The position numbers and the translations under genes are program-made. Positions 1-34,211 of a stretch of DNA of 34,211 nucleotides are shown piece after piece. A model generated the notes under the pieces. That model saw only the letters and a list, made by a program, of their open reading frames with translations, did not search any database and was not told where the DNA came from. The DNA is from a virus. The stretch's first letter is position 1. Each line of letters opens with the position of its first letter. The DNA is taken from the IMG/VR virus record IMGVR_UViG_3300043466_003214, positions 1 through 34,211 of that record. One strand, written 5' to 3'.

Positions 1-120
1 ACCGTCGAACAGGCCGATGCCGTTCGCACGCTGGCCAAAGAGGTCGGTATCTCCGTTGGACCTGCCTCCAAACCTTTGACAATCGCCCAAAAAATCGTTG
101 CCGCGTATGCAGGTTCTTAA
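1..120 (+). CDS. 3' end of the 169-aa hypothetical protein (duplicate of 34085-34204)
   Basis: This is the C-terminal 39 codons plus stop of the gene that starts at 33695, present a second time because the contig ends overlap. It is not a separate gene. The TAA at 118-120 lies 14 nt inside the next gene, whose ATG is at 107, so the two are probably translationally coupled. Confidence 0.9.
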   Translation, partial: TVEQADAVRTLAKEVGISVGPASKPLTIAQKIVAAYAGS

Positions 121-127
121 GGCAATC
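1..127. repeat. Terminal direct repeat, left copy (assembly overlap)
   Basis: These 127 bases are identical to 34085-34211. An exact 127-bp identity at both contig ends is what a k=127 graph assembler leaves when it closes a circular or circularly permuted genome. It is most simply an overlap artefact, not a biological terminal repeat. It contains the last 40 codons of the gene that begins at 33695 and the start codon of the next gene. Confidence 0.9.
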
Positions 128-1033
128 GCGCCAAACGGCGACACGCTAACTTTCAACATCCCCACGGAGGCCACCGAGGTCACGGTGGGGCAATTCTTTG
201 AATGCCATATCGCATACCACGCGATGATGGGTGCGCTTCGGCACCAAGCTGAGACGGGCGAGAACGCACTTGGAGGCGTGCCGTTGGTGGCCTACCTAAA
301 CGCGCTCGCCCACAGCCTGCGGCCGTTTATGCCCGGCGTAAACCCCACCGAGGTGACGCTGGCCGGGGAGAGCGAAGAACACGCCGCAACGATGTTGATG
401 GGTGCCGTGGAGGCTATCGCCGGCTGCTTTGCACGACACACACCGAAAGCCCCGGAGAACGTGTTTGAGTTCGACGGGCAACGGTGGTATCTGTGCGAGC
501 AAGCGGTGAACTACAAAAACCAGCGTGGCCCCGGCTTCAGCGTGAAACAAGTGGCCCAATCGCTGTTACTTGAGGACTATTTCAAGAATTTCTTGGAATT
601 CAAACTGGCTAAAGACGTGGAGGCCGTAATCGAATCGCGCGATGCGGAGCAGATGAGCGCCATTTACATGACACCCACGCGCATTTTTTTGGCCCAAATG
701 GCCCTGTTTTTGCGCAAATCGCCGGATGAGCCGTTGCCGCAAACCCAAGAGGCATTCGACCGCTGGCACGCTGAGCGCATTAAGGAGATTGAGCAACTGC
801 CTTTGGCCGTCGCTATCGATGTGCGCAACTTTTTTTTTCTTACCTCGATGCCCTCGCCAACGACCCCATCTTCCGCAACTGGTTCAAGCCACCAAGGGCC
901 CCCAGCTTCAAAGAAAGTCCCGAGCAAGTCAAAATCCGGCAGTACCGGGAAAGGCACGAAGACGGCAAAGGGAGGGAACTCTCGATTTACGGGCGGCTCT
1001 GGAAAACAGGGGCCTTCCGAGACTGGTACGTGA
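107..1033 (+). CDS. Putative tail assembly chaperone, zero-frame product
   Basis: The ATG at 107 overlaps the previous stop; a TTG at 98 is an alternative start. The first ~244 residues are a normal mixed alpha/beta sequence with no family I can name. After a run of nine T (830-838) the zero frame becomes Ser/Thr/Pro/Lys/Gly-rich low complexity and stops at 1033. The -1 frame over the same stretch encodes a well-formed tail ending at 1092. This is the arrangement of lambda gpG/gpGT and many siphovirus tail chaperones, which guide tape-measure folding and tail tube polymerisation. The tape measure gene lies 2.8 kb downstream, with three genes between. The assignment rests on position and the frameshift, not on recognised sequence similarity. 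Confidence 0.55.
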   Translation: MQVLKAIAPNGDTLTFNIPTEATEVTVGQFFECHIAYHAMMGALRHQAETGENALGGVPLVAYLNALAHSLRPFMPGVNPTEVTLAGESEEHAATMLMGAVEAIAGCFARHTPKAPENVFEFDGQRWYLCEQAVNYKNQRGPGFSVKQVAQSLLLEDYFKNFLEFKLAKDVEAVIESRDAEQMSAIYMTPTRIFLAQMALFLRKSPDEPLPQTQEAFDRWHAERIKEIEQLPLAVAIDVRNFFFLTSMPSPTTPSSATGSSHQGPPASKKVPSKSKSGSTGKGTKTAKGGNSRFTGGSGKQGPSETGT

Positions 1034-1092
1034 TGCTTTGGAGCCCTTTCTTTGACGCTATACAAATCGCAATCGCAACCGAATACCCATGA
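107..1092 (+). CDS. Putative tail assembly chaperone, -1 frameshift fusion (GT-like)
   Basis: Join 107..838 with 838..1092, about 328 aa. The slippery stretch is T TTT TTT at 832-838 in the zero frame. After slipping back one base the product reads SYLDALANDPIFRNWF and continues through charged and aromatic-rich sequence to TGA at 1090-1092. The -1 frame is open from 793 but has no ATG before about 1033, so it can only be reached by shifting. Its stop overlaps the ATG of the next gene at 1089 as ATGA, the junction used throughout this genome, which argues that this is the true end of the gene. A one-base homopolymer error that merely breaks a single longer gene would look the same. Confidence 0.6.
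830..838 (+). other. T9 slippery site for -1 frameshift
   Basis: Nine consecutive T residues contain the heptamer T TTT TTT in zero-frame phase, allowing tandem -1 slippage of two Phe codons. Either ribosomal or transcriptional slippage could operate. I did not identify a convincing downstream pseudoknot by eye. Confidence 0.55.
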
Positions 1093-3179
1093 CCATAATC
1101 GATATTTACCGGGCCTTTTGCCTTGCCGTTGAGAACTGCCCCGAATCGTTCGAGGCCAACAACTTGCGGCCAAATACCTTTGCCACCGTCAACTTTGCCA
1201 GCGAACTGCAGTCGAACAACGGGGGCAAAACGCAGGTGGACGCGGAAGCAGGCACGTTCTTCTCCCGTGCTTACGATGCGTCGGATTACAGCGACAAACA
1301 ACTGGAACTTCAACACCCCTTAGTGTTGATGGAAGTGACCCAAGGCACGGGCACGGTAAGCCGCTACCGCTTGAACTTTAGTTTGTCGGTATTGGATGTA
1401 ATCTTGCCGTACGACTTGACAACGCAGGCGAATCCCCGCACGATTGACCAAATCATTGCCGATTGCCTGCAAATCGCCTACAACACGCTAAACGTGGCGA
1501 GGGCCACGACAATTAACGGCGTACCGCTTTCGACCTACATCCCCGCATCTACGGCGGTCACGGCGGTGCCGTTGCGGTCCGGATCCGTACAGCGGCACGT
1601 TGGGTGCGAGTTGCGGTTTGAAGTCCCGCTCATGGCACCCTGCGATACCTATGGGCTTCCCGCACAAGTTGAGCCCCCGACGTATCCCCCGTGTTGCCGC
1701 GAAATCGAGATCCGCAACGATGGGGAGTACATACAGTACCGCTACGTGGGGGAAGTTGACTGGATTGATTTAGTTTCGCTGGCCGAAATTACCGGACCGC
1801 AGGGCCCCGAAGGACCGCAGGGCGACCCGGGCACTCCCGGATCGGCGGCCACAATCGCCGTGGGCACCACCACCACCGGAGCGCCGGGCACCAATGCCGC
1901 CGTGGTCAACTCTGGCACGTCCTCAGCAGCCGTGTTCGACTTCACTATTCCGCGCGGTGACGTTGGTCCGCAGGGGCCGCAGGGTGACCCCGGACCTTTG
2001 GTACCGTTGTGCGATATCCTGACCGTTGGGAATACGGCGTGTTTGGATATAAACATGGACCAAAATGACCTGACCAATGTGGGCAGTATTGACTTCGATA
2101 CGTCGCCTGCCAACGCGGGGGCCGTCGCTCGCATGCAATGGAACAACACGGACGGGACTTTGGATATCGGCCTGAAAGGCGGCGCGGTGACGTTGCAGAT
2201 CGGGCAGGAAATGGTGGCCCGCGTGGTCAATAAGACGGGCGGCAACTTATTGGAATCGCAGTACCGTGCGGTGCGGGTTGACGATGCGCAGGGCCAACGG
2301 CTGGCCGTTGCTTTGGCGCAGGCTAACAGCGTGGCCAACGCCACGGGCACGCTCGGAATTGTGACGGAGAATATCAGCAATAACCAAGAGGGCTTCATAA
2401 CTTTGACCGGGCAGGTTCGCGAAATTAACACCACGGGATCCTTGCAGGGCGAAACATGGAACGATGGTGACGCGCTTTGGCTATCCCCGACAACTCCCGG
2501 CGGACTAACCAACGTTCGCCCAACGGCCCCCTATTTCAAGGTTGCGGTCGGCTATGTTGAGTACGCCCACCAAAACCACGGTAAAATCTTCGTGCGTGTA
2601 GGTGAGGCCCTCGGGTTTGACGATCTGCACAACATGAACCAAACCAATGCCGAAACGGCGGGGCAGGTTATGACTTGGCAGAGCGGCGGATTCGGGCAAT
2701 TCCAAGCCCTGCCAACTACCCCCGTGCAGCTCAAAAACAGCACCTTGCAATCGGTTACGGGTACAACCGCCAACACTATTTTGCAGTCCCTCACCGTGCC
2801 CGCTGGCACCTATGCGCCTGGCACGTTGGTGCGCATCTTGGTTCGTGGCGTGAAGGCCGGCACCGCTGGTGCCGCTACATTTAGGCTGTATTACAACACC
2901 TCGGTAGCCATTGCCGGGGCTCAACAGTTGATCTTGCAAAACGCTGCCGCTGCGACCACGTTCTTTCAAGTTGAGCGAACCTTGAACGTAATTTCGGCGA
3001 CCAACACGCAGACCTTCGGCGTGGCCAGCACAATCGCATCCGATACCGTGCTATCCGCCGTTGCCGTGTCTTCGCTCAACATCGATTGGACCGTCACGCA
3101 ATACTTTTTTACGGCCTGCCAGCTGGCCAACTCCGGGGATACCGTATCTTCGAACTTCATACTATTGACCGAACAATGA
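1089..3179 (+). CDS. Tail fibre-like protein with collagen repeats
   Basis: 696 aa. Residues 1-205 are a globular N-terminal domain of unknown fold, perhaps the part that docks to the tail. Residues ~234-252 and ~289-304 are collagen-type Gly-X-Y repeats (GPQGPEGPQGDPG and GPQGPQGDPG), which trimerise in phage fibres. They flank a segment of the type ATIAVGTTTTGAPG often seen between such repeats. Residues ~375-515 resemble the beta-rich modules of many phage fibres (TLGIVTE, GFITLTGQVREI, GDALWLSP, GKIFVRVG). The last ~160 residues look like a jelly-roll C-terminal domain that would be surface exposed. The start overlaps the -1 frame stop of the chaperone. Probable role: host adsorption. A fused tail-completion N-domain is possible. 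Confidence 0.7.
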   Translation: MTIIDIYRAFCLAVENCPESFEANNLRPNTFATVNFASELQSNNGGKTQVDAEAGTFFSRAYDASDYSDKQLELQHPLVLMEVTQGTGTVSRYRLNFSLSVLDVILPYDLTTQANPRTIDQIIADCLQIAYNTLNVARATTINGVPLSTYIPASTAVTAVPLRSGSVQRHVGCELRFEVPLMAPCDTYGLPAQVEPPTYPPCCREIEIRNDGEYIQYRYVGEVDWIDLVSLAEITGPQGPEGPQGDPGTPGSAATIAVGTTTTGAPGTNAAVVNSGTSSAAVFDFTIPRGDVGPQGPQGDPGPLVPLCDILTVGNTACLDINMDQNDLTNVGSIDFDTSPANAGAVARMQWNNTDGTLDIGLKGGAVTLQIGQEMVARVVNKTGGNLLESQYRAVRVDDAQGQRLAVALAQANSVANATGTLGIVTENISNNQEGFITLTGQVREINTTGSLQGETWNDGDALWLSPTTPGGLTNVRPTAPYFKVAVGYVEYAHQNHGKIFVRVGEALGFDDLHNMNQTNAETAGQVMTWQSGGFGQFQALPTTPVQLKNSTLQSVTGTTANTILQSLTVPAGTYAPGTLVRILVRGVKAGTAGAATFRLYYNTSVAIAGAQQLILQNAAAATTFFQVERTLNVISATNTQTFGVASTIASDTVLSAVAVSSLNIDWTVTQYFFTACQLANSGDTVSSNFILLTEQ

Positions 3180-3370
3180 TCGCAATCCCGCACGGCCCGA
3201 ACGGCCAACCTTTGGAGCCTATCGAACCGCCGCGCCCGACCTTGTTCGACGGCACAGTCCTGTGGCTGTTTGACGATGAAGCCGAATTTAGCCGCTGGTG
3301 GAATGCCATGTATCCGCCTACGCCAGCGCCGCCCGATGAGTTAACCGAACAACCGCCGCACGATGCTTAA
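3176..3370 (+). CDS. Small hypothetical protein (64 aa)
   Basis: The ATG at 3176 overlaps the fibre stop as ATGA; an upstream in-frame start at 3086 lies inside the fibre gene and is unlikely. The product is proline-rich and acidic, with a central segment LWLFDDEAEFSRWWNAMY. It shows no signal peptide or membrane segment. Its place between a fibre gene and a neck-like gene suggests a structural accessory or fibre chaperone, but I do not recognise it. Confidence 0.6.
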   Translation: MIAIPHGPNGQPLEPIEPPRPTLFDGTVLWLFDDEAEFSRWWNAMYPPTPAPPDELTEQPPHDA

Positions 3371-3863
3371 CGAGTTTATAGACGCACTACAGGGCGCTTT
3401 ACAGGGCGCTACACGCGACTTGATTAAGGAGCTTGAAACGCAAGGCCACCGCAACACCGGAGACCTTGCGCAATCGTTTACGGTCGATATTCGCATCGTA
3501 GGCAAGACTGTTGTTGGGGAGGTATCCGGCAACTTTTACTTAGATTACGTCAACCGGCGCACGCACCACCAGCGCATAACCGGGGGTCAAATTGCCGGAT
3601 TGACCAAGTATTTTACCGATAAAGGGTTGTCGGGAAAGGACCTGCAGGGCGCTGTTTGGGGGACCGCACGCAAGCAAGTTGAGGAAGGCAGCCCAACGCG
3701 CGCATCCTACCGATTTTCCGGCAATGGACTACGCACGGGAGCAATTGAGCGCACGTTTGGATCCATCGAAAACAATTTATCCACGGAGCTGGGACGCGCA
3801 TTGTCCGTCACCATCGCCGCGCAATTTACACCCTCTCTTAACCGAGAGCTTAAAACCGTCTAA
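3363..3863 (+). CDS. HK97 gp10-like neck/tail completion protein (putative)
   Basis: 166 aa, starting inside the 3' end of the previous gene (8-nt overlap). It has an N-terminal amphipathic helix, then TGDLAQSFTVDIRI and the beta pattern VGKTVVGEVSGNFYLDYVNRRTHH. The polypeptide length and the order helix, 'TG.L..S', beta strand, 'Y......G' match the HK97 gp10-like head-tail proteins. The C-terminal part contains basic residues and a helical end. It is immediately upstream of the tape measure gene, where tail completion proteins are common. The family call is by pattern only. Confidence 0.45.
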   Translation: MLNEFIDALQGALQGATRDLIKELETQGHRNTGDLAQSFTVDIRIVGKTVVGEVSGNFYLDYVNRRTHHQRITGGQIAGLTKYFTDKGLSGKDLQGAVWGTARKQVEEGSPTRASYRFSGNGLRTGAIERTFGSIENNLSTELGRALSVTIAAQFTPSLNRELKTV

Positions 3864-3865
3864 TC

Positions 3866-6800
3866 ATGGCCGAACAAGTCGTTTTTTTCAGGGTAGAAGC
3901 CGACGGCGTGGCCGACTTGGTAGACCAACTGGGGCTACTTCGTAAACAGGCGACCGAATTGCAGCGCGATATGCGTAAAGCGACGGATCCGGCGGATTAC
4001 GTGAAGCTCAATCGAGAGCTCGAAAACAACCGGATTGAGCAGAAGGCGATTACCGCCGCCATTAAGGACAACACGAAGGCCGTTCGGGAGCAGACGGGCA
4101 TGGCGCTCGGATCCTATCGCCAACTTGATAGTGAGCTGGGGAGGCTCCGGCGGTCCTACAAAGAGTTGGCAGAGGCCGAACGCAACGGAATAGCTGGCAA
4201 ACAGACGCTTGACCGCATCGCCCAACTCGATACACAGCTCAAACAAATCGATGCATCAATGGGGCAGTTCCAGCGCAACGTTGGAAACTATCCGGGCTCC
4301 AACCTTGGCAAATTCGCAGGTGGAATCGCTGGTCTCGGCGGCCCTATCGGTAATTTTGTGGGCAATTTGCAGGGTATGCAGTCGCCCCTACAGGACATTG
4401 CTGGCGGTCTTGGCATGACTGGAACCGCTGGCCTCGCTGCTGCCGGGGGCATCGCTGCCGCCGCCGTGGTAATCGGGAAAGGCGTGGCCAACGCCATGGA
4501 GTTCGAGACGGCTTTTGCGCAACTCTCCGCTACCCTCGGCGTGTCCGGTGCTGAAGCCGACGCACTTAAGGAGCGTATCTCTGAACTTGAAACCATTACC
4601 CTAACTGGTGGCGCGCAAATCGTGTCCACGTCTTCGCAGATTGCGGATGCGCTCACCGTGGTGGGATCCGCTGCTCCCCAGCTGCTGAAAAACCAAGACG
4701 CCCTACAGGCGGTTACCAAAGAGGTAATCGTATTCTCCAAATCCGCAGGTACCGATTTAGCGGGGGCGGCTAAAGTAGTCACGGGGGCGATTAATTTGTT
4801 TGGCCTTGAGGCGTCCGAAGCGGCACGCGTGGTAAACGTGTTGGCGGCGGGCGAAAAGGAAGGATCGGCGTCCACTTTGGAGGCGGCGGCGGCCCTCGAA
4901 ACGGCAGGCGGCGCCGCACGTATTTCGGGTGTGTCGATCGAAGAAACGACGGCGGCTATTCAGCTGCTCGCAAAAGACGCCATCAAGGGATCCGAGGCAG
5001 GAACGGCACTTCGCAACGTGTTTTTGAAGCTGGCCACAGCCGACACGTTGCCAAAGGCCGCGCAGGATGCCTTCAAAGAAACGGGTGTAAACGTGCAATT
5101 GCTAACCGATACGACCGTGCCGTTAACGGAAAAGCTGAATGAGTTGCGCAAAATGACGGGTAACACGGCGGCTCTGACACAGGTTTTCGGGACGGAAAAC
5201 GTGAACGCTGCCATATCGCTCACCAAGTACGCAGATGAGTTCCCGAACCTAACAGCCGCCATAACCAACACCAATGTAGCCTACGATCAGGCGGGCGTAA
5301 AGCAAGAAACGTTTGGGGCAAAGCTCGAGAATCTTAGTAATAAGGTAAACAATTTGCTTACGAAAGTTGGCGAAATGTTTATCCCGATGCTATCAGCACT
5401 GGCCGATATTGTAACTACTGTTTTTGACGCGTTTGGCGAGGTTAATAACGCGATTAGCGATGTAGTTGAAGAAGTGACCGGGGCAACGGATGCGACTGGT
5501 TTATTTGGCGAGGTTCTAAGCTACTTAGGTAGCCTTATTGGTAAGTTAATGAGCGTGCAGTTTAAGGCCTTTGTAATGGCTATTCGCGGTATCGGGGCGA
5601 CCTTTGCGGGTATTAAGGCCATTATAGGCGATATCCCAACGGCAATCGGGCAACTTGTTGAGGATGGGATAGACCACATAAGCGTTTTCGCACTAAAGGC
5701 CAAAGCAGCCTTTGCGAACGCAAGCAACTTTATAACGTTCGGATTGGCCGGCGGTGGTGAGGAGTTCATTGCCCAAGCGGATGCCATTTACAATAATATG
5801 CAGGAGCGGGCCAAAGGGAACGTAGATATACTTGGTAAGTTTAGCGCAGCGTTTACCGGGTTCTTAGATAAGGCAAAGGAGAAAGACGAATTGCGCAAAC
5901 AGGCAGCGGACCAAGCGGCGGCGGCTGAAGAAGAGGCGGTGGTATTGGCCGATAAGCTAAAAGCGGATGCCGAGGCTGAAGCAGAACGCAAAAAAAAGGC
6001 CGAGGAAGCGGCGAAAAAGGCAGCGGAGGAAGCAAAAAAGCGTGCCGAAGAGGAGCGCCGCAACCTCAATTTTTTGCGTGCCGAACTGGTTAAAGTAGAA
6101 GAGCAACTGAAAAAATACGCCGACAAATCGCTTATTCCAACGGCCCTTTTGCAGTCGTACAATAGCCTGAAAAACGAGATTGCAGGGGTTGAAAAACAGT
6201 TGGCAGAAATGGACCAAGCCGAAATGCAAAGGCGGACAATCGAGATGTTGGTAAAATTTAAGGCTGAAACAGAGGCGTTAGACGCACTTGGTGACGATAT
6301 AAACGACCGGCCTATTGAGTTGAGCGTACAAATAGGCGAGGAATCCATACGAAATTTGGAGGGGCAATTAGACGGATTGGTGGATTTTACCGCAAAAGCC
6401 AGCCAACAATCTATTGTTGAGACACAAAAGGCACTAAAAACGCTCGACGAAATAGAGGCTGAAGACGCTCAAAAGCGATTAGAAGATGAAAAAAACCTAC
6501 GTGAACAGATAAAAAAAGCTTCGATTACGCTGGCTCAAGATGCGGCGGATGCGATATTTGAGATTGAATCCCAAAATGCGGAGCGCCGAATAGAGCGCCG
6601 AATGGAAGAGCTGGAAATGCAAGAGGCTGCACAGCTGGCCCTTGTTGAGGGCAATGCTCAGGCCGAAATGCAGGTACGCGAAGACTATGCCGCGCAACGC
6701 GAGCAACTGGAGCGTGAAGAGTTCGAGCGCAAAAAGCGCATGGACATTGCTCAGGCCATTATGAACGGGGCGTTAGGAATAACGGCGGCCTTGGTGCAAG

Positions 6801-7360
6801 TGCCAGCAGGCTTTGTAATGGCTGCATTAATCGCCGCACAAACAGCTGTACAGGTGGCCACCATTGCCGCTCAGGAGTTCGCCGACGGCGGCCTTATTGC
6901 GCCGTCCGATAGCCTTTCCCCAAAGGCCGAATCGGGCATCTTTGTTGGGCCATCGCACGCGCGCGGCGGAATCAATACCCGTTTGTCCGGTCGGTTGGTG
7001 AACGTGGAAGGGGGCGAGTACTACGAACGGCTGGCCGACGGTTCTTCGGTTGTCATCAATAAGCGATCCACAGGGCGGTTTGCGTCGGCATTGCGTGCTC
7101 AGGCTGGAAAAAATTACGCCGGGAAACTGCAGGCGCTGTCTGCGATAAACGAAATGGGTGGCGGCGTGCCGCTCTTTGCAATGGGCGGTATTGTCCCCCC
7201 GATGGGCAACGCTGCATCGGACCGCCAAGCATCCGGCCAAATGGAACTGCTTGCGATGGCATTGTCAAAAATTGACAATCGCGTTCCAGTCCTCACCCTC
7301 CAATCTTTCGACACGGTAAATGCCCGTGCAAACCAAGTGAAAACCCTTCAAGGACTTTAA
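3866..7360 (+). CDS. Phage tail tape measure protein
   Basis: 1164 aa, the longest gene, 2 nt after the previous stop. Residues ~20-140 are coiled coil; ~150-210 are Gly/Ala-rich. Residues ~210-500 match the TP901-type tail tape measure core, with FETAFAQLSATLGVSG near the start, then GTDLAGAAKVVTGAINLFGL and the AIKGSEAGTALRNVF segment typical of that family. Hydrophobic segments lie around 555-590 and 970-1000. A long Ala/Lys/Glu coiled coil occupies ~685-760 with further heptad stretches to ~960. The C-terminal region carries the Gly-rich GGLIAPSDSLSPKAESGIFVG type seen in Bacteroidota phage tape measures. It determines tail length and takes part in DNA delivery. From about 5300 the codons become more A/T-rich, hinting at a mosaic gene. 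Confidence 0.92.
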   Translation: MAEQVVFFRVEADGVADLVDQLGLLRKQATELQRDMRKATDPADYVKLNRELENNRIEQKAITAAIKDNTKAVREQTGMALGSYRQLDSELGRLRRSYKELAEAERNGIAGKQTLDRIAQLDTQLKQIDASMGQFQRNVGNYPGSNLGKFAGGIAGLGGPIGNFVGNLQGMQSPLQDIAGGLGMTGTAGLAAAGGIAAAAVVIGKGVANAMEFETAFAQLSATLGVSGAEADALKERISELETITLTGGAQIVSTSSQIADALTVVGSAAPQLLKNQDALQAVTKEVIVFSKSAGTDLAGAAKVVTGAINLFGLEASEAARVVNVLAAGEKEGSASTLEAAAALETAGGAARISGVSIEETTAAIQLLAKDAIKGSEAGTALRNVFLKLATADTLPKAAQDAFKETGVNVQLLTDTTVPLTEKLNELRKMTGNTAALTQVFGTENVNAAISLTKYADEFPNLTAAITNTNVAYDQAGVKQETFGAKLENLSNKVNNLLTKVGEMFIPMLSALADIVTTVFDAFGEVNNAISDVVEEVTGATDATGLFGEVLSYLGSLIGKLMSVQFKAFVMAIRGIGATFAGIKAIIGDIPTAIGQLVEDGIDHISVFALKAKAAFANASNFITFGLAGGGEEFIAQADAIYNNMQERAKGNVDILGKFSAAFTGFLDKAKEKDELRKQAADQAAAAEEEAVVLADKLKADAEAEAERKKKAEEAAKKAAEEAKKRAEEERRNLNFLRAELVKVEEQLKKYADKSLIPTALLQSYNSLKNEIAGVEKQLAEMDQAEMQRRTIEMLVKFKAETEALDALGDDINDRPIELSVQIGEESIRNLEGQLDGLVDFTAKASQQSIVETQKALKTLDEIEAEDAQKRLEDEKNLREQIKKASITLAQDAADAIFEIESQNAERRIERRMEELEMQEAAQLALVEGNAQAEMQVREDYAAQREQLEREEFERKKRMDIAQAIMNGALGITAALVQVPAGFVMAALIAAQTAVQVATIAAQEFADGGLIAPSDSLSPKAESGIFVGPSHARGGINTRLSGRLVNVEGGEYYERLADGSSVVINKRSTGRFASALRAQAGKNYAGKLQALSAINEMGGGVPLFAMGGIVPPMGNAASDRQASGQMELLAMALSKIDNRVPVLTLQSFDTVNARANQVKTLQGL

Positions 7361-7363
7361 CCA

Positions 7364-8656
7364 ATGGCATACACGCTTCAGCCAACCAATATCATTAATC
7401 CGGGGTGCGATCCGCAACCATACTGGACGATGCTCGACCAAGGTTCATACCCGAATCTGTACCGGGCAAAAATCGATCTGCTAATCAACGGGGCGACCTA
7501 CCAGCAAAACGGCCAAACGGCGTACCTAATCGCGGACGCTCAGCCTATTGACGTGTACGACGTGGAGTTCCGCTGGGACGCGTCCCCCGTTATCCGCGAG
7601 TTCTTTGCCCGCAAACAGGCCGAAGCTGGCGATTTGCCGCTGGCCTTCCAGTCTGATCTAAACGGCTATAATGGCGTTTACGACATGGTGGATTCGTACT
7701 GCGATGTGCGGTGCAACGCCAACTATTTCGAGATTGACGGCCAAAACCATGAGGTAGCCAGCGCGGCTCCGGCGGACTTGAGCAATCAAAAGATTTTCAT
7801 CAACGCGGCCACGCAGTTTGATGAAGTCACGAACCTAAACGCGTTCGACCCCAACACGGTTGCCCTGTCGCGGTTCCTCACAAACTGCCCGCAAAACACG
7901 GTTATCGGCATTGATGAGGCTGCATTCCTTTCGTTCATAACTGACAAAGGCTGCGCCGGCACGCAAGCCGTCCTATACCGTGGCTATCTCGCCGACGGTA
8001 CGCAGGTTTGGTCTCGGACGCTCTTTGTGCCGGCCACACAGTACGCCCTTCTACAGGTTCCTACAGGTCTCCGGCAGCTCCGTGCCATGAATGCAGCCGG
8101 GGATTTTGATCTGCAATCGGGCACCTTTACAACTGCCATTGGTGGCTACACCGTCACGGCGGGTTGTTACGTGGAGGGCGACGGCTTCACTGGCTACAGC
8201 GAGACCTACGTTTACCAAATTGCCGATTACTGTGGCCAGCGGATTCACTTCAAAAACACGTTTGGCTGTATTGATTCCGTCACGTTCACCGGATTGGTGC
8301 AAATCAACAACACGCCCCTATCCAAGTTTTACGCCCGTATCATGGACAACACGGTCCCGCAAACGGCCCAAATGTACGGACGTGCGAAGTATGGAGCGAC
8401 CGATTACGATGTTTACCGCCTCTCCCTTGACCCGGTGAACGAGGCCCAACGCGAATGGCTGCGGGAATTGCAGGTGTCGCCGCTGGTTTGCACGGAAATA
8501 GGCGGCTTTTCGGGCAAAACGGGTAACAGCGACTTTGAATTTTTGCCCGTGGTGGTAGACGATGCGGACGGGCTGGTGTACGACAAAACTGCGTCCGTGT
8601 ATCCTATTGAGCTCACGATGCGCGTTGCCCGCGACAAATTCAAAAGCGTTATCTAA
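7364..8656 (+). CDS. Distal tail-like structural protein (putative)
   Basis: 430 aa, starting 3 nt after the tape measure gene. The sequence is beta-rich, with many aromatic residues and Asn/Asp, and no signal or membrane segment. N-terminal segments such as YPNLYRAKIDLLINGATY and VEFRWDASPVIREFFARKQAEAG suggest a beta-sandwich. The middle holds several paired cysteines (for example CDVRC near residues 110-114). The position directly after the tape measure and before a hub-like protein is where distal tail (Dit) proteins are encoded. The specific role is inferred from synteny only. Confidence 0.5.
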   Translation: MAYTLQPTNIINPGCDPQPYWTMLDQGSYPNLYRAKIDLLINGATYQQNGQTAYLIADAQPIDVYDVEFRWDASPVIREFFARKQAEAGDLPLAFQSDLNGYNGVYDMVDSYCDVRCNANYFEIDGQNHEVASAAPADLSNQKIFINAATQFDEVTNLNAFDPNTVALSRFLTNCPQNTVIGIDEAAFLSFITDKGCAGTQAVLYRGYLADGTQVWSRTLFVPATQYALLQVPTGLRQLRAMNAAGDFDLQSGTFTTAIGGYTVTAGCYVEGDGFTGYSETYVYQIADYCGQRIHFKNTFGCIDSVTFTGLVQINNTPLSKFYARIMDNTVPQTAQMYGRAKYGATDYDVYRLSLDPVNEAQREWLRELQVSPLVCTEIGGFSGKTGNSDFEFLPVVVDDADGLVYDKTASVYPIELTMRVARDKFKSVI

Positions 8657-10860
8657 TGGTTAGAATCCTGATATACCCCATTGGTGGCGGTTTGCCGCTC
8701 ACTGTTGACTTGGAAGCGCCCGATGCGCTGGCGGATGCGCTCGTGTTGGACTTGCGGCCTACGGATGCGGAGAACGTCCTAAAGGGCGGCGCGACGGAAT
8801 ACAGCTTTGACGCTCCGCAAACCCCGTCAAACCGCGCTATTTTTGACGATTGGCAGCATTACCAGCGGGATGCGGGCACGGCCTACTTGTACCGAGATGC
8901 AGTGTTGGAAGTTAACGGTTTCCCGGCGCGACTGGGTAAAATCGCCCTGATGAGTACAACTGACGACATTGGGCGGTTGACCATGTTTTTCGATAGCGAA
9001 GACCCGTTCCGAAACCTACAGGACCTGCGGGTGAACGAGTTGGATTGGGATGTGGTGCCGGATACCGAAATAGTAGCATTGGCGGCTGGCGGATTTACAG
9101 GCGGCTCTACCTATTTTAACGGGCAAAAAAACGTGGTGACGGCCCCGGCAAAGCTCCGCAGCTGGCCACTTCAAAGTGGCAATCGCGTAGTCACCAATGC
9201 CGACTTCTATCCGTGCATCTCGGTCAAAAGCCTGTTTTACCAAGCGTTCCAGCGCACTACTCCAACGGCACCCGCATCTATAGACCACCTTTCGCAGTGG
9301 TCCGGATCCGATGCGTTTGAAAACTTGGTTATCTTCCTCAACAAGAATCGCGATTACGATAAGGAGTATCTGCGGCGCGAATACGGCGCATTCGTGGGGC
9401 AGCTAAATTTTACCCTTACGGTGCCCGCTGGGTTGGTTAATAATGGCTCTGCCACGTTTATAAACAACGATTCTACGGACGGATTTTACGACAATAACGG
9501 CAATTTTGATACAGCCACAGCCACCTATACCGCACCTTACGATGGCGTGTATCGCTTCGATGTAACTTTTAAGGTAGGCACTGCCTTTCCTACCGGCCTT
9601 AATCAGCTGTTTTTGCGGTTTATGCTCAATGCTACCCTGCTTACTCAGCAGCAGGGCCCGGATATGTACAATGGTAACGAGTACACTTTTACCTTTACTG
9701 CGGCCAATGTGCAAATGGCAGCAGGGGACACGATGAAGTTCGAGTGGGTGAGCGGCTCAACTGGTGGAACATGGAACGTGCAAAGCGTAAAAATGACCAT
9801 CGAAATGCAAGCCGACAGCTATGCAGCGGGCGATACTCCGATGCTCAGCGGCGGCTGGGTGCCGTCTAATTTGACCGTGGCAGACGTTATGCGCGACGTG
9901 TTCCGGATGTTCAATCTCAGGATGTTTTGGGATAATGTGCGCCAAACGCTGGCCATTGCCCCGGCTCGCCGGTGGTACAATCAACTGGACGGCCAAACCT
10001 ATTCCGGCTTTATGGCGCAACCCGAAACGGATTGGACGGACCGGGTGGTCGAGCCTCCGCAGGAAATTATTGTCGAACGCTGGGCGTGGGATTACTGGAC
10101 GGTGTACGGCGAACCTGCGGATGCATGGTTAAAGACACAAAGTGCACTATCAGAGGTGCCGAGTGCAGGCGGACGAATCAACACCGGAAGGTATGGCAGC
10201 CAGCGCAACCAAGTCGAAATGGAAGGTAAGGCAATGGCGCATATTTTTGACGCGACAGTTAGCGATCCACTGTATCCGTCGGTTATGCTGCCAATGCTTC
10301 TTCGTGAAGACCACACAGCGGACCCATTAGGCCAAACCAATTTTAATGAAGACGATAGCCTGTTTTATGTAATGGTTTCACCACCGGTGCCGTTTGGCGC
10401 TGAGTTTGGCTTTGTGCGCACTTACAATATTCCTACTGCTGCGGTTTCTTTTACTGGATGCTGTCGAATATCACAAATTCCATACGATTACAACACCAAT
10501 CAAAATACGTTTGTACGCCCCTCGCTGGCCTTTGGTGACGAAGTAAGCGTGAACGGCAACCCTATCCCCGGCCTGCTCTCGAACTATCATTTTGGCACGA
10601 TTATGAGTGCCAACAATGGCAAGTACATGAAGGCGCAAATCCGGCTTTCGAGCGTCGATTTGCAAACCTACACTTTCGACCGTCCGGTGCGCATTTCGTC
10701 CCGGCTGTTTGAAGTGCTGAGGATAAACGGCAAACCCGCCGAAAGTGACGTGTACGAAGTGGAGTTGCGCACGATTGACTACCCGGATGCTGCCGCGCTG
10801 CAATGGCTCCAAAACCCTAACTCGCCCTCTTATCTTACCTACGATGCCGACCCCGAGTAA
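8656..10860 (+). CDS. Tail hub/Tal-like protein with an inserted C1q-like domain
   Basis: 734 aa; its ATG overlaps the previous TAA (TAATG). Residues 1-245 and 385-734 look like one architecture: an N-terminal beta domain with LRPTDAENVLKGGATEYSF, and a long C-terminal part rich in Trp/Tyr and beta strands. Residues ~250-385 (about 9406-9810) look like an independent jelly-roll domain of C1q/TNF type (YTAPYDGVYRFDVTFKV, YTFTFTAANVQMAAGD) and are more A/T-rich than the flanks. Its place behind tape measure and Dit-like genes fits a baseplate hub or tail-associated protein carrying a receptor-binding insertion. The function is inferred. Confidence 0.55.
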   Translation: MVRILIYPIGGGLPLTVDLEAPDALADALVLDLRPTDAENVLKGGATEYSFDAPQTPSNRAIFDDWQHYQRDAGTAYLYRDAVLEVNGFPARLGKIALMSTTDDIGRLTMFFDSEDPFRNLQDLRVNELDWDVVPDTEIVALAAGGFTGGSTYFNGQKNVVTAPAKLRSWPLQSGNRVVTNADFYPCISVKSLFYQAFQRTTPTAPASIDHLSQWSGSDAFENLVIFLNKNRDYDKEYLRREYGAFVGQLNFTLTVPAGLVNNGSATFINNDSTDGFYDNNGNFDTATATYTAPYDGVYRFDVTFKVGTAFPTGLNQLFLRFMLNATLLTQQQGPDMYNGNEYTFTFTAANVQMAAGDTMKFEWVSGSTGGTWNVQSVKMTIEMQADSYAAGDTPMLSGGWVPSNLTVADVMRDVFRMFNLRMFWDNVRQTLAIAPARRWYNQLDGQTYSGFMAQPETDWTDRVVEPPQEIIVERWAWDYWTVYGEPADAWLKTQSALSEVPSAGGRINTGRYGSQRNQVEMEGKAMAHIFDATVSDPLYPSVMLPMLLREDHTADPLGQTNFNEDDSLFYVMVSPPVPFGAEFGFVRTYNIPTAAVSFTGCCRISQIPYDYNTNQNTFVRPSLAFGDEVSVNGNPIPGLLSNYHFGTIMSANNGKYMKAQIRLSSVDLQTYTFDRPVRISSRLFEVLRINGKPAESDVYEVELRTIDYPDAAALQWLQNPNSPSYLTYDADPE

Positions 10861-11116
10861 ATTGCACGCCGACTTTTACAAGCTCCTCACCGGCAACGAT
10901 CCGGACGCATCGCTCGGTATCCCGCCGCGCATCGCCCGGGTTATCGAAATCTTGGGCGACGTGCAGGTCCGGCGAACGCTTGTAAAGGCTAATCTATTGG
11001 AGAGACGCACGGCTCCCGCTCAGCTGGCCATGCGGTACGGCGTATCGGTGCAGTCGATCTACTTTCACAAACACGTGCTATCTCGGGGTAGCCAAAAACC
11101 ACCGGATGAGGGGTAG
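10844..11116 (+). CDS. Small helix-turn-helix protein (90 aa)
   Basis: The chosen start at 10844 (MPTPSKLHADFYKLL) overlaps the hub gene by 17 nt. The C-terminal half reads APAQLAMRYGVSVQSIYFHK, a good helix-turn-helix pattern: helix, AxRYGVS turn, recognition helix. A preceding helix IPPRIARVIEILGDVQVRR may dimerise. It is the last plus-strand gene of the tail module and converges with, and overlaps by 39 nt, the minus-strand glycosyltransferase operon. It could be a late regulator or a nucleoprotein factor. No family identified. Confidence 0.6.
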   Translation: MPTPSKLHADFYKLLTGNDPDASLGIPPRIARVIEILGDVQVRRTLVKANLLERRTAPAQLAMRYGVSVQSIYFHKHVLSRGSQKPPDEG

Positions 11117-11749
11117 ATCATTAACCACAGTTTGCACCTGCCAAGACTTCAACACGTCCTTTACGCCGCCGCAAATGAACGGACGGTCACGCAGCGCTTC
11201 CAGCTGGCCACGGTTGGCCGATAGCTGTTTGCTATCGATTTCCCGTTCGTGTGCTAAGCTGGTGAAGTGCATATTAGGCCGGTGAGTACAGGGCAGACCG
11301 GTGGCCTTCACGCGGACTAACAGCGCATCGTCTTCGCCTCCCCATCCCCAAAAGGTATTCGGATAGCCACCTGCATCAGTGAAGTACTTTGTGGTGGTCA
11401 ATACCACGCCTCCAAAATAGTCCGCGTATGGCATTCGGTTGTTGAACTGCGATGCGGCGGTGGCGAGGTGGTCAAAGGCTGAATCGAGCCGCGTATAGTC
11501 CACGCCGGGGAATGGGAGCATATCCACATCATGCAGGGCGATATAGGCGTTGTTGCCGTGGCTTGTGCTAACTGCCAACGCTCCGATGTTGAGCAGCGCC
11601 CCCCGGTTGAACGACTGGCCGGGCGCTTGTTCGACAACCCAAAACTGGGGCGTGTATTTGCCTGCCGCGTGTTCACGAATGTGCTGATAGAACTGCTCGA
11701 AATGATGAGCACGGTCGCGGTACGGGATTACGAAATGGACTACTTGCAT
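11078..11749 (-). CDS. GT7-like (beta-1,4-galactosyltransferase-type) glycosyltransferase
   Basis: 223 aa. Family hallmarks of glycosyltransferase family 7 are visible in order: an N-terminal VHFVIPYRDR, FNRGALLNIGA at ~47-57, the metal-binding DVD in ALHDVDMLPF at ~72-80, a FGGVVLTTTKYF segment at ~112-123, and the acceptor-site motif NTFWGWGGEDDAL at ~131-143. It would transfer a sugar, classically galactose or N-acetylgalactosamine, from a UDP-sugar. There is no membrane anchor, so it is probably cytoplasmic, acting on host or virion molecules. It is the third gene of a minus-strand operon (10-nt overlap with the second). Its 3' end overlaps the convergent HTH gene. Confidence 0.8.
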   Translation of the reverse strand: MQVVHFVIPYRDRAHHFEQFYQHIREHAAGKYTPQFWVVEQAPGQSFNRGALLNIGALAVSTSHGNNAYIALHDVDMLPFPGVDYTRLDSAFDHLATAASQFNNRMPYADYFGGVVLTTTKYFTDAGGYPNTFWGWGGEDDALLVRVKATGLPCTHRPNMHFTSLAHEREIDSKQLSANRGQLEALRDRPFICGGVKDVLKSWQVQTVVNDLPLIRWFLATPR

Positions 11750-12363
11750 GGGAGTTGGGATAGAAGGTTATCGATTCGGGTTGTTTGCTCGGCATCGTGA
11801 CCGTAGTCACGGGAGTACCATGTATGCAAAAAATAGGCAGTCTGCGTTGCTATGCCGTCCGCGTGCGTCCAAACAGGGATTGTAGCCACGGGCAGCTTAT
11901 GGACGTAGTACAATAGATAGTACAGCCCCCAAAATGGTTCGGCGGTCACGTCTCCGGGCGCGCTGTACAGATTCCGCACGCGTTGCCGGGCTTTGCCATT
12001 TTCAAACACGCGGCCCAAAATAGTTTTGGCGCGGTCGCTATCCAACACCCAAAAAAACGGATTGCCGACGTACCGAGGGAGGGCCAAACGGTGGGGAATT
12101 GACCGCTCCGAAACCACGTAGTCCGGATCCGATTCAGCCAAGCGGGCAACGGCATCCCAGTCGAAAACAAAACAATCAAGATCGCAGATAACAATTTTGC
12201 CGGAGGTGCGCCGCACGGCCTGCAAAAGAAAATCCAGCGCACCCTCGAATCCGTCGATGCCGTGCAATGGAAGGAACTCAGCCACGTCAGGCGGTGGCAG
12301 ATAGGTCTTGAAACGGTCAAACAGAGGGCCCTCGAATGCCCGGGTAACGATCGTGTAACTCAT
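11740..12363 (-). CDS. Putative GT-A fold glycosyltransferase
   Basis: 207 aa. N-terminal SYTIVTRAFEGPLF is followed by GKIVICDLDCFVFDWD with a DxD at about 61-63, the nucleotide-sugar/metal site of GT-A enzymes. Later VSERSIPHRLALPRYVGNPFFWV and a Trp/Tyr-rich LYYLLYYVHKLPVATIPVW segment are consistent with a small glycosyltransferase lacking a C-terminal domain. I cannot assign a CAZy family with confidence. Its start codon overlaps the stop of the upstream gene (ATGA), so it is coupled to the GT2-like gene. Function is inferred from the DxD motif and operon context. Confidence 0.6.
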   Translation of the reverse strand: MSYTIVTRAFEGPLFDRFKTYLPPPDVAEFLPLHGIDGFEGALDFLLQAVRRTSGKIVICDLDCFVFDWDAVARLAESDPDYVVSERSIPHRLALPRYVGNPFFWVLDSDRAKTILGRVFENGKARQRVRNLYSAPGDVTAEPFWGLYYLLYYVHKLPVATIPVWTHADGIATQTAYFLHTWYSRDYGHDAEQTTRIDNLLSQLPCK

Positions 12364-13037
12364 GCTTGGTCTTCGATATGGCGATTGTCGCCGATGTGCC
12401 GGACAAAGCCGAGCGGGTTATCCAAAATCGCCGCATGGTATCCACGGCGGTAAAAATGTTCGCCGATGTGCTGCTCAGCGCGCCAACCAGTGCGCCCGTC
12501 GGCGACCTTTACGAAGTCAAAATTAGCAAACTCGGCAGCACGACGGAGGCCGGGATTGAGGGAGAAGCCGCGCCAAACGTGCCGAGGTGGCCGACCGCGC
12601 GTCGGGGGATGCCCATCCAATGCCATAATTAGCCCCGTTGGCGTGCGTTTTATGCGGTGGTCGTTCGTGTCGTTATGCGCTCGTAGCCAAACCTGCAGGG
12701 CGCGGGGTTCGCTTTGCAGGCGCAAACGTGACCGTTCCATAAATCCCCCGGCAAAAAACTCCCAATCATCTTCACAATGGAATATCCACGGCGTATTTAC
12801 GTTTGCATAAAGGCTGGTCAACGCTGCCATGTGCCCACGTCCGGGAGTGGTGTTGAGGAACTTGACGCATGGAAAATCCCGGTAAATTACTGAGTTGTCC
12901 GCAGCAAAACCGTCTTCGTTTACCCAGATGGCGGCAAAATCCGCTAATCGGTAGTACTGATTCAGGCTTTGCAGGGTTCGCCAAAGCAGGTCGGGCCTCC
13001 CGCAAGCCGTTATTAGCAAGGTTGTTTTGTCCAGCAT
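12360..13037 (-). CDS. GT2-like glycosyltransferase
   Basis: 225 aa. It begins TTLLITACGRPDLLWRTLQSL, a Rossmann-like GT-A start typical of family 2, then VNEDGFA and, after a GRGHMAALTSLYANVNTPWIFHCEDDWEFF segment split by a turn, the EDD metal site at ~89-91. The C-terminal half is Arg/His-rich with an HVWRGFSLNPGLRR segment. It is the first gene of the three-gene minus-strand glycosyltransferase operon, and its start at 13037 lies 69 bp from the divergent prohead protease gene. Likely substrate and acceptor are unknown; virion protein, phage-directed host surface or DNA modification are all possible. Confidence 0.7.
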   Translation of the reverse strand: MLDKTTLLITACGRPDLLWRTLQSLNQYYRLADFAAIWVNEDGFAADNSVIYRDFPCVKFLNTTPGRGHMAALTSLYANVNTPWIFHCEDDWEFFAGGFMERSRLRLQSEPRALQVWLRAHNDTNDHRIKRTPTGLIMALDGHPPTRGRPPRHVWRGFSLNPGLRRAAEFANFDFVKVADGRTGWRAEQHIGEHFYRRGYHAAILDNPLGFVRHIGDNRHIEDQA

Positions 13038-13093
13038 CGTAAAAAAGTTAAAAGCACGCTATAAAATCGCCGCTAAATTAGGCATTTGCGTGT

Positions 13094-13101
13094 TCACTTT
13101 G
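13094..13101 (+). promoter_or_regulatory. Weak candidate -7 element for head genes
   Basis: TCACTTTG differs from TAnnTTTG by one base and ends 4 nt before the ATG at 13106, the same geometry as the element before the portal gene. No TTG lies at the expected -33 position, so this is tentative. Confidence 0.3.
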
Positions 13102-13105
13102 CATT

Positions 13106-14218
13106 ATGCAACGCACAAAACACCCTTTTCCGCTGGAGGTCAAAAACCGCACGATTACCGTTATGGGCGAAATCGGTTGGGACTTCAGCGCAAAAGAGCT
13201 AATCGAGTACCTACTGGCGCTCGGAAATAGCGAGCCTATCGAGCTGCTGATCATGAGCGAAGGCGGCACGGTGGCCGAAGCGACGGCAGTGTACGACTTT
13301 GTGCGGGTGAACAACTATAACGTCACCACATCGGTGTATGGCTATGCGGCCTCCGCTGCAACCGTGTTGGCCCTCTGCGGTCGCCGGGTCCGGATGGGAC
13401 AAAGCGCCATTTGGATGGTGCACTCCCCGTATTTTTACGAGTTCGTGCCCACTACCTCCGTGCCCGAAGAGGGCGATATGGAAGAAACGGACGTAGAAGA
13501 CGGCTACAAAAAGCCCAAGATGAACGGCGAAATGCAGGACGGGGCATGGGTGAAGCGAATCGAAACGACCTTTCAAACCATTATTGCCGACATCTATGCC
13601 CGCAAAACAGGCGGCACACGTGAGGAGATGCTTGCTTTGATGAAGCTTGGAGACGACACGAACAAACTGTATAATGCTGAGGAGACGCTGGCCCTCGGCT
13701 TTATTGATGAAATTTTGGTGGATGCAACGGCTACGGCTGCTGCGTTCATGAACCAATTCACCTATAACAAAACCAATATCATGAACCTTTTTGCACGCAT
13801 GGCCGCAATGTTCGGCCAAAAGCCCGAAGAAACGACCGAAGATGCGGTGGTGGCCGAGCTGCAATCCCGTTTGGGTGCGCTTGACGCTGTGAAGGCTGAC
13901 CTCGAAACGCTGAAATCCGTGTTGGCTACGGCTAATGACCCCGGCGACACGCAGCCGGAGCCCGAACCGACGGAGCCGACCGAGCCTGCCGAAGCCCCGG
14001 TTAATCCCGAAGTCGAAAGCCTCAAAAACGTGGTGGCCGAATTGACCGAAAACAGCCGCAAGCTGGCCGCCGAACTGGCCGAAATCAAGGCTAAAGGCCC
14101 CGTTTCGACCCCCGTTGCCAATGGCATCGTCACCGGTGAACCCCAAACCAACCTGCCGAAAACCCAACAGGAGCGCATCGCCGAACTGTGGGCTAAATCG
14201 CAGGCATCCAAACAGTAA
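13106..14218 (+). CDS. ClpP-type prohead protease with C-terminal scaffold-like domain
   Basis: 370 aa. Residues ~10-205 are an S14 (ClpP-fold) protease: an N-terminal ITVMGEIGWDFSA, the oxyanion region IMSEGGTVAEA at ~49-59, the nucleophile Ser83 in GYAASAATVLALCG, and His106 in IWMVHSPYF. An acidic residue in the LGDDTNKLYNAEETLALGFIDE stretch would complete the triad. After ~220 the protein changes to a Pro/Glu-rich linker and two coiled-coil stretches ending QERIAELWAKSQASKQ, typical of a scaffold fused to its maturation protease. It sits directly before the major capsid gene. It would guide procapsid assembly and then clip scaffold and capsid N-termini. Confidence 0.85.
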   Translation: MQRTKHPFPLEVKNRTITVMGEIGWDFSAKELIEYLLALGNSEPIELLIMSEGGTVAEATAVYDFVRVNNYNVTTSVYGYAASAATVLALCGRRVRMGQSAIWMVHSPYFYEFVPTTSVPEEGDMEETDVEDGYKKPKMNGEMQDGAWVKRIETTFQTIIADIYARKTGGTREEMLALMKLGDDTNKLYNAEETLALGFIDEILVDATATAAAFMNQFTYNKTNIMNLFARMAAMFGQKPEETTEDAVVAELQSRLGALDAVKADLETLKSVLATANDPGDTQPEPEPTEPTEPAEAPVNPEVESLKNVVAELTENSRKLAAELAEIKAKGPVSTPVANGIVTGEPQTNLPKTQQERIAELWAKSQASKQ

Positions 14219-14241
14219 CCAATCAAACCATTTTCCCAATT

Positions 14242-15534
14242 ATGAACCGTTTTGGCATTCCCAACGGGCCCATCAATGTCCCCGCCCCTTCAGTGACGGC
14301 GGAAAATGGTGGGTTCAACATCCAAATCGCGCCCAATGTGGCGCAAAACATCGGCATCAATCTCCAAACGGAGGTGGCCGCCGACCTCGTACGCTACTTC
14401 AACGCGTACATGTTCATGACCTTCCCGCAGGGCGTGACCACGATTCGCACCATTGCGATGGGTGGCGACCCCACGATCATGCTGAAATCGAAAGATAACA
14501 GCTGCGACTGGGACCCCCGCACGAACGTCACCAATTCGCGCGTAATGACTATTTCGGCCTGCCGCGTGGAGATGCAGCTGCAGCAGTGTATCGGTACTAT
14601 TTCCGAGTTGTATAACCAAATGGTGCAGAACAACCTGTTGTTTGAATCGGAGTCCGGCATCGCCTACCTGCAAAATATCGCGACCATTGCGGTGCGCGCC
14701 ATGCAGGACGGGCTGGTCTTGGTTGCCATCTCCAACGGTTCGCTGGGCGACCTTTCCGCAGGCGACATCTCGGCCAATGCGCCGTATTTTCAGGCTGACT
14801 GGCTGACCTATCTGCAAACGCAGTACGCTTTGTGCGACGGCAAATCGCTGATCCAGCAGCTGCAAGAGGGTGCTGGCGACTTCCCTTGGCTGAACCTTGA
14901 CGCTGACGGCTCCGCCAATCCGGTCTTCTCTGATCCAGCCTTGACTTACTCGGCCGCTGGCATACTGTCCTATACGGACGTTATCCCGACCTTGGAAGCC
15001 CTGTTTGCTCAGGCTCCGCCCCCGCTGATGGACGCCGTGTCCGAAGGTCTGATTGACGGCGACGGTACCTATTTGCAGCCCGTGTTGTTGGTATCCCGCG
15101 CCGTGCGCACTGCCATCCAACAATACTTTGCTCAGCAAGAGGCTGGTGCTGGTGCCGTGGCTCGTTTCTTTGTAGAACGTGAAGCCATCCTCAATGGCCG
15201 TTCGGTTCGCTACCTTGCCTACCTCGCCGCTGGCAGCGAAATCCCCGTGCTGTATGAGCCGGCCTATGACAAAATCGCCGACCGCGTGTTGAGCAACGGC
15301 CAGCGCATCGTCAACCAATGGGCGGTTTTGACCGTGGCCCGCAACCTGACCATTGCCTTCGGTTATGACACCGTGGAAGGTACCGTGGGTGCGTCGTTCA
15401 TCATCCGCCGCTATGGTGCCGATATGCCTTCCAAAGCTGGCGTAACCGAGGCCCGCGCCGCTGCGTTGGTGGGTGCTGGCATCCGCGACAAATACCTCGT
15501 GGCTGCCGCTTGTTCTTTCTTTGTCACCGTTTAA
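14242..15534 (+). CDS. Major capsid protein (HK97-fold, putative)
   Basis: 430 aa, 23 nt after the protease/scaffold gene. Position, size, absence of membrane segments and the gene following make this the major capsid protein. The C-terminal half has features of HK97-type capsids: GAVARFFVEREAILNGRSVRY in the middle and a terminal beta/helix segment ending SKAGVTEARAAALVGAGIRD. Third-position GC and codon choice are strongly biased, as expected of a very highly expressed gene. The N-terminal ~30 residues may be removed by the protease. I cannot assign a capsid subfamily from sequence alone. Confidence 0.75.
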   Translation: MNRFGIPNGPINVPAPSVTAENGGFNIQIAPNVAQNIGINLQTEVAADLVRYFNAYMFMTFPQGVTTIRTIAMGGDPTIMLKSKDNSCDWDPRTNVTNSRVMTISACRVEMQLQQCIGTISELYNQMVQNNLLFESESGIAYLQNIATIAVRAMQDGLVLVAISNGSLGDLSAGDISANAPYFQADWLTYLQTQYALCDGKSLIQQLQEGAGDFPWLNLDADGSANPVFSDPALTYSAAGILSYTDVIPTLEALFAQAPPPLMDAVSEGLIDGDGTYLQPVLLVSRAVRTAIQQYFAQQEAGAGAVARFFVEREAILNGRSVRYLAYLAAGSEIPVLYEPAYDKIADRVLSNGQRIVNQWAVLTVARNLTIAFGYDTVEGTVGASFIIRRYGADMPSKAGVTEARAAALVGAGIRDKYLVAAACSFFVTV

Positions 15535-15547
15535 ATCTGATTGAACA

Positions 15548-16111
15548 ATGGCTTGCGTACTTTCCAACCTTTCCTCCGGCTGCCAACAATTCGGCGCAAT
15601 CGTCCGCGTTTACATCGGCGCTGTTGCTGATGTGGCCACCACTACTTTTGACGCTAACGACCAAATCACGGGCTTGACGATGGTCGGGTATTCCGAATTC
15701 GTCGAACTGCAACCCGAGACCCTCGAGGCGACAACTCAAACGCTGAACGTCCTGACCCGTGACGACCGTTCGGCCCCGGCCCGCTGGGTTCACACCATCG
15801 ACACCATGTTTTTGGGCACGTCCGTCGCCACCCGCGCCGCCATCGCTTCTTTGGTGGACTGCTGCGATAAGCTCTTCGCTATTGTGGAGACTGCCAATGG
15901 CGACCGCTTTGTGGTGGGACTTGACAAAGATGCGACCGAGACCAACGGTGTGCGCTCTTCCATCGTGCCCTTGACCATTGCATCGCCCAACGGGGTGAAC
16001 TTTGGAACGGCTACCGGTGCCGGTGTAGTGACATCTTTGCAAATGACCGCCACCACGGTATCGCAGGCGTTCATGCTGAACTCCTCTGTGACGCTGCCAG
16101 TGGTGCCGTAA
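15548..16111 (+). CDS. Putative major tail tube protein
   Basis: 187 aa, 13 nt after the capsid gene and with the same strongly biased codons, so probably an abundant virion protein. It is almost entirely beta-strand, with segments such as DRFVVGLDKDATETNGVR and a C-terminal pattern GVVTSLQMTATTVSQAF, resembling tail tube subunits. A head decoration protein is the main alternative. A terminator follows at once, so capsid and this protein close one transcription unit. Confidence 0.45.
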   Translation: MACVLSNLSSGCQQFGAIVRVYIGAVADVATTTFDANDQITGLTMVGYSEFVELQPETLEATTQTLNVLTRDDRSAPARWVHTIDTMFLGTSVATRAAIASLVDCCDKLFAIVETANGDRFVVGLDKDATETNGVRSSIVPLTIASPNGVNFGTATGAGVVTSLQMTATTVSQAFMLNSSVTLPVVP

Positions 16112-16133
16112 CACCTCGCTGTTTTCCAACCTT

Positions 16134-16164
16134 AGGCCCGCTCGGTTTCGGGCGGGCCTTTTTT
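16134..16164 (+). terminator. Rho-independent terminator after capsid/tail tube genes
   Basis: GGCCCGC pairs with GCGGGCC around a short loop and is followed by six T. The T-run merges directly into a TATCTTTG element for the next operon. Confidence 0.85.
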
Positions 16165-16166
16165 GT

Positions 16167-16174
16167 TATCTTTG
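16167..16174 (+). promoter_or_regulatory. Bacteroidota-type -7 element (TATCTTTG) for the portal operon
   Basis: An exact TAnnTTTG element ends only 4 nt before the portal ATG at 16179. A transcript starting at the usual distance would begin at or next to the start codon, so the mRNA would be leaderless or nearly so. The upstream -33 position holds TTTC in the terminator loop rather than TTTG. Confidence 0.6.
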
Positions 16175-16178
16175 ATTT

Positions 16179-17561
16179 ATGTTCGGACCCGATTATAGCG
16201 CATATTCCTTTTTCGGGGCCCAACCCCGGACGGACGCGCAATTCAGCCAGCAGTTCCAAATGGCGACCTCGCAGCCTAATCCGGTGCCCGCGATGATTCG
16301 CGACACGAAGGAGCTGCAAACAATCTTTGACTATCTCGGCATAGTGCCCCCGTGGAAAGACGGGGACTTCTATGCGTTCAACATGATGCGCTATTTTGAA
16401 AGGCTTGGGGAGAACTCCGAAAGCCATTCGAGCGCAATCAAAGGCATCGCAATGGCAGCGTTTGGCGACCGTGCGCAAATTGGGGTGAGCAATTACGACG
16501 GGTTCGGCGATGAGGTTCGCGAAGCCACATCGCAAGAACTGGCCGCTACGGGCGAATGGCTGCTCTCCCTCGGCGTAACGGCTACCGAAGTGGCCGATAT
16601 GAATCGGATGTTGTGGCGCTCTTTGAAGGAGAGCGGTAACGCCTACCTTCGCTGCCGTGTGGCCAGCGTTAACGGTGTACAGCGTGCGCACTTGACGCTG
16701 CTTCCCTACACGAATTGCGCCTATTCCCGCGACCTGTTTTACGGCAATGAACCGATGCTGTACTACTCAGATATTTGGAGTGTTGCCTATTGGGTTTACA
16801 ACCCTCCCCAGCTGTATGCCGTCACCCGTAACGGGGTGCCGAACTTTCAGGAATACGCCGACGGAACGCTCGAGACCGTGTTTCATTTTACGGAGAAAAC
16901 ACCCAAGACCCAATGGTATGGCGCTCCCGACACGCTCGGCGCAACGGCATGGATGTTTTACGAGACACAGCAATCGGATGCGCTCGTACGGCAGGCGGCT
17001 AACCGCTGGCTTGGCACTATGCTGTTTGTAACGCAGGCCCCGGATCCGATGGAAATGGCAGAGGTCAGCGAAGAAGAAATGGTGCAACACCTGCAAAAAA
17101 CGCAGAACAATATTGTCAACGCGCTCACGATGCAAGGCCAAAACCGTGCAGGCATTGGCGTGGTGCAATATCCGCATGGAAGCGAACGGCCCGAGGCTAT
17201 CCGGTTGGAGCCTATGACGGACCACCAATACATAACAAGTACGGGAGCCATGGCACGGGAAAAGATTTACGGCGCGCATGGCTACACTCCGATTTTGAAC
17301 GGCGAAATTCAGGCCCGCACATCGCTCGGCGGCAACCTTTTGATTGACCAGTTGCGAGTAACGGATGTGTTGACCCTGAAGCCGGCTCAAGACAAAATGC
17401 AGCGCGTTTGGCAGACGATTTTCGACAGCCTTGCATTCGCCACCAATCGCCCGGATATGGCGAACAAGACGCTGTATTTCCGGTCTCCGGTCCAAACCCT
17501 TATCGAACAAATCCTACCCCAACAATCCAATGCCCCAGCCAACGTTGCTATCATCGAGTGA
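16179..17561 (+). CDS. Portal protein
   Basis: 460 aa. The features fit an HK97-type portal: an N-terminal acidic clip-like part, then NSESHSSAIKGIAMAAFGD (helical wing), LKESGNAYLRCRVASVNG followed by a beta segment, TEKTPKTQWYGAPD, the long helix with VSEEEMVQHLQKTQNN, and a C-terminal KPAQDKMQRVWQTIFDSLAF region. The segment LRVTDVLTLKPAQDKMQ is typical of the crown/stem transition. It would form the dodecameric DNA channel to which terminase docks. Unusually it is encoded after the capsid gene, 18 kb from the terminase genes in the circular map. Confidence 0.75.
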   Translation: MFGPDYSAYSFFGAQPRTDAQFSQQFQMATSQPNPVPAMIRDTKELQTIFDYLGIVPPWKDGDFYAFNMMRYFERLGENSESHSSAIKGIAMAAFGDRAQIGVSNYDGFGDEVREATSQELAATGEWLLSLGVTATEVADMNRMLWRSLKESGNAYLRCRVASVNGVQRAHLTLLPYTNCAYSRDLFYGNEPMLYYSDIWSVAYWVYNPPQLYAVTRNGVPNFQEYADGTLETVFHFTEKTPKTQWYGAPDTLGATAWMFYETQQSDALVRQAANRWLGTMLFVTQAPDPMEMAEVSEEEMVQHLQKTQNNIVNALTMQGQNRAGIGVVQYPHGSERPEAIRLEPMTDHQYITSTGAMAREKIYGAHGYTPILNGEIQARTSLGGNLLIDQLRVTDVLTLKPAQDKMQRVWQTIFDSLAFATNRPDMANKTLYFRSPVQTLIEQILPQQSNAPANVAIIE

Positions 17562-18237
17562 ATGCTTATTCTATGTAAGCCACCACTACAGCCTTTCCGC
17601 TTCGGACGTGCAAAAGCAGATTTTTCTGCAGGAACGGCGCGCCGCGCAAACAGTAATCGGGGCGGACTTTTTTGCCCTCCTTTTGGCGGACCTGTACGAT
17701 TACACGGGTACGCCTGAGTGGGTGCCGGGGACCTATTCGTTTAACCAGTTCGTTATCCGGTTCGGGCTGGTTTACCGCTCGGTAGCCAACGGCAATACAT
17801 CGGACCCCAACGGCAGCACGACGTGGGTGTTGGCAAATAAATTCGAAACCGCATGCTACAATCTACTTTGGGACAACGGCCTTGCCAACTTCCTATCGAA
17901 CGTAATCTTTGCCGCATCGTGCAACTCGATAGCCTACAAAGTAGCTCCGGGGGGGATTGTGCAAATAAACGCACAGGATGCTCAGCAGGCCGCCATTCAA
18001 ACGGCGCAAACCGTCGCCACCAAGTACCGCGAAGATGCAAATAGCTGGTGGGAGTTGGCAGCCCAGTACGCCGTGGACAATAACGAATCGTGCAACGGCT
18101 TGTTTGATGAGTTTCTTCCCGTGAAAAAGCACATCGCGTGTACGGCCAACGGTCAAACCGCGCAGCTGGGCAGGGCCCGCAACCGCTACTTCTTTGTTGG
18201 CACCTCGTTCAATCACCCCAACAACGCTAATTGGTAA
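17530..18237 (+). CDS. Putative head-tail connector protein
   Basis: 235 aa. The start at 17530 (MPQPTLLSSSECLFYVS) overlaps the portal gene by 32 nt; earlier in-frame starts lie deeper in the portal gene and would give an Arg-rich out-of-frame-like leader. Helical N-terminus, then ADFFALLLADLYDYTGTPEWVPG, a beta/Trp segment TTWVLANKFETACYNLLWDNGLAN, then an amphipathic C-terminus. Several Bacteroidota phages have a protein of this size and composition just behind the portal gene, where head completion/adaptor proteins are encoded. Function inferred from position. Confidence 0.45.
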   Translation: MPQPTLLSSSECLFYVSHHYSLSASDVQKQIFLQERRAAQTVIGADFFALLLADLYDYTGTPEWVPGTYSFNQFVIRFGLVYRSVANGNTSDPNGSTTWVLANKFETACYNLLWDNGLANFLSNVIFAASCNSIAYKVAPGGIVQINAQDAQQAAIQTAQTVATKYREDANSWWELAAQYAVDNNESCNGLFDEFLPVKKHIACTANGQTAQLGRARNRYFFVGTSFNHPNNANW

Positions 18238-18476
18238 TGGCTGTTCGTGAGCTTTTGACGGCGGTTATCCGAGCCGGTGGAACGTTGGTAAGCGAGGCCG
18301 AATATCGCCGCCGTATGGCCATTTGCGAGGCCTGCCAAAACAAAGGCGAGGTAACGGTCTTGGGCGTGGATTTCGCTGGCTGCACGGTGTGCGGCTGCCC
18401 GTTTGTAACCAAGTGCCGCGCGGATTTTCACCCGCTTGACGGCGGTAAGGTAAAATGCCCGGAATCGAAATGGTAA
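18237..18476 (+). CDS. Cys-rich zinc-ribbon-like protein (79 aa)
   Basis: ATG at 18237 overlaps the preceding TAA (TAATG). Six cysteines in two clusters, CEACQNKGE and CTVCGCPFVTKC, then PLDGGKVKCPESKW, form a probable zinc ribbon. Small Cys4-type proteins with a conserved closing W are frequent next to phage glycosyltransferase genes, and here the GT25 gene follows with a 7-nt overlap. Its molecular role is unknown. Confidence 0.65.
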   Translation: MAVRELLTAVIRAGGTLVSEAEYRRRMAICEACQNKGEVTVLGVDFAGCTVCGCPFVTKCRADFHPLDGGKVKCPESKW

Positions 18477-19108
18477 CACAAGCCTATATAATTAGCCGTT
18501 TGGGCGACTTTGAACGGCAGCGCTGGGCGATTGACCAAGCCGATTCCCTCGGCGTGGGCTACCGCTTTTTCCCTGCCATGCAGCCCGATGGGGTACGCTG
18601 GGGAGCGCTCAATACCCGCGTGCGGGGGATGCGCAAAAACGGCGCGTTTGGTTGCCTGCTTTCTCACTACCACGTTCTTCAGGATGCACTGTTGAACGGC
18701 ACCGATGCGCTAATTTTCGAAGATGATTTGCTCCCAATGCCGGGGTTCCAGTTCGATTTTACCGACCTCCCCCCGGCTGATATGTATTACTTCGGCTGGA
18801 TTACATGGGGAGCGCCGGCCAAAATTGAACCGGTAACAGAGCAATGGCACAAACGGGACAACTTTGCGGGCACGCATTGCTACTATGTGCCTCACAACCG
18901 CATCCAAAAGGTATTGGACTGGTACAACCGCAGCCGCTGGGATCTGCAGATTGATAACCTGTTAGCCACAGACCAGGGGGCGATTAGCCTGCTATTCAAA
19001 ACAGGCCCCCGTGTCCTCCAAAACACTGAGCTGGGCACCACGATAGGCAACCGCGCCCACCAAGCCGACGTAGAATTCGCAAAACCATTTCTTCACAAAC
19101 CATTTTAG
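18470..19108 (+). CDS. GT25-family (LPS-type) glycosyltransferase
   Basis: 212 aa from 18470; an alternative ATG at 18455 adds five residues. It opens with TQAYIISRLGDFERQRW, then a GAFGCLLSHYHVLQDA segment at ~58-73 and the catalytic acidic motif ALIFEDDLLPM at ~80-90, the signature of family 25 glycosyltransferases (LPS core galactosyltransferases and collagen hydroxylysine galactosyltransferases). The C-terminus has the LLATDQGAISLLF segment. It lies among head genes on the plus strand, apart from the three-gene minus-strand glycosyltransferase operon, so it should be expressed late. One possible target is a virion protein; the collagen-repeat fibre is a speculative candidate. Confidence 0.8.
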   Translation: MVTQAYIISRLGDFERQRWAIDQADSLGVGYRFFPAMQPDGVRWGALNTRVRGMRKNGAFGCLLSHYHVLQDALLNGTDALIFEDDLLPMPGFQFDFTDLPPADMYYFGWITWGAPAKIEPVTEQWHKRDNFAGTHCYYVPHNRIQKVLDWYNRSRWDLQIDNLLATDQGAISLLFKTGPRVLQNTELGTTIGNRAHQADVEFAKPFLHKPF

Positions 19109-19112
19109 ACCA

Positions 19113-19514
19113 ATGTACAAGACGACGACCACGGTGTCCACGAACACCACCGATGCCAACTTCCCGCTCCAGCGCGACGGATTCGACGGCGCGAAAACCA
19201 ATTACCGCTGTACCCTCGACATCGACAGCCTTTCGGGTACCGCCGAAATTACCTCGATTACGATCGACGGCACGGTTGTGGCGATTTCTGCGGGAACGGA
19301 CATTCAAAACGAGGGCAGCGTGCAGCAGGTCATCGTGACCGCCGGCGAATCGCTGAACTACATTCAGTCGGACGTTCGCGTGAAGTTCACGGCAGCCGCC
19401 GGTTCGGATCCCTCCAACTTCCTGTTGGTTATCGGAGGCGAAGCCAACGTGACCAGCGTGACCATTGGCGGCACGCCGCGAGCGCTCACCGTCGAAACAC
19501 TGCCTGCGCAGTAG
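19113..19514 (+). CDS. Small structural protein (133 aa)
   Basis: Starts 4 nt after the GT25 gene. Entirely beta-predicted, Thr/Val/Gly-rich, no charged clusters, strongly biased codons; for example SLSGTAEITSITIDGTVVAISAGTDI is split by a turn into two strands. It resembles virion decoration or small fibre proteins, and its high codon bias suggests abundant expression. I do not recognise the family. Confidence 0.55.
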   Translation: MYKTTTTVSTNTTDANFPLQRDGFDGAKTNYRCTLDIDSLSGTAEITSITIDGTVVAISAGTDIQNEGSVQQVIVTAGESLNYIQSDVRVKFTAAAGSDPSNFLLVIGGEANVTSVTIGGTPRALTVETLPAQ

Positions 19515-19538
19515 TTTTTTCATGTTAGCGGGTTTGAA

Positions 19539-19561
19539 CGGGGGGCCTCTCGGGGCTCCCC
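19539..19561 (+). terminator. GC-rich hairpin after structural gene
   Basis: GGGGGGCC and GGCTCCCC can form an 8-bp stem with one G-T wobble, but there is no T-run behind it. It may be a weak or factor-dependent terminator or a processing hairpin. Confidence 0.4.
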
Positions 19562-19591
19562 TATTCCCGGCCAAAAACCGATTGCCCAACC

Positions 19592-19849
19592 GTGAAAGAC
19601 TCGTCTTTAATTCGCTCCCTTTGCTTTACGGCCTTTGTGCTGTTTATGCTCAACCTCCCAGATCGCCGCTCCGAAAATGGACCTACTGATCAACAACAAG
19701 GATTTTATCCTACAAATGTGTCTCCTGTGGAACGCAGGGGAGATCCTCCGTCTGGCGGTCAAAAGTGGCCGCGCGTTGAAGGTGTCCATAACTCGGAAAA
19801 ATGGCTTTCAGATGGAAATCAAAGAACCCCCCAAACCCCAACCAAATGA
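19592..19849 (+). CDS. Putative small membrane protein, GTG start (85 aa)
   Basis: GTG at 19592. Residues ~6-21 (IRSLCFTAFVLFMLNL) form one membrane segment or signal, followed by a hydrophilic proline/glycine-rich tail. It ends in an ATGA overlap with the gene at 19846. From 19677 onward another open frame with better-formed composition overlaps it, so part of this tail could be out-of-frame noise. Its place beside the endolysin makes a lysis role (holin or spanin-like) conceivable, but no motif shows it. Confidence 0.35.
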   Translation: MKDSSLIRSLCFTAFVLFMLNLPDRRSENGPTDQQQGFYPTNVSPVERRGDPPSGGQKWPRVEGVHNSEKWLSDGNQRTPQTPTK

Positions 19850-19901
19850 ACCACATTCAAACGAACCCGAGCATCAAAGTGACGATCGGCCAGCGGGTTA
19901 A
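19677..19901 (+). CDS. Hypothetical protein nested with the 85-aa frame (74 aa)
   Basis: MDLLINNKDFILQMCLLWNAG begins a short amphipathic helix, then EILRLAVKSGRALKVSITRKNGF and an acidic, proline-rich end (EIKEPPKPQPNEPHSNEPE). It is a plausible small soluble protein, overlaps the 85-aa frame for its first 173 nt and the next gene for 56 nt. No family recognised. Either or both of the nested frames may be translated. Confidence 0.45.
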   Translation: MDLLINNKDFILQMCLLWNAGEILRLAVKSGRALKVSITRKNGFQMEIKEPPKPQPNEPHSNEPEHQSDDRPAG

Positions 19902-20133
19902 ATTCGCCGACCCGATTACCGGGGAACCCATCTACGGCACCGTCCATGAGATAGTGAGCGGCACGGCCAACGTCATCAAAACGGTGAAAGTTATCCGCGA
20001 AGACGGTCGTGTGGACTTTATCGAGGTCGCCAACGTGGTGGTCTTGGCGGTACAGCTGATTGAGCCTTTGGCCAAATTTGGCCGCTGGGTTGCAAACTTG
20101 TTCCGCAAAAAAGCCAACCGCAAGCCGCTATGA
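19846..20133 (+). CDS. Hypothetical protein (95 aa)
   Basis: The start at 19846 (MNHIQTNPSIKVTIG) forms an ATGA overlap with the 85-aa frame; an earlier in-frame ATG at 19801 is possible. The first half is a beta domain resembling small barrel folds (VTIGQRVKFADPITGEPIYG, then VKVIREDGRVDFIEV), the second half a hydrophobic helix (VVVLAVQLIEPLAKFGRWVANLF) with a basic tail KKANRKPL. Helix plus basic end suggests membrane association, and it is ATGA-coupled to the endolysin. A holin or pore-forming role is possible but unproven. Confidence 0.6.
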   Translation: MNHIQTNPSIKVTIGQRVKFADPITGEPIYGTVHEIVSGTANVIKTVKVIREDGRVDFIEVANVVVLAVQLIEPLAKFGRWVANLFRKKANRKPL

Positions 20134-20549
20134 AGCTACCTCGGTACTTCGATATGGCAGAGTTCGACGACCGAACGGCCCCCGGCTCCGGGGAAAATAT
20201 GCAGTGTTCGACCGTCGGTATGCTTGATGAAGCCCGACACCGCCTTGGCCGTCCGCTTCGCGTTACGTCCGGTTTTCGCACGCCGGAGCGCAACAGGGCC
20301 GTTGGTGGGGCAAAGGAGAGTTCGCACCTCACGGGCTATGCTGTGGACATCTATGCCCCGACCGCCGAGGATAAAGCCGACCTGCTTCGGGCCCTGTTCA
20401 AAGTCGGATTTCGGCGATTCGGGATAATGGCAACCGCCATTCACGTTGACAACGACCCCGACAAAGCTTATGGGGTTTGGAGCTACCCCAATACGCAAGC
20501 GACCGATTGGGCACGCTTCGGTTCTCTGCCAAAAATCGAAAAGCTTTAG
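20130..20549 (+). CDS. Endolysin, M15-type D-Ala peptidase
   Basis: 139 aa. The M15A zinc peptidase pattern is complete: TSGFRTPERNRAVGG (Arg substrate site), SSHLTGYAVDI with zinc ligands His66 and Asp73, and AIHVDND with the zinc ligand His105. A short N-terminal part before residue 20 has no separate binding domain and no signal peptide, so it depends on a holin. It cleaves peptide cross-links of peptidoglycan to release progeny. It is the last gene of the late operon and is followed by a strong bidirectional terminator. Confidence 0.88.
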   Translation: MKLPRYFDMAEFDDRTAPGSGENMQCSTVGMLDEARHRLGRPLRVTSGFRTPERNRAVGGAKESSHLTGYAVDIYAPTAEDKADLLRALFKVGFRRFGIMATAIHVDNDPDKAYGVWSYPNTQATDWARFGSLPKIEKL

Positions 20550-20568
20550 GTCAAAAAAGGCCGCAAAA

Positions 20569-20598
20569 AACCCCCGCTATCGTTCGACGGCGGGGGTT
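20569..20598. terminator. Bidirectional terminator between lysis genes and thyX
   Basis: AACCCCCGC and GCGGGGGTT form a perfect 9-bp stem with a 12-nt loop. On the minus strand the stem is followed by a run of T, so it terminates the thyX operon as well as the late plus-strand operon. Confidence 0.85.
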
Positions 20599-20642
20599 AC
20601 TTTCATTATTTAACCCTAATAACTACTTATGAGGGTGCAAAG

Positions 20643-21263
20643 CTACAAAGCAAAGGCTTTAATCGTGTGCTCAAAAGGATTGCCTTCGATGTTTTTGACC
20701 AATCGGAGCATCTCGCTGGCCAGTTCCCGCACCTCTTTTTGGGCGGTCGGGGCATTGCGCAGCCGCTGGAAGTGAACGAAACTGCGAAAATTGAACATAA
20801 TATCCAAGGTCAACTGGCTATTCATGGTCTTGAAGTAGCGCGCGGATTCTTTGGCGCGGGCACGGCCGAGCAGCGGGGTTAATTCGCGAAGCGCCGTGCG
20901 ATACAAATAGTCGCCTACGCTCCGGTGTTCGTCAAGTTTGCGGATCCAGTCGGGGGGCCAGTCGAACGGCAGGTAATTCCGGTCTTCCGCAAGCTCTTTG
21001 TACCGTGCGCTCTCGGCATTAATCGACACCCCAATCCGGTGTTTGAGCAGGTGTATGTGGGTAGCCTGATCCACCGTGCAAAGAAAGTGCAGACTGGACT
21101 TCTCAAAGGGCGTTTCATGCCCCTTTTCGGCCAACATTTTAAGCAGCGCCGGGATGCGCTCCCGCTTTTCGTCTGTAAGCTCGCGCGACGTGGAGGTCCA
21201 AGCGCTTTGTGCGTGGGTCAAATCGCCACCGTAGTGGCCGAGTAGCTCAACTGTATTTGTCAT
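20643..21263 (-). CDS. thyX: FAD-dependent thymidylate synthase ThyX
   Basis: 206 aa with the start at 21263 (MTNTVELLGHYGGD). It contains the ThyX core: ETPFEKSSLHFLCTV near 50-64, a variant signature KHRIGVSINAESARY at 74-88 (classical RHR...S...RY, with Lys for the first Arg), and RSFVHFQRLRNAPTAQKEVRE near the C-terminus. It methylates dUMP to dTMP using methylene-tetrahydrofolate and FADH2, supplying thymidylate for phage replication. It is the last gene of a minus-strand operon and its start lies inside a 28-aa membrane microprotein. A longer start at 21314 would add 17 non-homologous residues. Confidence 0.9.
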   Translation of the reverse strand: MTNTVELLGHYGGDLTHAQSAWTSTSRELTDEKRERIPALLKMLAEKGHETPFEKSSLHFLCTVDQATHIHLLKHRIGVSINAESARYKELAEDRNYLPFDWPPDWIRKLDEHRSVGDYLYRTALRELTPLLGRARAKESARYFKTMNSQLTLDIMFNFRSFVHFQRLRNAPTAQKEVRELASEMLRLVKNIEGNPFEHTIKAFAL

Positions 21264-21333
21264 GTTTACGGGTTTTTTCGGAATCAGCAGAAAGGAACCA
21301 ACAGATAAAAGCAATGGCGAGAATTTCGATCAT
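21247..21333 (-). CDS. Membrane microprotein (28 aa)
   Basis: ATG at 21333 overlaps the stop of the 475-aa membrane protein as ATGA, and the end overlaps thyX by 17 nt. Sequence MIEILAIAFICWFLSADSEK: a single hydrophobic segment of ~14 residues and a charged tail. The coupling on both sides and the membrane pattern make it likely to be real despite its length. Function unknown; small membrane effectors and holin-like regulators have this form. Confidence 0.5.
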   Translation of the reverse strand: MIEILAIAFICWFLSADSEKTRKHDKYS

Positions 21334-22757
21334 GGTTTGGGAGTTTTAGGGTTCGCCCCGGCCAATCTCGACCGGGTGCGGGTTTGAACGCCAGCGGCGT
21401 ACAAGATTGCTTCGATTCGTTCGATAGCCCGGACGGCGGTCGAAATGGAACGTTTGATGGGTTCGCCACGGTTGGAGCGGTCCAAATCGCTCCAGTATGC
21501 CCTCAATTGCTTCCTAAGCGCCTCAATTTCGTAGATTGACCGAGTGGGCAGCCCGTTTGTTTTCGTCGAATACGCGACCTGTGAAGGACTTCCAAGCGGT
21601 ATATGACAATCGAAGATACCAAAGGTGGCTACGTCAACCGCGCGCGGGGTGCTTGGGGCCACCTCGCCACCGCTCCAAACAATTTCACGCGGGGTGCGGG
21701 GTGCGGGTTCGGGGCGCACAACTGGTGCGGTTACCACCGGATCCAATTCCAAGGTCGGCGCAACGGCCTCGCGAACGGCCACCGCTGGCTTGGTCTGATC
21801 GGAAAAGTTCTGCGAAAACGGCCGGGCAACGGGTACCGATGCGGTTGGGGCTACTTCAGCCCGCACGGGCGCGCGGTAGCCAGTTCCAGCTGGCCGCGTG
21901 AAAAACCCAAACGGCGACCGTTGGGCACCAGTGAAAACTGTAGTATCCGGGGTTTGCGCGGAGCCTTTGGTATAGACCTCCTCGAGGGCGTAAAGCAGCG
22001 AGGATAGAATTAGCAACACAGTGGACGCAACACTCAGCCACAACTGCAACGAATTTAGCGTAGTTGTTGCGGTGCTGTATTTGCCGAGCTTTGTTTCATA
22101 CTCCGCAACGGCCAACCGGCCTGCGGTCGCTGTTGCAGCCTGCTGCTCGGCTAAATTCGTTGCTATCTGTTGCTCAATCTGCAGCCGTTGCGCTGCGTAT
22201 TTGTCCGTCACGGCCTTCCGCTTTTTGTTGACCTCCGTCGCTGCCCAGTTGTTGCCGTCCTTTGCCATTGCGGACAACTCAGGATTCACCACCGCAGCGG
22301 CCAGTTCCCGTTTTTCGGCAGAGCGGAGCCGTGCCAGCTGATCGTTTAATCCCTTGTTCACGTCTGCAATCTGCAGGGCGGTGGATACGTCGGCTTTCTT
22401 CAGTTCCGGCACGGTTGTTACCGCGTCGGTGACGTAATGGCGCCCGTAAATCGTGAGGCCGAGGGTACCGAAGACCTGCATGGTAAGGAACAGGAGTGAC
22501 CAAGACATAACCAGCCTTTTAAAGGTCCCCTGCGTGCCGTCGTAGTACCGGCCAAAGAACGTTTGCAGGCCGCGCATCAATCCATAATCAATCGCCATGC
22601 TAATAACACCGACGGCTGCGATTCCGAGCGCCGCCGCCAGCTGCCAAGGGGCGAACTGAATGAACGTGGAATAGACGGCGAAAAACACCACAAAGGCGCT
22701 ATCGATCGCGCCGTACATGCTGCAGCCATAGGCCGTCATTTTGTAATACTTTTTCAT
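21330..22757 (-). CDS. Four-TM membrane protein with coiled-coil domain
   Basis: 475 aa. Three membrane segments lie at ~15-34, 38-58 and 82-104, then a long Ala/Gln/Lys-rich coiled coil at ~115-230, a fourth membrane segment at ~236-258, and a proline-rich C-terminal half ending in a helical region with RSIYEIEALRKQLRAYWSDLD. There is no enzymatic motif. It belongs to a minus-strand operon led by an HTH protein. Proteins of this form recur in phages of Bacteroidota, where function is unknown; superinfection exclusion or host membrane remodelling are guesses. Confidence 0.65.
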   Translation of the reverse strand: MKKYYKMTAYGCSMYGAIDSAFVVFFAVYSTFIQFAPWQLAAALGIAAVGVISMAIDYGLMRGLQTFFGRYYDGTQGTFKRLVMSWSLLFLTMQVFGTLGLTIYGRHYVTDAVTTVPELKKADVSTALQIADVNKGLNDQLARLRSAEKRELAAAVVNPELSAMAKDGNNWAATEVNKKRKAVTDKYAAQRLQIEQQIATNLAEQQAATATAGRLAVAEYETKLGKYSTATTTLNSLQLWLSVASTVLLILSSLLYALEEVYTKGSAQTPDTTVFTGAQRSPFGFFTRPAGTGYRAPVRAEVAPTASVPVARPFSQNFSDQTKPAVAVREAVAPTLELDPVVTAPVVRPEPAPRTPREIVWSGGEVAPSTPRAVDVATFGIFDCHIPLGSPSQVAYSTKTNGLPTRSIYEIEALRKQLRAYWSDLDRSNRGEPIKRSISTAVRAIERIEAILYAAGVQTRTRSRLAGANPKTPKP

Positions 22758-22775
22758 GTTTGCGGGGGTTGGGGG

Positions 22776-22931
22776 TTAAAAATAAAAAACCTTGTCGCCG
22801 TCGATTTCGGCACGGCGCTCGGCCTGTTCCGGTTCGGGATCCGGCGGTGGGGAAGGCGGTGGCAGGTCGGCGATTAGGTCGTTGCATAGGCGCGCCAGCA
22901 GCCACGTGACCAAAAGGGAAATCCAAATCAT
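22776..22931 (-). CDS. Small membrane protein (51 aa)
   Basis: ATG at 22931 overlaps the stop of the HTH gene as ATGA; TAA at 22776. The first 20 residues (MIWISLLVTWLLARLCNDLI) form one membrane segment, then DLPPPSPPPDPEPEQAERRA, a proline-rich acidic stretch, and EIDGDKVFYF. The arrangement (membrane anchor plus proline-rich stalk) is like small inner-membrane lysis or exclusion factors. It is too short for most gene callers; coupling to the gene before it supports expression. Confidence 0.6.
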   Translation of the reverse strand: MIWISLLVTWLLARLCNDLIADLPPPSPPPDPEPEQAERRAEIDGDKVFYF

Positions 22932-23161
22932 TCGCCAACGGTTACGGGTTCCGCTTCAACCATTTCCGGAACGATGGGCACGATTATAATGCGGTAGCCA
23001 AGGCTGCCGACAAACGCCTCCAGTTTTGCGATTGAGTGGGGGAGTTTCCGCCGCAGGGCACGCGGCCACGGGTGGGATACGTTGGCCTTTTGGGCCAGTT
23101 GCTCAAAAGATTTCTCCGCCAGTTCGGCGTCAATAATGTCAATTAATTGCTGATGAATCAT
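22928..23161 (-). CDS. HTH regulator (77 aa)
   Basis: 77 aa. The middle carries an HTH-type pattern SFEQLAQKANVSHPWPRALRRK followed by a third helix SIAKLEAFVGSLGYRIII, as in short Xre/antitoxin-like DNA-binding proteins. The C-terminal VPIVPEMVEAEPV is extended. It is the first gene of the minus-strand operon, divergent from the early plus-strand genes, so it is well placed to control both promoters at 23191-23275, as cI/cro-type repressors do. This regulatory role is inference. Confidence 0.6.
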   Translation of the reverse strand: MIHQQLIDIIDAELAEKSFEQLAQKANVSHPWPRALRRKLPHSIAKLEAFVGSLGYRIIIVPIVPEMVEAEPVTVGE

Positions 23162-23190
23162 GTCTGTGGGGGTGTTGATGAACGATGCTG

Positions 23191-23198
23191 CAAAGATA
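23191..23198 (-). promoter_or_regulatory. -7 element (TATCTTTG) of the minus-strand HTH/thyX operon
   Basis: An exact TATCTTTG on the minus strand, 30 nt before the HTH start codon. The -33 region is A/T-rich without a clear TTTG, so the promoter may be weaker than the divergent one. Confidence 0.6.
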
Positions 23199-23245
23199 CA
23201 CGACTATTTTAAATAAAAAAATTTAAAAAATATTTTTAAAAAAGC

Positions 23246-23275
23246 TTGACAAAACAAAAACCCGCCTTATCTTTG
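23246..23275 (+). promoter_or_regulatory. Early promoter P1 (TTG-19-TATCTTTG)
   Basis: TTG at 23246-23248, 19 bp, TATCTTTG at 23268-23275: a full match to the Bacteroidota promoter consensus. It is preceded by a poly-A/T tract (23206-23243) resembling an UP element, and is nearly identical to P2 at 25005-25034. Confidence 0.85.
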
Positions 23276-23327
23276 ACCCACATTCAGACAGACACAGACT
23301 TTCATTCCTAATCTCAATCCTTTTATC

Positions 23328-23738
23328 ATGAATCGCTCCGTAATTTTCCGCAACGCTTGGACCTCCGCCCGCAACCTCGCCACCGTCAACGGCGGTAACG
23401 TTCGCCAGTACATTGCCGAAGGACTCCGCAAAGCTTGGCAGGGTGTTGTGGTTACCATCGAATCGCTCACGGTCAAAAACGCAGCTACTCAAATTCAGGA
23501 GCTGGCCGATGCGCTTGTTTTTGCTTTTGGCCAGTACTACAACAACCCCAAAAAGCAAGAGGCTCAGGCACTGGTGACCAGCGTCGCCGAAGCTGGCGAA
23601 GGGTTCGCTTCCGAAATCGCCGCCACGGTTGCCAGGTTTGGCAAGTGTAGCGCCAAACAAGCGTACCACATCGCAAAGGCCGTGCAGGCTAACTGCAACA
23701 ACGCCAGTCGCTATGCTCAATACATCTACACCGCTTAA
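23328..23738 (+). CDS. Early hypothetical protein (136 aa)
   Basis: The first gene of the early operon, 52 nt after the promoter. N-terminus MNRSVIFRNAWTSARNLA with helix, then GGNVRQYIAEGLRKAWQG, resembles a short helical motif seen at the start of many phage early proteins. The rest is alpha-helical with two Cys. No membrane segment. Function not recognised; such early proteins often act on host functions or DNA. Confidence 0.6.
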   Translation: MNRSVIFRNAWTSARNLATVNGGNVRQYIAEGLRKAWQGVVVTIESLTVKNAATQIQELADALVFAFGQYYNNPKKQEAQALVTSVAEAGEGFASEIAATVARFGKCSAKQAYHIAKAVQANCNNASRYAQYIYTA

Positions 23739-23761
23739 TCCTAACCTCAAAAAAAATCGCC

Positions 23762-23983
23762 ATGTACTCCAAAACCGAATCCATTATTACGACCTCAATT
23801 ACCGCCGCTAAAAAGGCCATCGCGTCCGAGTTCGCTTACCGCGAAAAAAAGACCTACATCAAAGGTCTGACCTTCAAACCGACCTCCGCGACCTGCGAAT
23901 GCGGCGAAACCCACGGCATCCGTGGTGAACATGGCAACGACTTCATTCGCGTTGCCGTGTGCAAAAAATGCGCTAACCAATAA
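23762..23983 (+). CDS. Zinc-ribbon-like small protein (73 aa)
   Basis: Four cysteines in the arrangement ATCECGETHG ... VCKKCAN, forming one zinc ribbon in the C-terminal half; the N-terminus is basic/helical (SITAAKKAIASEFAYREKK). It starts 23 nt after the previous gene in the early operon. No family assigned; may be nucleic-acid binding. Confidence 0.6.
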   Translation: MYSKTESIITTSITAAKKAIASEFAYREKKTYIKGLTFKPTSATCECGETHGIRGEHGNDFIRVAVCKKCANQ

Positions 23984-23994
23984 ACTCCATCGTT

Positions 23995-24309
23995 ATGAAA
24001 GTATCTGATTATACCTTCTACCTTATCGTGGCCGAATGTGACCGCCCAATCCTGCCAACGCTGCCGCTAATGGAATGTTTAACCACGCCGAACCGCATCG
24101 CCCGGTTGCGGGATGTGAACGGCAAACAATTTGAACTGGTTATCGGCATCCGAAATCATGCGCCGGCCAATACCGCCAGCGAGTTCGCGTATATTGGCTA
24201 TGTGTTTGGCCAGTTTAAGGCGGTGCCTGCCGTGGTGGCTGAGTACATCCCGGACCCCAATGTAAACCTTGTCGGTCCGGCGTGTTTCATGCTCAACCGT
24301 CCTTTCTGA
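23995..24309 (+). CDS. Early hypothetical protein (104 aa)
   Basis: ATG at 23995, 11 nt after the zinc-ribbon gene; the TGA overlaps the next ATG at 24309 (TGATG). The protein is beta-rich with no recognised motif, ending VNLVGPACFMLNRPF. Nothing in its sequence suggests an enzyme. Early expression and operon context only. Confidence 0.6.
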   Translation: MKVSDYTFYLIVAECDRPILPTLPLMECLTTPNRIARLRDVNGKQFELVIGIRNHAPANTASEFAYIGYVFGQFKAVPAVVAEYIPDPNVNLVGPACFMLNRPF

Positions 24310-24386
24310 TGCTTCCCACATTTATCGCCTTGCTTGGCCTGTTTTTGGCGCTATGCGCTGCACTGGCCGAACGCAAAGAACCGTAA
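24309..24386 (+). CDS. Membrane microprotein (25 aa)
   Basis: The ATG shares one base with the previous TGA (24307-24309). MLPTFIALLGLFLALCAALA is almost entirely one membrane helix, followed by the tail ERKEP. It precedes a lipoprotein gene by 2 nt. The regular position in a tightly coupled operon suggests real expression. Single-TM microproteins in phage early operons are known as exclusion factors or protease modulators; no specific role can be read here. Confidence 0.45.
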   Translation: MLPTFIALLGLFLALCAALAERKEP

Positions 24387-24388
24387 CC

Positions 24389-24628
24389 ATGCGCTACCTA
24401 CTCGCACTTACCATTGCCGCCCTGCTGCCCAGCTGCCGCTCTGCGGAGCCCAAGCCGGCCCCGGAGTACTTTGTCCCGTGTTTCTATTTTCGTGACGAAG
24501 CTGGCGACCTATGGCACTTCTGCCGTGAAGACGACTGGCAGCACCACACGGATACCGCAACCTATTCCAACTGTTTTTTTCTAAAGCTCCAACGCGACGG
24601 CCTCGCGGTTTGGAAGCCAGTTTATTGA
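24389..24628 (+). CDS. Lipoprotein A (79 aa), paralogue of the next gene
   Basis: The start at 24389 gives MRYLLALTIAALLPSCRSA, a short lipoprotein signal with the lipid Cys after LPS. The mature part EYFVPCFYFRDE ... DTATY ... GLAVWKPVY shares spaced residues with the gene at 24657 (FVPC, acidic-aromatic middle, DTA-Y, G-A-W-P-Y), so the two look like duplicated genes. It should sit at the periplasmic face of a membrane. Short phage lipoproteins with conserved Cys are known to block receptors for superinfecting phage, which is a possible role. Confidence 0.65.
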   Translation: MRYLLALTIAALLPSCRSAEPKPAPEYFVPCFYFRDEAGDLWHFCREDDWQHHTDTATYSNCFFLKLQRDGLAVWKPVY

Positions 24629-24656
24629 TTTTTTCACTTATTCAACCCCTATTCAA

Positions 24657-24908
24657 ATGAAAAAAGTAGTTTTCTCCGCCCTCGTTCTCGCCATTGTCGC
24701 CGCCAGCTGCGCCCCGCGCCACCAAAAGCCATCGGTTTTTGTCCCGTGCGTGACCGTTCGCGAAAACCCAACGGACAAAATGGACTGCATGTGCCGTTTT
24801 CAGGACCGGATCCACGTTCAGGACACGGCCTATTACGACGAAAAAATGTACCGCATCGCCCGCAAAAAGGGGAGAGCGTTTTGGCAACCGTTCATGTACG
24901 GCATCTAA
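24657..24908 (+). CDS. Lipoprotein B (83 aa), paralogue of the previous gene
   Basis: MKKVVFSALVLAIVAASC is a classic signal with a lipobox (VAAS-C). The mature part SVFVPCVTVREN ... CMCRF ... DTAYY ... RAFWQPFMYG parallels lipoprotein A, including the FVPC motif and the DTA-Y and W-P-Y spacing. It closes the early operon; a TTCG-loop terminator follows. Likely role: cell-envelope modification or superinfection exclusion; not shown by sequence. Confidence 0.7.
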   Translation: MKKVVFSALVLAIVAASCAPRHQKPSVFVPCVTVRENPTDKMDCMCRFQDRIHVQDTAYYDEKMYRIARKKGRAFWQPFMYGI

Positions 24909-24938
24909 GGCTTCTTGACAAAAAAACAAACGACTACG

Positions 24939-24962
24939 GCCCTGCTTCGGCGGGGCTTTTTT
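24939..24962 (+). terminator. Terminator with TTCG tetraloop after lipoproteins
   Basis: GCCCTGC and GCGGGGC pair (one T-G wobble) around the stable TTCG loop, followed by six T. It ends the early operon ahead of promoter P2. Confidence 0.9.
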
Positions 24963-25004
24963 GTGCCCGGTCAAATTATTTTTAAAAAATTCTTTTAAAA
25001 AAGT

Positions 25005-25034
25005 TTGCACAAACAAAAACCCGGCTTATCTTTG
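25005..25034 (+). promoter_or_regulatory. Early promoter P2 (TTTG-19-TATCTTTG)
   Basis: TTTG ending at 25007, 19 bp, TATCTTTG at 25027-25034. The 40 bases 24995-25034 match P1 (23236-23275) at all but about five or six positions, including the poly-A tract and the shared ACAAAAACCCG spacer, so the two promoters should respond to the same factors. It drives the recombination operon from 25096. Confidence 0.85.
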
Positions 25035-25095
25035 CAGGGCCAAAGGGCACAAACGACACTACATTTTCATTCCTTAATCCTTTAACACTTTCATT

Positions 25096-25449
25096 ATGAA
25101 CATTCAAAAGTATTACGACGCTGACGGCAACGCTACCCACCAAGTGTGCCGCGTCCTGCTGTCTTTCCAAAACAACGAGACGCCATGGATGGAACGCGTT
25201 GCCGATGCTGCTAAGCACGTGGTCGGTATTGTCCCCGGTGCCGAGTTGCAATTCATGAGCGCAAAACTTAATCAATCCGGCTATTCAGATGCGGTTGTTT
25301 GGCTGATGATGCCCGTTGGTATGCCGCTTGGCGATTGCTATTACCATCTTTCGCAGTTTGCCAACAACCTTGGCATTGCCCGCATTATCGCCACCATGGG
25401 CGTTTATTCCCTTGATTTTCTCACCTCCAAAAAAATCGACCAACAATGA
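25096..25449 (+). CDS. Early hypothetical protein (117 aa)
   Basis: First gene of the recombination operon. Mixed alpha/beta with hydrophobic strands (AVVWLMMPVGMPLGDCYYHL, GIARIIATMGVYSLDFL) and a charged end, no signal. The stop overlaps the RecT-like gene start as ATGA. No family recognised; operon position suggests an accessory to recombination or host takeover. Confidence 0.6.
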   Translation: MNIQKYYDADGNATHQVCRVLLSFQNNETPWMERVADAAKHVVGIVPGAELQFMSAKLNQSGYSDAVVWLMMPVGMPLGDCYYHLSQFANNLGIARIIATMGVYSLDFLTSKKIDQQ

Positions 25450-26183
25450 GTAACCTCAGCACCGCAATCAACGTCACCAATGATGATCTGCAGGCCCTTG
25501 CGGCCGCTGGCATTATCCCCAGCGACTGCCCACCGGCGCAAGTGGCCATCTTTGCCCAACTCTGCGGAGCCGTCCAGCTGGATCCCCGGCTCAAAGAAAT
25601 TGAGCTGATTCCGCTCGGCGGAGGGAAATACTCACCGTACGTCCGCAAGGACGGCCTTCGCAAGATTGCCGCCCGCACAGGTGACTTCGCAGGCATCGAG
25701 CCTATCCGGTTCGATGTGCTGCCCAATGGCAGCTACAAAACCGCTGCCCAGTTCGACGCCGGGCAAAAGCCACGGACGGCCACCTGCACTGTGTACCGCT
25801 TTGTCCGGGGCGAAAAGTGCGCATTCACGGTCACGGTGTCAATGAGCGAGTTCAACAAAGGGCGCGGGCAATGGGCTTCGATGCCTATCCAAATGCTGAG
25901 CAAGGTCGCCGAAGCCCACGCCCTCCGAATGGCATTCCCCGAGGCCACCAACGGCTTGCTGGGAGAAGGCGAACTGGAAGTAGCCCGCGACATTGCAGCC
26001 CCCGCTCGCGGCCCCGTCCTGCCCGCGTTGGAAATTGGAAGCCCCAAGTTCCAACAGGTCGTGCAGGCCCTTGCCACGGACAAAGCTACTTTGGAACAGG
26101 TTTGGACAAAGTTCCAAAAAGACGACGCTGTACAGGACGCCCTGATTGACGCCGTTAATGAATACCAATCGCATACGCCGTGA
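25446..26183 (+). CDS. Single-strand annealing protein, RecT/Bet superfamily
   Basis: 245 aa. The Redbeta/RecT core is visible: VQLDPRLKEIELIPLGGGKYSPYVRKDGLRKIAARTGDF is split over residues ~38-76 in my reading, followed by TCTVYRFVRG (beta) and WASMPIQMLSKVAEAHALRMAFPEATNGLLGEGEL at ~138-173, the conserved C-terminal core of Bet-like proteins. It anneals complementary strands during phage recombination and end repair. It is encoded with a YqaJ-type exonuclease, the usual partner. The C-terminal 60 residues are a linker plus helix, probably a docking region. Confidence 0.85.
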   Translation: MSNLSTAINVTNDDLQALAAAGIIPSDCPPAQVAIFAQLCGAVQLDPRLKEIELIPLGGGKYSPYVRKDGLRKIAARTGDFAGIEPIRFDVLPNGSYKTAAQFDAGQKPRTATCTVYRFVRGEKCAFTVTVSMSEFNKGRGQWASMPIQMLSKVAEAHALRMAFPEATNGLLGEGELEVARDIAAPARGPVLPALEIGSPKFQQVVQALATDKATLEQVWTKFQKDDAVQDALIDAVNEYQSHTP

Positions 26184-26443
26184 GTTACATCCCGCAGCGA
26201 TACAAATACCACCTGCCCGTTGTCGGGTACAAAGGCAAAAACAACTTAGCTGAGTTTCGACAATGGGCAGAAGAGCAGGGGGTAACGTTCCAAATCGAAC
26301 AACGCCGCTTCTCCGTAAAAGTAACCTTTGCCCATTTGCCTAACGACCCGTGGACCGGTCCCGACCTTGCTGAGGCGGCAATCTACTGGGTCGGGGAAAT
26401 TATAGATTACCTTAAATCCAAAAAATCCAAATCAAATGTTTGA
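26180..26443 (+). CDS. Small hypothetical protein in recombination operon (87 aa)
   Basis: Start is GTG at 26180, overlapping the Bet/RecT stop as GTGA. Mostly a small alpha/beta protein (ALIGHTLY charged strand FQIEQRRFSVKVTF, then DLAEAAIYWVGEIIDYLKS helix), ending in a lysine-rich tail. Inserted between annealing protein and exonuclease; probably an accessory. Not recognised. Confidence 0.6.
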   Translation: MSYIPQRYKYHLPVVGYKGKNNLAEFRQWAEEQGVTFQIEQRRFSVKVTFAHLPNDPWTGPDLAEAAIYWVGEIIDYLKSKKSKSNV

Positions 26444-27131
26444 CTTCAAAATCCGCTGTTCCGCAATCGGTAAAATTATGACCGACCCCCGCAGCAAGTC
26501 GGAGGCACTCTCCGAAACCACCAAGACCTATTGTAAACAGTGGCTCACCGAACGCGTGTACGACCGCCGCATCGAAGTCACGTCCAAACAAATGGACAAA
26601 GGCACGACCATGGAAGGCGCGGCGATTGACTTTGCCGCCAACATTGTCGAACCAGGTGCGCTGTGGTTCAAAAACGAGGAAAAGTTTAGCGATGCCTACA
26701 TGGCAGGTACCCCGGACGTGCTCACCGAAACCCACGTCTATGACATAAAGTGCCCGTGGTCCTTTGCCACGTTTCCCATGTTTGAGGCCGAGCTGCCAAG
26801 CAAGGATTATTACTGGCAACTTCAGGGCTACATGGCCCTCACTGGCCGCCAGTCGGCTGCCATCCTGTACGTCTTGACCGATGCCCCCGAACACATTCTC
26901 AACGACGAAGCCCGCAAGTTGAGCTACCAGCGTGGTTTGGGCGGTAACACGGACGAAACGATCTATGAAATCCGACACCTGCTCACCTATCCGGACGTTG
27001 CCGATAGTCTCAAGTTCAAGCGCTTTGACGTGACCCGTGATGACGCTGCTATCGAAAAAATCCGGCAAAGAGTAACTTTGTGCCGTGAATACATTGCTTC
27101 GCTGATGACTGCGATTGATAATGTGGTGTAG
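26436..27131 (+). CDS. YqaJ-type recombination exonuclease
   Basis: 231 aa. PD-(D/E)XK nuclease of the YqaJ/lambda-exonuclease class: TTMEGAAIDFA with a Glu near 60, AGTPDVL with Asp near 94, VYDIKCPW with the catalytic D-x-K at ~103-105, and YYWQLQGYM at ~125-133, the conserved Q motif. It resects double-strand ends to produce the single strands used by the Bet/RecT partner upstream. Starts inside the previous gene (8-nt overlap). It closes the operon; the hairpin at 27148 follows. Confidence 0.85.
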   Translation: MFDFKIRCSAIGKIMTDPRSKSEALSETTKTYCKQWLTERVYDRRIEVTSKQMDKGTTMEGAAIDFAANIVEPGALWFKNEEKFSDAYMAGTPDVLTETHVYDIKCPWSFATFPMFEAELPSKDYYWQLQGYMALTGRQSAAILYVLTDAPEHILNDEARKLSYQRGLGGNTDETIYEIRHLLTYPDVADSLKFKRFDVTRDDAAIEKIRQRVTLCREYIASLMTAIDNVV

Positions 27132-27147
27132 TAGAAAGTAAGTGTCA

Positions 27148-27177
27148 AACCGCCGTCGGTGAACGCCTGCGGCGGTT
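27148..27177 (+). terminator. Hairpin A, terminator of the recombination operon
   Basis: AACCGCCG and CGGCGGTT form a perfect 8-bp stem with a 14-nt loop; T-rich sequence follows. Its loop contains GGTGAACGCCTGC, shared exactly with the terminase-leader terminator at 32056-32068. The next base-paired unit is the first tRNA-like gene, 6 nt downstream. Confidence 0.7.
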
Positions 27178-27182
27178 AATTT

Positions 27183-27264
27183 GACCACATGGTGCAAGGG
27201 CAGCACGATCAGTTGTTTAGGCTTGGCTTTCTGATAAACGCGGGTTCGACCCCCGCTGTGGCCA
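27183..27264 (+). tRNA. tRNA-like RNA 1, 18-nt anticodon loop
   Basis: Acceptor GACCACA/TGTGGCC (one A-C mismatch at pair 2), T8-G9, D arm GTGC-AAGGGCA-GCAC, base 26 G, anticodon stem ATCAG/CTGAT with an 18-nt loop (27213-27230) instead of 7, four-base variable region AAAC, T arm GCGGG-TTCGACC-CCCGC, discriminator A. No CCA is encoded. The stems, the TTCGACC loop and the D arm are those of a tRNA; only the anticodon loop is abnormal. It contains GTTTAGG, matching GTTCAGG in copy 2. No amino acid can be assigned. Could be an unusual tRNA, a processed tRNA with an 11-nt insertion, or a decoy. Confidence 0.6.
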
Positions 27265-27300
27265 CTTAGGATTAGGGTATTGATAGAGAGAAAGTTTGAA

Positions 27301-27326
27301 CCGCCGTAGCTGCACGGTCGCGGCGG
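27301..27326 (+). other. Hairpin B upstream of tRNA-like RNA 2
   Basis: CCGCCG and CGGCGG pair around a 14-nt loop, as in hairpin A, and are followed by GATTTTT. CCGCCG lies exactly 33 nt before the tRNA-like start in both copies (27150 to 27183, 27301 to 27334). It may be a terminator, a processing signal, or part of the RNA unit. Confidence 0.6.
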
Positions 27327-27333
27327 GATTTTT

Positions 27334-27416
27334 GGTGAGGTAGTGCAAGGGTAGCACGTTGACCGGGTTCAGGTGATACTGTGTCAAAAACGTCGGTTCG
27401 ACCCCGGCCCTCACCG
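27334..27416 (+). tRNA. tRNA-like RNA 2, 19-nt anticodon loop
   Basis: Acceptor GGTGAGG/CCTCACC (7 of 7 pairs), TA, D arm GTGC-AAGGGTA-GCAC, base 26 G, anticodon stem TTGAC/GTCAA with a 19-nt loop (27364-27382), variable AAAC, T arm GTCGG-TTCGACC-CCGGC, discriminator G. Acceptor, anticodon and T stems differ in sequence from copy 1 yet remain paired, which is covariation within the genome and strongly supports the fold. The loop carries GTTCAGG. No CCA encoded. The isotype cannot be read. Confidence 0.65.
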
Positions 27417-27464
27417 CAGAAGATACGCTTAGTTGAGATAAGTTAAGATAAAAGGAATGTAGCG

Positions 27465-27498
27465 ACAGCTGGCCGAACGGTCGGCTGTTTGTATTTTT
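27465..27498 (+). terminator. Terminator-like hairpin after the tRNA-like genes
   Basis: ACAGCTGGCC and GGTCGGCTGT form a 10-bp stem (two G-T pairs) with a GAAC tetraloop, followed by TTGTATTTTT. It ends the tRNA-like transcript; the T-rich tail contains a TATTTTTG element for the next gene. Confidence 0.7.
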
Positions 27499-27499
27499 G
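27492..27499 (+). promoter_or_regulatory. Candidate -7 element (TATTTTTG) for the DUF3310 gene
   Basis: Matches TAnnTTTG and ends 5 nt before ATG 27505, again giving a nearly leaderless start. There is no clear -33 TTG because the position is inside the terminator stem. Confidence 0.4.
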
Positions 27500-27504
27500 G
27501 CCCC

Positions 27505-27717
27505 ATGGATGCAATAAACAACCCCAAACATTACGGTGGCGACGCCAACCCATTTGAAGCGATTAAGGTAATCGAAGCGTGGGGCCTTGGGTTTCACCTT
27601 GGCAACGTGGTGAAGTACATCGCGCGCGCGGGTAAAAAAGACCCAGCTAAGGAGCTCGAAGACCTGAAAAAGGCGCGTTGGTATTTGGATCGGGAAATAC
27701 AGCGGAGGGGTGGGTAG
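27505..27717 (+). CDS. DUF3310 family protein (70 aa)
   Basis: INNPKHYGGDANPFEAIKVIEAWGLGFHLGN is followed by VVKYIARAGKKDPAKELEDLKKARWYLDREI; the PxHY, E..ea.gL.FHLGN, KYi.RAGkKd and eDLkKA.WYLdREI motifs define this phage family of unclear function, sometimes annotated as a nucleotide kinase-like protein. It lies just left of the iteron origin and is probably part of the replication module. Confidence 0.85.
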   Translation: MDAINNPKHYGGDANPFEAIKVIEAWGLGFHLGNVVKYIARAGKKDPAKELEDLKKARWYLDREIQRRGG

Positions 27718-27741
27718 TGGTGTTCACTTTGCTGAAAACCT

Positions 27742-27859
27742 ACAAAGTACTTTGTACAAAACGTACATAGTACTTTGTACAAAACGTACATAGTACTTTG
27801 TACAAAACGTACATAGTACTTTGTACAAAACGTACATAGTACTTTGTACAAAACGTACA
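27742..27859 (+). repeat. Five 23-bp iterons (probable replication origin)
   Basis: GTACTTTGTAC starts at 27747, 27770, 27793, 27816 and 27839: five copies with a period of exactly 23 bp. The core unit is GTACTTTGTACAAAACGTACATA with little variation; TTTGTACAAA within each is palindromic. Spacing near two helical turns places all copies on one DNA face, as for iterons bound by an initiator. The initiator gene follows within 280 bp. Confidence 0.9.
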
Positions 27860-27866
27860 AACTATA

Positions 27867-27920
27867 TATCTTAAAAGAGAATATCTTAAAATAGATACTT
27901 TAAAATAGAATATCTTAAAA
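27867..27920 (+). other. AT-rich repeats, candidate DNA-unwinding element
   Basis: TATCTTAAAA at 27867, 27882 and 27911 and TACTTTAAAA at 27896: four copies about 15 bp apart, almost without G/C, directly right of the iterons. Like the 13-mers of bacterial oriC, this is the expected melting region. Together with the iterons it forms a complete origin structure. Confidence 0.7.
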
Positions 27921-28012
27921 GCGCAAGCGCCGGGTTTGATTTTAAAAATGATTGAACAGTTGGTCAAAAACGAGAGACTAAAGGCCGGACAAAAAAAAAT
28001 CCAAAAAAAAAG

Positions 28013-28040
28013 TTGCGCGAAAAAAAAAGGTTTATCTTTG
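28013..28040 (+). promoter_or_regulatory. Promoter P3 (TTG-17-TATCTTTG) for the initiator leader
   Basis: TTG at 28013-28015, 17 bp, TATCTTTG at 28033-28040, inside poly-A tracts. Expected start near 28047, giving a leader of about 92 nt before the initiator gene. Confidence 0.75.
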
Positions 28041-28046
28041 CATCAA

Positions 28047-28138
28047 CAATCCGCGGATGACTACCACCGCCCGCGGGTTTCCCTCCAAATCCGAGATGGG
28101 GCCGAACGTGTGGTAGCGTTTTGGCCCCGTTCTTTTTT
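28047..28138 (+). ncRNA. Structured leader RNA/possible attenuator before the replication initiator
   Basis: Hairpin 1: CCGCGG at 28051-28056 pairs with CCGCGG at 28071-28076. Hairpin 2: GGGGCC at 28098-28103 pairs with GGCCCC at 28123-28128, extended by AACG/CGTT, then seven T (28133-28139). The hairpin 1 loop has CTACCAC (28061-28067), exactly complementary to GTGGTAG (28110-28116) in the loop of hairpin 2. An ATG at 28057 opens a 19-codon frame whose TAG (28114-28116) sits in the hairpin 2 loop. The transcript may end as a ~90-nt RNA or read through into the initiator. Confidence 0.6.
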
Positions 28139-28139
28139 T
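28098..28139 (+). terminator. Terminator abutting the initiator start codon
   Basis: A GC-rich stem (GGGGCC/GGCCCC plus AACG/CGTT) with an 8-nt loop, followed by seven T (28133-28139) that touch the ATG at 28140. The placement makes read-through necessary for expression of the initiator from P3. Confidence 0.75.
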
Positions 28140-28976
28140 ATGAAAATCCAGTCGCTAATAGATGCCGGTAACTGGCTCCCGATAAACAGGGAGTTGGCCG
28201 TCACGTTTGGCGCTGATGTCGCCTTGTTTTTTTCCGAACTTTGTTACTTATCGGAGCAATACCACGCCAAAAAAAATGAAGGTTGGTTTTTTGTGCCGTC
28301 GGCAAAGCTAAGTGAGCGAACCGGAATGGGACGCCGCCCAATCGAAAGAGCAATGGAAGTACTTGCAAAGGCCGACTTGCTAATGATTGACGCGCGCGGA
28401 ATGCACAATACCCGCCACTTTAAACTTGAAACAGACCCGGCTGCAATATCTGCCGCGTGCGCCGCTCACGCCGCCGCGCCCAAGCAAACCCCCGCCCGCA
28501 CGCCAAAAGCCGCGCCACGGGCAAAACAGGCGGCAATTACGGGCCACGTCGAACCCGTCGGAATTTCCGAACAGTTGGTGCCCGTGGCGAAGCCCGTGAA
28601 GCCGAAGCCGGAGTTTACGGATGCCGCCAAACGGCTGATTGACCACCTTAACGCGGTCGCTGGCACGAAATACCGCCACGTCGATAGCCACATCAAAGCG
28701 TTTGAACGCGTGCTAAAAGCAAAGGAAGGCACGGAGGAGGATATCCGCATGGTAATCGAGCTAAAAGCTCACGAATGGATGCCCAAGCCGGATATGCACC
28801 ACAACCTAAATCCCACGACGCTCACCAGGCCGTCCAACTTCCCGCGCTATCTCGATCAAGCAATGGCCGCCAAAGACAAAGTGCAGGCAGGCACGTTTGG
28901 CCGGTCTGCCGAGGATATCCGCTGGGCTGAAATGGCTGCCCGCGTTGTTGCTAAACTCGAAAATCGTTACTCATGA
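28140..28976 (+). CDS. Replication initiator/replisome organiser-like protein
   Basis: 278 aa from ATG 28140 (MKIQSLIDAGNWLPINREL). Residues ~15-98 form a winged-helix N-domain (ALFFSELCYLSEQ, WFFVPSAKLSERTGMGRRPIERAMEVLAKADLL), as in phage replisome organisers. Residues 100-170 are an Ala/Pro/Lys linker. The C-terminal domain has LIDHLNAVAGTKYRHVDSH, EDIRMVIELKAHEW and LNPTTLTRPSNFPRYLDQ, the pattern of the conserved phage replication C-domain. It should bind the iterons just upstream and recruit host helicase. Its expression appears controlled by the leader RNA. In-frame starts upstream of 28140 would lie inside the leader and are not used. Confidence 0.8.
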   Translation: MKIQSLIDAGNWLPINRELAVTFGADVALFFSELCYLSEQYHAKKNEGWFFVPSAKLSERTGMGRRPIERAMEVLAKADLLMIDARGMHNTRHFKLETDPAAISAACAAHAAAPKQTPARTPKAAPRAKQAAITGHVEPVGISEQLVPVAKPVKPKPEFTDAAKRLIDHLNAVAGTKYRHVDSHIKAFERVLKAKEGTEEDIRMVIELKAHEWMPKPDMHHNLNPTTLTRPSNFPRYLDQAMAAKDKVQAGTFGRSAEDIRWAEMAARVVAKLENRYS

Positions 28977-29794
28977 ACTCGCTAACTACTTACGAAAAAG
29001 CGCCTGAAACAGCTGCACTGGCCAAAGAAACGGCCCTTGCCCCGACCGTGGTGGCCGCTTATCTTGAGGCTCAAGACCGCACCAAGCGCATCCGCAATGC
29101 GCAGCCGCTGGACTTGGTACGCCTGATTCACGAACTGAACCGATCGCACTACCCGAAATCCGCAATCGAAGACGAACAAGTGCTGGCTATGGTGGAGGTT
29201 ATGAAAGAGTTTCCCAACATTACGGCCAACGAGGTGCGCACCGCCTTCACGCTGGCCGCCGCCGGACGGTTTGGCGACCTATTTCTCACGGCTGCCTTCA
29301 CGCCGACGGTACTGGGGAAAGTGCTATGCGCTTACGCCGACAGCATCCGCACCAAACTGGCCGCCGGGCAACGCCAAATCGAAATGCGCATGGAACGGGA
29401 AGCCGCCAACAACCGCCGGATGGAGCCGTTTGAGTGGCCTGCCGAAAAGCTGGCACGGTTCCGCACCGAGATACGCCGCTATGCTGAAAACCTTGGCATT
29501 GTCGAACTGCCATGCAATATGTTTTGGGCGGATCTTATCCGTCCGCTGGTGGAAAATGGCACGGTGCAGGGCCCCGTGGATGCTCAGCGAAAAAAGATGT
29601 GGGACCAAGCCAAAAACGACGTTCGAGAGTTTGAGATTGACGACCGCAAACAGCGCATGGCGCGCGGGCAGGTAGTCCGCTTTCGCGACGTTATCCACAT
29701 TGGTAAATTGACTGTGGAAAACTTCTACGCTATCCGCTGGTGTCATGCGGTGATTGAGCTAAACAAGGATTTTTTCACCAAATTTGACCAATGA
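28973..29794 (+). CDS. Replication-module protein (273 aa), unknown
   Basis: ATGA overlap with the initiator. Helical protein with LDLVRLIHELNRSHYPKSAIEDEQV, ITANEVRTAFTLAAAGRFGD and a basic middle (RRMEPFEWPAEKLARFRTEIRRYAENLG in two helices). It resembles helicase loader/adaptor proteins in position and general composition but lacks a Walker motif, so it is not a DnaC-type ATPase. Function unknown. Confidence 0.6.
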   Translation: MNSLTTYEKAPETAALAKETALAPTVVAAYLEAQDRTKRIRNAQPLDLVRLIHELNRSHYPKSAIEDEQVLAMVEVMKEFPNITANEVRTAFTLAAAGRFGDLFLTAAFTPTVLGKVLCAYADSIRTKLAAGQRQIEMRMEREAANNRRMEPFEWPAEKLARFRTEIRRYAENLGIVELPCNMFWADLIRPLVENGTVQGPVDAQRKKMWDQAKNDVREFEIDDRKQRMARGQVVRFRDVIHIGKLTVENFYAIRWCHAVIELNKDFFTKFDQ

Positions 29795-30042
29795 AACAGA
29801 CCCCCGAACAGGCCGAGGCCGCCCTGTGGCTCCGCTGGCCAGAGATTGAGGCCTATTTTAAGGCTAATCCGATACCCAATCGCATCGAATTGACCGAGGC
29901 CGAACACGTCACCAACGCCGCCCACCTTATCGAGGGGCATCTCGAAATGGTCCGCGCTGGCATTAACCGCAAATGGGCCACGCCATACCTCCGGCGCCTT
30001 GACAAAATCATGAACTTTCACCAATTAAACCCCAACCCATGA
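29791..30042 (+). CDS. Small hypothetical protein (83 aa)
   Basis: ATGA overlap with the previous gene. Helical, no Cys, with WPEIEAYFKANPIPNRIELTEAE and VTNAAHLIEGHLEMVRAGINRK. No signal or membrane segment. Probably a replication-module accessory; not recognised. Confidence 0.55.
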   Translation: MKQTPEQAEAALWLRWPEIEAYFKANPIPNRIELTEAEHVTNAAHLIEGHLEMVRAGINRKWATPYLRRLDKIMNFHQLNPNP

Positions 30043-30419
30043 ACCTAACTGAGCTATCAAAAAAGATCCACGCCGGCAACGTCGAGCGCGGATTTTACGA
30101 CCACCCCGCCACCTTCCCCGACCGGTGCATGCTGATTGTTTCCGAAATAGCCGAGGCGGTGGAGGCGCACCGCGAGGGACGCATGGCCGAAGCCGGAGCA
30201 GCACGCCACATCGTCCTCAAAATGGCCGAAATGGACATGGCAACGTTCCCGGAATACTTTCGCTCGCTGGTGAAGGACACCGTTCAAGACGAACTTGCCG
30301 ACGCGATTATCCGCCTGCTTGACCTTTCCGCTTACATGGCGATTGACATTGACGCCCACGTCGCGGCAAAACTTGCCTACAACGCAACGCGGGGCACCCG
30401 CCACGGCAAAGCATACTAA
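30039..30419 (+). CDS. MazG-like nucleotide pyrophosphohydrolase
   Basis: 126 aa, ATGA coupled. The MazG-like core is present: VSEIAEAVEAHREGR at ~34-48 and QDELADAIIRLLDLSAYMAIDID at ~83-105, which provide the acidic Mg-binding cluster, and the end KLAYNATRGTRHGKAY is typical of small phage/bacterial MazG-like proteins. It hydrolyses NTP or dNTP (possibly (p)ppGpp-related) to monophosphate and pyrophosphate, helping phage nucleotide balance. Acts in the cytoplasm alongside SSB and replication proteins. Confidence 0.85.
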   Translation: MNLTELSKKIHAGNVERGFYDHPATFPDRCMLIVSEIAEAVEAHREGRMAEAGAARHIVLKMAEMDMATFPEYFRSLVKDTVQDELADAIIRLLDLSAYMAIDIDAHVAAKLAYNATRGTRHGKAY

Positions 30420-30446
30420 TTTTTTTCATTTTCAAACCCCAATATC

Positions 30447-30866
30447 ATGAACATCTGCACATTCATGGGTAGGCTCGGCGCTGATCCCGAACACAGGCAA
30501 TTTCAAAACGGTGACGGCGTGTCAAAGCTTCGCATCGCTGTGTCGAAAAAGGTCAAAGAAAAAGAGGTCACGACGTGGGTCACGGCGTACGCCTATTCCC
30601 CATTTGACCAAATCGCCCAAAAGTACCTACGCAAAGGCAACCGCGTAGCGATCGCTGCGGAGTACGCCCAACGGGAGTACGAAAAGGACGGGCAAACCCA
30701 GTACAGCCATGAGTTCCGGATTGCCCGCTTGGAAATCATCGACTGGCCCGAAAAAACCGAGGTTGGCGCGCCCGTAACCCAAGCCCCGGCCCCCAGCGCA
30801 ACGCCCGCACCCAAACCCGCAACCCCCAAAGCACCTTTTGAAGACGATGGAGAACTTCCATTCTGA
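30447..30866 (+). CDS. ssb: Single-stranded DNA-binding protein
   Basis: 139 aa. An N-terminal OB fold, MNICTFMGRLGADPEHR, then LRIAVSKKVKEKEVTTWVTAYAYS with strand pattern of SSB, YLRKGNRVAIAAEYAQREYEKDGQ, EFRIARLEIIDW; then a Pro/Ala linker of ~30 residues and an acidic C-terminal tip ending FEDDGELPF, like the DDDIPF tip of bacterial SSB. It protects single strands and recruits partners; the tip overlaps the next gene by 20 nt. Confidence 0.9.
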   Translation: MNICTFMGRLGADPEHRQFQNGDGVSKLRIAVSKKVKEKEVTTWVTAYAYSPFDQIAQKYLRKGNRVAIAAEYAQREYEKDGQTQYSHEFRIARLEIIDWPEKTEVGAPVTQAPAPSATPAPKPATPKAPFEDDGELPF

Positions 30867-31263
30867 ATTTGCATACCTCGATGCGGTTATTTCGCTCGAA
30901 GGTTTGCCGGATAACCGCCGCCGCGACTTCGCCACCCTCCGCCAGCTGTTGACTGGTGGGGGTGGCAACCGGACGGAAAACGTGAACTTTGCCGCCTGTT
31001 TGGCTTGTTTTTGCGTGCGCTACGCCATGACACCGGGAGAGCTGTTTAGCTGCAAAATTGAGGACGTCGTGGCCACCGCAGCGCGGGCATTGGAGTTGAC
31101 GTTTACTTACCAATCCCGGTCAAATATGGCCGCGTATTTGGGCAGAAACCACAACTACTACCTTGGTTTCGTCTCTCGGCTTACCGATGCTCAGCAAAAA
31201 ACCGCGCAAGCCACCGCAAAGGAAGCGCACCGATTGCTCACCTATCTAAACGAAACAACATGA
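30847..31263 (+). CDS. Hypothetical DnaA-domain-IV-like protein (138 aa)
   Basis: Start at 30847 (MENFHSEFAYLD) overlaps SSB by 20 nt; an alternative TTG is at 30838. C-terminal half: AARALELTFTYQS ... NMAAYLGRNHNYYLGFVSRL resembles the basic helix-turn-helix of DnaA domain IV (cf. T-S-E-I-G-xx-FGR-HSTV pattern). The N-terminus is a Cys-containing helical region. It might bind origin or promoter DNA; tentative. Confidence 0.5.
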   Translation: MENFHSEFAYLDAVISLEGLPDNRRRDFATLRQLLTGGGGNRTENVNFAACLACFCVRYAMTPGELFSCKIEDVVATAARALELTFTYQSRSNMAAYLGRNHNYYLGFVSRLTDAQQKTAQATAKEAHRLLTYLNETT

Positions 31264-31466
31264 CTTACGCCGAACTTTGCCGCCGCCGCATCGAACACAT
31301 CGAACGGCAGGGGCCACCTGAAAAGCCCACGAAAGAAAAGGCTGCTGAGTGCGCTCACCTCAACGGGATAAGCAAGGGGGAAGCGTGGGAGCGGTTGCGC
31401 AACCTGCACGGCAAAGAAACCGCAGCCTACCGCACTCTTCTTAACTCGTTCAAACGCTACCTATGA
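31260..31466 (+). CDS. Small hypothetical protein (68 aa)
   Basis: ATGA overlap. MTYAELCRRRIEHIERQGPP then TKEKAAECAHLNGISKGEAWERLRNLHGK, helical and charged, with a final LLNSFKRYL. Coupled to the RuvC-like gene that follows. No family assigned; may be DNA binding. Confidence 0.55.
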   Translation: MTYAELCRRRIEHIERQGPPEKPTKEKAAECAHLNGISKGEAWERLRNLHGKETAAYRTLLNSFKRYL

Positions 31467-31993
31467 TTCTCCTCGGCCTTGACCCAGCATTCCGCGAAAA
31501 CGGTTTTGCCGTCGCGATGTACGACCCCGAAGACTTGTTTGAACCGCTCCGGTTTGTCATCTTTCGGAACGTCGGCTGCTTTGTCGGTTGGCTGGTGAAC
31601 GATGCGCCGGTGCTGGCATTCGCCTGCGTCGAAAATTCCAACCTCGACCCCGCTGTTTACCACCTTTCGCCCCGAATGAACGTTCGCACCGCCGCCGCAG
31701 TGGGTATCCGGGTGGGAAAAAATCAGGCTATTAGCCAGTTGGCGGTTGACCTGCTGCGAAACCGCTACAGCAAGCACAACGTTTTGGAAGTATCCCCCTC
31801 GAAAAAGGGCGGCAAAGTGTATCCCGCACGGGTGGCCGCCGTGGACGTAATCGACTTGACGGGCAAAAACCCGAGCAAGGAAGTGACGGAGGCCCTTAAG
31901 TCCGAGGATTGCCGGAGCGCGCTGATGATGTTAATGAGAGCCCACAAACAGTATCGGCTGAAGCAAATGATTTACGATGTATCTTTGCATTAA
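31463..31993 (+). CDS. RuvC-like Holliday junction resolvase (putative)
   Basis: 176 aa, ATGA coupled. RNase H-like fold signature: LLGLDPAFRENGFAVAMYD with Asp7, ENSNLD with Glu57, then VGKNQAISQLAVDLL and the C-terminal acidic SEDCRSALMMLMRA with Asp149; these positions match the acidic triad and the last Asp of RuvC-type enzymes. It would resolve branched DNA before packaging, complementing the Bet/RecT plus YqaJ pair. Its last codons contain a TATCTTTG element for the downstream terminase leader. Confidence 0.7.
   Translation: MILLGLDPAFRENGFAVAMYDPEDLFEPLRFVIFRNVGCFVGWLVNDAPVLAFACVENSNLDPAVYHLSPRMNVRTAAAVGIRVGKNQAISQLAVDLLRNRYSKHNVLEVSPSKKGGKVYPARVAAVDVIDLTGKNPSKEVTEALKSEDCRSALMMLMRAHKQYRLKQMIYDVSLH
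31980..31987 (+). promoter_or_regulatory. -7 element (TATCTTTG) before the terminase leader
   Basis: An exact TATCTTTG within the end of the RuvC-like gene. The -33 region has no clear TTG. It would start a transcript near 31994 that meets a terminator at 32047-32080, just before the small terminase gene. Confidence 0.55.
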
Positions 31994-32045
31994 TTCCCGC
32001 CGTGAACAAGGCAACACACAACTATTTTGTTTTTCTTTTGAATGC

Positions 32046-32080
32046 TGCCGCGGTGGGTGAACGCCTGCTGCGGCTTTTTT
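32046..32080 (+). terminator. Terminator immediately before the small terminase gene
   Basis: GCCGC/GCGGC extended by further pairs around the loop TGAACG, followed by six T ending 1 nt before ATG 32082. The loop region GGTGAACGCCTGC also occurs in hairpin A (27158-27170). Read-through or an additional promoter is needed for late genes. Confidence 0.8.
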
Positions 32081-32081
32081 A

Positions 32082-32471
32082 ATGCTAAAATCCGGCAAAA
32101 TGGACGCGACAAATGCGACAAACGATAAAAAACAGTTTTTGGAAGCGCTAAAGCGATGCGCTGGTAACGTTTCCGAGGCTATGAACCAAGTGCCTACCCA
32201 TCGAGCAACGCACTATCGTTGGCTCGAATCGGACCCCGAGTACGCCGCCGCCGTGGACGCGATTAAAGAATCGCTAATCGACCGTGCGGAGGGCGTATTG
32301 CACGGCCTAATCAGCGAGGGGAACGTCCCCGCCGTGCTGTTTTTTCTCAAGACACAGGGCAAAAAACGCGGTTACGTAGAGCGCACCGAAACGGACGTTA
32401 CCAGCGGGGGGCAACCGATTGTGTTTGAAACTAAAGTAGTCAAGAATCGCCCTCTGCCAACCGATGATTAG
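32082..32471 (+). CDS. terS: Terminase small subunit
   Basis: 129 aa; alternative ATG at 32100. The N-terminal half reads KKQFLEALKRCAGNVSEAMNQVPTHRATHYRWLES, a HTH that recognises the packaging site, then YAAAVDAIKESLIDRAEGVLHGLISEGNVPAVLFFLKTQGKKRGYVER, the usual small-terminase oligomerisation and 'FFLKTQGK..GY' pattern of such phages. It directs the large subunit to phage DNA and overlaps it by 8 nt. The direct abutment to the terminator before it suggests control of late expression. Confidence 0.85.
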   Translation: MLKSGKMDATNATNDKKQFLEALKRCAGNVSEAMNQVPTHRATHYRWLESDPEYAAAVDAIKESLIDRAEGVLHGLISEGNVPAVLFFLKTQGKKRGYVERTETDVTSGGQPIVFETKVVKNRPLPTDD

Positions 32472-33675
32472 GCATAGCCAAACGGCATCCGCCCTGTTCG
32501 AGTGGTGCGAAACCCGGGCACATAGTGCAATAAATGCACCTACTGGCAAGGTCCCGATCTTCATTTTGCAGGGCGGCACATCCTCAGGCAAGACCTATGC
32601 GGTGCTGCAAACGCTATTCGTAATCGCCGCACGTTACCCGAAGATGGGAGGGGAGCCGACAATCATTAGCGTGGTGGGCCAAGACGTGCCGAACCTCAAA
32701 CGTGGGGCCATAACGGACGCGACCAACATTGCCGCCACGTTCGCGCCAGTGGTCAAACGATACCACACTACCGAAAAGGCCTTTGAGTTCACCAACGGAG
32801 CCCGCATTGAGTTCGTCTCCTACGAAACCCCGCAAGATGCAAAGGCCGGCAAACGCCACATTCTCTTCGTAAACGAGGCAAACGGGATCCGCCACGAGGT
32901 GTTCGAGCAACTTAGCATCCGGACAAAGGTCGCCGTGTTCCTTGACTACAACGCGGACGCGGAATTTTGGGTCCACCACCTTTACGCCTCCGAGGCCAAA
33001 GCCACGGGCAATTTTTGCCGCTCTACCTACTTAGACAATCCGTTCCTTTCGCCAGCCGTGGTGGCGTCGATCGAGGCCAAGCGCGGTAACTCGGAATGGT
33101 GGCGTGTGTACGGCGAGGGCCGCACCGGAAAATCGGAAGGCGTAATCTACAAACGCGCCGAGAGCTGGCACCAATTTCCCGACGATGTACGGCGGTTTGG
33201 TTACGGCCTCGACTTTGGATTTTCCGAACCGCTGGCGCTGGTCAAGTGCGGCATCGCTGGTGAACACGTCTATGCCGAAGAGATTGCCTATCAATCCGGG
33301 CTAACTCCCTCAGCACTGGCCGCCGCGCTGCCCAGTTGGGGCGTGGCCAAAGCATCCCCGATTTGGGCCGACGGCGCCCGACCTGAGATCATCATGGAGA
33401 TGCGGCGGATGGGTTACAATGTCCGTCCGGCCACCAAAGGGCCCGAATCCGTGCTAAATGGAATCATGGCCCTCAATGATATGGGTATGCGTCTAATTGG
33501 CCCAAACCTTACCCGCGAAGCCCGTATGTACAAGTGGGCTACGCACTCGGCCACGGGCCACTTTACGCGCGTCCCGGCCCCCTCTGACGACCACGCACTT
33601 GATGCGCTCCGATATTGGGGGATCATGAACTTGACCGCAAAAACTGGAAAAGCTCAAAAAATTATATCTTTGTGA
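32464..33675 (+). CDS. terL: Terminase large subunit
   Basis: 403 aa. ATPase domain: Walker A QGGTSSGKT near residue 36-44, Walker B ILFVNEAN near 133-140 with the catalytic Glu. Nuclease domain: GYGLDFGFSEP with Asp near 250, then IWADGARPE with an acidic residue near 302, and SDDHALDALRYWG near 373-384, the third cluster of the RNase H-like nuclease. It packages phage DNA into the procapsid and cuts the concatemer. Length and order match phage PBSX-type large terminases. Confidence 0.92.
   Translation: MIRHSQTASALFEWCETRAHSAINAPTGKVPIFILQGGTSSGKTYAVLQTLFVIAARYPKMGGEPTIISVVGQDVPNLKRGAITDATNIAATFAPVVKRYHTTEKAFEFTNGARIEFVSYETPQDAKAGKRHILFVNEANGIRHEVFEQLSIRTKVAVFLDYNADAEFWVHHLYASEAKATGNFCRSTYLDNPFLSPAVVASIEAKRGNSEWWRVYGEGRTGKSEGVIYKRAESWHQFPDDVRRFGYGLDFGFSEPLALVKCGIAGEHVYAEEIAYQSGLTPSALAAALPSWGVAKASPIWADGARPEIIMEMRRMGYNVRPATKGPESVLNGIMALNDMGMRLIGPNLTREARMYKWATHSATGHFTRVPAPSDDHALDALRYWGIMNLTAKTGKAQKIISL
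33665..33672 (+). promoter_or_regulatory. -7 element (TATCTTTG) before the 169-aa gene
   Basis: An exact TATCTTTG overlapping the end of the terminase gene, 22 nt before ATG 33695. The nearest upstream TTG (33631) is too far for a normal -33 spacing, so this could be a weak or activator-dependent late promoter for tail genes. Confidence 0.5.
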
Positions 33676-33694
33676 AAACCAAATCCGAATTAAC

Positions 33695-34204
33695 ATGAAC
33701 AGTAAGAATCTTGAAGCCATTAAGCAGTTTAAAGAGGCCCTCGACACAATGGTGGCCGACAAAGAGGTTACGCCTCAGGCCGGGAACATTATCCTGACGT
33801 TGTTCCGCAAGCATCTCTACCCCTACGCAGCTGCCGCCGGGTTCGGTGGCTCGTTTGACTATGTGGTCGGCGCCACGGGTCGCCAAATGCGGACCCGTAC
33901 CGATGTCGAACGTGAACGCGCCACCTTGCCCGCTCCCGTGGAAAAAAAAAGCGATGTAACACCTGCCCCCGTTGAGCTGGCACACAGTGGCCTTCCCATT
34001 GGCTTCCCCGACGATTTGGACTTGCCGGTGTACAACCTCGCCATGATTGCCGAAAAGTGCGGAGTGACGGACTGGGAGAACGTCACCGTCGAACAGGCCG
34101 ATGCCGTTCGCACGCTGGCCAAAGAGGTCGGTATCTCCGTTGGACCTGCCTCCAAACCTTTGACAATCGCCCAAAAAATCGTTGCCGCGTATGCAGGTTC
34201 TTAA
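33695..34204 (+). CDS. Hypothetical structural-region protein (169 aa)
   Basis: 19 nt after the large terminase gene and 14-nt overlap with the tail chaperone, which is in the left end of the window because the molecule is circular. N-terminus helical (NLEAIKQFKEALDTMVADKEVTPQAGNI), then a Gly-rich stretch GAAGFGGSFDYVVGATG in modified form, a Pro-rich linker and a C-terminal domain VYNLAMIAEKCGVTDWENVTVEQADAVRTLAK, a helical module that resembles small DNA/protein-binding domains. Its function is unknown; its place suggests a tail or packaging accessory. Confidence 0.6.
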   Translation: MNSKNLEAIKQFKEALDTMVADKEVTPQAGNIILTLFRKHLYPYAAAAGFGGSFDYVVGATGRQMRTRTDVERERATLPAPVEKKSDVTPAPVELAHSGLPIGFPDDLDLPVYNLAMIAEKCGVTDWENVTVEQADAVRTLAKEVGISVGPASKPLTIAQKIVAAYAGS

Positions 34205-34211
34205 GGCAATC
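34085..34211. repeat. Terminal direct repeat, right copy (assembly overlap)
   Basis: Second copy of the 127-bp identity with 1-127. The reading frame of the 33695 gene continues unchanged through both copies, which supports joining the ends. With one copy removed the molecule is 34,084 bp. A real short terminal repeat is possible but less likely, because the length equals a common maximal k-mer. Confidence 0.9.

What the first reader, a model, noticed from the sequence alone, without database searches (positions are those of the whole stretch)
27148..27416. Tandem tRNA-like RNAs with 18-19 nt anticodon loops, each behind a matching hairpin
Seen directly: two units 151 nt apart, each a CCGCCG/CGGCGG hairpin followed after exactly the same distance by a cloverleaf with D arm GTGC-N7-GCAC, 5-bp anticodon stem, AAAC and a TTCGACC T arm. 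Acceptor, anticodon and T stems differ in sequence between units but stay paired, so the fold is conserved. Both anticodon loops are 11-12 nt too long and share GTTYAGG (27215-27221 and 27367-27373). Bacterial tRNA introns are normally large group I introns, so this size is unexpected. Inference: a decoy for anticodon-targeting defence nucleases, a spliced or atypical tRNA, or an RNA that borrows tRNA processing to expose a guide-like loop.
Basis: partly seen in the sequence, partly recalled or inferred. Interest (0 to 1): 0.85.

Follow-up and report, generated by a model that had tools for sequence, protein, structure and literature searches.

The report
Hairpin-coupled, non-decoding phage tRNA-like RNAs
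Behind its DNA-recombination exonuclease gene, this probable Bacteroidota phage carries two RNAs that fold like transfer RNAs but have the wrong decoding end, each directly behind a stable hairpin; relatives keep only the end that tRNA-maturing enzymes recognise, so they are probably RNA-cutting signals rather than tRNAs for making protein.

Summary
Two tRNA-like units (27183-27264, 27334-27416) have perfect 5-bp anticodon stems with 18- and 19-nt loops, each 7 nt behind a GC-rich hairpin. Relatives confirm the cloverleaf: over six units 98.4% of pair cells are standard, and all five anticodon-stem pairs show two-sided changes. The shared GTTYAGG is not conserved.

The enlarged loop is one state of a variable lower half. 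At the same place (exonuclease, hairpin, short gap, unit), relatives carry units with 6-nt, 4-nt, 17-nt, about 27-nt and about 53-nt loops, or only an acceptor/T-arm minihelix of 39 nt. Constant over 23 units are the acceptor/T half (97.8% paired; shuffles 66.5%), the TTCRANY T loop and C74 (23/23), as in host tRNA genes. A strong hairpin directly upstream is enriched over ordinary tRNAs (lineage-collapsed p = 0.003) and, inside this family, has weaker U-tracts than ordinary terminators.

Best reading, partly shown and partly inferred: an RNA-processing module. Host RNase P and RNase Z cut at the tRNA-like element, giving the exonuclease mRNA a hairpin-protected 3' end, comparable to MALAT1/mascRNA. 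Decoy, guide scaffold and remnant remain open. No RNA data exist.

The parts
26436..27131 (+). RecE/YqaJ-type recombination exonuclease gene, upstream partner of the array
   Evidence: PHROG 5715 exonuclease, E 4e-50
27148..27177 (+). Hairpin H1 (AACCGCCG...CGGCGGTT); the GC core is 27150-27175
   Evidence: -19.9 kcal/mol, 0 of 200 shuffles as stable
27176..27182 (+). 7-nt U/A-rich gap between hairpin core and tRNA-like unit 1 (inferred RNase P leader)
   Evidence: sequence; the same 7-nt gap before unit 2, in L084, L085, L092 and L122, 6-7 in L083, L123, L124, L125
27183..27264 (+). tRNA-like unit 1, cloverleaf with 18-nt anticodon loop (27213-27230), discriminator A27264, C74 at 27265
   Evidence: RF00005 45.1 bits; covariation
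27299..27328 (+). Hairpin H2; the GC core is 27301-27326, then GATTTTT
27334..27416 (+). tRNA-like unit 2, cloverleaf with 19-nt anticodon loop (27364-27382), discriminator G27416, C74 at 27417
   Evidence: RF00005 49.8 bits; covariation
27464..27489 (+). Hairpin H3, terminator-like, closes the array before the DUF3310 gene (27505-27717)
   Evidence: terminator scan; identical in L084 and L085; DUF3310

Best explanation
Each unit is a hairpin + about 7 nt + tRNA-like RNA-processing module. Transcription runs from the exonuclease gene through the hairpin, whose U-tract is poor, into the tRNA-like element. Host RNase P cuts at the 5' end of its acceptor stem, so the upstream mRNA ends with a stable hairpin and a short U-rich tail. 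RNase Z cuts after the discriminator and frees the downstream RNA and the tRNA-like body. Only the upper half (acceptor stem, T arm, R73-C74) is needed for this. The lower half no longer decodes and is free to expand, shrink or vanish, with base pairing kept where it exists. Shown here: conserved fold, invariant upper half, variable or absent lower half, adjacent hairpin at a nearly fixed short distance within this phage family, C74 as in host tRNA genes, weaker U-tracts. Inferred: transcription, cutting by RNase P and RNase Z, protection of the exonuclease mRNA.
For: Upper half over 23 units: 97.8% of pair cells standard, shuffle mean 66.5% and maximum 72.5%, C74 in 23/23, T loop TTCRANY in all, while the stretch between acceptor and T stem varies from 8 to 106 nt. 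Two relatives have only the acceptor/T minihelix, still 6-7 nt behind a hairpin, with a compensatory acceptor change (GGCCGG/CCGGCC, GGCCAG/CTGGCC). C74 is also invariant in 12 host tRNA genes of a Bacteroidota genome that mostly do not encode CCA. Upstream hairpin of at most -6 kcal/mol: 23/27 odd units against 12/39 ordinary tRNAs; collapsed to lineages at -9, 7/11 against 6/39, p = 0.003. U-tract: mean 5.0 T of 8 before tRNA-like units against 6.8 at hairpins without one, p = 0.0002. L083 unit 2 has lost its hairpin and directly follows unit 1. The module also sits elsewhere in L122. The NEAT1/MALAT1 precedent shows a conserved T hairpin with a variable hairpin II (PMC12941219).
Against: No RNA or cleavage data. 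Processing alone would not require the anticodon stem, yet all five pairs covary in the close relatives, and part of the unit-1 loop (GGCTTGGCTT) is the same in three genomes, so the lower half may have its own role there. A hairpin that really terminates would leave the tRNA-like element untranscribed. Some odd tRNA-like elements (L104, L070) have no hairpin. The hairpin and U-tract comparisons were chosen after seeing the data, the U-tract hairpins were picked by hand, and family members are not independent.
Confidence: 0.45

Rival explanations
1. Decoy or bait: the stable tRNA-like body with its oversized anticodon loop soaks up tRNA-cutting defence nucleases or toxins, and the loop changes in an arms race.
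For: The unit-1 anticodon arm is the fastest-changing part of the locus while staying paired (L084-L085: 7/28 differences in the arm against 6/77 just upstream). Phage tRNAs with altered anticodon loops have been proposed to evade tRNA-cutting enzymes (PMC10264068).
Against: Homologous modules in L124 and L125 have no anticodon arm and L123 has a 4-nt loop. No nuclease or target is known here. The hairpin coupling is not explained.
Confidence: 0.2
2. Degenerate tRNA morons: former tRNA genes that landed behind terminators and are decaying, with no function of their own.
For: L026-like phages differ in presence or absence of the unit at one site (L026/L027/L029 against L028/L030/L033). A near-normal tRNA-Gly is carried elsewhere in L124 and L092. 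The anticodon is lost.
Against: Compensatory changes in acceptor, anticodon and T stems, 97.8% paired upper halves, and persistence at the same locus in most relatives.
Confidence: 0.15
3. Small-RNA scaffold: the tRNA body protects a guide-like loop that pairs with a phage or host RNA.
For: In unit 1 the 10-nt loop stretch GGCTTGGCTT is identical in three genomes while the stem around it changes; unit 2 is unchanged in three.
Against: No complementarity of 10 nt or more to the phage's own sequence apart from self-matches, and nothing beyond 9-nt matches in 16S/23S rRNA loci of a Bacteroidota genome. Loops differ completely between units and relatives. The true host is unknown.
Confidence: 0.12
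4. Functional tRNAs whose 11-12 extra loop bases are removed as an intron.
For: A chromosomal Bacteroidota tRNA with an insert of about 45 nt in its anticodon loop lies next to the RNA ligase gene rtcB (L172, L173).
Against: No consistent anticodon under any reading, no archaeal-type splice motif noticed by eye, no RNA ligase among the phage genes examined, and lower halves too short for any anticodon arm in relatives.
Confidence: 0.05

Closest known systems
MALAT1-mascRNA and NEAT1-menRNA 3'-end modules (vertebrates)
   Same: tRNA-like element directly behind a stabilising structure with a U-rich part; T hairpin constant, anticodon hairpin variable in NEAT1; there shown to be cut by RNase P and RNase Z (PMC12941219)
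   Different: bacterial virus; a simple GC-rich hairpin instead of a triple helix; cutting not shown here; lower half can be enlarged or absent
Ordinary phage tRNA genes (Rfam RF00005)
   Same: acceptor, D and T arms, elbow bases, R73-C74; scores above the Rfam cut-off
   Different: no 7-nt anticodon loop, no definable anticodon, coupled hairpin, minihelix relatives
tRNA punctuation of mitochondrial transcripts (own knowledge)
   Same: tRNA structures separate neighbouring messages by excision
   Different: there the excised elements are working tRNAs; here they cannot decode
Bacterial Y RNAs (YrlA; own knowledge, operon named in PMC7790460)
   Same: bacterial tRNA mimics of unusual shape
   Different: no Rfam match to YrlA; open acceptor end; hairpin upstream
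Intrinsic terminators
   Same: GC-rich hairpin followed by T-rich stretch; same hairpin type closes other genes of this phage
   Different: poorer U-tract and a tRNA-like element starting 6-7 nt later

Membership tests
tRNA (RF00005) | score above the curated cut-off with acceptor, D, anticodon and T arms | tested here: met
   45.1 and 49.8 bits against 29
tRNA (RF00005) | 7-nt anticodon loop with U33 and a definable anticodon | tested here: not met
   18- and 19-nt loops; ARAGORN calls disagree
tRNA (RF00005) | aminoacylated and used in translation | not testable with these tools
   needs RNA experiments
MALAT1-type RNase P-made 3' end | stabilising structure directly 5' of a tRNA-like element | tested here: met
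MALAT1-type RNase P-made 3' end | triple helix with A-rich tract | tested here: not met
   GC-rich hairpin with 5-7 nt tail only
MALAT1-type RNase P-made 3' end | cut by RNase P and RNase Z | not testable with these tools
   only indirect support: upper half and C74 conserved
tRNA with group I or other intron | intron structure in the anticodon loop that can be removed | tested here: not met
   no Rfam intron match in the window; loops of 4-19 nt in most relatives
YrlA-type Y RNA | match to the Rfam model | tested here: not met
   no YrlA match in the window or the nine loci searched
YrlA-type Y RNA | linked Ro60/TROVE protein | tested here: inconclusive
   not among the window proteins scanned, but not every protein was scanned
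Intrinsic terminator (hairpins H1, H2) | GC hairpin followed by a strong U-tract | tested here: inconclusive
   strong hairpin, but 5 T of 8 against 6-8 at other hairpins of the family

The most novel reading that the evidence does not exclude
Phages (probably of Bacteroidota) use a widespread non-decoding RNA module, a protective hairpin plus a tRNA-like element reducible to an acceptor/T-arm minihelix, to have host RNase P and RNase Z make defined, protected mRNA 3' ends: a bacterial counterpart of the MALAT1/NEAT1 3'-end system, with freely evolving cargo in place of the anticodon arm.
Probability: 0.35. Interest if true: 0.8.

Novelty: new variant of a known kind. Interest (0 to 1): 0.62.

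Why it matters
Phage tRNA genes are usually explained by codon supply or by evasion of tRNA-cutting defences. A conserved family that keeps only the half seen by tRNA-maturing enzymes and sits behind a hairpin would be a different use of the tRNA fold in bacteria: RNA-end formation. It would also explain why annotation tools report phage tRNAs with odd or undefined anticodons, and it gives a directly testable prediction about transcript ends.

Tried and rejected
Loop as anti-Shine-Dalgarno binder: AGGTGAT in unit 2 and GGAGGTGAT in L083 unit 1 look like it, but unit 1 lacks it and the Chryseobacterium 16S end reads CATCTCATTT. Antisense to phage RNA: matches of 9 nt only, apart from self. Complementarity to rRNA: matches of 8-9 nt only. 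Kissing of the loop GTTYA with the hairpin loop TGAAC: absent in L084 unit 1 and in L083. GTTYAGG as a shared functional motif: not conserved. Related units in isolated phages of INPHARED: none for the window units; one for the L026 type. Host by DNA matches in 395 Bacteroidota genomes: only short weak hits, two of them over promoter-like stretches. First pattern scan used a wrong spacing and was repeated. A search for tRNAs with enlarged loops in 395 Bacteroidota genomes, limited to one D-arm type, gave three hits: two rtcB-adjacent tRNAs and one that looks like a fused or tandem tRNA.

Full report
Observation. Rfam's tRNA model matches both above its cut-off. ARAGORN gives Lys/Asn without introns and Ser/Ser with introns allowed, so no anticodon is defined. 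The window is a virus record of 34211 bases with a 127-bp direct terminal repeat, so probably a complete genome. Promoter-like repeats that include TATCTTTG, and the bacterial genomes found with relatives of the exonuclease, suggest a Bacteroidota host.

Close relatives. Scans with the exonuclease, the large terminase, the D-arm pattern and RecT gave L083, L084, L085 and L092 with the pair at the same place, and the more distant L122-L125. On six alignable units 98.4% of pair cells are standard (shuffles 82.6%), 11 of 21 pairs change on both sides, and all five anticodon-stem pairs do so. Unit 1 shows it best: ATCAG/CTGAT, TTCAG/ATGAA (four pairs), CCCAG/TTGGG. The GTTYAGG stretch is not conserved. 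The unit-1 anticodon arm changes faster than its surroundings.

The lower half is variable or absent. L083 unit 1 has a 6-nt loop; L092 unit 2 a loop of about 27 nt with an inner hairpin; L123 a 4-nt loop; L124 unit 2 a loop of about 53 nt. L124 unit 1 and L125 consist only of acceptor stem, 8-nt linker and T arm, still 6-7 nt behind a hairpin. L122 lacks the unit after the exonuclease but has one elsewhere in its genome, again with a 7-nt gap. Other lineages with odd lower halves behind a hairpin: L026/L027/L029, L067/L072/L073, L100 and two chromosomal places in Chryseobacterium. L104 and L070 have none.

The upper half is constant. Over 23 units 97.8% of acceptor and T-stem pair cells are standard against 66.5% after shuffling; the T loop is TTCRANY in all; position 74 is C in all although positions 75 and 76 vary. 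Host tRNA genes behave alike: C74 in 12 of 12, CCA mostly not encoded. In the L092 units one bulged C in the T stem was left out for this count. L070, whose position 74 is T, was not among the 23.

The hairpin. Strong hairpins within 10 nt upstream occur at 23 of 27 odd units and 12 of 39 ordinary tRNAs. Two of the 23 (L083 unit 2, L104 unit 2) are really the T arm of a preceding tRNA-like element. Collapsed by lineage at -9 kcal/mol it is 7 of 11 against 6 of 39, p = 0.003. Hairpins of the same loop type close other genes in this phage family with 6 or more T in the next 8 bases, while those in front of tRNA-like units average 5.0. These comparisons were made after the pattern was seen, the hairpins for the U-tract comparison were picked by hand, and the family members are related.

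Interpretation. What is kept is what RNase P, RNase Z and the CCA enzyme recognise; what is lost is what the ribosome reads. With the adjacent hairpin this suggests an RNA-processing module that leaves the exonuclease mRNA with a hairpin-protected end. MALAT1 and NEAT1 are the described parallel: cut by RNase P and RNase Z, T hairpin conserved, anticodon hairpin variable in NEAT1 (PMC12941219). The conserved anticodon stem in the close relatives is not explained by processing alone; it may keep the enlarged loop from misfolding the acceptor, or have a second role such as bait for tRNA-cutting defences (compare PMC10264068).

Limits. No transcript data, unknown host, few relatives, single-sequence folding that does not give the cloverleaf for either window unit, and most fold evidence from one phage family. 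Eight literature searches in the open-access library showed no description of such phage elements; subscription papers were not searchable.

Noticed in passing
L172 and L173 (rtcB and the tRNA at about 1490-1602): Chromosomal Bacteroidota tRNA with an insert of about 45 nt in the anticodon loop, directly downstream of an rtcB RNA-ligase gene (PF01139). The insert shares a motif with a hairpin just behind the tRNA, in permuted order.
   Followed up: partly
window 27741-27860: 23-bp tandem repeats (GTACTTTGTACAAAACGTACATA) after the array. L092, L084 and L122 have tandem repeats at the same place with entirely different units, possibly iterons.
   Followed up: no
window 32047-32074: Copy of the H1-type hairpin with a good T-tract but no tRNA-like element, just before the gene at 32082.
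   Followed up: partly
L092 9498-9571 and L156 3816-3888 (minus): Near-normal tRNA-Gly overlapping the end of a coding frame, without hairpin; in L092 it has A instead of U at position 33.
   Followed up: partly
L067 1338-1370: Rfam DUF805b RNA motif directly behind the 117-nt tRNA-like element, and another copy at 773-805.
   Followed up: no
L105 501-546 and flanks (636-kb phage): tRNA-like sequence with a hairpin inserted in the D loop.
   Followed up: no
window 23222-23275 and 24981-25034: Two 54-nt copies, 87% alike, of a promoter-like stretch ending in TATCTTTG.
   Followed up: no
L104 523-697: Two tandem tRNA-like elements in a 60.8-kb podovirus; the first shares its anticodon region with L026 but has a different, still paired acceptor.
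   Followed up: partly
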